Below are positions 1 through 64,000 of a stretch of 64,000 nt of DNA, piece after piece. Position 1 is the first letter of the stretch; every line of letters begins with the position of its first letter. The notes below the pieces were generated by a model. It had not been told where the DNA came from. It worked only from the letters and a program-made list of their open reading frames with translations, and did not search any database. Made by a program: the position numbers and the translations under genes. Origin of the DNA: Nocardia sp. BMG51109 (GTDB lineage: Bacteria; Actinomycetota; Actinomycetes; Mycobacteriales; Mycobacteriaceae); NCBI RefSeq assembly GCF_000526215.1, contig NZ_JAFQ01000004.1, positions 6,262,001-6,326,000 on the forward strand, written 5' to 3'.

Positions 1-1616
1 ACGGCTCCGGCCCGCTGCTGTACCTCGACCGGTACTACCGGCAGGAGCAGACCATCCGCCGCGTGCTCACCGAGCGCGCCGCGAGCCATCCGCTCGTCGA
101 CCCGGAAACCGTTCGGCGGCAACTGGATCGGCTGTTCCCGCACACGGCGGGACCGGACGACCCGCCGGACCGGCAGCGGGTGGCCGCGGCGCTGGCGGCC
201 ACGCACTGGACGACCGTGGTGGCCGGCGGCCCGGGAACGGGTAAGACGCACACCATCGCCCGCATCCTGGCGCTGCTGGAGGCCCATCAGCGGGCCGCCC
301 CCGGTGCGCCCGCGCTGCGGATCGCGCTCGCCGCGCCGACCGGCAAGGCCGCTGCGCGCCTGCAGGAATCGGTGCGCGAGCAGGCCGCCGACCTGGACCT
401 GCCGGAACTGACCGCCGCCACGCTGCACCGGCTGCTGGGCTGGCAGCGCGGCGGCGCCACCCGCTTCCGCCATCACGAGTTCAACCGGCTCCCGTACGAC
501 ATCGTCGTCGTCGACGAGACCTCGATGGTGTCGCTGACGATGATGAGCCGCCTGCTCCCGGCGCTGCGCCCGGACACCCGGCTGGTCCTGGTCGGCGATC
601 CGGACCAGCTGGCCTCGGTGGATGCCGGCGCCGTGCTCGCCGATCTGGTCGCGGGACCCGTGGTGGCGGAACCGAATCCGATGCTGGACCGCATCCTCGC
701 CGGTGCCGAGGGCGCCGCCGGTGCCGGCGGTGTCACAGGTGTCGACGGTGTCACTGGTGGCGACGGTGTCGCCGGTGTCACTGGTGTCGCCGGTGCGCGG
801 CCGGACGGAAACCGCGCCGACGCGCCCGCCCACCCCGATGTGCTCACCGCCCGCGAGCGGGACCGCCTGCGCGGCGGCATCGTCCGGCTCACCCGTGGCC
901 GCCGGTTCGGGGGCCGGATCGCGGAGCTCGCGGTCGCGGTCCGGGCCGGCGATGCGGAGACGGCGCTGGCGCTGCTGTCCGACGGTGGCGACGAGCTGTC
1001 GCTGCGGGCCCCCGACGACACCGCCGAGGTGCGCGGCGACGTGGTCCGCGCGGCACGGGAGGCGACGGCGGCGGCCGAACACGGGGAGGCGGCGGGAGCG
1101 CTGGCGGCGATGGAATCGCATCGCCTGCTGTGTGCCCATCGCCAGGGGCAGTTCGGCGTGGAGCGCTGGGACCGGCTGGCGGCGGGCTGGGTGGCCGCCG
1201 CCGGAATCGGCACCGAACCGGGTGTGGGCCAGTGGTTTCCGGGGCAGCCGCTGCTGATCACCGCGAACGATCACGAGGCCCGCATCTACAACGGCGATAC
1301 GGGGGTGATCGTCCGGGCGTCCGACGGGGCGCTGCGCGCGGCCCTGCAGCGCGGCGCCGAACCGTACCTGGTGCACCCCACCCAGTTCCCGGGCGTCACC
1401 ACCGTCTACGCCATGACCATCCACCGCAGCCAGGGCAGCCAGTACGGCACGGTGTCGGTGGTGCTGCCCGGACCCGAATCCACGCTGCTCACCCGGGAAC
1501 TGCTGTACACCGCGATCACCCGGGCCCGCCACCACGCCCGCATCATCGGCACCGAGGAGGCCATCCGGGCGGGGATCGCGCGTCGCGTGCTGCGCGCCAG
1601 CGGCCTGCGGGCATAA
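1..1616 (+). CDS. recD: RecD-like DNA helicase (exodeoxyribonuclease V alpha subunit), 5' end missing
   Basis: Superfamily 1B helicase, alpha subunit of the RecBCD recombination nuclease. The frame is already open at base 3 (reading GSGPLLYLDRYYRQEQ), so the gene starts before the window and about 540 codons are visible. Helicase motifs appear in order: Walker A GGPGTGKT at about nt 225-248, Walker B/motif II VVVDETSM near 500-520, motif III LVGDPDQLASVD near 590-620, motif V TIHRSQGSQYG near 1415-1450 and motif VI YTAITRARHH near 1505-1540. A glycine-valine-threonine low-complexity stretch (nt 715-800, repeats of GVTGVDG type) sits between motif III and the C-terminal half and looks like a lineage-specific insertion. 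recB and recC would lie upstream, outside the window. Stop TAA at 1614-1616. Confidence 0.93.
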   Translation, partial: GSGPLLYLDRYYRQEQTIRRVLTERAASHPLVDPETVRRQLDRLFPHTAGPDDPPDRQRVAAALAATHWTTVVAGGPGTGKTHTIARILALLEAHQRAAPGAPALRIALAAPTGKAAARLQESVREQAADLDLPELTAATLHRLLGWQRGGATRFRHHEFNRLPYDIVVVDETSMVSLTMMSRLLPALRPDTRLVLVGDPDQLASVDAGAVLADLVAGPVVAEPNPMLDRILAGAEGAAGAGGVTGVDGVTGGDGVAGVTGVAGARPDGNRADAPAHPDVLTARERDRLRGGIVRLTRGRRFGGRIAELAVAVRAGDAETALALLSDGGDELSLRAPDDTAEVRGDVVRAAREATAAAEHGEAAGALAAMESHRLLCAHRQGQFGVERWDRLAAGWVAAAGIGTEPGVGQWFPGQPLLITANDHEARIYNGDTGVIVRASDGALRAALQRGAEPYLVHPTQFPGVTTVYAMTIHRSQGSQYGTVSVVLPGPESTLLTRELLYTAITRARHHARIIGTEEAIRAGIARRVLRASGLRA

Positions 1617-1791
1617 CGGGCGACGGAGCCCTCCGGCATGTGATAGCCGATGGGCATAGTTTAGGGTACGGATCCTCGAACGGACGAGTTTCCAAGGGCC
1701 GCTGCGTAATCGAGAGAGAATTCGTACCACTGCTGCTAACCTGAAGCGGCCGTCCGGTCCTTTTCCGGCGGGTGTAGTTTTGTCGATCAGG

Positions 1792-1821
1792 CAGGCTTCG
1801 TGCGGATCCGCGCGAAGCCTG
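1792..1821. promoter_or_regulatory. 30-bp near-perfect palindrome in the leader of the P450 pair
   Basis: Arms CAGGCTTCG and CGAAGCCTG (9 bp, exact) flank a centre that is itself palindromic (GCGGATCCGC). Only one T/G pair breaks full symmetry. It lies 21 bases before the chosen GTG start of the first P450, so it could be a repressor operator or an RNA hairpin over the leader. It would be coding only if the less likely TTG at 1780 were the start. Confidence 0.5.
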
Positions 1822-1842
1822 TTGTGCTGCAATGGTTGTGAG

Positions 1843-3108
1843 GTGAATTCTGCAGTGCCGTCCGGCCCGCAGGCTGTCCCGACCGGAAGGTATTCGGTCC
1901 AGGGGTCTCCCATCGATTCCGACGAACCACGCGCCCTGCTGGACACTCCCGAGTTCGCCGCGGATCCGCACGGTTTCTACCGCGCGATGCGCAGGCAGCA
2001 CGGCTCGATGGTGCCCATCGAACTGTCGCCCGGGGTGCCCGCGACGCTGGTGATCGGGTACCGCACGGCGCTGCGAATCCTCAACGACCCCGACCATTTC
2101 CCGGCCGATCCGCGGTCCTGGCAGGAGACCGTGCCGGAGGACTGCCCGGTGCGGCCGATGATGCAGTGGTACCCCAACGCCCTGCGCAACTCCGGCTCCG
2201 TCCATGCCCGGTACCGGCAGGCCTACGTCACGGCCATCGACGGCATCGACCTGCACGCGCTGCACACCACGGTGGAACAGATCGCGGTGCCGCTGATCAA
2301 CGGCTTCTGCGAGTCGGGTTCGGCGGATCTGGTGTCGCAGTACGCGTTTCCGCTCGTCTTCGAGGCGCTGAACCGGATGGTCGGCTGCTCGACCGAGCTC
2401 GGGCAGCGGGTCGCCGCCGGGATGGCCGCGCTGTTCGACACGGTCAACGCGGCCTGGGGCATGCAGCACCTGTCCGAGGCGCTGATGGAGCTGGTCGCCA
2501 TGCGGCGCGCCGACCACAGCGACGACGTGACCTCGCGGCTGGCCCACCATCGGGCCGAGCTGACCGACGAGGAGATGCTCTACAACCTGATCAGCTTCTA
2601 CGGCGCGGGCCTCGAGCCGATGCAGAACCTCATCGCCAACACGCTGCTGCTGATGCTGACCGACGACCGGTTCGCCGGCGACATGCTCGGCGGCAGCATG
2701 TCCACCCGCGACGCGCTCGACGAGGTCTTGTTCAACGACCCGCCGATGGCGAACTTCTCCATCACCTTCCCGCGCCAGCCGATCCTGATCGACAACGTGT
2801 GGCTGCCCGCGCACCGCCCCGTCGTGATCAGCCTCGCGGGGTGCAACAACGACCCGGCCATCGCCGGGGGCGATCGCACCGGCAATCGCTCGCACCTGGC
2901 CTGGAGTGCCGGGCCGCACGCCTGCCCCGCGAAGTCGGTGGCCTACCTGGTCGCCCAGGACGCCATCGATCAGCTACTCGACGCCCTACCCGAGCTCCGG
3001 CTATCCGGAACCCGCGGTGACATCGTCTGGCGCCCGGGTCCGTTCCACCGGGCCATGACGGCGCTTCCGGTCGTCTTCCCGGCATCACCTCCGTTGAACC
3101 TGGCGTAA
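1843..3108 (+). CDS. Cytochrome P450, CYP157-like, ExxR motif degenerate
   Basis: P450-fold protein of 421 residues. The haem ligand loop is present but unusual: WSAGPHACPAKS with Cys361, where most bacterial P450s have FGxGxHxCxG. The K-helix reads DEVLFNDPP (Glu294 to Phe297), so the arginine of the otherwise near-universal ExxR motif is replaced by Phe. The I-helix reads FYGAGLEPMQN and lacks the usual acid/alcohol-Thr pair. Loss of ExxR is known for Streptomyces CYP157 proteins, which sit next to CYP154 or CYP156 in conservons; here a CYP154-like gene follows after 11 bases, giving the same pairing. Conservon genes cvnA-D are not present on either side. The GTG at 1843 was chosen because it puts the palindrome at 1792-1821 in the leader; its ribosome site is weak. 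Substrate unknown. Confidence 0.82.
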   Translation: MNSAVPSGPQAVPTGRYSVQGSPIDSDEPRALLDTPEFAADPHGFYRAMRRQHGSMVPIELSPGVPATLVIGYRTALRILNDPDHFPADPRSWQETVPEDCPVRPMMQWYPNALRNSGSVHARYRQAYVTAIDGIDLHALHTTVEQIAVPLINGFCESGSADLVSQYAFPLVFEALNRMVGCSTELGQRVAAGMAALFDTVNAAWGMQHLSEALMELVAMRRADHSDDVTSRLAHHRAELTDEEMLYNLISFYGAGLEPMQNLIANTLLLMLTDDRFAGDMLGGSMSTRDALDEVLFNDPPMANFSITFPRQPILIDNVWLPAHRPVVISLAGCNNDPAIAGGDRTGNRSHLAWSAGPHACPAKSVAYLVAQDAIDQLLDALPELRLSGTRGDIVWRPGPFHRAMTALPVVFPASPPLNLA

Positions 3109-3119
3109 AGGAGTATCCG

Positions 3120-4346
<1,227 letters not shown>

Positions 4347-4547
4347 GTGGCGGGGGTTCGGCGGCGGCTGCCCGGTTCGACGATGAATTCTCCGGGCGCC
4401 GAGGGGGATTCGGAATGGACCGGTACGCGGTCGGTGGGGGCCTTCCGGCGCGCCCGAGGGTAGGTCGTGCGGGCGAGCCGCACCGGCACTGCCCGGATGG
4501 CATAGTGTGCGACGAAAGATCTTGTGAGACGGCGCGTGCGGAGAGGC

Positions 4548-5060
4548 ATGATGACGGTGATGATGAGGCGAGCGATGGCGGTCGCGGCGGCGGCCGTTCC
4601 GGCGATGTTCCTGGTCCCGGCGGTCGGCTCCGCGCAGGCGCCGATCTGCGCGGCCGACATGCTGAACGCGACCACCCGGCAGGACGCGGCGCCGAACCCC
4701 GACGGCCAGAACGAACTGTCGATCGTCCTCACCAACACCTCGCCGCAGCCGTGCCTGGTGCAGGGCTTCCCGGGCGTGGACCTGGTCGGCCCCGACGACC
4801 CGGCCTTCGGACCCACCTACTCCCTGCCCCGTCAGGAGACCGGTTTCGCACCCGTGTCGGTGGCGCCCGGCCACGCCGTGAGCAGCGTCGTCACCTACCT
4901 GGCACAGGGCTCGCAGGGCTGGACGCCGGAAAAGATCGTGGTCACCCCGCCGGACACCACCACCCAGCTCGAGGTGCCGTGGACGCCGGGCCTGAGCGTG
5001 CAGCGCCAGGACGCGGCCACCCACCCGGGCACCTTCGTCGGCCCGCTGCGCCCGGCCTGA
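4548..5060 (+). CDS. Secreted DUF4232-family protein
   Basis: Exported protein of about 170 residues. The N-terminus has a clear signal peptide (MMRRAMAVAAAAVPAMFLVPAVGSAQA with cleavage after AQA). The mature part fits the DUF4232 beta-sandwich family: two cysteines (PICAADM and QPCLVQGFPG) that probably form a disulfide, and the NxLSIVLTNTSPQPC pattern typical of the family. The ATG at 4548 was chosen because GGAGAGGC lies directly before it; an in-frame GTG at 4524 is possible but has no ribosome site. Role unknown; many actinobacteria carry several copies as lipoproteins or secreted proteins. A strong hairpin terminator follows at 5114-5149. Confidence 0.8.
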   Translation: MMTVMMRRAMAVAAAAVPAMFLVPAVGSAQAPICAADMLNATTRQDAAPNPDGQNELSIVLTNTSPQPCLVQGFPGVDLVGPDDPAFGPTYSLPRQETGFAPVSVAPGHAVSSVVTYLAQGSQGWTPEKIVVTPPDTTTQLEVPWTPGLSVQRQDAATHPGTFVGPLRPA

Positions 5061-5113
5061 CCGGCGAACCGGGTGCACCGCCTCGTTCCGGGGGCAGCTC
5101 GAAGGATCTGAAG

Positions 5114-5149
5114 AACAGGCCCCTGCACACCGGCGTGCAGGGGCCTGTT
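5114..5149. terminator. Bidirectional hairpin terminator
   Basis: Perfect 15-bp stem: AACAGGCCCCTGCAC at 5114-5128 and GTGCAGGGGCCTGTT at 5135-5149, with a 6-base loop. It lies between two convergent genes (the DUF4232 gene and the PrmC-like methyltransferase) and the stem ends in AA/TT, so it could stop transcription both ways. Confidence 0.85.
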
Positions 5150-5222
5150 CGCGTCGGTCCGGCGGGTGGCGGTCTCGCGAGGGATGCCTCGACGAGGGGG
5201 ACGACGGGATCTCGGTGGCAGA

Positions 5223-6032
5223 TCAGAGGTCTCGACGCCGCATGCCGATGACGGCGGTGGCGTAGAGCGCTTCGGATTCCCTGACGAAAGCCGTAAGTCC
5301 GTGGCGGGCAAAAATTTCCATGGCGCTATCGGCCTGTTCCTCGCTCGACTCGACCAGGACGCTGCCGCCCGGCGCGAGCCATGCGGCGGCCTCGGTGGCC
5401 ACTCGGCGGACGATGTCGAGACCGTCGGGACCGCCGTCCAGGGCGTACCGGGGTTCGTGGTCGCGGGCCTCGGGCGGCATTCGAGCGATCATAGGGGTGG
5501 GCACGTAGGGGGTGTTGGCGATCAGAATGTCCACGTGCCCGGCCAGTGCGGCGGGGAGGGGGTCGAAAAGGTCGCCCTGGTAGACGTGGGCGGACAGCGG
5601 TGCGAGATTGCGGCGGGCACAGGCGACGGCGGCGGGCTCGATATCGCTCGCCGTCAGGTGCACGCGAATTCCGTTCCGCGCCAACTCCGTCGCCGCGGCG
5701 AGCCCGAGCGCTCCGCACCCGCAGCACAGGTCGACCACGACCCGGGTGCCGCCGGAACCGCTGCGGCCCAGGCGAACCGCTTGCTCGACGAGGAATCCGG
5801 TGCGCTGCCGGGGCACGAACACCCCCGGTCCCACCGCCACCCGCAGCCCGCGGAACTCCGCCCAGCCCAACAGGTGTTCCAGCGGTATGCCGGAGATCCG
5901 TTGCGCCACCAGCAATTCGAGTTCCGCGGGGGAGGAGGCCGCGCCGGTGAGCAGCGCGGCCTCCTCCTCGGCGAAGACGCAGCCGGCGCCGCGCAGCGCG
6001 GTGACGACGGTGTCGAGGTCGATTTCGATCAC
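5223..6032 (-). CDS. PrmC/HemK-related protein N5-glutamine methyltransferase, substrate unknown
   Basis: SAM-dependent methyltransferase of 269 residues, close to the PrmC-related family TIGR03704. The SAM-binding motif I reads VVDLCCGCGALG, and the catalytic NPPY-type motif reads ANTPYVP, with Thr in place of the first Pro. The N-terminal helical part contains the GIPLEHLLGWAEFRG segment typical of PrmC/HemK enzymes, which methylate the Gln of the GGQ motif in release factors. The true prmC of actinobacteria normally sits beside prfA, which is not here, so this is a paralogue whose target is not known. The start is GTG at 6032 (MIEIDLDTVVTALRG); no strong ribosome site is visible. Monocistronic, ending at the shared terminator. 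Confidence 0.85.
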   Translation of the reverse strand: MIEIDLDTVVTALRGAGCVFAEEEAALLTGAASSPAELELLVAQRISGIPLEHLLGWAEFRGLRVAVGPGVFVPRQRTGFLVEQAVRLGRSGSGGTRVVVDLCCGCGALGLAAATELARNGIRVHLTASDIEPAAVACARRNLAPLSAHVYQGDLFDPLPAALAGHVDILIANTPYVPTPMIARMPPEARDHEPRYALDGGPDGLDIVRRVATEAAAWLAPGGSVLVESSEEQADSAMEIFARHGLTAFVRESEALYATAVIGMRRRDL

Positions 6033-6082
6033 TTGCCCATTGTGCGGTGGGCGGTCGAGCGGTTATCGCCCGGTCACGGGGT

Positions 6083-6952
6083 TCACCGGGAGGTCGGTAG
6101 CAGGAACGTGCGGGTGGCGTCGAGGTAGATGCCGCGCTGCGCGGCCCGGTTCGGCGGCGGTAGCTGGGACACCAGCTGATCGGTCGAGGTCATCGCGCCG
6201 ACCACCGGGAGTCCCGCGACCATGAAATCGGCGACCGCGCGGCGGATGTGGTTCGGCGAGGTCACCACCACCGTGCTGGTGGCGCCGGCGTCGCGCAGCA
6301 TCCGCGTGCTGAACAGCGCGTTCTGCACCGTCGATCCGGCCCTGTCCTCCACCAGCACCCGGTTGGCGGGAATGCCGTGGCCGATCAGCCAGCCCGCCAT
6401 CGCGACCGCCTCGGGAACGCCGTTCTGCGGGTTGCCGCCGGTGACCACGATCGGCGACGCGGGCGCGGCGATCGCCTGCAGCCAGGCCGCCGTCAGCCGG
6501 TCCACCAGCTCGGGCCGCAGTGAACCGTCCGGCAGCAGGCCGTAGCCGAGCACCGCGATCCCGGTTTGCGGGCCGACCAGCGCCGGCAGCGGATTCGGCA
6601 GCGTGCCGACCGCGGCGGTGACGGCCCCCAGCAGGTTCCGGGTGCCCTGGGCCATGCCGCCGTCGATGGCGCCCAGCCGGTTCAGCGCGGCCTCCCGGGT
6701 GACCAGGTCGCCGGCGTAGTCCGACCAGATGGCCTGCAGCGCGAGCGCCTGGCCGTCGTCGGGCGTGTCGTCGAGTAGTTGCCGCAGGTCACCGAGGCCG
6801 GCGGCCTCGTTGCCGTTGGAGAAGTTGGATTGGGCGGAGTTGTAGAGGGCCGGGCCGTCGGCGGCGGTCGCCGTGGTCACGGCGGGTCCGGCGAGTATGA
6901 GAGCGGCCGCCGATGTGGCGACGGCGAACCGGAGACGCCTTGCGATTGTCAC
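6083..6952 (-). CDS. Exported YdcF/SanA-type DUF218 protein
   Basis: Envelope protein of about 289 residues. The N-terminus (VTIARRLRFAVATSAAALILAGPAVTTATA) is a signal peptide. An alpha-helical segment (about residues 30-130) precedes a DUF218 domain, recognised by GYGLLPDGSLRPELVDRL, the glycine-rich SPIVVTGG strand and DRAGSTVQNALFS, the usual nucleotide-like binding elements of the family. YdcF/SanA proteins are tied to cell-envelope permeability and peptidoglycan, but their ligand is not settled. Two starts are possible, GTG at 6964 and GTG at 6952; 6952 has GGAAAGG at a better distance. It is transcribed away from folD; the intergenic space holds a 14-bp palindrome. Confidence 0.8.
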   Translation of the reverse strand: MTIARRLRFAVATSAAALILAGPAVTTATAADGPALYNSAQSNFSNGNEAAGLGDLRQLLDDTPDDGQALALQAIWSDYAGDLVTREAALNRLGAIDGGMAQGTRNLLGAVTAAVGTLPNPLPALVGPQTGIAVLGYGLLPDGSLRPELVDRLTAAWLQAIAAPASPIVVTGGNPQNGVPEAVAMAGWLIGHGIPANRVLVEDRAGSTVQNALFSTRMLRDAGATSTVVVTSPNHIRRAVADFMVAGLPVVGAMTSTDQLVSQLPPPNRAAQRGIYLDATRTFLLPTSR

Positions 6953-7119
6953 TGCAGTCGACACCTTTCCGAGCGAATGGGTCACGCACGTGGTTTGCTG
7001 GCAATTGTCTAGAGCGCGGTCGAGCCCACAATACGGTCGGCCACCGCACCCGGCGAGGATTTCCGGGTGTGACAATTCTGGATGTAACACGGAGGCGCGA
7101 GCGGCGAATCGGAGCGGAC

Positions 7120-7133
7120 GGCACATATGTGCC
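7120..7133. promoter_or_regulatory. Perfect 14-bp palindrome in the divergent DUF218/folD promoter region
   Basis: GGCACATATGTGCC is an exact inverted repeat, placed about 170 bases upstream of the DUF218 gene start and about 215 upstream of folD. It could be an operator for a dimeric regulator. No linked regulator gene is present and no function is known. Confidence 0.35.
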
Positions 7134-7348
7134 GACGGGTATCGGACGGGGCCCGCTCGGGGTGATCCGTTTCCGCCGGTAGGCCATTTCTCGAGCGAAC
7201 GACCGCGGCGGATCGGCCCGTCGGCCGGGACGGTGCAGCCGGTCGGCGCGGGCAGGGCCGTGACGCGAACAGGACGCCCGGTGGATGCGGGATGGTGGAT
7301 GTGCCTGCCGCGCGGCGCCCGGTCCGGCGACCGTTAAGGTGGGAGGCC

Positions 7349-8203
7349 GTGGACACGACTTCGCTGACCGGTAAGGAAACCGCCGCCGCCCTGAACGCCG
7401 ACACCGAACGGCGCGTCGGCGCGCTCACCGAGAAGAGCGCCGCGCCGCGCCTGGTGCTGGTGGTCGCCAACGACGATCCGGCCAGCGGCTGGTATGTGAA
7501 GTCACTTCGCCGGGCCGCGCAGCGGCTCGGAATCGACTGCGACACCGTCGATCTGGGCGCGGATGCCGCCGCCGACACGATTCGCGCGGAGCTGGCCCGG
7601 CTGAGCGCCGACGCGGCCGTCGACGCCGTGATGCTGCAGACCCCGCTGCCGTCCGGCGTGGAGCTGAACGACGTCAGCGTCGCCATCGCCGCGGCGAAGG
7701 ATGTCGACGGAGTGAGCCCGCTGTCGCTGGGCCTGCTCGGCGCCGGCCTGCCCGGATTCCCGCCGGCCACGGCGGAGGCCGTCGTGGCGCTGGCGAAGCA
7801 TCACGACATTCCGCTGGCCGGTCGGCATGTCGCAATCGTGGGCCGCTCGAACGTGGTGGGCAAGCCGCTGGCCCAGCTGATGCTGGCGGAGAACGCGACC
7901 GTGACCGTATGTCATTCGCGCACGGCCGACCTGCCGGCCGTGACCGCGGCCGCCGACGTCGTGGTCGCGGCGGTGGGCCGCGCGAGACTGATCACCGGTG
8001 CGCACGTCCGCGAGGGCGCGGTGGTCTTCGATGTCGGCACCAACGAGGGCCCGGACGGCGGCATCGTCGGCGACGTGGACCCGGAGTCGGTGCGCGGGAA
8101 GGCCGCGGCGCTGAGCCCGGTGCCGGGCGGCGTCGGCCCGGTGACCACCGCACTGCTGATGCGGCACGTCGTGCTGGCGGCGGAGGCCGCCCGCTCGGCG
8201 TAA
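7349..8203 (+). CDS. folD: FolD, methylenetetrahydrofolate dehydrogenase/cyclohydrolase
   Basis: Bifunctional cytosolic enzyme of one-carbon metabolism: oxidises 5,10-methylene-THF with NADP and hydrolyses the methenyl form to 10-formyl-THF. The length, 284 residues, is standard. Family motifs are all visible: the substrate-binding segment DPASGWYVKSLRRA with the catalytic Tyr and Lys, QTPLP, the DVDG turn, the Rossmann signature VGRSNVVGKP, and the C-terminal SPVPGGVGPVT. The GTG at 7349 is preceded by GGGAGG at good spacing. A cyclodeaminase/cyclohydrolase-fold protein is encoded about 2.5 kb downstream on the other strand (10708-11364), which may act on the same folate forms. Confidence 0.96.
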   Translation: MDTTSLTGKETAAALNADTERRVGALTEKSAAPRLVLVVANDDPASGWYVKSLRRAAQRLGIDCDTVDLGADAAADTIRAELARLSADAAVDAVMLQTPLPSGVELNDVSVAIAAAKDVDGVSPLSLGLLGAGLPGFPPATAEAVVALAKHHDIPLAGRHVAIVGRSNVVGKPLAQLMLAENATVTVCHSRTADLPAVTAAADVVVAAVGRARLITGAHVREGAVVFDVGTNEGPDGGIVGDVDPESVRGKAAALSPVPGGVGPVTTALLMRHVVLAAEAARSA

Positions 8204-8265
8204 CTCCCGCCGGTCATCGCGCAGGTCCCCGGCGGGTGCCGGTCACCGGCCGGTATCCGCGGAGA

Positions 8266-9006
8266 TCACCAGTGCACCGTCACCGGATCCCCGACGCTGA
8301 CGTTGTCGTAGTACCACGCGGCGTCGTCCGGGGGCAGATTGATGCAGCCGTGGCTGACATTCTCGTAGCCCTGCGAATCGACCGACCACGGCGCGGAGTG
8401 CACGAATACCCCGCCCCAGGTCAGCCGCTCGGCGTATTCGCCGTCGAGCAGATAGCCCTCCGGATCGCTGAGCGGAATGCCGATGGTGCGGGAATCGAAC
8501 GTGATGCTCCGATCCTTCTCGATCACCGGGAACGTGCCGACCGGAGTCTCGCGGCCGGGCTTACCCATCGACGCCGGGATCACCCGCGAGCCCTCACCCG
8601 GGACGTTCACGGTGAAGGTGTGCGCGGACATGTCGGCGTCGGCGGTGGTGCCGCCGTTGGTGCGGAAATCCGAGTGGACGTTGCCCACGGTGACCGTCAG
8701 CGGTGTGTCGGCGGGCAGGAATCCGGTGGGCTGCCATACCAATTCGCTGTCGCCGTGCCAGCTGAACGTGCCGTTCAGGTCGCCGACGGAGACCGACCGC
8801 TCGGCCCGGGCCCGGTCGGCGACCGGTGCGGCGAACCGGACGGTCACCGGGTGGGCGATGCCGACGAGTGCGCCGCCGGCCGGCGAGATCGACTGTACGG
8901 GCAGGGGCCGCGGTGCCACCGTCACCGCTGCCGCCGTACCAGATGTGACCGCGGCGAGCGTCGCGATCACCAATGCCAGGAACAAATGCCGAATCGTGTT
9001 CCGCAT
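8266..9006 (-). CDS. L,D-transpeptidase (YkuD), secreted
   Basis: Periplasmic peptidoglycan cross-linking enzyme that makes 3-3 meso-DAP bridges. The 246-residue protein has a signal peptide (MRNTIRHLFLALVIATLAAVTSGTAAA), an Ig-like domain (about residues 30-125, PRPLPVQSISPAGGALVG onward) and a C-terminal YkuD domain with the catalytic signature GGVFVHSAPWS ... VSHGCINL, where the Cys is the acyl-enzyme nucleophile. No lipobox Cys is present. The ATG at 9006 has GGGGGTGGAG upstream. A possible sigma-F-type promoter lies upstream on the same strand: ATACCC (GGGTAT on the minus strand) at 9145-9150 and AACC (GGTT) at 9166-9169, spacing 15, with one mismatch in the -35. Confidence 0.93.
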   Translation of the reverse strand: MRNTIRHLFLALVIATLAAVTSGTAAAVTVAPRPLPVQSISPAGGALVGIAHPVTVRFAAPVADRARAERSVSVGDLNGTFSWHGDSELVWQPTGFLPADTPLTVTVGNVHSDFRTNGGTTADADMSAHTFTVNVPGEGSRVIPASMGKPGRETPVGTFPVIEKDRSITFDSRTIGIPLSDPEGYLLDGEYAERLTWGGVFVHSAPWSVDSQGYENVSHGCINLPPDDAAWYYDNVSVGDPVTVHW

Positions 9007-9227
9007 GGCTCCACCCCCTTCGAGGCGGTGTGGTTTGTGAGATGTCAGAACTTCATGATCATCCACGTCGCCGGATGGTGCTCGGTTCGTAATCAAAATG
9101 CGGCCTGTCGCAATGTCTCCGGTGGCGGTTGGTCTGTTAAGCGTATACCCGGTACGGCCGGGGGTAACCGGACATACCGGGCATCCCGGTGCGCGCTCCG
9201 GCCGGGCTGTCCGTAGCATCGGGGATC

Positions 9228-10487
9228 GTGTTGCCGGGTGCGCGGGAGACGGATGCTGTCACGGAGATCGTCGAGCCCGAGCCTCGGCCGAGGTCACGGT
9301 GGTCACCGATCCGGATCCCGCTGCTGGCGCTCGCGGCGCTGCTCGGGATCTACACGATGCTCGCCCAGCTGCTCGCCCTGATGCCGGTGTCCTGGACGGT
9401 TCCGGTGCTCCGGATGGGCTTCGTGCAACTCGTGGTGCTCGGCGTGGGCTGGGTTCGCGACTGGCTCGGTTCCTGGAATGTGGTGCTGGCCGGCGCCGCG
9501 GTGGTCGCGGCGCTGTTCGCGGTGCGGGTCCGGGGCAGCTGGCCGTCCGGTTCGGTGGTGTCGATGACCGCGGTCGGATTGGTGATGTGCGTGGTCACCA
9601 GCGTGGGCCTGGCGGTGTCGGCGCACGACGCGACCGGCACCTGGCTGCCGTTCGCGCCGCTGCCGCTGGTGGCGGCGGGCAGATCGCCGGATCAGACCGT
9701 CACCTACGCCACGATCGAGGGGCAGCCGCTACGGGCCGACCTGTATCTGCCACCGGCCGGCCCGGACCCCGCACCCCTGGTGGTGCGGATCCACGGCGGC
9801 GGCTTCTCCGCCGGAAGCCGGGGCCCGACGCCGTACAACCACTGGCTGGCCGGGCACGGCTACGCGGTGCTCGACGTGGACTACCGGCTCGCGGACGCCG
9901 ACCATCCGCGCTGGAACACCGAGGACGCCGATATCGGCTGCGCGCTGACCTGGGCGACGGCACATGCCGGGAAATATCACTGGGATCCGAACCGCGTCGC
10001 CACCTTCGGCGGCTCGGCGGGCGGCAACCTCGCGATCAACGTGGCGTACAAGGCGAATGCCGGGCGCCTGCGGCCCAGCTGCGGCGACGTCGCGGCGGTG
10101 CCGAAGATCCGGGCGGTGGTGGCGGTCTACCCGGTGGTGAACCTGACGGCCTCGGCGGGCGACAGCATCGATGGCGAGCGCATCGCCCGCACCTACCTGG
10201 GCGGTCCGGTGGCGGACCATCCGGATCGATACGCCGCGACCGATTCGGCGCGCCAGGTGACGCCCGCGGCCCCGCCGACGCTGCTGTTCCACGGTGGCGG
10301 CGATCACCTCGTCTTCGCCTCGCGCACGGCCGAATTCGCCGACACCCTGACCGCCGCCGGAATCACCAACCGCTACGTCGAACTCCCGTACCTGGACCAC
10401 GGATTCGATGCGGAGGTGCTGAACACGGGCACCCGGGTCGGCCGCGAGATCACCCTGGACTGGCTCGAACGCCACGACAAGCCCTGA
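9228..10487 (+). CDS. Membrane-anchored alpha/beta hydrolase (carboxylesterase/HSL-like)
   Basis: Esterase-like protein of about 420 residues. The first 150 residues hold three to four hydrophobic segments (IRIPLLALAALLGIYTML, NVVLAGAAVVAALFAV, VSMTAVGLVMCVVTSVGLAV), so the enzyme is anchored in the membrane. The catalytic domain follows, with the oxyanion-hole motif RIHGGGF, the nucleophile elbow GGSAGGN and a C-terminal HLVF...LDHGFD that supplies Asp and His. The layout resembles actinobacterial membrane lipases/esterases of the HSL or BD-FAE type. The start is uncertain: GTG at 9189, GTG at 9228 or TTG at 9231; GGGGA precedes the second. Substrate unknown. Confidence 0.82.
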   Translation: MLPGARETDAVTEIVEPEPRPRSRWSPIRIPLLALAALLGIYTMLAQLLALMPVSWTVPVLRMGFVQLVVLGVGWVRDWLGSWNVVLAGAAVVAALFAVRVRGSWPSGSVVSMTAVGLVMCVVTSVGLAVSAHDATGTWLPFAPLPLVAAGRSPDQTVTYATIEGQPLRADLYLPPAGPDPAPLVVRIHGGGFSAGSRGPTPYNHWLAGHGYAVLDVDYRLADADHPRWNTEDADIGCALTWATAHAGKYHWDPNRVATFGGSAGGNLAINVAYKANAGRLRPSCGDVAAVPKIRAVVAVYPVVNLTASAGDSIDGERIARTYLGGPVADHPDRYAATDSARQVTPAAPPTLLFHGGGDHLVFASRTAEFADTLTAAGITNRYVELPYLDHGFDAEVLNTGTRVGREITLDWLERHDKP

Positions 10488-10707
10488 GCGACAGCACGAT
10501 CCCGCCGAGCGCCGGGGCGTGGGAGTCCGGGTGGACCAGCTCACTCGCGGCCCCTGTCCGGTGACAACCATGACGCCGACCGGTGCCGGCCACGACCGCA
10601 GCTCTGCGTCGGTGGTGACCGCAGTCGGCGACCCGTGGTCGCAGCCGGTGCGGTTGCCCTGGGAGTAGGGCAGTGTCGTCCGCCCAGGACCGGTGGCGAG
10701 CGCGGGC

Positions 10708-11364
10708 TCAGCCGGTGACGGCCGCGACGACGTCGGCGTGCAGGGCGTCGGCGCGGGCGATGATCTCCTCGACGGTGCGCAGCGCGGGGGCGAACTCCGC
10801 GCCGTGGTTCTCGCCGAGCGAGGCCACGTTGATCGCGATATTGAGCTGTGAGCTGGTGGCGGCGGCGCGGGCGGCGTCGGCGGCGGCGCCGATGTCGGTG
10901 ACCACGTTGGGATTGCCGATCGGCAGCAGATCCGTTGCCAGGGTGAGGATCTCGTCGGCCTCCGCTACCACGGCGGCCGGCACCCGGGCGGCCTGCAGCA
11001 GGGCGGCGGTGATGGCCTCGCCGCGCGCGGCGCTCTCGGCGTCGGTCGACTTGGGCAGCTTGTAGGCGGCGCCGACGGCGGTGAAGGCGGCGGCGTCCGC
11101 ATCGGCCAGCGCCGCGGCGCGGTCACGGGCGGCGTCGGCGGCGGCGATGATCCGATCGATCACCGGGCGGTTGTCGGCGTCCTTGGCGCGGGTGGTGTAG
11201 CGCGCCACCATGGCCACCAGGGCGGCGCCCTGCGCGGCGTGCAGCGCGGCCACCGCGCCGCCGCCGGGGGCCGGGATCTTGGCGGCCAGATCGTCCAGGT
11301 ACCGGCCGATCGGCGACTCCGCGAACGTGGTGCTGTCCTGCGTCGGCGCGGCGTCCTCGGACAT
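10708..11364 (-). CDS. Cyclodeaminase/cyclohydrolase-family protein (formiminotransferase-cyclodeaminase fold)
   Basis: All-helical protein of 218 residues with the FTCD C-terminal domain. The N-terminus has the family signature AAKIPAPGGGAVAALHAAQGAALVAMVARYT, and the body carries IGNPNVVTDIGAAADAARAA, the usual second conserved patch. Relatives include formimidoyl-THF cyclodeaminase and the acetogen methenyl-THF cyclohydrolase FchA. The gene stands alone, without a formiminotransferase, so a methenyl-THF cyclohydrolase role is more plausible than histidine degradation. GGGAGG lies upstream of the ATG at 11364. It is divergent from the LLM oxidoreductase gene that starts at 11505. Confidence 0.85.
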   Translation of the reverse strand: MSEDAAPTQDSTTFAESPIGRYLDDLAAKIPAPGGGAVAALHAAQGAALVAMVARYTTRAKDADNRPVIDRIIAAADAARDRAAALADADAAAFTAVGAAYKLPKSTDAESAARGEAITAALLQAARVPAAVVAEADEILTLATDLLPIGNPNVVTDIGAAADAARAAATSSQLNIAINVASLGENHGAEFAPALRTVEEIIARADALHADVVAAVTG

Positions 11365-11504
11365 GCTGCGGGGCCTCCCGTTTCGGTGATCGGCGTACGG
11401 TACGGCGACAACCGTACCGCCCGGGCCGGTGCGGGCCCGGCAGGAGGTCGGGTGCCGTCGCCCCGGGCGGTCGCGCGGGCACGAATATCGGTAGGTTCGG
11501 GTCC

Positions 11505-12542
11505 ATGCGTATCGGACTGGGCATCAACTATGCGGGCGGGTTCAAAGAGGTGGCGGCGGAGGTCGCCGACCTGGAACGGGCGGGCCTGGACATCGCCTTC
11601 GTGCCCGAGGCGTACTCCTACGATGCCGTCAGCGGCCTGGGTTATCTGGCCGCCAAGACCGAACGCGTGCAGCTGGCCTCGGGCATCCTGCAGCTCTACA
11701 CCCGCACGCCCACGCTGACCGCGATGACGGCGGCGGGCCTGGACTACGTCTCCGACGGCCGCTTCCTGCTGGGGCTGGGCGCCTCCGGGCCGCAGGTGAT
11801 CGAGGGCTTCCACGGCGTGGCCTACGACGCGCCGATCGGCCGCACCCGCGAGGTCATCGAGATCTGCCGCAAGGTGTGGCGGCGCGAGCGCCTGGAATTC
11901 GACGGCAAGTACTACACGATCCCGCTGCCCGCCGAGCGGGGCACCGGGCTCGGCAAGCCGCTCAAGCTGATCAATCATCCGGTCCGCGAGCGCATTCCGG
12001 TGCTGCTGGCCGCGCTGGGCCCGAAGAACGTCGAGCTGGCGGCCGAACTCGCCGAGGGCTGGCAGCCGATCTTCTTCCTGCCCGAGCGGGCCGGCGACAT
12101 CTGGGGCGAGGCGCTGGCGGCCGGGCAGGCCCGGCGCGATCCGTCGCTCGGCGAGCTGGACATCTACGCCGGACCGGCGCTGGCCATCGGCGACGACGTC
12201 GAGGGCCTGCGCGAGTTCGTCAAGCCGCACCTGGCGCTGTACATCGGCGGCATGGGCGCGAAGGGCAAGAACTTCTATCACACCCTCGCGACCAGGTACG
12301 GCTACGGCGCCGAGGCCGACCGGATCCAGGAGCTGTACCTGGCCGGGGAGAAGGAGGCCGCGGCCACGGTGGTGCCCGACGAGCTGGTGCGCGATGTCTC
12401 GCTGATCGGCTCGGCCGGCTTCGTGAAGGAACGCATCGCGGCGTTCCGCGAGGCCGGGGTCACGGTGCTGAACGTGGTCCCGATGGCGGCGACGCCGGCC
12501 GAACGCGTCGCACTGATCGAGCAGCTGCGCGAACTGGTCTGA
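11505..12542 (+). CDS. LLM-class F420-dependent oxidoreductase
   Basis: TIM-barrel flavin/F420 oxidoreductase of 345 residues in the luciferase-like monooxygenase superfamily. The N-terminus MRIGLGINYAGGF, the segment FVPEAYSYDAVSGLGYLAA, and GRFLLGLGASGPQVIEGFHG are typical of the actinobacterial subfamily that binds deazaflavin F420 rather than FMN, and very similar proteins are common in mycobacteria. The insertion and C-terminal FVKERIAAFREAGVTVLNV are standard. The substrate cannot be inferred; relatives reduce or oxidise hydroxy/keto groups of cell-envelope lipids and xenobiotics. Monocistronic; converges with the STAS gene that ends at 12692. Confidence 0.88.
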   Translation: MRIGLGINYAGGFKEVAAEVADLERAGLDIAFVPEAYSYDAVSGLGYLAAKTERVQLASGILQLYTRTPTLTAMTAAGLDYVSDGRFLLGLGASGPQVIEGFHGVAYDAPIGRTREVIEICRKVWRRERLEFDGKYYTIPLPAERGTGLGKPLKLINHPVRERIPVLLAALGPKNVELAAELAEGWQPIFFLPERAGDIWGEALAAGQARRDPSLGELDIYAGPALAIGDDVEGLREFVKPHLALYIGGMGAKGKNFYHTLATRYGYGAEADRIQELYLAGEKEAAATVVPDELVRDVSLIGSAGFVKERIAAFREAGVTVLNVVPMAATPAERVALIEQLRELV

Positions 12543-12691
12543 GCCTCCGCTTCGCCCGTCATGCCGGCGCGCGTTCGGCCGGGGTCTCGCCGTGGATTCC
12601 GGCCGAACGCACGTCGGAACGGCGGGGGCGCTGTGCCGGGCAGGCCGGGCGGGTTTCCGGTGCCGCCGGCGCGCGGGGGCGGGCCCGGGTC

Positions 12692-13090
12692 CTACTGCCC
12701 GCGCAGGTCGGTCAGCGCCTCGTCGAGGGTCGGGTGCAGTGCGAACACCTGGTCCAGATTGGTCATCTTGAGCTGGCGTCCCGTCGCCGGGCCGTCGGCG
12801 ACGACCGCGATGCGGGTCGCCTGCCCGGCTCGCTGGTGTGCGCCGACGAGCGCCGCCATGCCGGCGGAGGCGAGGAAGGTCACCTGCGACAGATCGATGA
12901 TCAAGGCCGCGGGCTTGCCGCCCAGCGTCGCCTCGATCGCGTTCTCCAACGCGGGGGCGGTCGCCAGGTCGACCTCACCGGCCACCGTGAGGACGGTCGC
13001 TTCGTCGTGCACCGAGACCGAGGTGGTCATGGCGTCGGCGAGGGGATACGCGTCTCCGGAAGAGTTGGTCACATCAAGACAATCTGCCAT
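12692..13090 (-). CDS. STAS-domain anti-anti-sigma factor
   Basis: Single STAS domain, 132 residues. Key features: VLTVAGEVDLATAPALENAI and the phosphorylation loop DLSQVTFLASAGMAALV, where the first serine of the LASAGM segment is the residue normally phosphorylated by an RsbW-type kinase. Unphosphorylated, such a protein binds the anti-sigma kinase and frees the sigma factor. It follows the stressosome operon (13253-18129) on the same strand after 162 bases and is the likely output partner of its SpoIIE-type phosphatase. The ATG at 13090 was chosen by length; the region upstream could also encode a longer N-terminus, but that stretch is not STAS-like. Confidence 0.88.
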   Translation of the reverse strand: MADCLDVTNSSGDAYPLADAMTTSVSVHDEATVLTVAGEVDLATAPALENAIEATLGGKPAALIIDLSQVTFLASAGMAALVGAHQRAGQATRIAVVADGPATGRQLKMTNLDQVFALHPTLDEALTDLRGQ

Positions 13091-13252
13091 GAACCCGCCG
13101 TCCGTGCCGCATCGTCGGCGAATCGGTCCGCGTTTCGCACGCTCGGCGATACCGAAAAATGCGGGTATACCGGCGGATCCGAGGGTTGCCGGTGGATCGC
13201 TGGCAGATTTGTGCCGGAGTGTCACCTGTGCGCCGGGGCACCGGCCGCGGAG

Positions 13253-15805
13253 TCAGACGCGGCTGGCCGCCGAGAACGCGACCGCGGGCAGCGTGACGAT
13301 CATCTGCACGTGAGTTCCCGCGCCGGTGTGATCGATGATCAGCTCGTCGGTCAGCGCGCGCATCATGGCGAGGCCGCGGCCGCGCGGGCCCGGATCATCG
13401 GGCAGCGGGCGCCACACGCCGGTGTCGGCGACCTCGATCGTCACCCGGTCCATGGAGCTGTCGGCGGTCAGCACCATGTGGCCCGCGACCGTGCCGAGGT
13501 AGGCGTGCTCGATGCTGTTGCTGCACGCCTCGTTGGCGGCCGCGACCAGATCGGCGGCGAGTTCCTGCGGCACGGCGGCGGTGGTGAGCCACTCGGACAG
13601 TTCGCGCCGGACCCCGGCGAGCCGGCCGGCCTCGGCGGGCACGTCCACCCGCAGCGGCCGGGGCTGCTGCCGGTAGACGACCATGGCGACGTCGTCGTCG
13701 TACCCGGCCGCGGGGCGCAGCCGCGACAGCACCGCGTCGGCCACCTCGCGCGGCAGATGGGTGGCGGCGCCGGACAATTCGTCGGCCAGCTCGTCGAACC
13801 GGTTATCGATATCGATCCCGCGCTGCTCCACCAGTCCGTCGGTGAACAGCACCAGGGTCGACCCGGGCTCGAGGGGGGTGGTGGCCTCCGGCCGCCGCGG
13901 CGGATCGAAGGTGGCCAGCGGCACCGCGCGGCCGCCCTCGAGCAGTCGCCCCTTGCCGCCCGGCGCGGCGAGGACCGGCGGCATGTGCCCGGCGCTGGAG
14001 TAGCGGACCAGGCCGCGGACCGGATCCAGGATCGCGGCGCACACCGTCGTGCACATCGCGCCCGGGATCCGGGCGGCGACGGTGTCCAGCTCGGCCAGCA
14101 GCTGCGCCGGGCCCGCGCCACGCAGCAGCAGAGCCCGTGCGGCCGTGCGCAATTGGCCCATCACGACCGCCGCGGACAGGCCGCGGCCGACGCAGTCGCC
14201 GACCACGACGCCGATCGTGCCGTCGCGCAGCTGCACCACGTCGTACCAGTCACCGCCGATCTCCAGCGGCGGCAGCGCGGGTTCGTAGTGCACGGAGAAC
14301 CGCGGCGGCAGCTCGATCGGGCCGAGCATGGCGCGCTGCAGCGTCAGCGAGGTGGAGCGGGCCTGATCGAAGTTGCGGGCGCGCTGCACGGCCAGGCTCA
14401 GATGCCCGACCAGTAGCGAGAACAGCGCCCAGTCGCCGGAGCTGATGGCCCGCGGCGCGGCGAAGCGCAGCCACAGCGCGGCGTCGCCGGTCTCGCCGAG
14501 CGGCGCGACTATGCCCTCGGAGGTGGACGCGCCCTCGGGGATCGCGAACATCGTCCGCCCGGGCCGCATCCGGGCCCGGTCGAGCAGGGCGCGTGCCCGC
14601 GCGTCGAGCACCTGGCGGGCGACCGCGGCACCGGATTCGCCCCGCTCGGTGCTCGGTGAATCCGCGGATTCCGCAGCGGTGTCCGAGGCACCGAGGTCCG
14701 CTGCCGCCGAGGAGGCACCGATGCCTGTTGTCGCGGAGGAGGCACCGAGATCCGCTGCCGCGGAAGATGAACCGATGTCCGCTGTCGCGGAGGATGGTCC
14801 GGTTCTCGCTGTCGCGGCGGAGGAACGGGTTTCCGCTGTTGCGGAGGAATGCCCGGTACCCGCCGTGGTGGGGGAGGAACCGGTCTTCGTTGCCGCGGAG
14901 CGGGATTCCGCCGTCGCGCCGGCGTCGCCGGTGCTGGTGCTCGACACCGGCCCGGAGACGTACAGTTCCGGCCCGGTCTGGCGGTTCGGCCACACCGACA
15001 CCACCGCGGTCTCGGCGCCGATCGCGCGCCGCAGTTCCTCGAGCCCGACCGCCAGCACCTCGACCACGCTGGTGGCGGCGCCGACGGCGGTGGCCAGCCG
15101 GGATACGGCCTGGTCTCGGGTCTGGGCGTCGTGCTCGGCGGTGACGTCGCGGATGGTGCCGACGAAGATGCGCTCGTCGTCCTCCGGGCGGATCAGCGAC
15201 GAGGTGCTGACCGCCAGCCACAGCCGCCGCCCGTCGCGGTGGCGCACCGGCATCACGAACCGTGCCGCTTCGGTGCCGAGATCCGGATACTGCGCGCCGT
15301 CGTCGGTCGCCCACGGATGCGGCAGCGGATAGGGCACCCCGGCGGGGCCGTAGCCGGTGAGGGCGCCGAAGGCGGAGTTGACCTCGGTGATGGTGCCGCG
15401 CGAATCGGCGACGAAGAATCCGTCCTGCAACGATTCGACCAGCGCGGTGCGGAAGGCGTCGCGCCCCTCCAGATCCTCCGTGCGCAGCCGCTGCAGCTCG
15501 TAGCTGCGGTTGATGTCGAGGAAGCCGCGGGTGGCCACGTCCAGCGCGGCGAGGGTCTGCAGCAGGAATTCCAGCGCGGCCTCGGAGCGGTCGCCGGTGT
15601 CGCTCCCCGGCGTGGCGTCGACCAGGCCGGCGCGCTCGAGCAGCCGGAAGTGGTGCTCGGTGAGATCGAGGATGCTCACGCCCTCCACGAGGGCGCGGCG
15701 ACCCAGTTCGTAGCCCTCGGCGAGGGTGGTCTGGGTGGGTGAGTACAGGTGCAGGCGAAGGGCATTCGCGTACGCGTCGCGGAATGCCGCGAGCACCGTA
15801 CTCAT
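13253..15805 (-). CDS. RsbU-like multi-domain phosphatase: RsbU_N, PAS, GAF, SpoIIE PP2C and HATPase
   Basis: Cytosolic signalling protein of 850 residues, the output phosphatase of the stressosome module. Domains in order: helical RsbU_N-like region (1-110; begins MSTVLAAFRDAYANALRLHL), which in RsbU is the docking site for RsbT; PAS (about 118-225, SLQDGFFVADSRGTITEVN); GAF (about 235-288 and 395-500), split by an Ala/Ser/Thr/Gly repeat linker (about 288-390); SpoIIE PP2C phosphatase (about 530-720, GGDWYDVVQLRDG, VGDCVGRGLSAA, VLFTDGLVEQRG, with the metal-binding Asp residues); and a C-terminal RsbW-type HATPase (about 735-845, NEACSNSIEHAY, GRGLAMMRALTD). Having phosphatase and kinase in one chain means it may both dephosphorylate and bind STAS partners. 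The ATG overlaps the previous stop by 4 bases. Confidence 0.93.
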   Translation of the reverse strand: MSTVLAAFRDAYANALRLHLYSPTQTTLAEGYELGRRALVEGVSILDLTEHHFRLLERAGLVDATPGSDTGDRSEAALEFLLQTLAALDVATRGFLDINRSYELQRLRTEDLEGRDAFRTALVESLQDGFFVADSRGTITEVNSAFGALTGYGPAGVPYPLPHPWATDDGAQYPDLGTEAARFVMPVRHRDGRRLWLAVSTSSLIRPEDDERIFVGTIRDVTAEHDAQTRDQAVSRLATAVGAATSVVEVLAVGLEELRRAIGAETAVVSVWPNRQTGPELYVSGPVSSTSTGDAGATAESRSAATKTGSSPTTAGTGHSSATAETRSSAATARTGPSSATADIGSSSAAADLGASSATTGIGASSAAADLGASDTAAESADSPSTERGESGAAVARQVLDARARALLDRARMRPGRTMFAIPEGASTSEGIVAPLGETGDAALWLRFAAPRAISSGDWALFSLLVGHLSLAVQRARNFDQARSTSLTLQRAMLGPIELPPRFSVHYEPALPPLEIGGDWYDVVQLRDGTIGVVVGDCVGRGLSAAVVMGQLRTAARALLLRGAGPAQLLAELDTVAARIPGAMCTTVCAAILDPVRGLVRYSSAGHMPPVLAAPGGKGRLLEGGRAVPLATFDPPRRPEATTPLEPGSTLVLFTDGLVEQRGIDIDNRFDELADELSGAATHLPREVADAVLSRLRPAAGYDDDVAMVVYRQQPRPLRVDVPAEAGRLAGVRRELSEWLTTAAVPQELAADLVAAANEACSNSIEHAYLGTVAGHMVLTADSSMDRVTIEVADTGVWRPLPDDPGPRGRGLAMMRALTDELIIDHTGAGTHVQMIVTLPAVAFSAASRV

Positions 15806-16434
15806 GGCACGGGGTCCGTACGACCACGGTGCCGGGCCGCCAGCACGAGCGCGTCGTCGGTGTCCTTCGCGTGCCGGTCGAGAATGCCACCCGCGATGTC
15901 GGCGGCCGATGTCGCCAGGTCGATGCCGTCGACGAAATCGTCGACGATGCCGTCGGTGGACATCAGCAGCAGATCGCCCGGCCGCACCGACACCGTCTGG
16001 GTCTGCAGGTTGGGCGGGAGCAGATAGCCCACGATGCCGCCGGTCAGCAGCGCGGTGGCGCGCACCACGAGCTTGCCCGGGCCGGCCGTCACGACCCGCG
16101 ACTCCACATTGCCCACGCCGAGCCAGTGCAGCTGGTCCTCGGAACTGAACAGGGCCAGCGCCACCGCGGCACCGCGGGTGTCGGACATGGCCCGATGGCA
16201 CAGCACCATCAGCACGTCGAGCGGCTCCGCGCGATTCTCCGAGAGCACCTGGGTGGCCCGATCGGCGGCCTCACCGGCCGCGGACCCGTGCCCCAGGCCG
16301 TCCAGCACCGCGAACAGCACCGCGCCGCCCCCGGCGTCGAGCACCATCGACCGATCGCCGGACACCTTCTGCCCGGGTAGTGCGCGTCCGGCCACGGCCC
16401 ACTCCACGGCGCCGATGTACCCGTCGTCACGCAC
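15802..16434 (-). CDS. rsbX: RsbX-like PP2C phosphatase
   Basis: Small SpoIIE/PP2C phosphatase of 210 residues. In Bacillus, RsbX removes phosphate from RsbS and RsbR and resets the stressosome after stress. Visible motifs: AVEWAVAGRALPGQ at the N-terminus, DGLGHGSAAGEAADRA for the metal site, LGVGNVESRV and LLMSTDGIVDDF near the end. There are no sensor domains, which matches RsbX rather than RsbU. The GTG at 16434 overlaps the end of the rsbT-like gene by 8 bases, and its stop overlaps the start of the next phosphatase gene by 4 bases, so translation is coupled through the operon. Confidence 0.88.
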   Translation of the reverse strand: MRDDGYIGAVEWAVAGRALPGQKVSGDRSMVLDAGGGAVLFAVLDGLGHGSAAGEAADRATQVLSENRAEPLDVLMVLCHRAMSDTRGAAVALALFSSEDQLHWLGVGNVESRVVTAGPGKLVVRATALLTGGIVGYLLPPNLQTQTVSVRPGDLLLMSTDGIVDDFVDGIDLATSAADIAGGILDRHAKDTDDALVLAARHRGRTDPVP

Positions 16435-16846
16435 CGGGGGGCACCCACTTCCACATCTCCACCAGCGTGCCGTTGCCGGGCGCGGACTCGACGAGCAGCC
16501 CGTCCATCAGGCGCCGCGCGCCGGGCAGGCCGAGACCCAGGCCGCGCCCGGTCGAGAAGCCGTCCTCGAGCGCCCGCGCGATGTCCCGGATTCCGGGGCC
16601 CTGGTCCTGGGCCTGCACCACGAGGGCGCGCCGCCCCTCGCGATCCTCCACGGTCACCCGGATCTCGCCGGTGCCCGCGTAACTGGTGATGTTGCGGGCG
16701 ACCTCGGAGATGGCCGTGGAGATCATGGTGATGTCGGTCAGCGTGAAGCCGAGCTTGGCCGCCAGCTCTCGCCCGGCCTGCCGCGCGGTCACGATGTCAC
16801 CGGACATCTTCACCGCGATCACCACGTTGTCGGCCGTCACGGTCAC
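16427..16846 (-). CDS. rsbT: RsbT-like switch serine kinase
   Basis: GHKL-type serine kinase of 139 residues. In a stressosome RsbT phosphorylates RsbS and RsbR, leaves the complex and activates the RsbU phosphatase. ATP-binding motifs are clear: ISTAISEVARNITSYA (N box with Glu and Asn), QDQGPGIRD (G1 box) and GLGLGLPGARRLMD (G2 box). The length fits RsbT (about 133 residues) and there is no anti-sigma extension. The start is GTG at 16846, overlapping the stop of the rsbS-like gene by 4 bases (GTGA). Gene order rsbR-S-T is the same as in other bacteria with stressosomes. Confidence 0.93.
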   Translation of the reverse strand: MTVTADNVVIAVKMSGDIVTARQAGRELAAKLGFTLTDITMISTAISEVARNITSYAGTGEIRVTVEDREGRRALVVQAQDQGPGIRDIARALEDGFSTGRGLGLGLPGARRLMDGLLVESAPGNGTLVEMWKWVPPGA

Positions 16847-17220
16847 GAACCATCTCGCTGGTGGCGGGCGGAGAACTTCCTGTTGAGCCAGGCCAACCCT
16901 TCCTCGAGATCCAGCGCGGTGTGCATGTCTTCGAATGTCAGACCCAATTGCACCATCGCGAAGGCGACCTCCGGCTGTAGGCCCACGATGACCGTCTGAG
17001 CGCCCCGCAGCTTGGTCATGTGCACGATCGTGCGCAGCGAGCGTGCGGCGAACGAGTCCATCACGTCGATCGCGGTGACGTCGACGATGATGCCCTGCGC
17101 GCGATATCTACTGACGTACTTCATCAGGTCGTCCTGCAGCCGCTCGGTGTCGGCGTCGGTCAGCGCCGACTGCACGGACGCGATGAGGTAGGTGCCCTGT
17201 TTGAGAATGGGTACCGGCAT
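16843..17220 (-). CDS. rsbS: RsbS-like stressosome STAS scaffold protein
   Basis: Single STAS domain, 125 residues, core scaffold of the stressosome with RsbR. The N-terminus MPVPILKQGTYLIASVQSAL and the phosphoacceptor loop VTAIDVMDSFAARSLRTIV match RsbS, where the serine after the Asp of the MDSF segment (the Ser59 equivalent) is phosphorylated by RsbT. The next gene, rsbT, overlaps by 4 bases. 15 bases separate it from the upstream rsbR-like gene. Loss of RsbS would free RsbT, so it is the negative element of the module. Confidence 0.93.
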   Translation of the reverse strand: MPVPILKQGTYLIASVQSALTDADTERLQDDLMKYVSRYRAQGIIVDVTAIDVMDSFAARSLRTIVHMTKLRGAQTVIVGLQPEVAFAMVQLGLTFEDMHTALDLEEGLAWLNRKFSARHQRDGS

Positions 17221-17235
17221 GTGTGCGCCCCGGCC

Positions 17236-18129
17236 TCAGCGTCCGTCGCGATCGGTCACGCGAGAGACTTCGTAGCCGAGTAGCCGCTCCGCCTCTTCGA
17301 TGCCGCCCTGCAGGTCGCCGACCGCCGTGATCTTCGACAGATCCAGGCCGATGGTCACCAGGATCAGCGCGATCTCCGAGGACAGGCCGGTGATGATCAC
17401 GCTGGCGCCCATCAGGCCGGACGCGTCGACCGTCTGCACCAGGTGGTTGGCGACCGTGGAGTCTATCGACGGCACACCGGTGATATCGATGACGACCACC
17501 TTGGCGCGATTGGCGCGGATCGCCCGCAGCAGTTGCTCGGTGAGCTGCCGAGCGCGCTGGCTGTCCAGCATGCCGATGATCGGCAGGATGAGCAGTTGCT
17601 CGCGCACCTGCAGGACCGGCGTGGACAGCTCCCGGATGGCCTCCTGCTGCTGCCGGATGACGCGCTCGCGCTCCTGCACGAAGCTGATGGCCACCGTGTT
17701 GGCGATCCGGTTGGCCGCCGGTTCGTAGGCGTCGAGGACCCGCTTGAGCAGATCGAAGTCGGATTGGTATTTCTCGAACAGGCTGCGCGCCAGCACATCG
17801 CGCAGCAGCAGCACGATGCCGATGACCTCGTCGGTCTCGACGCCTCGCGGAATGATGCGCTCGGACAGGTCGCGGGCGTAGGCCTGCAGGGCCTCGACGC
17901 TACCGGTCTGCAGCGCCTCGACGTAGTTGTCGTAGATCGAGGTGGCCTCGGAGAAGATCTCCTCCGGGGTCATCGCCGTCAGCAGTTGGGCGTCGCCGAT
18001 GCGCCGGGCCCATTCCTCTCGCAGCTCCGTGCGGTTCTGCCGCAGATGTTCGACCAGCTGCGGGAGCAGGTTGTCGACCGGGCCGGCCGGCAGCGAATCC
18101 GGCGAGAGGCCGATGGACACGTCGGACAT
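17236..18129 (-). CDS. rsbR: RsbR-like stressosome sensor/co-antagonist
   Basis: Sensor subunit of the stressosome, 297 residues. The N-terminal half (residues 1-165) is helical, non-haem and globin-like in length (LLPQLVEHLRQNRTELREEWARRI ... IPRGVETDEVIGIVLLLRDVL), matching the RsbRD class rather than haem globin RsbR. A linker helix with SFVQERERVIRQQQEAIRELSTPV precedes the STAS domain (about 175-290, VVVIDITGVPSIDSTVANHL). The phosphoacceptor position carries Ser in SIDSTV. ATG at 18129 has GGCAGGAG at ideal spacing. It is the first gene of the operon, and a sigma-B/F-type promoter lies about 90 bases upstream (18225-18249), so the module may be autoregulated. Confidence 0.92.
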   Translation of the reverse strand: MSDVSIGLSPDSLPAGPVDNLLPQLVEHLRQNRTELREEWARRIGDAQLLTAMTPEEIFSEATSIYDNYVEALQTGSVEALQAYARDLSERIIPRGVETDEVIGIVLLLRDVLARSLFEKYQSDFDLLKRVLDAYEPAANRIANTVAISFVQERERVIRQQQEAIRELSTPVLQVREQLLILPIIGMLDSQRARQLTEQLLRAIRANRAKVVVIDITGVPSIDSTVANHLVQTVDASGLMGASVIITGLSSEIALILVTIGLDLSKITAVGDLQGGIEEAERLLGYEVSRVTDRDGR

Positions 18130-18224
18130 GGAAACTCCTGCCCCTTTCGTAAGGGTAGGTCGGTTGCTCGGGTGGCTCGCGCACGGCTGCTCATCACTTG
18201 CCGCTACGAGCCTAGTCCTACCCG

Positions 18225-18249
18225 ATACCCGATGGGGGACAAACCAAAC
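18225..18249 (-). promoter_or_regulatory. Sigma-B/F-type promoter of the rsbRST operon
   Basis: On the minus strand the sequence contains GTTT (18249-18246), 15 bases, then GGGTAT (18230-18225). This equals the general-stress sigma consensus GTTT-N14-16-GGGTAT. The predicted start of transcription would leave a leader of about 85-90 bases before rsbR. A promoter of this kind suggests that the stressosome operon is switched on by the sigma factor it controls. Confidence 0.65.
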
Positions 18250-18337
18250 GCAGTTGCTCGTCGACCCGGCGAACTCCCGGCCGTGGCCGTCGGCGATCCG
18301 GGCGCCGGGGCGGCGGAAAAACGGGTGACCGGCGGGT

Positions 18338-18835
18338 TCAGCTGTCATGCCGGACCCGGGTGGCGTGGTGCGGATCACCCGCGCGCCGGTGATGAGCGAG
18401 CAGGGTGTCGTAGATGTCGGCGAGGGCGGCGAGCTGCTCGCGATCGAGTACGTCGATCATGTTCCGGCGCACGCTGTCGACGTGGGCCGGCGCGGCGGTG
18501 TCGAGCACCTCGGCGCCCTTGGGCGTCAGCACGGCGGCGGTGCGGCGGGCGTCGTCGGGAATCGATTCGCGCGCGACCAGCCCGCGCTTCTCCATCCGGG
18601 TGATCTGATGCGACAGCCTGCTCTGCGACCATTCCAGCACGGCGGCCAGTTCGGCGAAGCTGCGCCGATGGTCGGGGGCGTCGGCCAGGCGGGCGAGCAC
18701 GGTGTACTCGACGTAGGTGAGGTTGGCGATGCGTAGCGAGTCGCGGCCGACGGCGGCGGCGATGAGATCGCGCGTGAAGACGAAGCCGAGCCAGGCGCGC
18801 ATCTCGAGATCGTCGAGCCAACGGGGTTCGGTCAC
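18338..18835 (-). CDS. MarR-family transcriptional regulator
   Basis: Dimeric winged-helix repressor, 165 residues. Core: LTYVEYTVLARLADAPDHRRSFAELAAVLEWSQSRLSHQITRMEKRGLVARE, with the recognition helix in WSQSRLSHQITRM and the wing RESIPDDARRTAAVLTPKG. The GTG at 18835 is preceded by GAGAGGAATC. It is divergent from the fumarase gene, and a likely operator (inverted repeat GTTGAAGGTGCAAC) lies between them at 18966-18985. Ligand unknown; the family responds to phenolics, oxidants or antibiotics. Confidence 0.88.
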   Translation of the reverse strand: MTEPRWLDDLEMRAWLGFVFTRDLIAAAVGRDSLRIANLTYVEYTVLARLADAPDHRRSFAELAAVLEWSQSRLSHQITRMEKRGLVARESIPDDARRTAAVLTPKGAEVLDTAAPAHVDSVRRNMIDVLDREQLAALADIYDTLLAHHRRAGDPHHATRVRHDS

Positions 18836-18965
18836 GATTCCTCTCCAGGTCCCTGATGCGTCATGCTATTGCCTTGCCGTCGCGGTCACCACCGCTGTGC
18901 GGGCGCCGGCCCGCACGTCGGAGACGATCGGCCACCGCGTCAAAGACGAGAGGTACACGGACAAT

Positions 18966-18985
18966 GTTGAAGGTGCAACCTTTAG
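18966..18985. promoter_or_regulatory. Candidate MarR operator between the marR and fumarase genes
   Basis: The stretch GTTGAAGGTGCAACCTTTAG contains two nested inverted repeats: GTTG-N6-CAAC and AAGGT-GCA-ACCTT. Sites of this form are typical of actinobacterial MarR repressors. It lies in the divergent region, 130 bases upstream of the MarR start and about 130 upstream of the fumarase start. Assignment to this MarR protein is an inference from position. Confidence 0.5.
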
Positions 18986-18992
18986 TCGACCA

Positions 18993-19011
18993 TGAGATTA
19001 GGCTTGCCTGA
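18993..19011. promoter_or_regulatory. Candidate DtxR/IdeR iron box upstream of fumarase
   Basis: TGAGATTAGGCTTGCCTGA agrees at 14 of 19 positions with the IdeR consensus TTAGGTTAGGCTAACCTAA. It lies about 100 bases before the class I fumarase gene, whose product needs a 4Fe-4S cluster, so iron control would make sense. The match is imperfect and the assignment is tentative. Confidence 0.35.
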
Positions 19012-19113
19012 ACCGGGCCGGACACCGGGTCCTGGCTAGAGTCGGTTCGCTTGGATTCACCCGGCTGCCCGTGCGCCCTGCGCCGCAGCCCCTCGTCGAG
19101 GAGTGTGCGAAAC

Positions 19114-20790
<1,677 letters not shown>

Positions 20791-21007
20791 GCAAGGGGCC
20801 GAGGGGTTTCGGCGTGCGCGGTTGTCGCTGCCGGGTGGACCGAGTAGGGGCAGACGGTGTTCGCCCCGCGTGGGGTACGCGCCGGTCGTCGCCGCCGTAG
20901 GGGCGGTCTCTGTATGGAGCGGACGGTGATTCGGCGTCCGGCCCCGATTGTCGCTCGACCCGATCCGCGCCGGGCTCGTACCGAGCGGGTGCGGCCGGAC
21001 GAGGACG

Positions 21008-22450
21008 TCAGGGTGTCGTCCGCAGGCCGGTCCGTAGCCGGCCGCCGGGGTCTACCGCGCGGCGCAGGGTGTGCAGGCGGGGCGCGTTCGTTCCGTAGCA
21101 GCGCGCCGGGGTGTTGTCGGGCTCGGCGTAGTTGACGTATCCGCCGGACGTGGCCGCGCCCAGGGCGGTGTGCGCGTCGCGGATCCAGTCGCGGGCCTCG
21201 TCGGTGTCCTCGGGGGCCTCCACGATCCACTGCAGGCAGGCGGCGTGGCTGCGCCACGGGAAGGCGGTGGCGTCGGCGGGCAGGTCGCGGACCGCGCCGT
21301 CGAGCGGATCCACCAGGACGTAACCCGTTGCCCCGCTGCGGGCCCGGCCGGCGATCGTGCCGACGATGGCGTCGGCGGTGGCGGGCGACAGCTGGGCCAG
21401 GATGTCGGAACCGGCGACCTTGGCCGAGCGCGGTGTGGTCTCGCCGCCGCCGAGGTGGCGCGCCGCGGCCATCGGGTCGAGCGTGCGTTGTTCGGTCGAT
21501 TCGGGGACCACACCGGCCGCGGCGGCCAATGCGGTTGCCGCCCCGGCGCCTTCGCCCGCCGGAGCGACCACGACCGCCGCGCAGCCGAGGCCGTCGCCTG
21601 CTGTCGACACCTCGACAGTGGCCCAGACCGTGTGCGCGGCCGCGGGCATCCATCGTGCCCAGCCGGTGAGGACGCGGGCCGCCGCGCGGCCCGGGAAGGT
21701 CAGCCGCACAATGTCTCTGGCGACCGCCGGGTGCGCGCGGTAGGTCAGCGAGGTCACGATCCCGATCGTGCCGCCCGCTCCGCGCAGCGCCCAGAACAGC
21801 CCGGCCAGTTCGCCGGCCGAGGTCCGGGCGGTCGCGCCGTTGGGCAAGACCACTTCCGCGCCGAGGAGGCGATCACAGGTCAGGCCGTAGCGGCGCGAGT
21901 CCACACCGATCCCGCCGCCGAGCGTCAGACCCGCCAGCCCGACGGTGGGGCAACTGCCGACCGGCAGCGCCTGTCCGGAGCGCGCCAGCTCGGACAGCGC
22001 CCGGAAGGTCGTCACGCCGGCGCCGACGGTCACCAGGTCGGCGTCCACGGTGATGTCCCGCAGTCCGCGCACGTCGACGACCAGCGCCCCGGGACTCGCC
22101 GAGGCGCCCACGTAGGAATGCCCGCCCGCCCGGACCGCCAGAGGCATCTCGTGCTCCCGGGCGAAGCCGGCGGCGGCCCGGACATCGCCGGCGGTGGCGG
22201 CCGCGACCACCCCGGCCGGTGCGAACTCGTCGAACCGCGGATCGAACAGTGCCTTGGCCGAACCGAATTCGGGCTCACCGGGCAACGCCAGCGATCCCCG
22301 CAGCCGTCCCCGCAACCCGGCCCAGTCGACGGCCTGCGCGGCGGCCGGCCCCGCGCCGGCCAGCCCGGCCGCCAGCGCACCGGCGCCGAGGAGCAGCCCA
22401 CGGCGCGGCAGGCCGGGCGGCTCGGTTCGTTCGACTCGGGTGTTCGCCAT
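21008..22450 (-). CDS. Tat-exported FAD-linked oxidase (berberine-bridge-enzyme type)
   Basis: Exported flavoprotein oxidase of 480 residues in the PCMH/BBE family. A Tat signal is visible (LPRRGLLLGAGALAAGLAGAGPAAAQA). The FAD-binding domain has RAGGHSYVG, in which the His is the expected 8-alpha covalent flavin link, and LTLGGGIGVDSRRYGL. The C-terminal BBE element reads YVNYAEPDNTPARCYGTNAPRLHTLRRAVDP. Family members oxidise carbohydrates, alkaloids or other alcohols with O2. The second covalent anchor Cys typical of bicovalent members is not obvious. No ribosome site stands out before the ATG at 22450. Substrate unknown; monocistronic. Confidence 0.88.
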   Translation of the reverse strand: MANTRVERTEPPGLPRRGLLLGAGALAAGLAGAGPAAAQAVDWAGLRGRLRGSLALPGEPEFGSAKALFDPRFDEFAPAGVVAAATAGDVRAAAGFAREHEMPLAVRAGGHSYVGASASPGALVVDVRGLRDITVDADLVTVGAGVTTFRALSELARSGQALPVGSCPTVGLAGLTLGGGIGVDSRRYGLTCDRLLGAEVVLPNGATARTSAGELAGLFWALRGAGGTIGIVTSLTYRAHPAVARDIVRLTFPGRAAARVLTGWARWMPAAAHTVWATVEVSTAGDGLGCAAVVVAPAGEGAGAATALAAAAGVVPESTEQRTLDPMAAARHLGGGETTPRSAKVAGSDILAQLSPATADAIVGTIAGRARSGATGYVLVDPLDGAVRDLPADATAFPWRSHAACLQWIVEAPEDTDEARDWIRDAHTALGAATSGGYVNYAEPDNTPARCYGTNAPRLHTLRRAVDPGGRLRTGLRTTP

Positions 22451-22770
22451 CGGGTTTCATCATGCCGGGCCCGATCGGCGAGCGCCGTGCGCCCCGCCGT
22501 GAGACTCGTGCTACACGATGACCGTGCCCGCCCGGCGGGTGGCGCGGGCACCGAGGGTGTCGCCCCGGGTGGGTGTCCGGCAGATCGGTCACGCGGGTCC
22601 GGTTCGGAGGGCGTTGTTTCGGAGGAGCGTTGTCCGGACGGGACGGTCGCTCGACGGCGCCGGAGGGGAAAGTTGTTGCGGGCGAGGGTCGTTGGCCCCG
22701 AGATTGTGACGTTCGACGAGATTCGTGTCGCGAATCGGCATTGGCGCACCGGTGACATACGATCGTTCGC
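22451..22770. other. Intergenic stretch between FAD oxidase and VanY-like genes
   Basis: A 320-base divergent region. It has many short GC-rich direct repeats (GGAGGGCGTTG, GGAGGAGCGTTG) but no gene that could be supported. One 17-bp inverted repeat is listed separately at 22720-22736. TACGAT at about 22759-22764 could be a -10 element for the carboxypeptidase gene with an almost leaderless start. Confidence 0.4.
22720..22736. promoter_or_regulatory. 17-bp inverted repeat upstream of VanY-like gene
   Basis: GATTCG-N5-CGAATC, exact 6-bp arms, 35 bases before the ATG of the carboxypeptidase gene. Candidate operator; no cognate regulator is adjacent. Confidence 0.35.
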
Positions 22771-23247
22771 ATGGTGCGAGGCGTGGCGGAGTCGGTGCTG
22801 GCCGTGGGGCTGGCCCTCGGGGGATGGTCGTGGGGTGCCGGGGTGGGCGGTGCCGCCGAATCCGCGTCCGGCACCGGCGGACTCGATCCGGCGCTGACGG
22901 CGGCCTACACCCTGGCCGAACAGCAGGCGCATGCCGAGGGTGTGCCGCTGTCGATCACCTCCGGTTACCGCACGCCCGAGCAGCAGGAGGAGCTGTGGCA
23001 GGACGGGCTGGCCACCTACGGCGGCCCGGACGAGGCGCGGCGCTGGGTGCTGCCGCCGGAGGAGTCGACGCACGTCCATGGCCGCGCCATCGATGTCGGT
23101 CCCGAAGAGGGAGCACAGTGGCTGGAGGTCAACGGCAACCGCTGGGGCCTGTGCCGGACGTTCGACAACGAGTACTGGCACTTCGAGCTGGCCACCGCGC
23201 CCGGCGGCGAGTGCCCGCCGCGGGTGCCCAACGCGGCCGAACGCTGA
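22771..23247 (+). CDS. Secreted D-alanyl-D-alanine carboxypeptidase, VanY/M15 family
   Basis: Peptidoglycan peptidase of 158 residues. A short signal peptide (MVRGVAESVLAVGLALGGWSWGAGVGGAA) precedes a minimal M15B catalytic domain. Zinc and catalytic motifs are all present: SITSGYRTPEQQEELW, STHVHGRAIDVGP (zinc His and Asp) and EYWHFEL (catalytic Glu/Trp and zinc His). Such enzymes trim the terminal D-Ala of the stem peptide or turn over muropeptides. The protein is close to the smallest size for the family. No clear ribosome site is found, so translation may be leaderless from the ATG at 22771. Confidence 0.9.
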   Translation: MVRGVAESVLAVGLALGGWSWGAGVGGAAESASGTGGLDPALTAAYTLAEQQAHAEGVPLSITSGYRTPEQQEELWQDGLATYGGPDEARRWVLPPEESTHVHGRAIDVGPEEGAQWLEVNGNRWGLCRTFDNEYWHFELATAPGGECPPRVPNAAER

Positions 23248-23427
23248 TCGAACGGCCGGTACGAGACCGGTCGGTCGCGTGGCAGCTAATGCCCGGACAT
23301 CCGCGGACATTTCGATTGTCCTGTGCATTCCCGGCGTGGCGGCCGCATCGATCGGTCATTGTGAGCAGTCGGCGGCGTCCCGGCAAACCGCGGGGCGTCC
23401 GCAACGGCACGAATTGATGGAGGTGTG

Positions 23428-23691
23428 GTGACACGGCGGGTACACGGGGCAGGCTGTTGGTCGGTGCCGACGGAGCGGGCGGGGCGCCCCCGGGCCGCTC
23501 ATCCGGTACTGGACTACCCGCCGAGCTGGCTGTTCCTGGATCTGCCGACCGCGGTGCTGCTGGCCGTCTTCGTGGGCACCGGTTGGCTGGGCTACGCGTG
23601 GCCGAACGACGCCGAGACCGACCCGCCGATGTCGGTGGTGGTCGTCCCGGCCGAGAACGCGGCCCCGCCACCGGCGACGGTCCCGCGCTGA
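23428..23691 (+). CDS. Small single-pass membrane protein, function unknown
   Basis: About 87 residues with one membrane segment (WLFLDLPTAVLLAVFVGTGWLGYAW) and a short Pro/Ala/Val-rich tail facing the other side. The start is one of two adjacent GTG codons (23425 or 23428), with GGAGG upstream. High GC in third codon positions supports coding. No family was recognised. It follows the VanY-like gene on the same strand after 180 bases and could belong to the same envelope function. Confidence 0.55.
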   Translation: MTRRVHGAGCWSVPTERAGRPRAAHPVLDYPPSWLFLDLPTAVLLAVFVGTGWLGYAWPNDAETDPPMSVVVVPAENAAPPPATVPR

Positions 23692-23849
23692 CCGATCGAC
23701 GAGCCGCCGGAGTCCGGTGCGCGGCACGGGAAGTGATGACCTGCCCCGGCCGCGCCGCCCGGGCCGCGTGCGGGCGCGAGCGATGAGACGGCGTTCGGCT
23801 CGCCGCCGCCCGCGCGGTCCGGCCCGTCGCGAGTGGGACCGATCACCGC

Positions 23850-25190
23850 TCAGGCGTCGAGGATCTTCCCCGGATTGAGCAGTCCGAGCGGATCCAGGGC
23901 CTGCTTGAGCGCCACCATGACGTCCACGGCCGCCTCGTGTTCCTCGCGCAGGTACTTCTTCTTGGCCAGCCCGATGCCGTGCTCACCGGAGGCGGTGCCA
24001 CCGACGGCGAGGGCGTGGCGCACCATCCGGTCGGAGAAGTGCTGCGCCGCTTCGTATGTCGAGTCGGTGTAGGGAACGACGACATGCACGTTCCCGTCGC
24101 CGATGTGCCCGGCGACGCTGACGTCGAGACCGAGTTCGGCGCCGAGCCGGGTGGCGGCGCCGACCGCGCCGGCGATGCGCGAGAACGCGACGGCGGTATC
24201 GGTGACGAGGAAGCGATGGCCGGGGCTGCGGGCCTTGAGCGCGAAGAACAGCAGATGACGGTCCTCCCACAGCGCGTGCCGCTCGGTATGCGTGCGGGCC
24301 CAGGCGATGTCGACGGCACCGTGCGCCAGGCAGATCCGCCGGAGTTCGGGCGATTCGTCGCCGGCCCGGTCGGAGGCGGCCTCCACATCGATGAACAGCG
24401 CGGGCGCCTCGGCGTATCCGGTGCCGCGAAAAGCGTTGACGGCGGCCATACTTCCGGCATCGACGAGTTCGAGCCTGCTCACCGGCAACGCCAGCCCGAG
24501 CATCTCCACGGCGGCGTCGACCGCGGCCTCGACGGTCGGGAACGAGACCCGCAGCGAGCACAGGAATTCCGGGATCGGATGCAGCCGCACGGTGAGCTCG
24601 GTGATGATGCCGAGCGTCCCCGCGGACCCGATCAGCAGATCCTTCAGCGCATACCCGCTGGCGGACTTGCGCACCGCCCGCCCCAGCCGCGCGTGCGTGC
24701 CGTTCGCGAAAACGGCCTGCAGGGCAAGCACATTCGCGCGCATACCGCCGTACCGGACGCTGGTCGTGCCGCTGGCATTGGTGGCCGCCATGCCGCCGAG
24801 CGAGGCGTCCGCGCCGGGGTCCACGGTGAACTGCAGCCCGAATTCGGCGGCCGCCGCGTCCAGCCGGGTGCGGGTGACACCCGGTTGCACGGTGGCGGTG
24901 AAATCGCCGGGCGAGATGTCCAGGATCGAATCCGCCCGGGACAGATCGAGAACCAGCTCGTCGCCGCGGGCGAGCAGATGTCCCTCCAGGCTGGTGCCCG
25001 CACCGCGGGTGATGAGCGGGCAGCGGGCCTCCCGTGCCCACTCCATCACCGCGAGTACGTCGTCGAGACCGGCCGCGTAGGCGACGCCGCGCGGGCGCCG
25101 GCCCGGACGGCCGGTCTCGTCGACGGTGAACTGATCGAGCACCGCGGGGCGGATATCGGTGTCGATCGGCGGGCCGGGGAGGGTGGTCAC
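23850..25190 (-). CDS. GlcD-type FAD-linked 2-hydroxyacid dehydrogenase
   Basis: Flavoprotein of 446 residues with an N-terminal PCMH FAD domain (RGAGTSLEGHLLARGDELVLDL, DPGADASLGGMAATNASGTTSVRYG) and a C-terminal FAD-oxidase domain with the metal-site loop HIGDGNVHV and the closing SGEHGIGLAKKKYL. This is the glycolate/D-lactate/D-2-hydroxyglutarate dehydrogenase family, which turns D-2-hydroxy acids into 2-keto acids. It is the last gene of the six-gene operon; its GTG overlaps the methyltransferase stop by 4 bases. Together with the FMN enzyme of the same operon it would allow both D- and L-hydroxy acids to be oxidised. Exact substrate unknown. Confidence 0.9.
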   Translation of the reverse strand: MTTLPGPPIDTDIRPAVLDQFTVDETGRPGRRPRGVAYAAGLDDVLAVMEWAREARCPLITRGAGTSLEGHLLARGDELVLDLSRADSILDISPGDFTATVQPGVTRTRLDAAAAEFGLQFTVDPGADASLGGMAATNASGTTSVRYGGMRANVLALQAVFANGTHARLGRAVRKSASGYALKDLLIGSAGTLGIITELTVRLHPIPEFLCSLRVSFPTVEAAVDAAVEMLGLALPVSRLELVDAGSMAAVNAFRGTGYAEAPALFIDVEAASDRAGDESPELRRICLAHGAVDIAWARTHTERHALWEDRHLLFFALKARSPGHRFLVTDTAVAFSRIAGAVGAATRLGAELGLDVSVAGHIGDGNVHVVVPYTDSTYEAAQHFSDRMVRHALAVGGTASGEHGIGLAKKKYLREEHEAAVDVMVALKQALDPLGLLNPGKILDA

Positions 25191-26188
25191 CCGCGCTCCA
25201 GGATCGTGGTCACCAGCATGGTGTGATCCTCCATCCGCCGGGTCACCGACCAGCCCAGGGCGGCGAAGGCGTCCTCGTACTCCTGCCGGGTCCACAACCG
25301 CACGCCCGTGATCGAGTGGTAGATCTCGTAGGTCGGCGAGAACCAGGGCTGCTGCGTCCAGTGCGGAGCCTCCAGCAGGTATCCGTCGCCGATCACCAGC
25401 CGGCGCACATTGGGAAACCAGTCCATCCACCCGCTCAGCACCGTGGCGATGCCGGCGCCGTCGCTGGCGAGCTGGTGCAGCAGGAAGAACGACATCGCGG
25501 TGGTGACCGCGTTCCGGTCGACCGCCTCCAGCCAGGCGGGCGGCTGCGGTTCCGGCTGCACGGATCCGGCCAGCAGGGTGACCCGGTCGGCGATGCCCAG
25601 CGGCGTGAGTTCGGCGGTGGCGTCGGCGATCACGCCCGCCTCGATATCGACGCCGAGGAACCTCTCCCGCGGCGCCAGGGCCGCCAGCGCTTTGACGCGC
25701 CCGGCGTCGGCGCAGCCGAGATCGACCGTGCAGCCCGGCGTGTCGTCGTCGATCGCCCGGCCGATGGTTTCGAAGATCTCGGGCCGCCGGCGGCCGATAT
25801 CGCTGCATCCGCGGGCGACCTCGCCGGGTTCGGTGGCGGCGGGGATGTGCGGGAGGTGGGGGTTGTCGGACAGCTGCCGGAAGGTGGGCTCCCAGCCGCG
25901 CACGGCGACCCGGACGAAGCCGCGATTCTTGGCGACGTCGTGCCCGGTGTGGGTGAGCTCGTACCGGCGCCCGCGCCGGTGCAGGAAGCCGGCCCGGATC
26001 AGGCCGTCGGCGACGGTCTGCTGGATTCCGGTGGTCGGCGCGACGGTGTCGCCGGTGAGAAGCGTTGCCCACCAGCCCCAGTCGTCGGCGGCGACGATGA
26101 GCTGTCCGGCGGTCTGGCCCTCGATGACATCGCGGATGGTGAAGTCACCGACGGCATTGGGCGCTACGAGCGGAGTAACAGCGGTCAT
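25187..26188 (-). CDS. MppJ-like SAM-dependent 2-keto-acid C-methyltransferase
   Basis: Methyltransferase of 333 residues with an N-terminal winged-helix dimerisation part (1-130) and a Rossmann SAM domain (motif I VDLGCADAGR at 155-164; acidic GVDIEAG at 179-185). It resembles the phenylpyruvate C-methyltransferase MppJ of mannopeptimycin biosynthesis: the segment MDWFPNVRRLVIGDG matches MppJ, and both histidines that bind iron in MppJ have counterparts, His238 (SFFLLHQLAS) and His291 (YEIYHSITGVR). These enzymes methylate the beta carbon of a 2-keto acid held by the metal. Comparison is from memory of the MppJ sequence, not an alignment run. The flanking genes encode two 2-hydroxyacid oxidases and a RidA protein, which fits a keto-acid substrate. 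It overlaps both neighbours by 4 bases. Confidence 0.75.
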   Translation of the reverse strand: MTAVTPLVAPNAVGDFTIRDVIEGQTAGQLIVAADDWGWWATLLTGDTVAPTTGIQQTVADGLIRAGFLHRRGRRYELTHTGHDVAKNRGFVRVAVRGWEPTFRQLSDNPHLPHIPAATEPGEVARGCSDIGRRRPEIFETIGRAIDDDTPGCTVDLGCADAGRVKALAALAPRERFLGVDIEAGVIADATAELTPLGIADRVTLLAGSVQPEPQPPAWLEAVDRNAVTTAMSFFLLHQLASDGAGIATVLSGWMDWFPNVRRLVIGDGYLLEAPHWTQQPWFSPTYEIYHSITGVRLWTRQEYEDAFAALGWSVTRRMEDHTMLVTTILERG

Positions 26189-26550
26189 GATCGATCTTCC
26201 TGGTGTGCGGCGAACGCGATCGCCTGGATTTCGATGAGCAGCCCGTCGATGGGCAGGGTGGTGACGGTGGTGGTCCGCGCCGGTGCGGCCGTGGCGAAAT
26301 ACTCGGAGAAGGCGGTGTTCCACGCCGGGAACCACCGCCGATCGGACAGATAGCAGTCGAGCTTGAGCACCTGCTCGCGGGTGCTGCCCGCGGCCTTCAG
26401 TGCGGTGTCGAGCTGCCGGAACACCTCGGCGGCCTGATCGTCGAACGCGGTCGCCGAGACGGACATGGTGGCGGGGTCGATCGCGGCGAGTCCGGAGGTG
26501 AACACCAGTCCGGAACCGCTGCGCGCCAAGGGAAACGAGGGGCCGCTCAT
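26185..26550 (-). CDS. RidA/YjgF/Rid-family enamine deaminase
   Basis: Trimeric chorismate-mutase-like fold, 121 residues. Conserved features: SGLVFTSGLAAIDPAT, and the PARTTTVTTLPIDGLLIEIQAIAF segment that carries the Arg needed for binding carboxylated enamines/imines. RidA proteins hydrolyse 2-aminoacrylate and similar enamine intermediates to keto acids. In this operon it could protect the PLP pool or release the keto acid from an imine. ATG at 26550 overlaps the stop of the 76-residue gene by 4 bases. Confidence 0.9.
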   Translation of the reverse strand: MSGPSFPLARSGSGLVFTSGLAAIDPATMSVSATAFDDQAAEVFRQLDTALKAAGSTREQVLKLDCYLSDRRWFPAWNTAFSEYFATAAPARTTTVTTLPIDGLLIEIQAIAFAAHQEDRS

Positions 26551-26777
26551 CGGAGGAGCCTCGGTGTCGGGGTTTGGGGTGCGGGTCCCCGGCAGGTGCT
26601 GCGGTGCTCCGCCGAGGCCGGTCCCGTGTCGCCGTCGTGCCGCAGGGCCGCGGGCGGCTCGGCCGGCGAGGGCAGGGACGGTCCGCCGGGACCGGCCGGT
26701 ACGGGGCCGTGGACGTCGCGCCTCGGCGGGGCGGGCCGGATCGAGGCCGTCCGGACACGGGTCGCCGGCGTGGTCAC
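26547..26777 (-). CDS. Unrecognised 76-residue Pro/Arg-rich protein embedded in the operon
   Basis: Small gene fitting exactly into the space between the FMN oxidase and ridA. It begins GTGA, overlapping the oxidase stop by 4 bases (26774-26777), and ends TGA, overlapping the ridA ATG by 4 bases (26547-26550). All other junctions of this operon are also 4-base overlaps, so this is good positional evidence. About 86% of third codon positions are G or C, close to its neighbours. The product starts MTTPATRVRTASIRP, has one Cys and is rich in Pro and Arg; no domain, signal peptide or membrane segment is seen, and it is probably disordered. It could be a small regulatory or scaffold protein, a peptide precursor, or an accidental frame. 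No homologue is recognised. Confidence 0.5.
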   Translation of the reverse strand: MTTPATRVRTASIRPAPPRRDVHGPVPAGPGGPSLPSPAEPPAALRHDGDTGPASAEHRSTCRGPAPQTPTPRLLR

Positions 26778-27871
26778 GACTCGGCCCGCACGACCCGGTG
26801 CCGATCGATATCGGCGAGTGTCTGTGTGCCCGCGAGGATCATCAGCGTGCGCAGCTCCTCGGTGAGCAGTTCCAGCACCCGGTCGACGCCCGCCGTGCCG
26901 GCGGCGGCCAGGCCGTAGATGGCCGAACGGCCGATGATCACCGCGTCGGCGCCGAGGGCCAGGGCGAGGAAGATATCGCTGCCCGTGCGGATTCCGCTGT
27001 CGAACAGGATCGGCAGCGCGGGCCCGACGGCGGCGCGGACGCCGGGCAGCATGGTGAGGCTGGCGGGGGCCGGATCGACCTGGCGGCCACCGTGATTGGA
27101 CACCACGATCGCCGCCGCGCCGAGTGCGACGGCCCGTTCGGCGGCGGCGGGGGTGAGCACGCCCTTGGCGATCCACGGCAGCCCGAATCCGGCGGCCGCG
27201 TCCGCCAGCTGACTCCAGTCCCACACGGTGCCACCGTGTTTGAGGAGCTGACCGAAAACCTCCGCGACCCCCGGGGCGCCGTTCTCGCCGGTCAGGTTGC
27301 CCGCGAAGTACCGCAGGTCGGGGTCGAAGCGGTTACCCATGTTGCGGGTGCGGAATCCGCCCACCGGGCAGTCCACGGTGACGCACAGGGCCTCGAATCC
27401 GGCCCGCTGAACCCGCTCGGCCACCGCCCCGGCGTGCGCGAACGGGTGCAGTTGTGCGATGCGGGCGGCGCCGGGCGCGGCGGCGCGCACCTGTTCGTAG
27501 GAGAAGCTGCCGGCCTCGGGCACGATCGACAGCGCGCCGCGCCGCTCGGCGGCCCGGGCGACCGCGAGGTGGCCGTCCGGGTGGAACAGCGCGTCGCCGC
27601 CGAAAGGCGCGGTGAGGACGGGTGTTTCGAGCGTCATGCCGAGCAGTTCGGTGCGGGTCGAGGGAACGCCGACGCCGCTCATCGGCTCCGGGAGGATGCG
27701 CCAGTGGCCGAACGCCGCCCGGTTGTCGCGCAGCGTGACCTCCTGTCCGGCGCCGCCTTCGACGAAGTCCCGGACGTCGTCGGGGAGTGCCGCGGCGGCG
27801 GCGCGGTGGATCTCGTCGTGGGTGGCGAAATCGACCCGGGTGGGATAGAAACTGTCCAGCTGTGCGGTCAT
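26774..27871 (-). CDS. FMN-dependent alpha-hydroxy-acid dehydrogenase/oxidase
   Basis: TIM-barrel flavoenzyme of 365 residues in the L-lactate/glycolate/mandelate oxidase family. It oxidises L-2-hydroxy acids to 2-keto acids. Family motifs: TLETPVLTAPFGGDALFHPDGHLAVARAAERRGA, VTVDCP, WIAKGVL (Lys that binds FMN) and IVVSNHGGRQVDP with the catalytic His, followed by DSGIRTGSDIFLALALGADAVIIGR. The ATG at 27871 overlaps the permease stop by 4 bases. With the GlcD-type enzyme, RidA and the keto-acid methyltransferase, the pathway probably passes through a 2-keto acid; relatives such as 4-hydroxymandelate oxidase work in natural-product pathways. The substrate is not known. Confidence 0.92.
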   Translation of the reverse strand: MTAQLDSFYPTRVDFATHDEIHRAAAAALPDDVRDFVEGGAGQEVTLRDNRAAFGHWRILPEPMSGVGVPSTRTELLGMTLETPVLTAPFGGDALFHPDGHLAVARAAERRGALSIVPEAGSFSYEQVRAAAPGAARIAQLHPFAHAGAVAERVQRAGFEALCVTVDCPVGGFRTRNMGNRFDPDLRYFAGNLTGENGAPGVAEVFGQLLKHGGTVWDWSQLADAAAGFGLPWIAKGVLTPAAAERAVALGAAAIVVSNHGGRQVDPAPASLTMLPGVRAAVGPALPILFDSGIRTGSDIFLALALGADAVIIGRSAIYGLAAAGTAGVDRVLELLTEELRTLMILAGTQTLADIDRHRVVRAES

Positions 27872-29304
27872 GCGGTGCCTCCGGTGCTGACGGTGTCGCG
27901 GCCGGCGACGGAATGGCGGCGGCCGTAGGTGAGATAGAGCGTGGCGCCGGCGGCGGACCAGATCAGGAAGCGCAGCCAGGTCAGGGCCTCGAACGTGGTG
28001 GCAAGCCAGACGCATCCGGCGATGGCGGCGAGCGGGACGAGGGGCATCAGCGGCACCCGGAACGGGCGGGGGCGGTCCGGATCGGTGCGGCGCAGCAGCA
28101 GGACGCCGAGGGCCACGATGACGAAGGCGAACAGCGCGCCGATGTTCACCAGCTCGGCCACGGTGTCGATGGGCAGCAGCCCCGCCACCACGGCGACCAC
28201 CGTGCCGAGCAGCAGGCTCAGGCGCACGGGCACGTTCCGGGAACCGGTGTGCGCCAGCGACTTCGGCATCAGGCCGTCGCGGCTCATGGCGAACACCAGC
28301 CGGGTCTGCCCGTAGAACAGCATGAGCAGGCCCTTGGTGAGCGCGATCACCGAGGCGACCAGGATGACCTTGCCGATCCAGCCCGCGCCGATCGCGGCCA
28401 GCGCGGTCGCCACCGGGGCGGCGTTGTTCAGGGTGGAATACGGTGCCACGCCGGTCAGGACGGCGCTGACGGCCACGTAGAGAACGGTGGCCACGACGAC
28501 CGAGCCGATGATCCCCCACGGCAGATCCCGGCGCGGATCGCGGGTCTCCTCGGCGGAGGTGGCGACGATATCGAAACCGAGATAGGCGAAGAACGCGAGC
28601 GCCGCACCGGCGGCGACGCCGTTGACACCGAACGGCGCGAACGGGGCCCAATTGCCGGCGTCGAGATGCGGTGCGCCCACGGCGACGACGAGTACGAGAA
28701 CGCCGATCGTCAACGCCACCAGTATTTTGACGACCGTGGCGGCCACCTTCACCTCGAATACCAGAACCGCGACGAGCGCGGCCACGACGAGAACGGCGGG
28801 CAGATTGATTATCCCGCCGGATCCGGGGCCCGCCGTGATCGCTTCCGGAAGGGTCACGCCGAACAGCGAATCCAGTGCGGCGGTGAATAATCCGGACCAG
28901 CCGATGGCCACGGCGCCGGCCGCGACGGCGTATTCCAGCAGGAGATTCCAGCCCACCAGGAATGCCGGAACCTCGCCCATGGTGGAGTAGGTGTAGGTGT
29001 AGGCGCTGCCGGATACCGGTGTCATCGAGGCCAATTCGCTGTAGCACAGCGCCACCAGCACGCAGATCGCCCCGGCCAGCACGAACGACAGCACGATGGC
29101 GGGCCCGGCCTTGGTGGCGGCCGCGACGCCGGTGGTGACGAAGATGCCGGCGCCGACGATGGCGCCGACGCCCATCGCGACGAGGTCGAGCCGTCCCAGG
29201 CTGCGTACGAGTGTTCCGTCGGCGGCCGCCGGAGCATCGGCGGTACGCAAGCGGAATGCGGTGGTCCGGCGCAGTGCGGAACCGACCTGTGGTGGTGCTG
29301 CCAT
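27868..29304 (-). CDS. APC-family amino-acid permease
   Basis: Cytoplasmic membrane transporter of 478 residues with about 12-13 hydrophobic segments. The family signature is clear: GVGAIVGAGIFVTTGVAA in the first membrane helix and SELASMTPVSGSAYTY, the broken-helix substrate site. FFAYLGFDIVATSAEETRDPRRDLPWGI is the characteristic loop of the cationic-amino-acid transporter (CAT) branch. It is the first gene of the operon and could bring in the amino acid that is later used as keto acid or hydroxy acid. The ATG at 29304 has no obvious ribosome site. A palindrome (CGAAACAGTTTCG) lies about 90 bases upstream. Confidence 0.9.
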   Translation of the reverse strand: MAAPPQVGSALRRTTAFRLRTADAPAAADGTLVRSLGRLDLVAMGVGAIVGAGIFVTTGVAAATKAGPAIVLSFVLAGAICVLVALCYSELASMTPVSGSAYTYTYSTMGEVPAFLVGWNLLLEYAVAAGAVAIGWSGLFTAALDSLFGVTLPEAITAGPGSGGIINLPAVLVVAALVAVLVFEVKVAATVVKILVALTIGVLVLVVAVGAPHLDAGNWAPFAPFGVNGVAAGAALAFFAYLGFDIVATSAEETRDPRRDLPWGIIGSVVVATVLYVAVSAVLTGVAPYSTLNNAAPVATALAAIGAGWIGKVILVASVIALTKGLLMLFYGQTRLVFAMSRDGLMPKSLAHTGSRNVPVRLSLLLGTVVAVVAGLLPIDTVAELVNIGALFAFVIVALGVLLLRRTDPDRPRPFRVPLMPLVPLAAIAGCVWLATTFEALTWLRFLIWSAAGATLYLTYGRRHSVAGRDTVSTGGTA

Positions 29305-29719
29305 GATAGGAATCCATTCGCTGGGAATGTATTTCGAGTGGTACGTATTCAGTCAAGCAACGGGATTTTGTGTCCGAATGAACTCGTGTAACGAAACAGT
29401 TTCGCGTTGGCGGTGAAATATGTTGTGCCACTGGGTGATACGGGCAGCATAAACGGGTCCGGGTCGATATCCGGACCTGCTGATGCGGGTGTGGGGGCGG
29501 TTATTTACTTTTCACGTCGTCCGTAATCCGTCATCCGGTATTCCGTCGTACCGGCATGCTGTCGGACGGATCCGTGCATTCCGGCAGCAGTGCGCCGGAA
29601 TGGCGGATATCGGCGTCGGTTGTCGTATCGGTTGTCGCGCGGAACCGCCGAAGCGGATCGCGGGACCGGTTGCGGGAGGAGGTTCGGACGGGCCGCCGGC
29701 GGTGCGCCGGGGCGAATGT
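29305..29719. other. Intergenic region between permease and MFS genes
   Basis: 415 bases, noticeably richer in A and T near the permease start (29310-29450) than elsewhere, as expected for the operon promoter. It contains the inverted repeat at 29392-29404 and several partial repeats of TTCCGTCGTACCGG type near 29535-29580. No gene could be supported. Confidence 0.5.
29392..29404. promoter_or_regulatory. Inverted repeat, candidate operator of the permease operon
   Basis: CGAAAC-A-GTTTCG, exact 6-bp arms with one central base, 88 bases before the permease ATG. It is placed where a repressor of the six-gene operon would act. No regulator gene is linked in the operon. Confidence 0.4.
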
Positions 29720-30892
29720 TCAGGGGATCGAGGACGTTTCGCGAAGGGGGGAGGAGTCCGCGGCGCGCGCCGTTGCGCGCCGGCGGACGAGGGCGGTACC
29801 GAGGGCGACCGCCACGAGCACGGCCAGTGCGGCGAGCACGGCGTCGCGCATCGACCCGGCGGTGGCGACGGCCCCGAAGCCGACCGTCGCCACGGCGGCG
29901 CACAGATAGGCGACCGTCGCGTACCGGGATGCGGCGCGAGCGTGCCCGTCGGGCGGCGTTGCGGCGCTGACGATCCGGAGCCCGGTGCGATAGGCGATGC
30001 CCTGGCCGCAGCCGGCGACGACGCCCCCGGCCAGCAGCAGCACCAGATTCGGTACCCACGACACGACGGCGGCCACGGCGACGCCGGCGATGATGATCAG
30101 CTGCGCCGAGACCGGTTCGGCGGGTAGCGCATTCGGCGTCAGGACGCGCTGGGCCACCCAGGCACTGACCAGGTAGAGGGTCACCGGCAGCGCCAGCAAC
30201 GCGAGATTCGCCGTGCCCAGCAGGTCCGCCCCGTAACTCGGCAGCAGCGCCACGACGAGACCGGCGGAGACCCATGCGGCGATCCCGCTGAGATATCCGG
30301 CGATCGGGGATTCGGTTCCCGCGGTCGGCGTGCCGGTGGTCTTGGCGGCCGCGGCGGCCGGGCTCGCGTCCCGGTCGGCGAGTACGGCCGCGGCGACGAG
30401 AACCAGCAGCGCACCGTGCAGCAGGTAGACGGTCGTGCCGGGCGCGGGAAGGTACTGCGCCACGGAGGCGGCGGCGATGGTGCCCAGTGCGGACCCGAAT
30501 ACCGTTGCGCTGGCCATGGCGGTGCGGCCCCCTTCGCCGCGCCGCTCGAGGATCAGCGCCGCCAGCGACCCGGTGACCAGGCCCACCGACAGCCCGGCGC
30601 AGATCCGCGCCAGGCACGCCGGCCAGGCCGAATGTGCCAGGGCCATCGCGATATCCGCGCCGGCGCCGAAGGCGGCGCCGGCGCCGATCCGCCACCACCA
30701 GCCCGCCCGGGACGGCGGTGTTCCGAGCACCGACAGGGTCGGTGTCAGGGCGAACAGGTAGGCCGCGAAGATCACGGTGACGAGCAGCGGCGCGAGCGCC
30801 CAGGCGTGCCGGTAGTACGGCATCATCCCGGTGGCGAGGTTGGGTTGCGCCATGATCAGCACGAACAGCGCACCCGGAGCGACGGCCCGCAT
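29720..30892 (-). CDS. MFS transporter (multidrug-efflux type)
   Basis: Twelve-helix major facilitator of 390 residues. The N-terminal half carries ICAGLSVGLVTGSLAALILERRGEGGRTAMASATVFGSALGT, a GxxxG-type fifth-helix region found in drug efflux pumps. The ATG at 30892 follows GGGGGTG. Two matched operator sites lie directly upstream (30907-30960) and a TetR gene is divergent, a standard repressor-pump pair. Substrate unknown; the pump probably exports a small lipophilic compound that also binds the TetR protein. Confidence 0.87.
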   Translation of the reverse strand: MRAVAPGALFVLIMAQPNLATGMMPYYRHAWALAPLLVTVIFAAYLFALTPTLSVLGTPPSRAGWWWRIGAGAAFGAGADIAMALAHSAWPACLARICAGLSVGLVTGSLAALILERRGEGGRTAMASATVFGSALGTIAAASVAQYLPAPGTTVYLLHGALLVLVAAAVLADRDASPAAAAAKTTGTPTAGTESPIAGYLSGIAAWVSAGLVVALLPSYGADLLGTANLALLALPVTLYLVSAWVAQRVLTPNALPAEPVSAQLIIIAGVAVAAVVSWVPNLVLLLAGGVVAGCGQGIAYRTGLRIVSAATPPDGHARAASRYATVAYLCAAVATVGFGAVATAGSMRDAVLAALAVLVAVALGTALVRRRATARAADSSPLRETSSIP

Positions 30893-30906
30893 CGCACCCC
30901 CTAACT

Positions 30907-30960
30907 GAGGAGATCTTCTCGACTCGAGGATAGACAATTGAGAAGAACTTCTCTACTCGA
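30907..30960. promoter_or_regulatory. Two tandem TetR operators between MFS and TetR genes
   Basis: Two copies of a 21-base element at 30907-30927 and 30940-30960. Each has the symmetric core GAGRAGAWCTTCTC followed by KACTCGA. The first reads GAGGAGATCTTCTC, the second GAGAAGAACTTCTC. The start-to-start distance is 33 bases, about three helical turns, so two dimers could bind side by side. They cover the promoter of the MFS gene. Confidence 0.75.
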
Positions 30961-31075
30961 ATGGCGCACGGACGGGTTCACCGCGTCGGCAGGGTTGCGG
31001 ATTGCCCTGGTCCGCGGGGTTATTCGCCCCTCTCGCCCCCGGCGGGAACGGTCTGTGCAGGATGGTGAGGTGCCC

Positions 31076-31657
31076 GTGAACACCCGCAGCGACGCCCAGC
31101 GCAGCCGTGTGCTGCTGCTCGACGCGGTCCGCACCCTGTTGCAGTCCGGCCGCGTCGGCTTCTCGATGCCCGAACTGGCCGGCGAGGCCGGCGTCGGCGT
31201 GGCGACGGCCTACCGACATTTCCCGACGCCGCAGGATGCCATGCAGGCGTTCCATCGCCGCGCCATCGAGCAGCTGATCGCCGCGCTGGCCGCGGTCGAT
31301 CCCGGCCCGGATCCGGTGCGGCGCTTCCACGACTGCTGCCGCACCTGGGTGGAGCAGGCCACGCAGTGGGGTCCGGCGGTGCGCTACATCCGCAGCAGCA
31401 AGGGTTTCGTGGAACGCCTGTCCGCCGGTGACGAGTCGATCACCGCCCTGCACGATCACCTCGCCGGCGTGCTCGATTCGCTGGCGCGCGACGGCAAGAC
31501 GGCCGAATACGACCTGACCTACGCGGTCCTGCTGTGGATCACGATCTTCGACGAACGCGTGGTGTACGACCTCACCGAACACCGGCACTGGTCGGTGGCC
31601 GAGGTGACCGACCACCTGACCCGGGCGGTGGCCGGCGCGCTGGGCATCGCGGTGTGA
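31076..31657 (+). CDS. TetR-family transcriptional regulator
   Basis: Repressor of 193 residues. N-terminal helix-turn-helix: RVLLLDAVRTLLQSGRVGFSMPELAGEAGVGVATAYRHFPTPQDAMQAFH, where the recognition helix is GVATAYRHF. The C-terminal ligand domain is unremarkable (FHDCCRTWVEQATQWGPAVRYI). The GTG at 31076 has GAGG six bases upstream; the GTG at 31070 is an alternative. It is divergent from the MFS pump gene and should bind the two operators at 30907-30960. Converges tail to tail with jetC after 18 bases. Confidence 0.9.
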   Translation: MNTRSDAQRSRVLLLDAVRTLLQSGRVGFSMPELAGEAGVGVATAYRHFPTPQDAMQAFHRRAIEQLIAALAAVDPGPDPVRRFHDCCRTWVEQATQWGPAVRYIRSSKGFVERLSAGDESITALHDHLAGVLDSLARDGKTAEYDLTYAVLLWITIFDERVVYDLTEHRHWSVAEVTDHLTRAVAGALGIAV

Positions 31658-31675
31658 GCGGTGTGAGCGGTGTGA

Positions 31676-34600
31676 TCAGCCGGTGGTCTCGAGCGCCTCG
31701 TCGAAGGTGATGCCGCCCTCGACGGTGTGCGGGGTGCGGCGGCGGTTCGGCGAACCCAGCGCGGCGGTGAGGTCGGAGCCGTCGTGTTCGGCGAGCAGAT
31801 CGGCGGAGTCCCAGACCAGCAGCGTGGCGCTGACAGTGTTCTCGGCCGCCGAATGCGCCAGGTCGTAGTGTGCGCACGCGGGCACGTGGTCGTAGGTGAT
31901 CCACAGGTCGTAGCCGGTCATGAACAGGTCCAGGTCGAAATCGACCGACAGGCCCAGCAACTCGCTGCGGCCGTTGTCGTCGACGCCCGCGAACGCCTCG
32001 TCCAGCGCCAGCAGGCGCGGTGCCTGCGGGTCGGCGGAATCGAGCATGACGTGCGCGGCGGCGAACAGCGGCAGGTGCAGCGACACCGACTGCTCACCGC
32101 CGGACAGCGCGCTGTGCCGGGCCACCGTCAGCCGGTCCTCGCTGCCGTCGGCGGTGATCAGCGTGAACGAGAACACCCGCCAGGCGCGGTAGTCCAGGGT
32201 GGTGGCCAGGATCTCGGGATAGGAGCGTTCCGGGTGCGCCGCCCGGGCGGCCCGGATCTCGGCCGCGAAATGCGCGCGGATGGTGGCGAGATCGTCGGGG
32301 GCCAGCTCGGAGGAGTCGCGGTCGAGCAGTTTGCACACCGCACGCGCCGAGTCGGACAGGTTGTCGGCCAGCACCCAGTGCACGCCGATGGTGTTGCCCG
32401 AGGACATCCGGCGCTGCTTCATCTCCGCACCCATCCGGGTGATGAGATCGCGGGCGTCACTGGTGCGTTCGTGGATCTGCTGGGCGAGGCCGGTCAGCAG
32501 CGCGTCCTCCAGGATGCGGCGCTCGGCGTCGGTGAGCAGCAGCTCCTGGTCCGAGCGTGCCCCGGCGATGCGCTGGGCGAAATCGGCGAGCGCGGTGGCG
32601 CCCTGATCGTCGTGCACCTGCACGACGGTGAGCCCGTCGGCGGCATCCCACTGCAGCCGGTAGTCCTGGCGGGCGGCGGCGAGCGCGGCGTCGAACTCCT
32701 GCAGCGCGGCGGTGACGGCGCTGCGGGTCGACTTCCGGGTCGCCTCGCTCGCGCGCACGGAAGTCGTTGCGGCGCAGAGGTTGTCGAACAGCTGGTGCAC
32801 CTCGTCGGGCAGTACTCGCAGCCCGCCGTCGGCGTTCAGGCCGTCGGGGCCGCCGGTCTCGATCCGGTACAGCAGCTGTTCCGCGGTCGACCACGCCGCC
32901 TCGCTGCTCGGCCAGCGGCTCTCGGCGGGCGCGCCGAGCAGGCCGAGCAGGTCCGGACGGGCATAGGGTGCAAGGTGTTTCACGTCGGCGAGCAGCTCGG
33001 TGAGGGCGGTGCCGAGCGAGTCGTGCGCGGCCCGGTAGGCGCCCTCGGCGGTGCCGACCCCCTCGATGGCATCGGCGGCGGCCTTGCGCGCCGCCTTCTG
33101 CTCGGCGCGGGCGGCGTCGATGCGTTCGCGGGCCTGGGCGAGTTCGCGGTCGATGTCGGCGGCGCCCGCGCCCAGCGCCTCGCGCAGGGTCTCCAGCTTG
33201 CGCAGCTGCTCCTCGTACCCGGTGCGGGCGGATTCGGCCTCCTCGGCGAATGCCTCGGCCAGATCCCGGGATTCGGTGTGACGGTCCTCGGCCTCGCGGG
33301 CGCGTTCGTGCTCGCGCTGATGGTCGCCGCGCAGCCGCAGCAGGGCCGTGCCGGTGTTCTCGAAGTGCCGGATCGCGGCGGCCAGGGCGTCGATGTCGGC
33401 GGGATCGCGCGGGGTCCGGTGGGCGGACGCCACCGAGCGGACCTTCTTGTCGGCCGTGCCGTACTCCGCGACGGCCTGATCGAGTTCGCGGTCGGCCTGG
33501 GCGGCGGTCTCCGAGCGGGAGCGCAGCATGCCGCCGGCCTCGGACACCGCGCGCAACGCGGTGGTGACGGCATGGGCGCGCGGCAGGGCCTTGGCGGCGG
33601 CGGAGATCCGGGTCAACTCCGCGGTGGCGTCCTCGTCGTCGGCGCGGGCCGCCCGCTCGCTCCGTTCGGTCTCGCCGAGCACGGCATCGATTTCGGTCAG
33701 CCGCAGTTCGCGGCGGTGGGCGCGGGCGGTGGCCCCGATGAACTCGGCCCGCGGCTTGGTGTGCCGGCCGAGTTGCACGCCCTGGCGGAACCGGCCGTCG
33801 GCACCGATCGTCACCCGGCCGTCCGCGTCGGAATCGGTGCCGCTCAGCGCGATCGAGGCGAGAACGCCGGCGACGGTATCGCGGGGGACGGTGATGTCGT
33901 CCGAATCATCCTCCGCGACAAGAACATCGGCGAGCGTCCGGCCCGGCGGCCGGGCCGCTTCGGGGAGCGGGACGAGGAATTGGTCCGAATCATGATGCGG
34001 CAGCTCGGCCTCGGCGCACACCCAGCCGTCGAGCAGGTCGGCGGCCTGCAACGCGGCCTCGATTCCGGCGGCCCGCCCGGGATCGACCTCGCCGGCGAAC
34101 CGCACCAGGCGCCACAGCGGCGCGCCCGGCCGGCCGGCGCGGTCGTCCGTGCGCGCCGCGAAAGCCGGTGGGGCGTCGTCGTGTTCGGCGGCCACGCGCT
34201 GCCGCTCGGCGCGCAGCGACTCGGCCTGTGCGGCGGCCTGCGCGGCGGCCGTGCGAGCCTGCTGGCGGCGGGCGCGGATCTCCTCGGTCAGCGGCTCGGT
34301 GCGTTCGGCCAGCACCTCGGCAAGGGAGGGCGCGTCGTCGGCGCCCGCCTCGCCGAGGGCGGCGTCGAGGGCCTCGAACAGTCCGGAGCGGACGGGGGAG
34401 TGCAGGTCGCGGTGCTCGTCCCACCATTCCCGCAGGGCCGCGGCGGTATTCGACCGGGCCAGCGTGACCGCCGCCTCGGCCTCGGCGAGGGCGGCCGCCG
34501 CCGCGTCGCGTTGTTCGGCGGCGCGCTGGGCGGCACGCTCGGCGCGGGCGCGGTCGGCGCCGGCGGCGTCCACCAGCGTGAGCGCCTGGCGGACGGCGCG

Positions 34601-35893
34601 CACATCGGCGTCGCGTTCCTCGGCGTGGCCGCGCACGGTGGCGGTGAGCTGTTCGCCGCGGGCCTGTTCCGGCAGTGCGGTCCAGGTGATTCCCGCCTCC
34701 TCGGCGGCGGAGCGCAGCTCGTCCTCGCCCCGGGACAGGGCCGCGGCGGCGGATTCGACGGCGGCGCGGCCGCGTTCGGCCTCGGCGGCGCGCTGGTCCA
34801 CCGCCTGCTGGGCCTTGGTCGCCTTGTCGCGGTGCACCGCCGCGGACGCCTCCAGGCGGCGCACGGCGTCGGCGAGATCGTCGAGCTGCTGCTTACCCTC
34901 GTAGGCGCTGGAACGTTGCAGGTTTTCGCGATCGGCGAGGGCGTGCTCGTAGGCGCGGTCGGCCTCCTCGGCGCGGACCTCGGCGGCCGCGCGCTCGGCC
35001 TCGCGGCGCTCGCGCAGCGCCGTGGCGGCGAACAGCGCGGTGGCGGCGTGGGTGACCGCGTCGAGCCGGGTGCCGACCTGGTCCACATCCGACTTCGCCT
35101 GCACGCCCAGGTATCTGCGGTAGACGTCGACGAAGGCGCGGGTGGCGGTATCGGCCTGGACCAGGCCCTCCAGGGTGCGGCCGACCTCCTCCATATCGCT
35201 GAAGGAGCGGGCCGCGTCGAGGATCATCTGGTCGTCGAGCGGCCGCAGGCCGTCGGTCAGCGCCTGGGACAGCCCGCGCGGATCGAGATTCTTGGCCAGC
35301 TGCGGGCGGCGCAGCGTCAGGATCAGGTTGATCAGCTGGTCGTAGCGCTGCAATCCGAGGCCGAACATCCGGGCGTCGATGGCCGCCCGGTAGTCGACGG
35401 GACGGTCGGTGATCGCGTCGGTGCCGATCTGATCGGCCAGCTGCTTGCGGGTCAGTGGGCGGTCGTCGGGCCCGATGAGCGAGAAATCGACGCCGACCCG
35501 GCCGTCGGCGACGAAATACCAGCGGGTGACCTTGTCGGCGGAGCGCGTCGCGCGCATGCCGATGCCGACGGTGACGACCTCCGGATCCGCCCACCGTCCG
35601 CGCGCGAACTCCATCCAGACGTACGAGTACGCCGATTCCTGCTTGCGGTACAGCAGGTTCGACTTCATCGTGCGTTCTTCACCGGCGAACGGATTCAGCC
35701 GCCGCGGCTCGATCCGCCCGTCGAACACGAACGGGAACAGCACCTCGAGCGCCTTGGTCTTGCCGGATCCGTTCGGCCCGCGCAGCACCAGCCGCCCGTC
35801 CGCGAAGCAGAACTCCTGATCGCGGTAGTCCCACAGATTGACGATCCCCGCCCGGGTGGGAACGAACCGCACGCCACCATGAATGGACTCCAT
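31676..35893 (-). CDS. jetC: JetC-type SMC/MukB-like ATPase (TIGR02680)
   Basis: Large SMC-like ATPase, 1405 residues, the motor of Wadjet-type plasmid defence and of the TIGR02677-TIGR02680 cassette. The ATPase head is split over the ends: Walker A LRGPNGSGKTKALE at 38-51, and near the C-terminus the ABC signature LSGGEQSVSLHLPLF and Walker B RLLALDEAFAGVDD. Between them are long Ala/Glu/Arg-rich coiled coils (about 260-560 and 760-1000) around a hinge-like globular part (about 570-740). In Wadjet this subunit forms a DNA-clamping, loop-extruding complex with JetA and JetB, and the JetD nuclease cuts circular DNA. ATG at 35893 has GGAAGGGGA upstream. No jetD-like gene follows: the gene ends 18 bases from an oppositely oriented TetR gene. 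Confidence 0.93.
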   Translation of the reverse strand: MESIHGGVRFVPTRAGIVNLWDYRDQEFCFADGRLVLRGPNGSGKTKALEVLFPFVFDGRIEPRRLNPFAGEERTMKSNLLYRKQESAYSYVWMEFARGRWADPEVVTVGIGMRATRSADKVTRWYFVADGRVGVDFSLIGPDDRPLTRKQLADQIGTDAITDRPVDYRAAIDARMFGLGLQRYDQLINLILTLRRPQLAKNLDPRGLSQALTDGLRPLDDQMILDAARSFSDMEEVGRTLEGLVQADTATRAFVDVYRRYLGVQAKSDVDQVGTRLDAVTHAATALFAATALRERREAERAAAEVRAEEADRAYEHALADRENLQRSSAYEGKQQLDDLADAVRRLEASAAVHRDKATKAQQAVDQRAAEAERGRAAVESAAAALSRGEDELRSAAEEAGITWTALPEQARGEQLTATVRGHAEERDADVRAVRQALTLVDAAGADRARAERAAQRAAEQRDAAAAALAEAEAAVTLARSNTAAALREWWDEHRDLHSPVRSGLFEALDAALGEAGADDAPSLAEVLAERTEPLTEEIRARRQQARTAAAQAAAQAESLRAERQRVAAEHDDAPPAFAARTDDRAGRPGAPLWRLVRFAGEVDPGRAAGIEAALQAADLLDGWVCAEAELPHHDSDQFLVPLPEAARPPGRTLADVLVAEDDSDDITVPRDTVAGVLASIALSGTDSDADGRVTIGADGRFRQGVQLGRHTKPRAEFIGATARAHRRELRLTEIDAVLGETERSERAARADDEDATAELTRISAAAKALPRAHAVTTALRAVSEAGGMLRSRSETAAQADRELDQAVAEYGTADKKVRSVASAHRTPRDPADIDALAAAIRHFENTGTALLRLRGDHQREHERAREAEDRHTESRDLAEAFAEEAESARTGYEEQLRKLETLREALGAGAADIDRELAQARERIDAARAEQKAARKAAADAIEGVGTAEGAYRAAHDSLGTALTELLADVKHLAPYARPDLLGLLGAPAESRWPSSEAAWSTAEQLLYRIETGGPDGLNADGGLRVLPDEVHQLFDNLCAATTSVRASEATRKSTRSAVTAALQEFDAALAAARQDYRLQWDAADGLTVVQVHDDQGATALADFAQRIAGARSDQELLLTDAERRILEDALLTGLAQQIHERTSDARDLITRMGAEMKQRRMSSGNTIGVHWVLADNLSDSARAVCKLLDRDSSELAPDDLATIRAHFAAEIRAARAAHPERSYPEILATTLDYRAWRVFSFTLITADGSEDRLTVARHSALSGGEQSVSLHLPLFAAAHVMLDSADPQAPRLLALDEAFAGVDDNGRSELLGLSVDFDLDLFMTGYDLWITYDHVPACAHYDLAHSAAENTVSATLLVWDSADLLAEHDGSDLTAALGSPNRRRTPHTVEGGITFDEALETTG

Positions 35894-35896
35894 CAG

Positions 35897-36454
35897 CTAC
35901 GCCGTCCCCTTCCGTTCGAGATTGCCGTTCGCCCGGACTGCCGGTCCGGTAGCCGCCGCGCCACGCCCCCGCGGGAGATTCTGCGCCACACCGCCCCGTG
36001 CCCGTGCGACGTCCTGTGCCTGTGCGACGTCCTGTGCCTGTGCGACGTCCTGTGCCTGTGCGACGTCCTGTGCCTGTGCGACGTCCTGTGCTTGTGCGAC
36101 ACAGTGGGCCACCGATTTCGGGATGGGTGCCGGTGCGTGTCTCGGGGACACCCGGCGCGATGCGCGTGTCCCGGCTCGGAACGCACCGTGTTCCGGACGG
36201 CTGGATCGGCCGGACGCACCGAACCGCCCTATGGCGGTGCGACCACCGTGGCCGAGTCCGTCCGGTGATCCGGCGCGGTGCGGCGCACCGGTACGTCTCG
36301 CGGTGCGCTCGTCACCGGAGCCGGATTCCGAACGGCATGCGGGGGAAGGTGAGCGGCCCGGGTGAACACGACGTGCGCGAACGCCGCCGGCTCGGTCGTC
36401 GGTCGACTCGTGCCGGCCCGCGTGCGCGATGCCGCGACGACGTGTCGGGATCAC
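35897..36454 (-). CDS. Open frame of 185 codons between jetB and jetC, doubtful gene
   Basis: This frame starts GTGA, overlapping the jetB stop by 4 bases, and ends 3 bases before the jetC ATG, so its position is ideal for a gene in the operon. The product is Arg/Ala/Gly-rich and contains five copies of VAQAQD, encoded by an 18-bp tandem repeat. However, only about two thirds of its third codon positions are G or C, well below the neighbouring jet genes, and no domain is seen. It is either decayed or non-coding spacer, or a fast-evolving disordered protein. It is not a DUF2399/TIGR02679 JetD protein. Confidence 0.25.
   Translation of the reverse strand: MIPTRRRGIAHAGRHESTDDRAGGVRARRVHPGRSPSPACRSESGSGDERTARRTGAPHRAGSPDGLGHGGRTAIGRFGASGRSSRPEHGAFRAGTRASRRVSPRHAPAPIPKSVAHCVAQAQDVAQAQDVAQAQDVAQAQDVAQAQDVARARGGVAQNLPRGRGAAATGPAVRANGNLERKGTA
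36004..36100. repeat. 18-bp tandem repeat, 5.4 copies, between jetB and jetC
   Basis: Unit GTGCGACGTCCTGTGCCT repeats at 36004, 36022, 36040, 36058 and 36076, with a partial copy at 36094-36100. Four copies are identical; the fifth has one change (CTT for CCT). The unit length is a multiple of three, so all frames stay open through it. It looks young because the copies are so similar, and it is likely to vary in number between strains. Confidence 0.95.
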
Positions 36455-37875
36455 GAGTCACCGCCCGGAGGCGTGGCGGGTGCGGGCTCTGTCTGCGCGT
36501 GGGCGCCGAGTTTCGTTGCGGAGGCGAACAGTTCGGATTCGGCGCGGGTGCGGACCGTGACGACGGCGCCGCGGTAGCGGGCCAGCGCGGGCAGCACGAG
36601 CAGGCCGTCGTCGAGCGTCCGCACCAGCCGGAGACGCTCCAGCATGGTGAGGACCTCCCGGGTGAGCCCGGGGACGTCGGCCTGCCACTGCGCGGCGAAG
36701 GTGGACCCGTAGCGGTGGGTGAGGGCCTGCACGGTCTCGCGGATCCAGTCGAACTCGACGACCGGATGTTCGGGCACCTCCGGCTCGTCCGCGGGCGGCT
36801 CCGAAACCTCCTCCGCGGCCTCATATTCGGAGTCGATGACCATCGGCGCGAAGACGGTCGACTCCGGGATGGCGGCGTCGAGCCGATCGGCCAGCGCGGC
36901 ACCGGGTTCGGGCAGGCGGCGGCGCGGCAGCGGATGGTCGATGTCGAGCACCCGGTCCGCGATCTCGCCGATGAGCAGCAGCGCCACCTGGGCGAGGGTG
37001 CCGGTGCCGGGGAAGCGCATATCGGAGAACCGGCCCGAGACGTCGATCAGCGCGACCCCTTCGGCCCGCCGCTCGGCCCGCAACCCGGTGAGCAGCTCGA
37101 CCTCGGCGACCACTTTCTCGGAGCCGAGCAGGGCGCGTTCGTCGTCGGGCAGCTGCTCGGCGTACACCACCGGCAGCTCGACCAGGGCGCGGCGCACCCG
37201 GCTCGCGGCCGCCGTCCGGGTGCGCCGCGCCGAACCCGGTGCGGCGCCGTCGGACTCGTCGGCCAGCAGCCCGCGCACACTGTGCAGGTGCTGGAGCACG
37301 CGGGGCGGCCGGAAGATCGCGAACACCACCGAGCGGTCGATGTCGTAGAGCGCCTCGCCGGCCTCCGGGTCGGCGGCCCAGCCGCCGGCGTCACCGTCGG
37401 CGAGGGCCACTGCCCCGCGCGCGGCGAGCCACGCGATCGCGTCCACGAACGCGTCCCGGTCCGCCGCGCGATCGGTGGACAGCTCCAGGCCCTCGACCCG
37501 GGTCGTGTACGACGCGACCTGATCGGCCAGCTCGGACAGCGTGATCTGGTCTCCCGCCCGGCCCAGCGCGGCGAGCGCGAGGGCGAGATAGGCGTATCGG
37601 CGCCGGTCGAAGACGCGGTCGGCGGGGGTGCGGGCGGGGCGGTCGGCGTCCAGGCGGTCCAGCACGGGGAACAGGCGGGCCGTCGTCTCGGTGACCTCCA
37701 GCCGGTAGCCGAACAGCTCCGCCAGATCCTCGCGCAGTTCGGTGGCCCACCGCCGGATCAGCGGCAGCGCGATGCGATCGGGGAAGCCGCGGGTCACCAG
37801 GTGGTTGGCCAGGATCACCCGGGCGGCGCGCTGATAGCTGTCCAGCGCGAGCGGGTCGATGCCGCGCGCGTGCAT
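36451..37875 (-). CDS. jetB: JetB-like protein (TIGR02678/DUF2398)
   Basis: Second gene of the Wadjet-type cassette, 474 residues. The N-terminus LDSYQRAARVILANHLVTRGFPDRIALPLIRRWATELREDLAELFGYRLEV is typical of DUF2398, a winged-helix protein corresponding to MukE/JetB-like adaptors that bridge the kleisin and the SMC heads. The middle contains TPADRVFDRRRYAYLALALAALGRAGDQITLSELADQV, and the C-terminus DWIRETVQALTHRYGSTFAAQWQADV. The ATG at 37875 shares its A with the jetA stop (TGATG), so translation is coupled. The last 25 residues (ASATKLGAHAQTEPAPATPPGGDS) look disordered. Confidence in the family is high; its role is inferred from the system. Confidence 0.9.
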   Translation of the reverse strand: MHARGIDPLALDSYQRAARVILANHLVTRGFPDRIALPLIRRWATELREDLAELFGYRLEVTETTARLFPVLDRLDADRPARTPADRVFDRRRYAYLALALAALGRAGDQITLSELADQVASYTTRVEGLELSTDRAADRDAFVDAIAWLAARGAVALADGDAGGWAADPEAGEALYDIDRSVVFAIFRPPRVLQHLHSVRGLLADESDGAAPGSARRTRTAAASRVRRALVELPVVYAEQLPDDERALLGSEKVVAEVELLTGLRAERRAEGVALIDVSGRFSDMRFPGTGTLAQVALLLIGEIADRVLDIDHPLPRRRLPEPGAALADRLDAAIPESTVFAPMVIDSEYEAAEEVSEPPADEPEVPEHPVVEFDWIRETVQALTHRYGSTFAAQWQADVPGLTREVLTMLERLRLVRTLDDGLLVLPALARYRGAVVTVRTRAESELFASATKLGAHAQTEPAPATPPGGDS

Positions 37876-39542
37876 CACGACCGACCGGACTCGGTTGCGG
37901 CGCGGGTGTTCTCGCGCACCTCCAGGCGCCGGTTGTTCAGGTGCAGCAGGCCGTGCGCCGTGCGGACGACGGTCGAACCGGCGTGCTCGCGGACCGTCAG
38001 CGTGACCCCGCTGTCGGTACCGGTCGTACCGCCCACCCGGCCGCGCACCGGGACCCAGGCCGTGGACGCCGCATCGAGCAGGCGCAGCAGCACCTCGGTC
38101 TCCCGGTCGTCGAGTGCGCGCTCGTAGACGTCGGCGGAGGCCAACCCTCGGGCGGCGTCGGCGCGGGCGCGCTGCGCGTCCAGCTGTTCCTGGCGCAAAC
38201 GCCGGACACCGGCGTCGTTGCGCTGGATCCGCGACGGCGCCCCGGGCGAGGGCGGGCGGCCGGTCTCGGCCAGGGTCCGGGCGATCTCCAGCGGCGGTGC
38301 GTCCCACCAGGATCGGATCGCCGGCACCACATCGGCGTCGGGATGCTCCATGGCCAGGTGCCGCGGCCGGCCGAGCCCGAATACGGCGTCGAACAGCGCG
38401 TGCGCGCTCTCGGCGGTGGGCGCGGCGGTGAACCAGCCGGCCAGGTGCCGCAGCGCCGATTCGCGGCTCACCCCGCCCTTGCGGGTCTCGGTGACCCGGC
38501 GCAGCAGCGACAGCACGGCCGCGATGGCGCTCATCGTGGCCTCCCGCAGCCGCTCGGCCTCCGTGACCGGATTGCCGTCGCCCGCACCGGCATCCGCGGT
38601 GGTGGCGACGAACCAGCCGCGCAGGCCCTGCCAGCGGGCCCGCCAGTCGGCCTCCCGCTCGGGCAGGCTCAGCAGCACCCGCTCGTCGCAGGCGCCGGCG
38701 CGGGCGATCAGCTCGTCGACCCCGGTGTCCTCGACCTCCGCGATGGCGGCCGTCAGCCGCGGCGCGAACCGGGCCAGATCCATACTGAACTCGCGCATGT
38801 GCGCCAGCAGCGCATCCTTGTGGGCGAGAAACGATTCCGGCGTCGCCTCGGTGGTGCGGACCAGATCGCCCAGGGTCAGGTAGAAGTGCGCGGCCCGGTC
38901 GGCCAGTTCCGACAGCGCGGTGTCGAGCCGATTGAGGATGCGGTACACCCGCTCCGCGTCGCCGGTGCGGTTCGCGCGCGCGAGCGCGTCGAGATCCGAC
39001 AGCAGCTCCGGCAGCACCAGCCGGGACAGCGACGCCTCGTCCAGCCGCACGCCGAGGACGTCCGCGACCGCGCGGTAGGCCTGGTAGCCGGCGCGGGAGA
39101 ACTGATAGACGAAGTGCCGGTTGCGGTATTCGGCGAGGGTGGCCGCGCGGCTGCCGTCGTAGCTGCGCTCCAGCACGCCCCACCGGTGCAGCTGCTCGAG
39201 CAGCGGCCCCACCTCGGCTGCGGTGAGCCGGGGCGCCTCGGGGAACCGGGCCAGGGTCTCGGACACGTCGTTGGCGTGCAGTAACACCACGTAGGCGGCG
39301 CGCGCGTGATCGAACGCCCGCAGCACCCACAGATATTCGCCGCGCTTCTCGGCGGTGGCGAACGAGAACAGCCGCAGCCGCTCGCCGGCCTCGGATCCCT
39401 CGATCGGGACCGGGTCGGCGGAGCCGCCGATACCGACCGGAGCGAACACGGTACGGCCGCGGTCGACGGTCGCGCTGTCGAACAGGGCCGTCGGCGCGGC
39501 GGCGGCGTCGGGCAATTCTTCAGCGGACTCGGTCACCGGCAC
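37875..39542 (-). CDS. jetA: JetA-like protein (TIGR02677/DUF2397)
   Basis: First gene of the Wadjet-type cassette, about 555 residues. DUF2397 proteins serve as the MukF/kleisin-like subunit that closes the SMC ring. Diagnostic stretches: RLFSFATAEKRGEYLWVLRAFDHAR, EYRNRHFVYQFSRAGYQAYRAVADVLG, FYLTLGDLVRTTEATPESFLAHKDALLAHMREFSMDLARFAPR, and the C-terminal RLRQEQLDAQRARADAARGLASADV. The start is uncertain: GTG at 39542 or at 39536; no strong ribosome site is seen. A TPR/XRE regulator gene lies upstream on the same strand after 165 bases and may control the cassette. Confidence 0.9.
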   Translation of the reverse strand: MPVTESAEELPDAAAAPTALFDSATVDRGRTVFAPVGIGGSADPVPIEGSEAGERLRLFSFATAEKRGEYLWVLRAFDHARAAYVVLLHANDVSETLARFPEAPRLTAAEVGPLLEQLHRWGVLERSYDGSRAATLAEYRNRHFVYQFSRAGYQAYRAVADVLGVRLDEASLSRLVLPELLSDLDALARANRTGDAERVYRILNRLDTALSELADRAAHFYLTLGDLVRTTEATPESFLAHKDALLAHMREFSMDLARFAPRLTAAIAEVEDTGVDELIARAGACDERVLLSLPEREADWRARWQGLRGWFVATTADAGAGDGNPVTEAERLREATMSAIAAVLSLLRRVTETRKGGVSRESALRHLAGWFTAAPTAESAHALFDAVFGLGRPRHLAMEHPDADVVPAIRSWWDAPPLEIARTLAETGRPPSPGAPSRIQRNDAGVRRLRQEQLDAQRARADAARGLASADVYERALDDRETEVLLRLLDAASTAWVPVRGRVGGTTGTDSGVTLTVREHAGSTVVRTAHGLLHLNNRRLEVRENTRAATESGRS

Positions 39543-39707
39543 GAGAGTAGTACCGGGATGCGACAAGCCGACGCGGTGCCCGGTCTCGGCGCGCCGCGGT
39601 GTCGTGCGCGGGGGCGCGCCCGAGTGCCGCGGTGCCCTCGCCGACCCCGTGAACTGCGGTGCGGGCGACGAACACTCGTGTTCCTCGGGAGGCCGGGGCA
39701 CGCCGGT

Positions 39708-40937
39708 TCAGCCGGCGAGCGAGCGCAACCGGTCGAGATAGGTGTGGGTGCGGGGCTCGCCGGGGAAGCGTTCGATCATCTCCCGGGCCGCCTCGCCCGC
39801 GATCCACAGCAGCGAGGGCAGCGAACGCCGCCGCCCGTCGAAGGCGCGCATGCCCTCGTCGACGGCCCGCTCCAGTTCACGCGCCCGCACCGCGACCACC
39901 GCCAGCGTCAGCTGGGCCTCCGAGACGCGCATCGGCTTGCGCAGCGTGCCGTCGGGTCCGGTGGAGTTGCGGATCACCTGGTGGGCATAGGTTTCCGCGA
40001 GCCGGTCGTCGCCGGCGACCCGGCAGCAATCCATGGCGTAGAAGTCGAACTTCTGCGGATCCACCACGAAGTGATGGTCCAGATTGGTCGGATGGTCCAT
40101 TCGCTCGAGGATCGCCCGGCCCCGCTGCAGCGACGCCTCCATCCGCGCGCGGTCGCCCAGGCGGGCATGCGCCTTGGCCTGCTGGGCGGCGAGCTGGACG
40201 CCGACGCCGAGCTGCTGGGCGGTTGCCAGCGCGGTGTCGGCGGATTCGATCGCGCCGCGGTAGTTGCCCTGCGTCAGGGCGAACCAAGCGGCCATTTCGG
40301 CTCCCCAGCCGATGATTTCGCCGTGTTCGGCCTCTCGCCCCAGCGACATCGCGGCCCGCCGGGTGGCCTCGGCCGCGGTCCGCCAGCCCAGGTCGTAGTC
40401 GACGCAGCCGACCAGCAGGGCCACCCAGCCCGCCAGCACCAGCACCTCCCGGTGCTGCGCGAGTGTGAGCCGACCGTCCAGTAGGGAGGTGATGCGGCGC
40501 AGCCACGAGGTGCCCTCGGCGTGCAGTTCGTGCGGGTCGGTGTAGGGGTACTCGCTGCACAGGCGCTCGGCGGTGATGTGAATGGCATCCAGTGTCGCGG
40601 ACGAGACGTCGGACATCCGCAGCCGGCCGATGAACTCGAGGGTGTCCATGCCCGTCGAGGACAGCAGCTCGTCGTCGCGGTTGGGCCGGGCCTTGGGGAA
40701 GAACGCCGCGGTGACCGTGTCGAAGGCGGCCGCGATGATCGGGGCGTAGAAATCGTCCGGCCGCGACTCGCCGGATTCCCAACGGCGCCAGTTACGCAGC
40801 AGAGTATTGTCCGTCGGCAGGTTGTGCGAGGACTTGGCGCGCATGGCGCGCACGGCTTCGGCCTGTGACCACCCCCTGGCATCTCGTTCGGAGCGCATCC
40901 TGACAGCCCAGACGGGTCGATCGTCACCAGCGGTCAC
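39708..40937 (-). CDS. XRE-family regulator with C-terminal TPR-like helical domain
   Basis: Protein of 409 residues. The N-terminus holds a helix-turn-helix (RSERDARGWSQAEAVRAMR ... NTLLRNWRRWESGESRPDDFYAPIIAAAFD), of the type often found in actinobacterial XRE regulators, and the remaining about 300 residues form helical repeats (LAGWVALLVGCVDYDLGWRTAAEATRRAAM, RGAIESADTALATAQQLGVGVQLAAQQAKAHARLGD). Such repeats usually sense a peptide or partner protein. The GTG at 40937 may be almost leaderless (TACTACAT just upstream); ATG at 40898 is an alternative. Next to the jetABC genes on the same strand, and divergent from the recombinase-fold gene at 41156. Confidence 0.8.
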   Translation of the reverse strand: MTAGDDRPVWAVRMRSERDARGWSQAEAVRAMRAKSSHNLPTDNTLLRNWRRWESGESRPDDFYAPIIAAAFDTVTAAFFPKARPNRDDELLSSTGMDTLEFIGRLRMSDVSSATLDAIHITAERLCSEYPYTDPHELHAEGTSWLRRITSLLDGRLTLAQHREVLVLAGWVALLVGCVDYDLGWRTAAEATRRAAMSLGREAEHGEIIGWGAEMAAWFALTQGNYRGAIESADTALATAQQLGVGVQLAAQQAKAHARLGDRARMEASLQRGRAILERMDHPTNLDHHFVVDPQKFDFYAMDCCRVAGDDRLAETYAHQVIRNSTGPDGTLRKPMRVSEAQLTLAVVAVRARELERAVDEGMRAFDGRRRSLPSLLWIAGEAAREMIERFPGEPRTHTYLDRLRSLAG

Positions 40938-40985
40938 GTATGTAGTATCCCACCAGTTAACGATCGGTGGCCCGAATAGGGCATC

Positions 40986-41009
40986 CAGATGTCACCGGAT
41001 TGACATCTG
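40986..41009. promoter_or_regulatory. 24-bp inverted repeat in the divergent regulator promoter region
   Basis: CAGATGTCA-N6-TGACATCTG, exact 9-bp arms. A second, adjoining palindrome TGCAATTGCA covers 41008-41017. They lie 50-80 bases upstream of the XRE gene start, in an AT-richer stretch, and are good candidates for the operator of that regulator. Confidence 0.5.
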
Positions 41010-41087
41010 CAATTGCATTTGCGAATGTCGCATCCTCGTAGTGGGCGGTTTGCCGGCCCGGTGCCGACCGATCGGTTTCGGCATCAA

Positions 41088-41111
41088 GCAGTACCGAAGA
41101 CGCAGTACCGA
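41088..41111. repeat. Direct repeat GCAGTACCGA x2
   Basis: Copies at 41088-41097 and 41102-41111, 14 bases apart start to start, 45-68 bases before the recombinase-fold gene. Possibly a half-site pair for a regulator; no further evidence. Confidence 0.35.
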
Positions 41112-41155
41112 CAAGAGAACAGCGAATCCCAGTCCACATCCAAACGGAGGTTCGG

Positions 41156-41461
41156 GTGGAAGCGTTGATCTATGGATACGTGCGTGACGACCTTGCCGAT
41201 GGCGACGGCGACGAGCTCGAGGATGCGATGTGCGTGCTCGCCGCCAGCGAGGGGCTCTGCTTCGCCGCCACGTTCCATGAATCGACCCAGGGTGACGGCG
41301 CCGCGTTCGCGGAGTTGACGGCCGAACTCAAGCGTGCCGAGGCCCACCACGTGGTGGTGCCGTCGCTCGAACACTTTGCCGGCCAGACGATCCCGCGCGA
41401 GTTGCTGATCGCGAAGCTGGCGGAGGAGGCGGAGGCGCAGGTGTGGACCATGGAGTGCTGA
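41156..41461 (+). CDS. Serine-recombinase-fold protein lacking the catalytic serine
   Basis: Protein of 101 residues resembling the N-terminal domain of resolvases. IYGYVRDD stands where a resolvase has YxRVS, so the Arg is kept but the nucleophilic Ser is Asp. The rest follows the fold: DAMCVLAASEGLCFAATFHES, ELTAELKRAEAHHVVVPSLEHFAG. There is no helix-turn-helix DNA-binding domain. It is therefore probably not a recombinase; the fold may have been reused for protein binding or regulation. GTG at 41156 has GGAGG eight bases upstream. It stands alone between the XRE regulator and PAC2 genes. Similar small proteins occur in Nocardia as unknowns. Confidence 0.65.
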   Translation: MEALIYGYVRDDLADGDGDELEDAMCVLAASEGLCFAATFHESTQGDGAAFAELTAELKRAEAHHVVVPSLEHFAGQTIPRELLIAKLAEEAEAQVWTMEC

Positions 41462-41591
41462 CCCCGCCGCCCGGACCAGGGAAGTAGTCCCGCATCGCGA
41501 ACGTCCTACATCGAGTACGGAGCGACGGCGTTGGGCAAGGCCCGCTGACCGGGCAGCCGGCCTTCGTCGTTGCCCGGTTCGGCCGCGCCGG

Positions 41592-41673
41592 AAATCCGTT
41601 CGGCCGGACCACAAATCCGCTCGGCGGACCACAAACCCGCTCGGCCCGACCGGAAATCGCTCGGCCGTGCCGG
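41592..41673. repeat. Four imperfect 20-21-bp tandem repeats
   Basis: Copies start with AAATCCG, AAATCCG, AAACCCG and AAATCG at 41592, 41613, 41633 and 41654, each followed by a CTCGG-type core and ending in GACCAC or CCGG. They lie in the space between the recombinase-fold gene and the PAC2 gene end. No coding or regulatory role is apparent. Confidence 0.7.
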
Positions 41674-41712
41674 AAGACACCGTGGCCGCTGCCGATTCCC
41701 CGCCGGCTTCGC

Positions 41713-42597
41713 TCAGAGGCTGAAGCCGCCCGGGCCCCGGCGGCGCAGATATTTCTCGAACTCCGCGGCGATGGCGTCGCCGTCGATCTTGGCCATCGCC
41801 TCGTTGAGATCGACGGCCGCGTCGCCGCGCTCCTCCAGCGAGCGCACGTACTCGCTGACCTCCTCGTCACCCGCGGTCATCTCGTCGACGGCCGCCTCCC
41901 AGTCCTCGGCCTGGGCGGGCAGCTCGCCGAGCGGGACCTCGATGTCGAGCACCTCCTCGACGCGGTGCAGCAGCGAGATGGTGGCCTTCGGATTCGGCGG
42001 TTGCGAGACGTAGTGCGGGACGGCGGCCCAGAACGACACGGCCGGAACGCCCGCGCGCACGCAGGCGTCCTGCAGGACGCCGGTGATACCGGTCGGGCCC
42101 TCGTAGCGGGTCTGCTCGAGGTCGAACCGCTCGGCCGCCTCCTTGCTGTAGGCGGTGCCGGTGACGGGGACGGGACGGGTGTGCGGGGTGTCGGCGAGCA
42201 GGGCACCGAGAATGACCACCGTAGAGACGCGCAACTGCTCGGTGAGTTCCAGGATGTCGCGGCAGAAACTGCGCCAGCGCATATTCGGCTCGATACCGTG
42301 CAGCAGCACGATGTCGCGGGTGCTGCCCGGCGGTGAGCACACCGACAGCGTGGTCGACGGCCACTGGATCTCCCGGGTGACACCGTCGACCTGGCGTACG
42401 GTCGGCCGGTTCACCTGGTAGTCGTAGTAGTCCTCGGAGTCCAGCTCGGCGAGCGGTTCGGCGTCCCAGATCAGTTCCAGATGCTCGACGGCGCCGCTGG
42501 CGGCGTCGGCCGCGTCGTTCCAGCCCTCGAAGGCGGCGACGAGCACCGGGTCGCGGAGCGTCGGCAGTTCCGGATCGGGTGATGCACTGGGGTTCAC
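41713..42597 (-). CDS. PAC2-family proteasome-assembly-chaperone-like protein
   Basis: Protein of 294 residues, PAC2 fold. Typical stretches: LRDPVLVAAFEGWNDAADAASGAVEHLELIW at the N-terminus, IVLLHGIEPNMRWRSFCRDILEL and GITGVLQDACVRAGVPAVSFWAAVPHYVSQPPNPKA. The actinobacterial member in Mycobacterium (Rv2125) also lies next to metH and in the proteasome neighbourhood, as here, and a structural likeness to eukaryotic assembly chaperones is known, but its bacterial function is not settled. The start is GTG at 42597, divergent from metH. Confidence 0.9.
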   Translation of the reverse strand: MNPSASPDPELPTLRDPVLVAAFEGWNDAADAASGAVEHLELIWDAEPLAELDSEDYYDYQVNRPTVRQVDGVTREIQWPSTTLSVCSPPGSTRDIVLLHGIEPNMRWRSFCRDILELTEQLRVSTVVILGALLADTPHTRPVPVTGTAYSKEAAERFDLEQTRYEGPTGITGVLQDACVRAGVPAVSFWAAVPHYVSQPPNPKATISLLHRVEEVLDIEVPLGELPAQAEDWEAAVDEMTAGDEEVSEYVRSLEERGDAAVDLNEAMAKIDGDAIAAEFEKYLRRRGPGGFSL

Positions 42598-42904
42598 TCG
42601 GTCAGCCTACGGCGTGGGGGCCGTATCGTTCACGGCATATGCGCCAACGCGCGTGTCGGCGGGCCGGTGTGGCACCGATGCTCCCCGTCCGTTGGGAGAC
42701 CGTCCGCCGAGAAAATTGTGAAACGTATCCAGGTCGATTGGTGGTGGGTTTGCCCGTGCCGCGGGCTTGTCCTCCCACCAGCGCAGACGCGGGATGCCCA
42801 CGGCCCGCCGGGCGCGGATATAGTGATGTGGGACCGGTCACCGAGGCGCTGCCGTGGCGGTCCTTCGACTAGAACTGTCCGGTCGTCCCACTACTCTGGA
42901 CGAC
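42598..42904. other. Divergent region between PAC2 and metH genes
   Basis: 307 bases with no recognisable gene. No B12-box or cobalamin-riboswitch core could be found upstream of metH. The metH ATG has no clear ribosome site and TACTCT lies about 8-13 bases before it, so the mRNA may be leaderless or nearly so. Confidence 0.45.
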
Positions 42905-45900
42905 ATGTCTGTCTCAGCTGGCGCCGAATTCGATACCACTTTGTTCGACACACTCGCCCGCCGGGTCGTGGTCGGTGACGGCGGAATGGGCACCATGCTG
43001 CAGGCCGCGAACCTCACCCTGGACGACTTCCGCGGCCTGGAAGGGTGCAACGAAATCCTGAACGAGACCCGGCCGGACGTGCTGCGGCACATCCACCGGG
43101 CGTACTTCGAGGCCGGGGCCGATGCCGTCGAGACCAATACGTTCGGCTGCAACCTGCCGAACCTGGCCGACTACGACATCGCCGACCGGATCCGGGACCT
43201 GTCCGAACAGGGCACCCGGCTGGCCCGCGAGGTGGCCGACGAGATGGGGCCGTCGGCCGACGGCGCGCCCCGCTACGTGCTGGGGTCGATGGGACCGGGG
43301 ACGAAGCTGCCGACGCTCGGCCACGCCCCGTTCGCCGCGCTGCGTGATGCCTACACCGAGGCGGCGCTGGGCATGCTCGACGGCGGCGCCGACGCGATCC
43401 TGGTGGAGACCTGCCAGGACCTGCTGCAGGTGAAGGCCGCGGTCACGGGCAGCCGGCGGGCGATGGCGAAGGCCGGCCGCCGGATTCCGATCATCAACCA
43501 CGTCACCGTGGAGACCACCGGAACCATGCTGGTGGGCAGCGAGATCGGGGCGGCGCTGACGGCGGTCGAACCGCTCGGCGTCGACATGATCGGCCTCAAC
43601 TGCGCCACCGGGCCGGACGAGATGAGCGAGCATCTGCGCCACCTGTCCAAGCACGCGCGGGTGCCGGTGTCGGTGATGCCGAACGCGGGCCTGCCGGTGC
43701 TGGGCGCCAACGGTGCGGAATATCCGCTGACCCCGGAGGAACTGGCGATCGCGTTGCGCGGCTTCGTGACCGAGTTCGGGCTGGCGCTGGTCGGCGGCTG
43801 CTGCGGGACCACGCCCGAGCACATCCGGCAGGTCGCCGAGGCGGTGTCCGAGGTGTCGCCGACCCGGCGCGAGCCGCAGCCGGAGCCGAGCGTGTCGTCG
43901 ATGTACACGGCGGTGCCGTTCGAGCAGGACGCCTCGGTGCTGATGATCGGCGAGCGCACGAATGCCAACGGCTCCAAGGCCTTCCGCGAGGCGATGCTGG
44001 CCGCCGACTGGCAGAAGTGCCTGGACATCGCCAAGGACCAGACCCGCGACGGCGCGCACATGCTGGACCTGTGCGTCGACTACGTGGGCCGCGACGGCAC
44101 CGCCGACATGTCCGAGCTGGCGAGCCGGCTGGCGACGGCGTCGACCTTGCCGATCATGCTGGACTCCACCGAAACCGCCGTGCTGCAGGCGGGTCTGGAG
44201 CACCTCGGCGGCCGCTGCGCGATCAACTCGGTGAACTACGAGGACGGCGACGGTCCGGACTCGCGCTTCCAGCAGACGATGCGGCTGGTGGCCGAGCACG
44301 GCGCGGCGGTGGTGGCGCTGACCATCGACGAAGAGGGCCAGGCGCGCACGGCGGAGAAGAAGGTCGAGATCGCCGAGCGGTTGATCGCCGACATCACCGG
44401 CAACTGGGGTCTGCGCGAGAGCGACATCATCATCGACTGCCTGACCTTCACGCTGGGCACCGGGCAGGAGGAGTCGCGCCGCGACGGCATCGAAACCATC
44501 GAGGGCATCCGGGAACTGAAGCGCCGACATCCGGACGTGCAGACCACGCTCGGCCTGTCGAATATCTCCTTCGGCCTGAATCCGGCGGCGCGGCAGGTGC
44601 TGAACTCGGTGTTCATGCACGAATGCGTGCAGGCCGGACTGGATTCGGCGATCGTGCACGCATCGAAGATCCTGCCGATGTCGCGCATCGCCGACGATCA
44701 GCGCGAGACGGCGCTGGATCTGGTCTACGACCGCCGCGGCGACGACTACGACCCGCTGCAGAAGCTGATGACGATGTTCGAGGGCGTGTCGACGGCGTCG
44801 TCGCGGGAGTCGCGGGCGGAGGAACTGGCCGCGCTGCCGCTGTTCGAGCGGCTGGAGCGCCGCATCGTCGACGGTGAGAAGGCCGGGATGGACGCCGATC
44901 TGGACGCGGCGATGGCCGAGGTGCCGCCGCTGCAGATCATCAACGAGACGCTGCTGGCCGGCATGAAGACCGTGGGCGAGCTGTTCGGGTCCGGGCAGAT
45001 GCAGCTGCCGTTCGTGCTGCAGTCCGCCGAGGTGATGAAGTCGGCCGTGGCGCATCTGGAGCCGCACATGGAGGCCACCGACGATGCGGGCAAGGGCCGG
45101 ATCGTGCTGGCCACGGTGAAGGGCGACGTGCACGACATCGGCAAGAACCTGGTCGACATCATCCTGTCCAACAACGGATACGAGGTGGTGAACCTCGGCA
45201 TCAAGCAGCCGATCTCGGCGATCATCGACAGTGCGGTGGACAAGAAGGCCGACGTGATCGGCATGTCCGGGCTGCTGGTGAAGTCGACGGTGGTGATGAA
45301 GGAGAACCTCGAGGAGATGAACACCCGGGGTCTGGCCGAGTACCCGGTGCTCCTCGGCGGCGCCGCGCTGACCCGCTCGTACGTGGAGAACGACCTGACC
45401 GAGGTGTACCAGGGCGACGTGCACTACGCCCGCGACGCCTTCGAGGGCCTGCGGCTGATGGACGACATCATGACCCGCAAGCGCGGCGGCGACGTGGAGG
45501 ACGACAGCCCCGAGGCGATCGCGGAGCGGGAGAAGGCCGCCGAACGCAAGGCGCGGCACGAACGTTCGAAGCGGATCGCCGCCGAGCGCAAGGCCGAGGA
45601 GGCGCCCGTCGAGATACCCGAACGCTCCGACGTGGCCGCCGATCTGCCGGTCGCGGTGCCGCCGTTCTGGGGCAGCCGGGTGGTGAAGGGTCTTGCGGTG
45701 GCCGAGTATTCGGGCCTGCTCGACGAGCGCGCGCTGTTCCTGGGGCAGTGGGGCCTGCGCGGGCAGCGCGGCGGCGACGGGCCCAGCTACGAGGAACTGG
45801 TGGAGAGCGACGGGCGGCCGCGGCTGCGCTACTGGCTGGACCGGCTGTCCACCGAGGGCGTGCTGCAACATGCCGCGGTGGTCTACGGCTACTTCCCGGC

Positions 45901-46480
45901 CGTGTCGGAGGGTGACGATGTCGTCGTGCTCACCGAGCCGGAGCCCGGTGCGCCGGAACGGTTCCGCTTCACCTTCCCGCGCCAGCAGCGCGGCCGCTTC
46001 CTGTGCATCGCCGACTTCATCCGGTCCCGCGAGTTCGCGGCGCAGACGGGACAGGTCGACGTGCTGCCGTTCCAGCTGGTGACCATGGGACAGCCGATCG
46101 CCGACTTCGCCGACCAGCTGTTCGCGCAGGACAACTACCGCGACTACCTCGAGGTGCACGGCATCGGTGTGCAGCTGACCGAGGCGCTGGCCGAGTACTG
46201 GCACCGCCGCATCCGCGAGGAGCTTGTGCTGGAAGGACATTCGGTATCCGAGGAGGATCCCGCCGACGTGCAGGAGTACTTCAAGCTCGGCTACCGCGGC
46301 GCCCGCTTCTCGTTCGGCTACGGGGCCTGCCCCGACCTGGAGGACCGTGCGAAACTGGTGTCGCTGTTGGAGTCCGAGCGCATCGGGGTGACGCTGTCGG
46401 AGGAGTTGCAGCTGCATCCGGAGCAGTCGACCGATGCCTTCGTCCTGTTGCATTCGGAAGCGAAATACTTCAACGCGTAG
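42905..46480 (+). CDS. metH: Cobalamin-dependent methionine synthase MetH
   Basis: Cytosolic enzyme of 1191 residues that moves the methyl group from 5-methyl-THF to homocysteine through cobalamin. All four modules are present in order: homocysteine-binding zinc barrel (1-320; zinc cysteines in GLNCATG and GGCCGTTP), pterin-binding barrel (about 350-620; IGERTNANGSKAFREAM), cobalamin-binding domains (about 655-880; DVHDIGKN with the lower-ligand His) and SAM-binding reactivation domain (about 940-1190; ELQLHPEQSTDAFVLLHSEAKYF at the end). A Glu/Arg/Lys-rich linker (EREKAAERKARHERSKRIAAERKAEE) separates the last two modules. ATG at 42905. No riboswitch was found. In related genera metE is the B12-regulated isozyme. 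Confidence 0.97.
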   Translation: MSVSAGAEFDTTLFDTLARRVVVGDGGMGTMLQAANLTLDDFRGLEGCNEILNETRPDVLRHIHRAYFEAGADAVETNTFGCNLPNLADYDIADRIRDLSEQGTRLAREVADEMGPSADGAPRYVLGSMGPGTKLPTLGHAPFAALRDAYTEAALGMLDGGADAILVETCQDLLQVKAAVTGSRRAMAKAGRRIPIINHVTVETTGTMLVGSEIGAALTAVEPLGVDMIGLNCATGPDEMSEHLRHLSKHARVPVSVMPNAGLPVLGANGAEYPLTPEELAIALRGFVTEFGLALVGGCCGTTPEHIRQVAEAVSEVSPTRREPQPEPSVSSMYTAVPFEQDASVLMIGERTNANGSKAFREAMLAADWQKCLDIAKDQTRDGAHMLDLCVDYVGRDGTADMSELASRLATASTLPIMLDSTETAVLQAGLEHLGGRCAINSVNYEDGDGPDSRFQQTMRLVAEHGAAVVALTIDEEGQARTAEKKVEIAERLIADITGNWGLRESDIIIDCLTFTLGTGQEESRRDGIETIEGIRELKRRHPDVQTTLGLSNISFGLNPAARQVLNSVFMHECVQAGLDSAIVHASKILPMSRIADDQRETALDLVYDRRGDDYDPLQKLMTMFEGVSTASSRESRAEELAALPLFERLERRIVDGEKAGMDADLDAAMAEVPPLQIINETLLAGMKTVGELFGSGQMQLPFVLQSAEVMKSAVAHLEPHMEATDDAGKGRIVLATVKGDVHDIGKNLVDIILSNNGYEVVNLGIKQPISAIIDSAVDKKADVIGMSGLLVKSTVVMKENLEEMNTRGLAEYPVLLGGAALTRSYVENDLTEVYQGDVHYARDAFEGLRLMDDIMTRKRGGDVEDDSPEAIAEREKAAERKARHERSKRIAAERKAEEAPVEIPERSDVAADLPVAVPPFWGSRVVKGLAVAEYSGLLDERALFLGQWGLRGQRGGDGPSYEELVESDGRPRLRYWLDRLSTEGVLQHAAVVYGYFPAVSEGDDVVVLTEPEPGAPERFRFTFPRQQRGRFLCIADFIRSREFAAQTGQVDVLPFQLVTMGQPIADFADQLFAQDNYRDYLEVHGIGVQLTEALAEYWHRRIREELVLEGHSVSEEDPADVQEYFKLGYRGARFSFGYGACPDLEDRAKLVSLLESERIGVTLSEELQLHPEQSTDAFVLLHSEAKYFNA

Positions 46481-46531
46481 ACTTTTCGAGGTTTCCGGGC
46501 TGCCCGCGCAGAGTGGCAGGGTGGCCCGGCA

Positions 46532-46706
46532 CATGAGCGGACGGGCTCGGTGGTGGCAGCGGGGCGTCACCATGCCGGGCCCGCTCGTGGTCCGGTAGCG
46601 ACACGGTCGCGCGCGGGGCCCCGCTCATGGCGCGATGGGACACCGTCATGAGCGGTCCGGCCCGGAGGCGGTAGCGGAGCGTCACCACGCAGGGCCCCGC
46701 TGATGG
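46532..46706. repeat. Two about 60-bp imperfect direct repeats between metH and the kinase
   Basis: Copy one covers about 46531-46590, copy two about 46647-46706. Shared blocks are ATGAGCGG, a GGCAGCGG/GTAGCGGA variant, GCGTCACCA and GGGCCCCGCT (GGGCCCGCT in copy one). A third partial block, GGGGCCCCGCTCATGGCGCG, lies at about 46616. Copy spacing is about 115 bases. They end at the kinase promoter/leader; role unknown. Confidence 0.6.
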
Positions 46707-46747
46707 CGCGATGGATACTGCGTGCGGGCACTAAGGGGTACAACACC

Positions 46748-48331
46748 ATGACGTCAGACCGGCTCATCGCGGGACGATACCGGCTGGGCGATCCGATCGG
46801 GACGGGAGCGATGGGCGTCGTCTGGCGCGCCACCGACGTACGGCTGCGACGCACGGTGGCGGTCAAACAGCTGCTGCTGGCGCCCGGTTTGACGCGGTCG
46901 CAGGCGCTCGAGGCCAAGATGCGGGCGATGCGGGAGGGCCGGATCGCCGCCCGGCTGCATCATCAGAACGCGGTCACGGTCTTCGACGTCGCGGAGGAGG
47001 ACGGCCAGCCGTGGCTGGTCATGGAGTTCGTCGACGCGCAGAGCCTGGCCGCGCTGATGCGGGAGAAGGGGCCGCTGGACCCGCGGGAGGTGGCGCGGAT
47101 CGGGACCAAGGTGGCCGCCGCGCTGACCGCCGCGCACGACGCGGGGATCGTGCACCGGGACGTGAAACCGGCGAATATCCTGGTGGCCGACAACGGCACC
47201 GTGAAGATCACCGACTTCGGCATCTCCCGGGCCGTCGGCGACGTCACCGTCACCTCCACCGGATTCCTCGCCGGCACCCCGGCGTATCTGTCGCCCGAAC
47301 TGGCCCGCGGCGAGGATCCGGAGCCGGCGTCGGACGTGTTCGCGCTCGGTTCGACGCTGTACGCCGCGGTGGAGGGCAAGCCGCCGTTCGGCGAGGGCGA
47401 CAATCCACTGGCGGTGCTGCATTCGGTGGCGCGGGCGCAGGTCCCGCCGCCGCGGCGGGCCGCGACGCTGGCCCCGGTGCTGAGCCAGCTGCTGTCCGCC
47501 GACGCCGGGATCCGGCCGACGATGCGGGAGGCGCAGGAGTCGCTCGCGGCGGTGGCGGAGGGCCGCTCGGCGCCCGAACCCAAGTCGGCGACCAAGGTGC
47601 TGCCCAAGCCCGGAGCCCCGGTGGAGGCCGCCGCGGCGACGGCGGTTCTCGGCGCCGCCGCGGACAACTCGGACGATCCGACCGTGCACGTGCCGACGGA
47701 CCCGCCGGCGCCCGCCCGCGCGGACACCACGCTCGCGGGTCCGCCTGCGCCGCAACGGAAACCAGCCGCCGGCCGGCGGAACCGGCGCGTCCTGGTGCTG
47801 GCGGCGGCCGGTGCGGGGGTGGTGATCGTGATCGCCGGTCTGGTGGCCGCGCTCAACGGCGGCGGCGACGGCGGGAATGTCGCCGGCGGCGATTCGTCCC
47901 AGGTGAGCGCCGGGCCGTCGGCGGCGGCCGTACCGCCGCCGGCGCGGAGCGAGCAGCCGGGGAGCGCGGCCACGACGACGAGCGCGAGCCCGTCCGCGTC
48001 GTCCACGCCCGCCTCCAGCACGCCCCCGCGCCCGGCCGATGCGCCCGGGTTCGTCTCCAGCTACTACGGCATGCTGCCCGGCAATATCGGCGGCGCGTGG
48101 TCGATGCTCTCGCCCGAGTACCAGGCGCAGACCGGTGGGTACGATTCGTACATGCGGTTCTGGGGCGGATTCAGCGCGGTGCGCGTGTCGGACGTGGTGC
48201 AGAACGGCGACACCACCACCGCGACCGTGACCTACGTCCACCGGAACGGCGGCTCGGAATCGGAGCGGCGCTGGTTCCGCGTCGCCCCGAGCGGGGGAGG
48301 TCTCGTCATCACGGATTCGCAGCGAGGATGA
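46748..48331 (+). CDS. Transmembrane Ser/Thr protein kinase, Hanks type
   Basis: Receptor-like eukaryotic-type kinase of 527 residues. Kinase domain 1-275: Gly-rich loop IGTGAMGVVW, Lys40 (VAVKQLLL), HRDVKPAN (136-143), DFG (156-158), APE-equivalent SPELARGEDPEPASDVFALG. A Pro/Ala-rich juxtamembrane part leads to one membrane helix (about 352-376, VLVLAAAGAGVVIVIAGLVAAL). The extracellular part is a Ser/Thr/Pro linker and a 90-residue domain (YYGMLPGNIGGAWSMLSPEYQ) that is NTF2-like in pattern, not PASTA. It is probably the sensor. AAGGGG lies nine bases before the ATG. The HAD phosphatase gene overlaps its stop by 4 bases. Confidence 0.93.
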   Translation: MTSDRLIAGRYRLGDPIGTGAMGVVWRATDVRLRRTVAVKQLLLAPGLTRSQALEAKMRAMREGRIAARLHHQNAVTVFDVAEEDGQPWLVMEFVDAQSLAALMREKGPLDPREVARIGTKVAAALTAAHDAGIVHRDVKPANILVADNGTVKITDFGISRAVGDVTVTSTGFLAGTPAYLSPELARGEDPEPASDVFALGSTLYAAVEGKPPFGEGDNPLAVLHSVARAQVPPPRRAATLAPVLSQLLSADAGIRPTMREAQESLAAVAEGRSAPEPKSATKVLPKPGAPVEAAAATAVLGAAADNSDDPTVHVPTDPPAPARADTTLAGPPAPQRKPAAGRRNRRVLVLAAAGAGVVIVIAGLVAALNGGGDGGNVAGGDSSQVSAGPSAAAVPPPARSEQPGSAATTTSASPSASSTPASSTPPRPADAPGFVSSYYGMLPGNIGGAWSMLSPEYQAQTGGYDSYMRFWGGFSAVRVSDVVQNGDTTTATVTYVHRNGGSESERRWFRVAPSGGGLVITDSQRG

Positions 48332-49020
48332 CGGGCCGGAACGGCGGTTCGGCGGGTCTCGCGGCCGTGCTGTGGGATATGGACGGCACCCTGCTGGACT
48401 CGGAGAAGCTCTGGGATGTCGGCATGCGGGAACTGTCGGTCGAGCTGGGCGGCGAGATGACCGATGCGACGCGGCGCCGGCTGATCGGGGCGTCGGCTCC
48501 CGACGCGCTGCGGATCGTGTTCGCCGGTCTCGGCCTGGACCCGGATCCGGCGGCCATGGCCGAGGCGGGGGAGCGGCTGCATCGCCGGGTGGCCGGCCTG
48601 ATGGCCGGTCCGCTGCCCTGGCGTCCGGGCGCCGAAGAGGCACTGGCGACGGTGCGGGACGCGGGACTGCGCACCGGGCTGGTCACCAACACCACCCGCA
48701 CGGTCACCGAGTCGTGCCTGGACCGGCTGGGGCGCGACAGTTTCGACATCACCGTCTGTGGCGACGAGGTGGTCCGGGGCAAACCGGCCCCCGACCCGTA
48801 CCGGCGGGGCGCCGAGCTGCTCGGTGTGCGGCCGGAACAGTGTGTGGCCGTGGAGGATTCGCCGACCGGATCGGAGGCCGCCGCGGCGGCCGGGTGTGCG
48901 GTGCTGGTGGTGCCGTGCGAGGTTCCGGTGCCGGAGCGGCCCGGCCTCGTCTTCCGCGACACGCTGGTAGGGCTGACCTCCGACGAACTGTTCGCGGTGC
49001 ACCGCGCCGTCCGGCCGTAG
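48328..49020 (+). CDS. HAD-superfamily hydrolase, subfamily IA (phosphatase/phosphomutase-like)
   Basis: Cytosolic phosphatase of 230 residues. The core motifs are present: DMDGTLLDS (nucleophile Asp and acid Asp), LVTNTTRTV (Thr), GKPAPDPY (Lys) and VEDSPTGSEAA (metal Asp). The cap domain (about residues 20-90) is C1 type. The ATG overlaps the kinase stop (ATGA). Relatives dephosphorylate sugar phosphates or nucleotides. In this place it is either a metabolic phosphatase carried by the kinase operon or a partner of unknown target. Confidence 0.92.
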   Translation: MTGRNGGSAGLAAVLWDMDGTLLDSEKLWDVGMRELSVELGGEMTDATRRRLIGASAPDALRIVFAGLGLDPDPAAMAEAGERLHRRVAGLMAGPLPWRPGAEEALATVRDAGLRTGLVTNTTRTVTESCLDRLGRDSFDITVCGDEVVRGKPAPDPYRRGAELLGVRPEQCVAVEDSPTGSEAAAAAGCAVLVVPCEVPVPERPGLVFRDTLVGLTSDELFAVHRAVRP

Positions 49021-49331
49021 GCATCACGACCGTTCGGTCTCTTGGCGGTGATCCGCCGCGGCGACGATCGTGTGGCCGATTCGTGCCGAGACCCGGTCGA
49101 TGGGCCCGGACACGACGGTTCGCGGGAACCTTCCGGACGGCAGTAGCGGAGAGTGTCCCGGGGTGTTGCGGAGTGCCCGCGGACCGGTGGCGTCCTGTCC
49201 GAACGAAGGCCGACCGAAGATTGTGCACGGGAATAGCTGTGGCGCACAGCGTTACTCGCCGGTTTGTGAGGTTTACCAGTGATCTTGGTGAATCTCGGGC
49301 GTGTTATACCTCGGCAGTACAGAATGGCTGC
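49021..49331. other. Intergenic region before the dioxygenase operon
   Basis: 311 bases without a supportable gene. It becomes AT-richer from about 49200 and holds an inverted repeat at 49236-49250 (GCTGTG-N3-CACAGC), then TTGGTG near 49283 and TATACC near 49304, which might be promoter elements although their spacing is short. This is the likely promoter of the dioxygenase/methyltransferase/acyltransferase operon. Confidence 0.4.
49236..49250. promoter_or_regulatory. Inverted repeat upstream of the dioxygenase operon
   Basis: GCTGTG-GCG-CACAGC, exact 6-bp arms, 82 bases before the ATG of the dioxygenase gene. Candidate operator. Confidence 0.4.
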
Positions 49332-50264
49332 ATGACTTCGACCGGGGAGTGGGCCGATGGACGGGCGAGGGCCGGCGCCGGCTCCGAAACGGCAGGGGCA
49401 CAGGGCGATCGGGAGGCATTGCCGCGAGCCGTGGATACCGAGCGGTATCCCTTGGATCGGCCCGGCGGCGCCGACTGGAATCGCGTGGTGGACAGGGCGA
49501 GAGCGGACCTGGCCGCCGACGGATGTTGTGTCCTACCGGGATTCATCCGCGCGGAGCTGCTGGATACGCTGCGCGCCGAGGGGGATGCGCTGGCCCCGCA
49601 CGCCTACTACACGGTCGAGAAGGTCAACGCCTACAATATCCCGCTGGATGCCGACCTGCCGTCCGGTCATCCGGGCACCATCGTGCTCGAGCGCGGAAAC
49701 GCCTTCGTCGCACGCGATCTCATTCCGGCCGACGCGCTGATCGAGGTGCTCTACACCAGCCCGGGCTTCCAGCGCTTCCTCGCCGACTGCTTCGGCCTCG
49801 CCGAACTGCACGAATTCGCCGATCCGCTGGCCGGACTGACCCTGAACGTCGTGGCGCCGGGGATGTCGCACCCGTGGCATTTCGATACCAACGCCTTCAC
49901 CGTCTCGATGCTCACCCGCGCCGCGCAGGCCGGCGGGGTGTTCGAATACTGCCCCGGCATCCGGACCCCGGAGGAAGAGAACCTCGGGGACGTGCGCGCG
50001 GTGCTGACCGGCCGGGGCGACGGGCTGATCCGCCGGCTGGAGCTGCGCCCCGGCGATCTCCAGCTGTTCCAGGGCCGGTTCTCGCTGCACCGGGTGTCTC
50101 CGGTGGAGGGCACCGCGCAGCGGCACTCGGCGATCTTCGCCTACACCGAGCAGACCGGTGTCGTAGGCAACGTCGAACGCACCCGGCAGCTGTTCGGCCG
50201 GGTACTGGACGACCATCTCATCGCGGCGGGCAATACGGTCCGCGGCGACCGACTACTCGACTGA
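49332..50264 (+). CDS. PhyH-type Fe(II)/2-oxoglutarate-dependent dioxygenase
   Basis: Non-haem iron oxygenase of 310 residues. The double-stranded beta-helix core carries the facial triad: His183 and Asp185 (SHPWHFDTNAF) and the distal His253 (SLHRVSP), with Arg264 (QRHSAIFAY) placed to bind 2-oxoglutarate. The N-terminus (1-45) is probably disordered. The phytanoyl-CoA dioxygenase-like fold is used for hydroxylation or halogenation of amino acids and lipids. It is the first of three tightly packed genes with a methyltransferase and a carnitine-type acyltransferase, so it may install the hydroxyl group that is later acylated. Substrate unknown. ATG at 49332; no strong ribosome site. Confidence 0.88.
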   Translation: MTSTGEWADGRARAGAGSETAGAQGDREALPRAVDTERYPLDRPGGADWNRVVDRARADLAADGCCVLPGFIRAELLDTLRAEGDALAPHAYYTVEKVNAYNIPLDADLPSGHPGTIVLERGNAFVARDLIPADALIEVLYTSPGFQRFLADCFGLAELHEFADPLAGLTLNVVAPGMSHPWHFDTNAFTVSMLTRAAQAGGVFEYCPGIRTPEEENLGDVRAVLTGRGDGLIRRLELRPGDLQLFQGRFSLHRVSPVEGTAQRHSAIFAYTEQTGVVGNVERTRQLFGRVLDDHLIAAGNTVRGDRLLD

Positions 50265-50276
50265 GAGGACGTGCCC

Positions 50277-51104
50277 GTGCCGGTTTCGTTGCACAGCACC
50301 GGAAAAGCGTCGTTCGACGACATCTACGATCGCCCCGATCCCTCCGCGTACTACGACCGGATGGCGGAACTGGACTATTGCATTCCGGAGCTGGCGAAAC
50401 CGCATTTCGAAAGGGTCATCGCGGACTACCGGACCGCCGTGGGCACGGCACCGACGGTGCTGGACATCGGCTGCTCCTACGGGGTGAACGCCGCGGTGCT
50501 GCGGCTGGACACCACGGTCACCGAGCTGGCCGAACACTACCGCGGCGGTGATACCGGCACCTGTGCCGCGCGCGACCGGGCGCGGCTGGCGGCCGCCGAT
50601 CCGCGGCCGGAGGTCCGGTTCATCGGCACCGACTCGGCCGGTCCGGCGCTGTCCTACGCGCGGGCCGCGGGCCTGGTGCAGGACATCGTGCACGCCGATC
50701 TGGAGACCTCGGCCCCCACAGAACCGCAGCGCCGGATACTGGCGTCCGCGGATCTGGTGATCTCCACCGGCTGCGTCGGCTACGTTACCGAGCGCACGTT
50801 GCTGCGCGTGGCACGGGCGCACGGTGCCCGGCTGCCGTGGATGGCACACTTCGTGCTGCGGATGTTCGACTTCGAGCCGATCGCGGCGGAGCTGACGGAA
50901 CTCGGGTACCGGATAGAGCGCATACCCGGCACCCACCGCCAGCGCCGCTTCGCCTCCGAGGCCGAGCAGACCCAGGTGCTGAACACCCTGTCCGCCAACG
51001 GGATCGATGCGACCGGCCTGGAGGCCGACGGGTGGCTGCACGCCGAGCTGTATCTCTGCCTGCCCGACGACGACCGACCGACCACAGACGAGGACCGCCC
51101 GTGA
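50277..51104 (+). CDS. Class I SAM-dependent methyltransferase of the acyltransferase operon
   Basis: Methyltransferase-like protein of about 275 residues. Motif I reads VLDIGCSYGVNAAVL and an acidic post-I strand reads VRFIGTDSAGPALSYA; motif IV-like SADLVISTGCVGYV follows. The N-terminal DDIYDRPDPSAYYDRMAELDYCIPELAKPHFERVI is a helical lid typical of small-molecule methyltransferases. GAGAGGAC fits the GTG at 50277 better than the one at 50271. Gap to the dioxygenase stop is only 12 bases, and its own stop overlaps the acyltransferase start by 4 bases. The acceptor is unknown; N-methylation of an amino compound would fit the carnitine-like third gene. Confidence 0.8.
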   Translation: MPVSLHSTGKASFDDIYDRPDPSAYYDRMAELDYCIPELAKPHFERVIADYRTAVGTAPTVLDIGCSYGVNAAVLRLDTTVTELAEHYRGGDTGTCAARDRARLAAADPRPEVRFIGTDSAGPALSYARAAGLVQDIVHADLETSAPTEPQRRILASADLVISTGCVGYVTERTLLRVARAHGARLPWMAHFVLRMFDFEPIAAELTELGYRIERIPGTHRQRRFASEAEQTQVLNTLSANGIDATGLEADGWLHAELYLCLPDDDRPTTDEDRP

Positions 51105-52912
51105 CCGACCGCACCTTCGCCTTCGACGACCAGCTGCCGCGCGTGCCGCTGCCCACCCTGGAGGACAGCTGTGCGCGATTCCTGGAATGGAGCGCGCCGC
51201 TGCTGACCGAGGACGAACGCGCCGAGACCGAGCGCACCGTCGCCGATCTGCTCCGGGAAGACGGCCCGGCCCGCATCCTGCACGCCGACCTGCAGCGGTT
51301 CGACGCGGAACCGGGCGTGCGCAGCTGGCTCGACGAGTTCTGGCCGGCCCGCTACCTGGGCCGGCGCGACCGAATCGCGTTGAACGCCAACTTCTTCTTC
51401 CTGTTCCGCGACGACACCCCGCTCGCCCGCTCGACGTCCGGCCGGCAGGCCGAGCGCGCGGCCGCGATCATCACCGCCGCGGTGAACTACAAGCTGCTGC
51501 TCGACGCCGAGGAGATCCCGCCGGCGACGCAGCGCGGGCAGCACCTGTCGATGGCGCAGAACAAGTCCCTGTTCTCCGAGACCAGGATTCCCGGCGACCC
51601 ACAGGACACGGTCCGGGTGCCCTACAGCGACGAGTGGCCGGGGCCCTCGCGGGCACGCCACATCGTGGTCTTCTTCCGCGGCACCATGTTCCGGATGGAC
51701 GTGATCGGCGCGGGCGGCGCCCCGCACAGCCAGGAGGATCTCGTCGACGGGTTGCAGTCGGTGCTGAAGGCCGATACCGGCCGGGCCGCGACCGGCACCG
51801 CCGCGGGCCATCTGACCACCCTCGCGCGGGCCGAATGGGCCACCGTGCGCGCCGGGCTGCGCGCGGAACCGGTGAACGCCGCCGCCCTCGACACCATCGA
51901 GACCGCGCTGTTCTGTGTCTGCCTGGAGGATTTCGCCCCGCACGACGCCCAGCACGCCTGCGATCAGCTGCTGCACGGCGACAGCGGCAACCGCTGGTTC
52001 GACAAGGCGGTGTCGTTCGTCGTCTTCGGCGACGGCAGCGCGGGTATCAATGTCGAGCACTGCGGCCTGGACGGCACCACCATCCTGTCTTTCGTGGACG
52101 CGCTGCTGGCGACGCCGGTCGCCGACCATGCCGAGCGGTCCGGGGCGCAGGCGCAGGGGTTGCCCGTGGTCGAGCCGATCGAGTTCGCGCTCGATGAGAA
52201 GCTGCGTGCCCGGATCACGGACGCGGCCACCGACTTCGCCCGGTTCGCCGCCGACAATGCCACGCGCATCGTCTCGTTCGAGGACTTCGGCGCCGATCGC
52301 GCCAAGTCGCTGGGCATGTCGCCGGACGCCTTCGCCCAGCTGAGTTACCAGCTCGCGCATCGGCGCAGCAAGGGGCTGATCGGCGCCACCTACGAGTCCA
52401 TCGCCACCCGGCAGTTCCGCAACGGCCGCACCGAGGCGATGCGCGTGATCACTCCGCAGATGCTGGAATTCGTTGCGGCGATGGACGATCCGCGGGCCGA
52501 CGCCGACGAGAAGCGGGCGCGGCTGCGCGCGGCCGCCGAGGCGCACGGGCAGCGCGCGAAGCAGTGCCAGCGCGGCGACGCCCCGGAACAGCACCTGTGG
52601 GAACTCCAGCTGATCCAGCGCCGGCGCGGCGAGCGGCTGGGCGCCACCGAGCCGATGCCGTTCTACGACAGCCCGGGCTGGCTCATCACCCGCGACGACT
52701 ACCTGAGCACCAGCTCGGCGCCCTCGGCGAATATCGAGTACTTCGGTTTCGGGTGCACGAGCCCCAAGTGCATCGGCGTGGCGTACGTGCTGTTGCCCGA
52801 CCGCTGGAACATCTACCTGGCCACCCCGACATCCGTGGCGGCGCAGATGCACGACTTCGCCGAGCAGCTGCGGATCGCGGTGCGCGAGCTGGCGGAGTTG
52901 TTGAGCAGTTAG
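51101..52912 (+). CDS. Choline/carnitine O-acyltransferase family protein
   Basis: Full-length member of the carnitine acyltransferase family, 603 residues, close to the size of animal CrAT. The strongest match is GNRWFDKAVSFVVFGDGSAGINVEHCGLDG (297-325 region), where GNRWFDK and the catalytic His320 with the following DG correspond to the family active site. A C-terminal STSS (DDYLSTSSAPSANIEYFG) corresponds to the STS motif that binds the hydroxyl acceptor. The upstream FFFLFRDD and AERAAAIITAAVNYKLLLDAEEIPP are family-typical. The protein should transfer an acyl group from CoA to a hydroxyl. Such genes are common in eukaryotes but scattered in bacteria. GTG at 51101 overlaps the methyltransferase stop (GTGA), so the three genes act together. 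Confidence 0.9.
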   Translation: MTDRTFAFDDQLPRVPLPTLEDSCARFLEWSAPLLTEDERAETERTVADLLREDGPARILHADLQRFDAEPGVRSWLDEFWPARYLGRRDRIALNANFFFLFRDDTPLARSTSGRQAERAAAIITAAVNYKLLLDAEEIPPATQRGQHLSMAQNKSLFSETRIPGDPQDTVRVPYSDEWPGPSRARHIVVFFRGTMFRMDVIGAGGAPHSQEDLVDGLQSVLKADTGRAATGTAAGHLTTLARAEWATVRAGLRAEPVNAAALDTIETALFCVCLEDFAPHDAQHACDQLLHGDSGNRWFDKAVSFVVFGDGSAGINVEHCGLDGTTILSFVDALLATPVADHAERSGAQAQGLPVVEPIEFALDEKLRARITDAATDFARFAADNATRIVSFEDFGADRAKSLGMSPDAFAQLSYQLAHRRSKGLIGATYESIATRQFRNGRTEAMRVITPQMLEFVAAMDDPRADADEKRARLRAAAEAHGQRAKQCQRGDAPEQHLWELQLIQRRRGERLGATEPMPFYDSPGWLITRDDYLSTSSAPSANIEYFGFGCTSPKCIGVAYVLLPDRWNIYLATPTSVAAQMHDFAEQLRIAVRELAELLSS

Positions 52913-52992
52913 GCCGGATGCCCGTTCATCCCGCGCCGACGCCGCGAGGCGGCGAGCCCGGCGGCGCTACCGCCGCCGGGCCCTCGGACCGA

Positions 52993-53175
52993 TCAGCGCT
53001 GCCCGGGCCGCTGCGCCGCCTGGGGAGCCCTGTCGAAAAGCTCCTGCAGCATGGCCATGATCTCCCGGTGATGCCGCGCCTCGCTGCGTCGTAGGCTTTC
53101 GACGGCCATGAACGCCTGCTCTCCAGCGGCACGGGCCTTGGCGACCGGGTCTGCGGGCGTGACGTGGTTCGTCAT
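52993..53175 (-). CDS. Small helical protein, paralogue of the next coiled-coil protein
   Basis: 60 residues, mostly helical (ARAAGEQAFMAVESLRRSEARHHREIMAMLQELFDRAPQAAQ). Its C-terminal 25 residues resemble those of the neighbouring coiled-coil protein (MLQxLxDRAP in both). GAAAGG precedes the ATG at 53175. The gap to the stop of the neighbour is 30 bases. Function unknown; the shared tail suggests the two genes came from a duplication and that the tail binds the same partner. Confidence 0.55.
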   Translation of the reverse strand: MTNHVTPADPVAKARAAGEQAFMAVESLRRSEARHHREIMAMLQELFDRAPQAAQRPGQR

Positions 53176-53205
53176 GGTGCCTTTCGTGTCGGCGAAAGCG
53201 GTCGG

Positions 53206-53622
53206 CTACGGAGTGGACCCGGGTGCTCTGTCGAGGAGCGCCTGGAGCATAGTGGTCGTCGCGGTATGTCGCGCATCGCCTTCGCGCCTGATCTCGGCTA
53301 CCGACCGTTCCAGGTTCTCTACCGACCGTTCCAGGTTCTCCAGAGACATGGTGTGTTTGGCCAAGACCGCCGTGTGCTCGGTCAGGGTCGCGGTGTGTTC
53401 GCGTTGTGTCCCTGTGATTTCCGTGAGTTCGGTGGTGTGCTGGGTGAGTACTGCCGTGTGGTGGTCCTGTGTCGACTTGATTTCCGTGAGTTCGGTGGTG
53501 TGCTGGGTGAGTACTGCCGTGTGGTGGTCCTGTGTCGACCTGATATCCGCGAGATCGACGGTGACGTTTCCAGCGAAGGACTCGAGTCCTCGCAGGCGGT
53601 TCTCGACCATGGCGTCGTTCAT
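53206..53622 (-). CDS. Repetitive coiled-coil protein
   Basis: 138 residues. After a 25-residue head (MNDAMVENRLRGLESFAGNV) comes a run of heptads with the 21-residue unit STQDHHTAVLTQHTTELTEI, present twice almost identically and two more times in drifted form, then two copies of ENLERSV, and the tail MLQALLDRAPGSTP. The unit is written in DNA as a 63-bp repeat (53416-53541). It should form a parallel coiled coil with polar, Thr/His-rich heptads. GGGGGAAC precedes the ATG at 53622. It lies upstream of the small paralogue on the same strand. No function is known; such repetitive proteins are frequent in Nocardia. Confidence 0.65.
   Translation of the reverse strand: MNDAMVENRLRGLESFAGNVTVDLADIRSTQDHHTAVLTQHTTELTEIKSTQDHHTAVLTQHTTELTEITGTQREHTATLTEHTAVLAKHTMSLENLERSVENLERSVAEIRREGDARHTATTTMLQALLDRAPGSTP
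53416..53541. repeat. 63-bp tandem duplication inside the coiled-coil gene
   Basis: Copies at 53416-53478 and 53479-53541 differ at one position. The length keeps the reading frame and adds 21 residues, three heptads. A second, 21-bp duplication (TACCGACCGTTCCAGGTTCT type) lies at about 53299-53341 and encodes the doubled ENLERSV. Copy number probably varies among strains. Confidence 0.9.
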
Positions 53623-53836
53623 CTGCGTTCCCCCTTCTGGATGCCGGACAAAGGGATATCCCGCCCGGGTGCGGCCGACGGTAGCGGGGCGATAGGAGAC
53701 TCGCCAAGTACGGCGAAGTTCCCGCACCCCTTCCGGCGTGCCGGAGTCTTCGCCGGGCACGGCGGAGTCCGCCACAGCGCTGTGACCGGTGAAAATGGAT
53801 ATCCGATGCGGCGCGGGACGGCTACCGTGAGCACTC

Positions 53837-54403
53837 GTGAACGACACGCACACGACGGTGTTCGCGTGGCGGCCGGTCGCCCCGGCCGACTTTCCGCTGC
53901 TCGCCACCTGGCTCGCGCAACCTCACGTGCGGCGCTGGTGGAACCACGAGTTCACGCCCGAGGCGGTCGAGCGCGACTTCGGTCCGGCGGCACGCGGTGC
54001 GGAACCGGGCGAGGACCTGCTCGTATACGCCGACGGCGAACCGTTCGGTCTGGTGCAGCGGTGCCGCCTGGCGGACTATCCGGAATATCTCGACGAGCTG
54101 TCGCCGCTGGTCGAGGTGCCGGCGGGCGCGGCCTCGCTCGATTACCTGGTGGGTGATCCGGACCGGGTCGGCCGCGGGCTGGGTTCGGCGATGCTGCGCG
54201 CGGTGGTGGCGGGAACGTGGGTCGAATATCCCGGCACCGGCTGTCTCCTCGTCCCGGTCGCCGCCGCGAATGTGGCGTCGTGGCGGGCGCTGGAGAAGGC
54301 CGGAATGCGCCGGATCGCCGAGGGCCACCTCACGCCGGACAATCCGGCCGACGACGGCAACCACTACGTCTACCGCATCGGCCGCCCGGGAGCCGGCACC
54401 TGA
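53837..54403 (+). CDS. GNAT-family acetyltransferase, AAC(6')-like
   Basis: N-acetyltransferase of 188 residues. The N-terminus [37 protein letters not shown] is typical of the aminoglycoside 6'-acetyltransferase/siderophore branch (Acetyltransf_8 type). The acetyl-CoA loop reads [12 protein letters not shown] and the C-terminal motif reads [22 protein letters not shown]. The real substrate cannot be told: relatives modify aminoglycosides, but also lysine or siderophore amines. GTG at 53837. It is transcribed toward hisE after 95 bases, although not obviously linked to it. Confidence 0.88.
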
Positions 54404-54498
54404 CCGGGCCGGTCGCACGGCCGCCGCACCCTGCCGGGACGGGAACGCCCGATACTCGGTTGCGGGACGTGCGCGGGCATCTGAAAGAATGGCTCCCC

Positions 54499-54762
54499 GT
54501 GAAAACCTTCGAAACCCTGTTCGCCGAGCTGCAGAATCGTGCGGTCGACCGCCCCGAGGGGTCCGGGACCGTGGCGGCATTGGACGCGGGCGTGCATGCG
54601 CAGGGCAAGAAGGTGCTGGAGGAGGCCGGCGAGGTGTGGCTGGCCGCCGAACACGAGAGCGACGAGGCGCTGGCCGAGGAGATCTCGCAGCTGTTGTACT
54701 GGGTTCAGGTGCTGATGGTGGGCCGCGGGCTGCGGCTCGACGACGTGTACCGACATCTGTGA
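54499..54762 (+). CDS. hisE: Phosphoribosyl-ATP pyrophosphatase HisE
   Basis: 87-residue alpha-helical MazG-fold pyrophosphatase, second step of histidine synthesis. The metal-binding EExxE pattern is clear in [32 protein letters not shown], with the N-terminal [14 protein letters not shown] typical for HisE. GTG at 54499 was chosen; no ATG fits. hisG follows after 67 bases on the same strand. This hisE-hisG pair is the standard actinobacterial arrangement, apart from the rest of the his genes. Confidence 0.95.
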
Positions 54763-54829
54763 CGGATTGCCCGCCGGATGCCCGGCGGGATACGCAACCC
54801 TCCGTCACGAGTCCCGGAAGGACACCCCC

Positions 54830-55678
54830 ATGCTTCGCGTCGCAGTCCCCAACAAAGGAGCACTCTCCGAATCCGCCGTCGAGATCCTCACCGAGGCCGG
54901 CTACCGCAGGCGCACCGATTCCCGCGACCTGTCCGTGCTCGACAACGCCAACCAGGTCGAGTTCTTCTTCTTGCGCCCCAAGGACATCGCGATCTACGTG
55001 GGTTCGGGCGAGCTGGACCTGGGCCTGACCGGACGGGATCTGGCGCTCGATTCGGGCGCGCCGGTGCAGGAGCGGCTGAGCCTCGGCTTCGGCCGCTCGA
55101 CCTTCCGCTACGCCGCCCCCGCCGGGCGCGAGTGGAAGGTGCAGGATCTCTACGACAAGCGCATCGCCACCTCGTACCCGAACCTGGTGCTGCGGGATCT
55201 GCAGCGGCACGGCGTCGAGGCCGAGGTGATCCGCCTCGACGGCGCCGTGGAGATCTCCATCCAGCTCGGCGTGGCCGACGCCATCGCCGACGTGGTCGGC
55301 TCGGGCCGCACGCTGCGCCAGCACAACCTGGTGGCGTTCGGCGACTCGCTGTGCGATTCGGAGGCGGTGCTGATCGAGGGGGCCGGCTCGGACCGCACCG
55401 ACAAGGCCCGCAACCAGCTGGTCGCCCGCGTGCAGGGCGTCGTGTTCGCCCAGCAGTACCTGATGCTCGACTACGACTGCCCGAGGCGCCTGCTCGACGC
55501 CGCGGTCGAGATCACGCCGGGACTGGAGTCGCCGACGATCTCACCGCTGGCCGACGAGGGCTGGGTCGCCGTGCGCGCGCTGGTGCCGCGCGGCCAGGGC
55601 AACGAGATGATGGACCGGCTCGCCGAGCTGGGCGCCAAGGCGATCCTGGCGACCGATATCCGGTCCTGCCGGTTCTGA
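54830..55678 (+). CDS. hisG: ATP phosphoribosyltransferase HisG, long form
   Basis: First and committed enzyme of histidine synthesis, 282 residues with the C-terminal ACT-like regulatory domain, so histidine feedback is expected. Signature stretches: [58 protein letters not shown]-like [45 protein letters not shown] (PRPP/ATP site) and the regulatory-domain start [33 protein letters not shown]. The ATG at 54830 follows GGAAGGA six bases upstream. Converges with the Clp_N gene with only 4 bases between the stops. Confidence 0.97.
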
Positions 55679-55682
55679 TCGG

Positions 55683-56306
55683 CTACGGCGCCTCGGCCGG
55701 GCCGGCGCCGGGCGGCCGTTCGGCGGGTGGTTGCGGGATGATCTCCCACAATCCCTGCGCGCGCAGGAACTCTCGCAGCCGGTCGAGTTCGTGGCGGAGC
55801 CATCGGTTCTCCTCGCGCAGCGAGTGCAGCGCCACCTCGGGCGGGGAGGTGGGGACGATCGGTTCCGGGCCCGACCGGGCCGGCGTGGCGGTCACCAGGC
55901 GGCGCACCCGGACCAGATCGGCGCCCTTGCGTACCAGCGCCTGTGCCCCGACGCCGTCCTCCTCCCGGATCAGTCCGAGCAGGATGTGTTCGGTGCCGAT
56001 GTAGTTGTGCCCCAACTGGAGTGCCTCCCGCAGCGAGAGTTCCAGCACCTTCTTGGCGCGCGGCGTGAACGGGAGGTGGCCGCTCGGCATGGCGTCGCCC
56101 CGCCCGAGCAGCTGTTCGATCTCGGCGCGCAGGGCATCCGGCTCGATGTCGAGCGTGGACAGCACGCGGGCGGCCGTCCCTTCCCGCTCGGCGGCGAGAC
56201 CGAGCAGGATGTGCTCCGTCCCGATGTAGTTGTGGTTGAGCAGGCGCGCCTCTTCTTGCGCGAGAACGACAACCCGGCGCGCCCGGTCCGTGAATCGCTC
56301 GAACAT
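55683..56306 (-). CDS. Stand-alone double Clp_N-domain protein
   Basis: 207 residues with two ClpC N-terminal repeats and no ATPase. Repeat one: MFERFTDRARRVVVLAQEEARLLNHNYIGTEHILLGLAAE. Repeat two: FTPRAKKVLELSLREALQLGHNYIGTEHILLGLIREEDGVGAQAL. The C-terminus is a short coiled coil (LHSLREENRWLRHELDRLREFLRAQ) and a Pro-rich tail. ClpC N domains bind adaptor proteins and arginine-phosphorylated substrates, so this protein could compete with or shield ClpC. The same kind of gene lies next to hisG in related genera. ATG at 56306. Confidence 0.9.
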   Translation of the reverse strand: MFERFTDRARRVVVLAQEEARLLNHNYIGTEHILLGLAAEREGTAARVLSTLDIEPDALRAEIEQLLGRGDAMPSGHLPFTPRAKKVLELSLREALQLGHNYIGTEHILLGLIREEDGVGAQALVRKGADLVRVRRLVTATPARSGPEPIVPTSPPEVALHSLREENRWLRHELDRLREFLRAQGLWEIIPQPPAERPPGAGPAEAP

Positions 56307-56504
56307 GACGCCATTGTGCGCGTCTTCCGGCGGCCGAGCCGCCCCTGAACGGGGTGCCACGGCTCGAGGGCGAGCGGTTGAGGCCCCGGGGGCCGATGGT
56401 CGTCCACCGGCGGGCCGCCCGGACGCCCCGCGTCCACCGAGCCGGCGAACGGGTACCCGGTGCGTACGGCGCCGCGAAGGGGCTCGCCGCGTGCGGCGTG
56501 GATT

Positions 56505-58261
<1,757 letters not shown>

Positions 58262-58315
58262 GCGGCCGCATCCGGACTCGGCCGGTATCCGGGGCTCGGC
58301 CGGTGGCGCCGGGCG

Positions 58316-58340
58316 CCCGCGGGACTCTCCGCCCCGCGGG
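58316..58340. terminator. GC hairpin between convergent trmI and lipoprotein genes
   Basis: Stem CCCGCGGG at 58316-58323 and 58333-58340, nine-base loop. No T tract follows, so it could slow rather than end transcription. It lies in the 118-base space where both genes converge. Confidence 0.35.
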
Positions 58341-58380
58341 GCCCTCGGCCGTCACAGAGCGCCGTCACCGAGCAGGGACG

Positions 58381-58932
58381 TCAGCCCTGGCAGGGCGCCC
58401 GGCCCATCGCGAGGATCGTGCACGCCGACTGGTCGGAGATCTGCCAGCCGGTGTCGGAGTGCTGCCAGGTCATGGGCGTGGCGGGGGCCGCACCGTGCGG
58501 TGAGGTGACGACGACCTGGGCGGTGGCCGTCTCGCCCTCCGTCTTGATGTCCGAGACCGCGAAGGTGATGGCGCCGTAGTTGGCCAGGCCCTGGGTCATG
58601 GTGTCGATGTTGGCGGCCCGCCGCTGCCCGTCGACCACCAGTTTCGCCTTGTCGGCGGTGGGTTTCGCGGGATCGACGAAGCCGTCCAGGGTGGCCTGTA
58701 GCTCCTGGGGCGCCGGTGCGGCCACGGTGGAGTGGTCGTGCGCGGAACCGCTGGTGGCGGCCGCGGTGCTGCCCGGCGCGGCCGAGTCCTCCGATGTGTC
58801 GGAGCCACATGCTGTGATACCGGTAACGGCGAGGGCCGCGAAGACGGTAGCCGTCACAAGACGAACTCGGGAAACACGAGCGGAGTGTGCGACGTTGCCA
58901 CTACAACGGGTACCACCGGTGGGAAGGAGCAT
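58381..58932 (-). CDS. MTB12/LppK-like lipoprotein
   Basis: Exported lipoprotein of 183 residues. The signal peptide (VRLVTATVFAALAVTGITAC) ends in a lipobox Cys (GITAC), after which the chain is Ser/Ala/Gly-rich. The folded part (LQATLDGFVDPAKPTADKAKLVVDGQRRAANIDTMTQGLANYG ... WQISDQSACTILAMGRAPC) resembles the mycobacterial low-molecular-weight antigen MTB12 family. In the proteasome neighbourhood of mycobacteria the LppK lipoprotein has the same position, between trmI and mpa. Two C-terminal cysteines may be paired. The ATG at 58932 is the best start, without a clear ribosome site. Confidence 0.85.
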   Translation of the reverse strand: MLLPTGGTRCSGNVAHSARVSRVRLVTATVFAALAVTGITACGSDTSEDSAAPGSTAAATSGSAHDHSTVAAPAPQELQATLDGFVDPAKPTADKAKLVVDGQRRAANIDTMTQGLANYGAITFAVSDIKTEGETATAQVVVTSPHGAAPATPMTWQHSDTGWQISDQSACTILAMGRAPCQG

Positions 58933-58984
58933 CGAGTAATACACCTTTCGGCTCGGTCCGGCGACATGTCTCGTCGGAAACGGG

Positions 58985-59003
58985 TTAGGGCAGGCTAACA
59001 TGG
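58985..59003. promoter_or_regulatory. Candidate DtxR/IdeR box between the lipoprotein and mpa genes
   Basis: TTAGGGCAGGCTAACATGG matches the IdeR consensus TTAGGTTAGGCTAACCTAA at 14 of 19 positions, with an intact left half TTAGG and an intact central GGCTAAC. It lies 53 bases upstream of the lipoprotein ATG and 113 upstream of mpa. Tentative. Confidence 0.35.
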
Positions 59004-59115
59004 TTCTCCGGCCGCCGACCGCAGCTGAGATGTGATCACGACGAAACCATGTCGGAAAGCGAGAACGGTTCGCGCCCGGTAGCGTTGATAGACCGGGACT
59101 GGGAGGAGCAGCATC

Positions 59116-60876
59116 ATGAGCCCCAACGAGAATTCGGATTCGGCGGCCTGGAGGGAACTCGAGGTAGTACGCGCCGAGGCGGCTGCACTCCGAAGGCAAC
59201 TCGCCGACTCGCCGGATCGCACAAGGGAATTGGAAGCGCGTATCGATTCGCTGACGATTCGCAACACCAAGCTGATGGACACCCTCAAGGAGGCGCGTCA
59301 GCAGCTGGTGGCCCTGCGCGAGGAGGTCGATCGGCTGGGTCAGCCGCCGAGCGGCTACGGCGTTCTGATCGGTGTCTACGACGATCAGACTGTCGACGTG
59401 TTCACCTCGGGCCGCAAGATGCGGTTGACGTGTTCGCCCAATATCGAAACATCCACGCTGCACTACGGACAGACCGTCCGGTTGAACGAGGCGCTCACGG
59501 TCGTGGAGGCCGCCCAGTTCGATCAGACCGGTGAGATCGGTACGCTGCGCGAGATCCTGGACGACGGCCGCCGGGCGCTCGTGGTCGGGCACGCCGACGA
59601 GGAGCGCGTGGTCTGGCTGTCCGGTCCGCTGAGCAAGCTGGTGGATATCGAGGAAGTCGACGATCCCGACCATATGCTGCGCAGGCTGCGGGCGGGTGAT
59701 TCGCTGCTGGTCGACACCAAGGCCGGCTTCGCCTTCGAGCGCATCCCCAAGGCAGAGGTCGAGGACCTCGTGCTGGAAGAGGTTCCCGATGTCGACTACG
59801 AGGACATCGGTGGCCTGTCGCGCCAGATCGAGCAGATTCGCGATGCGGTGGAACTGCCGTTCCTGCACAAGGATCTGTTCCGCGAGTACGCGCTGCGCCC
59901 GCCCAAGGGTGTGCTGCTCTACGGCCCGCCCGGTTGCGGTAAGACGCTGATCGCCAAGGCGGTGGCCAACTCGCTGGCGAAGAAGATCGCCGAGGCCCGC
60001 GGCGAGGATGCCAAGGAGGCCAAGTCCTACTTCCTCAACATCAAGGGCCCCGAGCTGCTCAACAAGTTCGTGGGCGAGACGGAGCGCCACATCCGCATCA
60101 TCTTCCAGCGGGCCCGGGAGAAGGCCTCCGAGGGCACCCCGGTGATCGTGTTCTTCGACGAGATGGACTCGATCTTCCGCACCCGCGGTTCGGGCGTCTC
60201 GTCCGACGTGGAGACCACCGTCGTCCCGCAGCTGCTGTCGGAGATCGACGGCGTCGAGGGGCTGGAGAACGTCATCGTCATCGGCGCCTCCAACCGTGAG
60301 GACATGATCGATCCGGCCATCCTGCGGCCCGGCCGTCTCGACGTGAAGATCAAGATCGAGCGTCCGGACGCGGAGGCGGCCCAGGACATCTTCTCGAAGT
60401 ACCTGACCGAGGGGCTGCCGCTGCACGCCGACGATGTCGCCGAGTTCGGCGGCGATCACGCCAAGTGCGTGCTGGCGATGATCGAGCGGGTCGTCGACAG
60501 GATGTACGCCGAGAGCGAGGACAACCGGTTCCTGGAGGTCACCTACGCCAACGGGGACAAGGAGGTCCTGTACTTCAAGGACTTCAACTCCGGCGCCATG
60601 ATCCAGAACATCGTGGACCGGTCCAAGAAGTACGCCATCAAGTCGGTGCTCGAGACCGGTAATCCGGGCCTGCGCATCCAGCATCTGTTCGATTCGATAG
60701 TGGACGAGTTCTCCGAGAACGAGGACCTGCCCAACACCACGAATCCCGATGACTGGGCCCGCATCTCGGGCAAGAAGGGCGAGCGGATCGTGTACATCCG
60801 CACCTTGGTCACCGGCAAGAACGCCAGTGCCAGCCGGGCGATCGATACGGAGTCGAATACGGGTCAGTACCTGTAG
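59116..60876 (+). CDS. mpa: Proteasome-associated AAA+ ATPase Mpa/ARC
   Basis: Hexameric unfoldase of 586 residues that feeds pupylated proteins to the 20S proteasome. N-terminal coiled coil (10-75, [31 protein letters not shown]) binds Pup; OB domains follow (about 80-225). AAA+ core: Walker A GPPGCGKT (270-277), Walker [11 protein letters not shown] (343-352), and [12 protein letters not shown]. The last residues are GQYL, the C-terminal Tyr-containing tail that docks in the proteasome alpha ring. GGGAGGAG lies eight bases before the ATG. A terminator follows, and dop, pup and prcBA are not next to it within the window. Confidence 0.98.
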
Positions 60877-60890
60877 AACCGCGACACCGA

Positions 60891-60919
60891 GGGCCGCGCT
60901 TCCGTTGGGGGCGCGGCCC
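60891..60919 (+). terminator. Hairpin terminator after mpa
   Basis: GGGCCGCGC at 60891-60899 pairs with GCGCGGCCC at 60911-60919 (9 bp, 11-base loop), followed by TTT. It ends mpa transcription before the TetR gene. Confidence 0.75.
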
Positions 60920-61015
60920 TTTCGCGTGTTCCTGTCGTGCCGGGTGGTCGCCGTCCTGGAGTGGTCATCGTGCACACGTTGGGGGATTGTTGACCGGCTG
61001 CGCTAGTATTTGGCC

Positions 61016-61642
61016 ATGCGGCCAGAAAACGGTCCGGGCGGTCAACGCTCGTTCATCGAGGAGGCGCGGCGGCGGCAGATCATCGCCGCCGCGGTCGAGG
61101 TGATCTCCGAGGCCGGATATGCGAGCGCGTCGCTGGCGCGGATCGCCCAGCACGCGGGGATCTCCAAGGGCGTCATCTCCTACCACTTCGACGGCAAGGA
61201 CGATCTGATGACGCAGCTGGTGATCCAGCTGTATGTGGCGGGGGCGGAGCGGGTCGGTCCGGCCGTCGCCGCGGCCACCGGCGCGCGCGAGCAGCTGCTG
61301 GCCTACATCGGATCGAATCTGGAGTTCATCGACGCCAATCGGCGTTACGTGGCGGCGCTGACCGATGTGGTGTTCAACCTCCGCGACGCCGAGGGCCGGC
61401 CGCGCTTCGCCGGCGCGGACGACGAGGCGGAGATCGTCGGGCCGCTGATCGATCTGCTGCGCGACGGGCAGCGGTCCGGCGAGTTCGGTGAGTTCGATCC
61501 GGCGGTGACGGCCCGGCTGATCCGGGACTCCATCGACGGCGCCGCCGGCCGGGCGTCCCGGGAACCGGACTTCGACATGGGCGCGTACGCGGCGCACATG
61601 TGCCGGCTGTACGACATGGCCACGCGAAAGGACCAGCAGTGA
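61016..61642 (+). CDS. TetR-family transcriptional regulator
   Basis: Repressor of 208 residues. HTH: RRQIIAAAVEVISEAGYASASLARIAQHAGISKGVISYHFDGKDDLMTQLV. The C-terminal domain fits the TetR_C family with a helix AALTDVVFNLRDAEGRPRF. TAGTAT lies 7 to 12 bases before the ATG, so the transcript may be leaderless. Its stop overlaps the start of the following membrane glycosyltransferase gene by 4 bases (GTGA), so it probably controls its own operon. Confidence 0.9.
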   Translation: MRPENGPGGQRSFIEEARRRQIIAAAVEVISEAGYASASLARIAQHAGISKGVISYHFDGKDDLMTQLVIQLYVAGAERVGPAVAAATGAREQLLAYIGSNLEFIDANRRYVAALTDVVFNLRDAEGRPRFAGADDEAEIVGPLIDLLRDGQRSGEFGEFDPAVTARLIRDSIDGAAGRASREPDFDMGAYAAHMCRLYDMATRKDQQ

Positions 61643-63165
61643 CGACGACGAGGGATGCGGCGGTGCCGCAGGGCGTTTCCGATGGCCGGCCGCCGCCGTT
61701 CGCGCTCGGCGCGGTCACGTTCGTCGCGGCGCTGAGCGCGGCGGCGCTGGTGGTCTCCCTCGGGCGGTACGGATTCTTCGGCGACGAGCTGTATTTCGTC
61801 TCCGCCGGCCGCCGCCTCGCGGTGAGCTACGCCGACCAAGGGCCGCTGGTTCCGCTGATCGCGCGGGCGATGGACGAGCTGGCCCCGGGATCGCTGGCGG
61901 TGCTGCGCATTCCGGCGGCCGTCGTGACGGTCGCGACGGTGTTCGTGAGTGCGCAGATCGCGCGGGAATTCGGCGGCGGCCGGGGCGCGCAGGTGCTGAC
62001 CGCGCTGGCCTACGCCACGTCGCCGTTCCTGCTGGTGCAGGGGACCCAGCTGGCCACCAACACGATCGATACCGCGCTGTGGGTGCTGATCACCTGGCTG
62101 CTCGTGCGGTGGGTCCGGACTCGCCGCGATGTGCTGTTGGTGGGGGCGGGCCTGGTCACCGCACTGGATATGCAGGTCAAGTGGCTGATCCCGTTCTTCT
62201 GGATAGCGATCGCCGTCGGCGCGCTGCTCTGCGGGCCCCGGGATCTGCTGCGCCGCCCGGCGCTGTGGGCGGGCGCGGTGCTGACCGTCGTGGCGATGCT
62301 GCCCGGTCTGGTCTGGCAGGCCGGGCGCGGGTGGCCGCAACTGGAATTGGGCGCCGTGGTCGCCGCCGAGCAGGAGACGGTCGGCGGGCGGTTCACCTTC
62401 GTGCCGCTGGCCGTCGCCGCCGCGGGGCTGCTCGGCGGGGCGCTGCTGGTGGCCGGGACGTGGGTGCTGTTGCGCTGGGATCGGTTGCGGCCGTACCGCT
62501 TTCTGGGACTCACCTTGCCGCTGCTGGTGATCGTGTTCGTGATCACCGACGGGCGTCCCTACTACGTGGCCGGGTGTTATGCGGCGGTCTTCGCGGCCGG
62601 GGCGGTGTGGTGCACGCGGGCGCCGGTGGCGCGGTGGCGCAAGGTCGTGGTGGTTCCGCTGGTCGCGGTGTCGGCGGCGGTCGCGCTGCTGACGATGCCG
62701 TGGCGGCCCGAGAGCGAGATGACGCCGGTCGACGACCCGGAGGCGGCAGGCATGGAACTCGGTACGCTGGGCAAGTTCGGCTGGCCGGAACTGGCCGAGT
62801 CGACGGCCGCCGCATACGGCGCGCTGCCCGAGCCGGAACGTGATCGCGCGGTCGTGATCGCCGACTCCTATTGGCAGGCAAGCGCTCTGGACGTCGAACG
62901 AGACCGGCTGGGGTTGCCCGCCGTGTACAGCCCCAACCGCGGTTTCGGGTATTTCGGCACGCCGCCCGATACGGCGACGACGGTGATCTGGGTCGGTGGC
63001 GACGGTACCGAGCCGCGCGAGCGATGCGGTGCCGTCTCGGCGCTCGGCCGGGCCGACGCCCGCCTCGGATTTCCGGGGCTGACCCGCGACGTCACCCTGT
63101 GGCGCTGCGCCGAGCCGCGCGAGCCCTGGTCGCGAGCCTGGCCGGGGATGCTGCGCTTGGATTGA
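61639..63165 (+). CDS. PMT/ArnT-like membrane glycosyltransferase (GT39/GT83 type)
   Basis: Polytopic membrane protein of 508 residues with about ten hydrophobic segments and a C-terminal soluble part. The first loop carries FGDELYFVSAG, the acidic DE pair of the GT-C fold (mannosyl/arabinosyl-transfer from a polyprenyl-phosphate sugar). The segment ALWVLITWLLVRWVRTRRDVLLVGAGLVTALDMQVKWLIPFFW is typical of the PMT_2 family. Acceptor unknown; it could glycosylate cell-wall lipids or secreted proteins. Its start overlaps the TetR stop by 4 bases. Confidence 0.87.
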   Translation: MTTTRDAAVPQGVSDGRPPPFALGAVTFVAALSAAALVVSLGRYGFFGDELYFVSAGRRLAVSYADQGPLVPLIARAMDELAPGSLAVLRIPAAVVTVATVFVSAQIAREFGGGRGAQVLTALAYATSPFLLVQGTQLATNTIDTALWVLITWLLVRWVRTRRDVLLVGAGLVTALDMQVKWLIPFFWIAIAVGALLCGPRDLLRRPALWAGAVLTVVAMLPGLVWQAGRGWPQLELGAVVAAEQETVGGRFTFVPLAVAAAGLLGGALLVAGTWVLLRWDRLRPYRFLGLTLPLLVIVFVITDGRPYYVAGCYAAVFAAGAVWCTRAPVARWRKVVVVPLVAVSAAVALLTMPWRPESEMTPVDDPEAAGMELGTLGKFGWPELAESTAAAYGALPEPERDRAVVIADSYWQASALDVERDRLGLPAVYSPNRGFGYFGTPPDTATTVIWVGGDGTEPRERCGAVSALGRADARLGFPGLTRDVTLWRCAEPREPWSRAWPGMLRLD

Positions 63166-63174
63166 TCGCGGAGC

Positions 63175-63318
63175 CTGCGCACTGCCGAGCGGGAACACCC
63201 AGCCGTAGCCGGGCACCAGGGTGTCGTCGGCGTCGCGCAGCTCCAGATGTGAGGTGATCCACTCGTCGTCGCTGCGGGCGGATCGGATGTAGGCGGGGGC
63301 GGCGACGCCGTAGCCGGG
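63175..63318 (-). pseudogene. Remnant of a geranylgeranyl-reductase-like FAD protein
   Basis: About 48 in-frame codons on the minus strand translate to GYGVAAPAYIRSARSDDEWITSHLELRDADDTLVPGYGWVFPLG. This is a characteristic central stretch of geranylgeranyl reductase (compare VYGVAVRGY ... TSHLELR ... LPGYGWIFPLG in the mycobacterial protein). No Rossmann FAD motif or C-terminal part is nearby, and the space between the glycosyltransferase gene and the cyclophilin gene is only about 300 bases, so this is a leftover of a deleted gene. The remainder of the gap holds no gene. Confidence 0.8.
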
Positions 63319-63469
63319 ATGCCCGGAGTTCGGCGGCTTCGAGTTTCGGTGGCTTCGGGAAAGCGGCGCCGACCGGGTGCTGCCGCGTCGTGGTCGACGC
63401 GGCGGCACGGACGATCCGGGGCGTGGGTCCGCGGGAGTTCGGGCTGTCGGTGCCGGAACCGGTTGCGGC

Positions 63470-64000
63470 TCAGCTGTGTTGGGCCGTCACCGATTCGAAG
63501 ACGATATCGGTGGCCGGGGCGCCGTCGGCGGAACCGTCCTTGGTGCCGCCGGCGGCGATGTTCTGCAGCACGTCCATTCCGGCGGTCACCCGGCCGAACG
63601 GCGTGTAGTGCGGGGGCAGCGGACTGTCGGAGTACACCAGGAAGAACTGGCTGCCGTTGGTGTCGGGCCCGGCATTCGCCATCGCGACGGTGCCCGCGGG
63701 ATATGTTGCGCCGGTGAGGTTTTCGTCGGGGAAGCGATAGCCGGGGCCGCCGCTGCCGGTGGCGGTCGGGTCGCCGCACTGCAGGACGAACAGGCCCTCG
63801 GTGGTGAGGCGGTGGCAGCGGGTGTGGTCGAAGTACTGCTCACCGGCCAGGAACGCGAACGAGTTGACCGTGCGCGGGGCGTGCGCGGCATCGAGATCGA
63901 CGGTGATGGCGCCGCAGTTGGTCTGCAGCGTCGCCGCGTAGGGGTACCCCGGATCGATGGACATTCCGGGCTCGGCCGGCCACTGCTTCCCGTTGGGCTG
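63470..64000 (-). CDS. Peptidyl-prolyl cis-trans isomerase, cyclophilin type, 5' end beyond window
   Basis: Cyclophilin of which 176 codons are visible; the frame stays open to base 64000, so the start is outside. Core motifs: TNCGAITVDLDAAHAPRTVNSFAFLAGEQYFDHTRCHRLTTEGLFVLQCGDPTATGSGGPGYRFPDE, the catalytic-site Arg being replaced or shifted, as FHR is here CHR, and MANAGPDTNGSQFFLVY and TPFGRVTAGMDVLQNI. Visible start codes (QPNGKQWPAEPGM) suggest a longer N-terminal segment, as in the actinobacterial PpiB with a membrane anchor. It folds secreted or cytosolic proteins at proline bonds. Confidence 0.92.
   Translation of the reverse strand, partial: QPNGKQWPAEPGMSIDPGYPYAATLQTNCGAITVDLDAAHAPRTVNSFAFLAGEQYFDHTRCHRLTTEGLFVLQCGDPTATGSGGPGYRFPDENLTGATYPAGTVAMANAGPDTNGSQFFLVYSDSPLPPHYTPFGRVTAGMDVLQNIAAGGTKDGSADGAPATDIVFESVTAQHS

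Follow-up and report, generated by a model that had tools for sequence, protein, structure and literature searches.

Layout of the DIOX-MT-CAT locus

Three genes lie in tandem on the forward strand of the window, the whole stretch of 64,000 nucleotides of Nocardia sp. BMG51109 that was analysed. They encode an oxygenase (DIOX), a methyltransferase (MT) and an acyltransferase-family protein (CAT), with the following features:

49332..50264, + strand: DIOX, Fe(II)/2-oxoglutarate oxygenase, divergent BesD/HalD-type hydroxylase, 310 aa
49878..49886, + strand: HxD iron ligands of DIOX, H183-F-D185, in 147/147 aligned rows
50088..50090, + strand: H253, third iron ligand of DIOX, in 147/147 aligned rows
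50277..51104, + strand: MT, class I SAM-dependent methyltransferase, 275 aa
50457..50483, + strand: VLDIGCSYG, SAM motif of MT; D63, S67, Y68 and G69 in 144/144 rows
51101..52912, + strand: CAT, choline/carnitine O-acyltransferase-family protein, 603 aa; PF00755, 534 bits
52058..52060, + strand: His320 of CAT, catalytic, equivalent to CrAT His343; in 152/154 rows and in 81/81 proteins from the best 80 of 435 loci plus the query
52589..52591, + strand: Gln497 of CAT, where CrAT, COT and CPT2 have the Arg of DRHL; Gln in 151/154 rows, Arg in 3/154
52742..52750, + strand: F548-G549-F550 of CAT, aligned with CrAT M564-F565-F566

The coordinates, strands and packing given by the sequence-only reading are right: DIOX and MT are separated by 12 bases, which would shrink to 6 if the GTG at 50271 were the start of MT, and MT and CAT overlap by 4 bases. 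Its location of the trio between metH and hisE is right as well, but intervening genes are present on both sides: metH is separated from the trio by genes for a protein kinase and a HAD protein, and a GNAT gene precedes hisE. A protein kinase gene also sits beside CAT in one other locus, a coincidence that was judged to be chance. No promoter, terminator or RNA family was found near the trio.

Residue conservation was counted in three alignments, each of which holds the BMG51109 query twice. The CAT alignment, which is redundant, has 154 rows made up of the 120 nearest database proteins (from Nocardia where named), 33 locus proteins and BMG51109 again; those of DIOX (147 rows) and MT (144 rows) were built in the same way. 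For the comparison of loci, the best 80 of 435 stretches were kept, their genes being called by codon score with approximate starts. Four genome samples were used, covering the order (200 genomes), the phylum (217), Nocardia (59) and the Pseudonocardiaceae (85).

Co-occurrence, distribution and neighbourhoods

The three genes belong together. Among the best 80 of the 435 stretches, DIOX lies beside CAT in 79, and DIOX, MT and CAT are contiguous and in that order in 68, spanning 15 of the 18 genus or group labels with median distances between aligned segments of 55 and 75.5 bases. All 26 Pseudonocardiaceae genomes with a DIOX above 400 bits, out of 85, have a CAT within about 1.2 kb (hypergeometric 7.5e-20, a value that ignores relatedness). 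In four loci MT and CAT are naturally fused, in Streptomyces specialis (902 aa), Gandjariella (891 aa), Frankia (878 aa) and a Nocardia (888 aa) in which the fusion is a second locus of the genome. These fusions argue that MT and CAT act on one molecule. The quick CAT tree groups largely by genus, and the rank correlations of pairwise distances are 0.80, 0.67 and 0.75, values that come without an outside control and do not amount to proof.

Of the 79 loci in which DIOX and CAT are neighbours, 11 have no MT, a count that refers to the loci only. MT is also absent from four complete genome searches in which the DIOX-CAT pair was present, and its presence requires 8 changes on the quick CAT tree. 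Methylation may therefore sometimes be unneeded or supplied elsewhere. Just upstream of the MT-less pair of Amycolatopsis suaedae there is no substitute MT, the genes there being nitrate reductase subunits and TM_HPP. A 673-aa flavoprotein by the MT-less Streptomyces pair was considered as a demethylase and set aside; its nearest NCBIfam models are FadH/OYE and BaiCD, both below cut-offs. CAT occurs without DIOX in four genomes, and one Nocardia has CAT and MT without DIOX. In the order sample, weaker relatives occur without CAT, those of MT in three genomes and those of DIOX in three others. In the phylum sample of 217 genomes, MT and DIOX relatives outside Nocardia are never found in one genome.

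CAT relatives were found in 435 stretches of a collection of 84,980 species, in keeping with the earlier remark that carnitine-type acyltransferases are rare in bacteria, and in 3 of the 217 genomes of the phylum sample, two of the three being Nocardia. Within Nocardia, CAT and MT are each present in 58 of 59 genomes and DIOX in 57; in three of these genomes the CAT gene is broken across contigs or reading frames and was left as found. Same-family genomes outside Nocardia gave no CAT match in the 200-genome order sample, and no carriage of the trio was found in viral contigs (by pattern scan) or plasmids. Besides Nocardia, many soil actinomycetes carry the trio in this order, among them Streptomyces, Actinomadura and Frankia.

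No further gene family recurs widely beside the trio. When families with at least three members near the 80 CATs were counted, all were confined to one genus or to Streptomycetaceae, apart from two (10 Actinomadura and 1 Frankia; 2 Streptomyces and 1 Saccharopolyspora), and a larger gene cluster was rejected. A Pyr_redox_2 gene, whose domain was scanned in one case, lies between MT and CAT in three Nocardia.

Relatives of single members of the trio have neighbours of their own. Gene calling around them missed one MT and three DIOX genes, the latter recovered in another pass, and three CATs, two of which were read from listed open reading frames. Among 10 loci with lone MT relatives from other classes, 3, all of one family, encode a betaine/proline/choline ABC transporter no more than a few genes away. 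The immediate neighbour of a lone DIOX relative is a DddP-like M24 protein in 3 of 8 loci and the formaldehyde-activating enzyme Fae in 2 of 8. In two genomes of a single genus, an amino-acid permease precedes the lone CAT by 10 bases. These neighbours are hints at methylated onium compounds. Since the lone relatives share only 31-48% (DIOX) and 35-40% (MT) identity, their contexts may not transfer to the trio.

Active sites of the three proteins

DIOX belongs to the HalD/BesD superfamily. The label PhyH, assigned to it from the sequence, is not borne out by Pfam, PDB profile or fold: its only Pfam matches at E up to 1 are HalD (PF23169, 47.5 bits against a gathering score of 26 bits) and WelO5 (20 bits, cut-off 27 bits), and the BesD/HalD group supplies its top matches in the PDB, by sequence as well as by fold. 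The HalD match covers part of the model, and a core family member, the DIOX relative of locus L039, scores 308 bits. No Pfam match of the TauD/BBOX type appears at E up to 1. The iron triad is complete as first described, the iron and 2-oxoglutarate residues are kept in the aligned rows, and the WHFD motif is present in all 79 DIOX-bearing loci among the best 80 of 435. Many relatives carry the database name "HalD/BesD family halogenase", which misleads because their iron-binding Asp is intact. Asp185 is kept in 147/147 rows, HxG occurs in none, and a halogenase is thereby ruled out in favour of the hydroxylase type. Some relatives bear the source name "arpA protein", which is a label only.

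PMC13244439 reports E123 and D143 among the residues of BesD that contact the amino group of lysine; H137 binds its carboxylate. In an alignment that is gapless from BesD 111 to 143, with D239 and W241 outside the aligned part, the two acids correspond to Leu166 (145/147) and Thr186 (146/147) of DIOX, so that the lysine-contacting acids are absent, while H137 corresponds to H180, kept in 147/147 rows. Among 12 BesD/HalD-type paralogues used as a control, Glu is found at the place of E123 in 10 and Asp at that of D143 in 11. An Asp at position 164, two residues from a lost BesD acid, is present in 147/147 DIOX rows and could replace it.

MT has a Rossmann-type fold with motif I, and its SAM motif is as originally reported. 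Among the fold matches listed there is no specific relative and no hint of the substrate, and these matches do not separate N- from C-methyltransferases.

CAT matches PF00755 over profile positions 1-573 of 574, and phmmer places it with COT (E 8e-65) and CrAT (E 2.6e-64), ChAT scoring lower. The active site described from the sequence is there, including GNRWFDK, and Thr444, the STS motif and F550 are kept in 154/154 rows. CrAT, COT and CPT2 show Arg at the place of Gln497 in the alignments; in CrAT this is Arg518, which binds the carboxylate of carnitine, and ChAT has Asn there. A natural relative that bears Arg is the CAT of locus L068. Since this place is Gln in 151 of 154 rows, carnitine is probably not the acceptor. 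Gln497 is also found in 81/81 CATs from the best 80 of 435 loci plus the query, a set that is biased because one of the two scan patterns contained the Gln497 motif. F548 is kept in 152/154 rows (Trp in the other two) and G549 in 154/154. The equivalent M564-F565-F566 of CrAT belong to the acyl and acceptor pocket, and because Phe548 has a larger side-chain than Met564 the acyl group moved by CAT is probably short-chain. The residues of the CoA site of CrAT include Lys423, Asp430 and Glu453 (PMC11852590). These three align by hand with residues of CAT. The place of CrAT Lys419 is Lys in only 1 of 154 rows.

A predicted pathway and its relation to known systems

The reading that we favour, at about even chances, is that the trio forms one dedicated biosynthetic unit making an acylcarnitine-like ester zwitterion rather than acylcarnitine. 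In an order of steps that is itself presumed, DIOX would hydroxylate a small free molecule resembling an amino acid or a betaine, at a carbon that is not activated; MT would use SAM to methylate this molecule, most probably at a nitrogen, which would become a quaternary ammonium; and CAT would esterify the hydroxyl with a short acyl group taken from acyl-CoA, leaving the ester zwitterion as the putative end product. Only three enzymes of familiar chemistry are called for. Of the carnitine-like scheme first proposed for this locus, the logic of hydroxylation, acylation and methylation of a zwitterion-like molecule stands, while carnitine as the acceptor is weakened by Gln497. Two candidate acceptors would fit Gln497: 5-hydroxylysine trimethylated on its side chain, and the betaine of an alpha-amino acid that carries a beta-hydroxyl. 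In each of them the N+-C-C-OH spacing of choline and carnitine is kept, with the carboxylate elsewhere.

That MT might not be an N-methyltransferase at all is unlikely. It could instead turn a carboxyl into its methyl ester, methylate oxygen or carbon, or generate a sulfonium, the product then being an acylated hydroxy amino-acid derivative without trimethylammonium. However, known members of PF00755 use quaternary ammonium alcohols, and the equivalent of CrAT F566, which faces the trimethylammonium, is kept in every CAT row (154/154). Synthesis of true acylcarnitine, starting from gamma-aminobutyrate or gamma-butyrobetaine and bypassing BBOX, was the nearest analogy of the sequence-only reading. 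It would involve the same three reaction types and agrees with the carnitine-type fold of CAT and with the N+-C-C-OH geometry; it is made very improbable by Gln497, which takes the place of the DRHL Arg in 151 of 154 rows (and in 81/81 of the biased set) and by the lack of a TauD/BBOX-type Pfam match to DIOX at E up to 1.

Two further possibilities would give the trio another role. A detoxification or tailoring unit, in which DIOX and CAT act on a compound from outside or on an antibiotic whose synthesis is encoded at another place in the genome, would account for a cassette with no core synthase adjoining and with flanks that vary between families, and it could be connected with the permease next to two lone CATs and with the "arpA" name, were the latter more than a label. 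It is nevertheless decidedly improbable: the genes are near-universal in the Nocardia sampled (57-58 of 59 genomes) and the CAT tree runs largely by genus, a pattern that suits a housekeeping-like metabolite. The least probable reading makes DIOX an oxidative demethylase that hydroxylates an N- or S-methyl group and releases formaldehyde, so that the trio would remodel methyl groups and build no ester. Fae adjoins the DIOX relatives of loci L055 and L056, but these are 35-38% identical to DIOX and lack H180, no Fae is found among the scanned neighbours of the trio, and no hydroxyl would be left for CAT.

With the dedicated biosynthetic unit as the preferred reading, a wider proposal can be made tentatively, and with somewhat less confidence: a widespread, undescribed actinomycete pathway to O-acylated, hydroxylated amino-acid betaines, in which short acyl groups might be stored or might serve an osmotic or signalling purpose. 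These bacterial analogues of acylcarnitine would be assembled by a BesD-like hydroxylase, a dedicated methyltransferase and an acyltransferase of carnitine-type fold re-targeted to a new acceptor. Among the open-access titles listed by the literature searches, none describes a pathway of this kind. If the proposal is true, the actinomycete PF00755 acyltransferases gain a biosynthetic role with a new acceptor, the BesD/HalD family extends to a hydroxylase clade with another type of substrate, and a metabolite class is predicted in almost all of the Nocardia sampled as well as in Streptomyces, Actinomadura and Frankia.

Compared with the BesD/HalD family, which comprises the halogenases BesD, HalA, HalB and HalD and the lysine hydroxylase 7jsd, DIOX has 16-20% structural identity, carries Leu and Thr in place of the two acids that contact the amino group of lysine, and is tied to MT and CAT. 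CAT shares the full-length domain, catalytic His, STS motif and equivalents of CrAT Thr465 and Phe566 with the carnitine acetyl-, octanoyl- and palmitoyltransferases and ChAT; unlike them it has Gln for CrAT Arg518 and Phe548 for CrAT Met564, hardly ever keeps Lys419, is bacterial here and is fused to MT in four loci. A partial parallel from another actinomycete context is seen at locus L065, where a CAT paralogue lies beside an MppP-like gene (MppP match 185.5 bits, below the cut-off of 450). MppP makes hydroxy amino acids, and L065, like the trio, pairs a PF00755 protein with an enzyme resembling a maker of such compounds (enduracididine-type). However, this enzyme is a PLP enzyme instead of DIOX, no MT is seen, and in the CAT paralogue Glu stands at the place of the catalytic His. 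Eukaryotic carnitine biosynthesis (TMLH, BBOX) together with the carnitine acyltransferases follows the same logic of trimethylation, hydroxylation and acylation. The trio differs from that route in having an unrelated type of hydroxylase, a free-standing MT, a bacterial cassette and an acceptor that is probably not carnitine.

Organization of the three-gene locus

DIOX (a divergent BesD/HalD-type Fe(II)/2-oxoglutarate hydroxylase), MT (a class I SAM methyltransferase) and CAT (a PF00755 acyltransferase) are each members of known superfamilies. Their genes lie side by side in the window, which comes from a Nocardia:

49332-50264, + strand: DIOX, first gene of the trio
50277-51104, + strand: MT, after a 12-base gap
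51101-52912, + strand: CAT, overlapping MT by 4 bases

The sequence-only reading had described this packing, gap and overlap correctly, and erred only in labelling DIOX as PhyH. Upstream are metH, a protein-kinase gene and a HAD gene, and downstream a GNAT gene, hisE and hisG. The nearest named proteins, from N. transvalensis, N. blacklockiae, N. wallacei and N. mexicana, are 76-86% identical. Tandem repeats at 53298-53557 (21-base x2 and 63-base x2.3) fall within a - strand ORF, 53206-53907, that has no Pfam match. Many DIOX relatives carry the database names 'HalD/BesD family halogenase' or 'arpA protein' despite an intact iron-binding Asp. One Pseudonocardiaceae genome (G517, locus L171, about 440-1114) encodes a HalD/BesD-family protein of the HxG type (WHWGDF), which is likely a true amino-acid halogenase.

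Distribution and gene arrangement

The genome scan for CAT relatives gave 435 stretches, of which the best 80 were kept. These bear 18 labels: Streptomyces (24), Actinomadura (20), Nocardia (12), Amycolatopsis, Actinokineospora, Saccharopolyspora, Frankia, Parafrankia, Actinophytocola, Micromonospora, Kibdelosporangium and others. In 68 of the 80, under 15 labels, the three genes stand on one strand in the order DIOX-MT-CAT, with MT and CAT fused in three of the 68. Ten of the 80 have DIOX followed by CAT on one strand, and in another DIOX is convergent with CAT, so that MT is missing from 11 of 79 loci, including all three Amycolatopsis; in the remaining locus CAT lies alone, 74 bases from the end of its contig. 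Most groups in the CAT tree follow genus, and MT presence requires 8 changes on it. Apart from two small exceptions, each of the other gene families near CAT in these 80 loci is limited to a single genus or to Streptomycetaceae.

MT and CAT form a single open frame, with similar linkers, in Streptomyces specialis (902 aa), Gandjariella (891) and Candidatus Frankia (878), and, with a different linker, in a second, divergent Nocardia trio (888 aa; L068 6960-10486, genome G460). Gene order is DIOX-CAT-MT in genome G516, while in G489 DIOX adjoins CAT and MT is on another contig. Three Nocardia have an extra gene between MT and CAT (L061 4995-6359, L062 4776-6158, L063 6464-7807); that of L061 encodes a pyridine-nucleotide-disulphide oxidoreductase, and the other two belong to the same family by BLAST.

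In the order sample of 200 genomes, 20 have a real CAT (a tally of 21 counts one match at E 6e-4), 18 have DIOX above 340 bits and 16 have MT above 220 bits; every genome of the latter two groups also has CAT. Counting against linkage are CAT without DIOX (G018, G050), weaker MTs without CAT (G023, G041, G082, a trace in G074) and weaker DIOX without CAT (G049, G083, G150). Among 59 Nocardia genomes CAT occurs in 58, MT in 58 and DIOX in 57; G462, in 1340 contigs, lacks all three, and G455 lacks DIOX. Among 85 Pseudonocardiaceae genomes CAT occurs in 28, MT in 25, of which 22 also have CAT, and DIOX in 31. DIOX scores above 400 bits in 26 of the 31, and in every one of these CAT lies no more than about 1.2 kb away; only CAT is present in G496 and G524. 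For the joint occurrence of DIOX and CAT, hypergeometric values, which ignore relatedness, are 7.5e-20 (Pseudonocardiaceae) and 1e-23 (order). In the phylum sample of 217 genomes, MT occurs in 12, DIOX in 10 and CAT in 3, of which two are Nocardia and the third has a distant match of 200 bits; no genome outside Nocardia has two of the three.

Residues of the acyltransferase

PF00755 spans almost the entire CAT (534 bits). In an alignment of 154 rows, where the window enters twice, the catalytic His320 is present in 152, and Tyr431, Thr444, Ser536-Thr537-Ser538, Gly549 and Phe550 in all 154, as are the hand-aligned CoA-site equivalents of CrAT Lys423, Asp430 and Glu453; the equivalent of Lys419 is Lys in 1 of 154. 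The DRHL of the known carnitine acyltransferases CrAT, COT and CPT2, which holds CrAT Arg518, the residue that binds the carnitine carboxylate, is EQHL in CAT. Its Gln497 is present in 151 rows; the other three, all second copies, have Arg, and two of these also lack the catalytic His. CAT thus belongs with the choline/carnitine-type acyltransferases, but its acceptor is probably a compound other than carnitine. Phe548 occupies the position of CrAT Met564, a residue that limits acyl length, and transfer of short acyl groups is therefore likely.

The Arg-bearing copies are the fused CAT of L068 and two PF00755 paralogues with Glu for the catalytic His, L065 4023-12035 (Nocardia G459) and L066 5253-9908 (Nocardia G449). 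The L065 paralogue neighbours an MFS protein, an MppP-like PLP enzyme and a 2-hydroxyacid dehydrogenase, with a type III PKS gene further off. G415 and G437 also have a second CAT copy, known as a search match only.

Lone relatives and the proposed pathway

In 3 of 10 loci with lone MT relatives from other classes, which are 35-40% identical, genes for a betaine/proline/choline ABC transporter lie within a few genes of MT (L044, L045 and L050, all one family; the MT of L042 was not recovered by gene calling). Lone DIOX relatives adjoin DddP-like M24 proteins or the formaldehyde-activating enzyme Fae in 5 of 8 loci. The M24 proteins, in other actinobacterial families, are directly adjacent (428, 381 and 239 bits, respectively, cut-off 600):

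L052 10533-11870: DddP-like M24 protein
L053 8305-9510: DddP-like M24 protein
L054 10432-11592: DddP-like M24 protein

This pairing may represent an onium-compound pathway of its own. Fae, directly beside lone DIOX relatives at L055 6444-6956 and L056 10416-10919, suggests oxidative demethylation. In two genomes of one genus an amino-acid permease precedes a lone CAT by 10 bases. Together with the neighbourhood of the L065 paralogue, these contexts, each a weak hint, suggest amino-acid zwitterions that are hydroxylated or methylated.

In the mechanism we favour, DIOX would hydroxylate a small amino-acid- or betaine-like substrate, MT would methylate the same molecule, most likely on nitrogen, and CAT would esterify the new hydroxyl with a short acyl group. 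Enzyme families, catalytic residues, joint occurrence and MT-CAT fusion are observed, whereas the substrate, the order of steps and the product are inferred. Against this mechanism, roughly one in seven loci lacks MT; the quaternary nitrogen may therefore not be there, or may be imported or come from a different enzyme. No description of this combination and its residue changes was found in searches of an open-access library. We regard the trio as a small biosynthetic cassette that parallels the carnitine route in its way of working without belonging to it.
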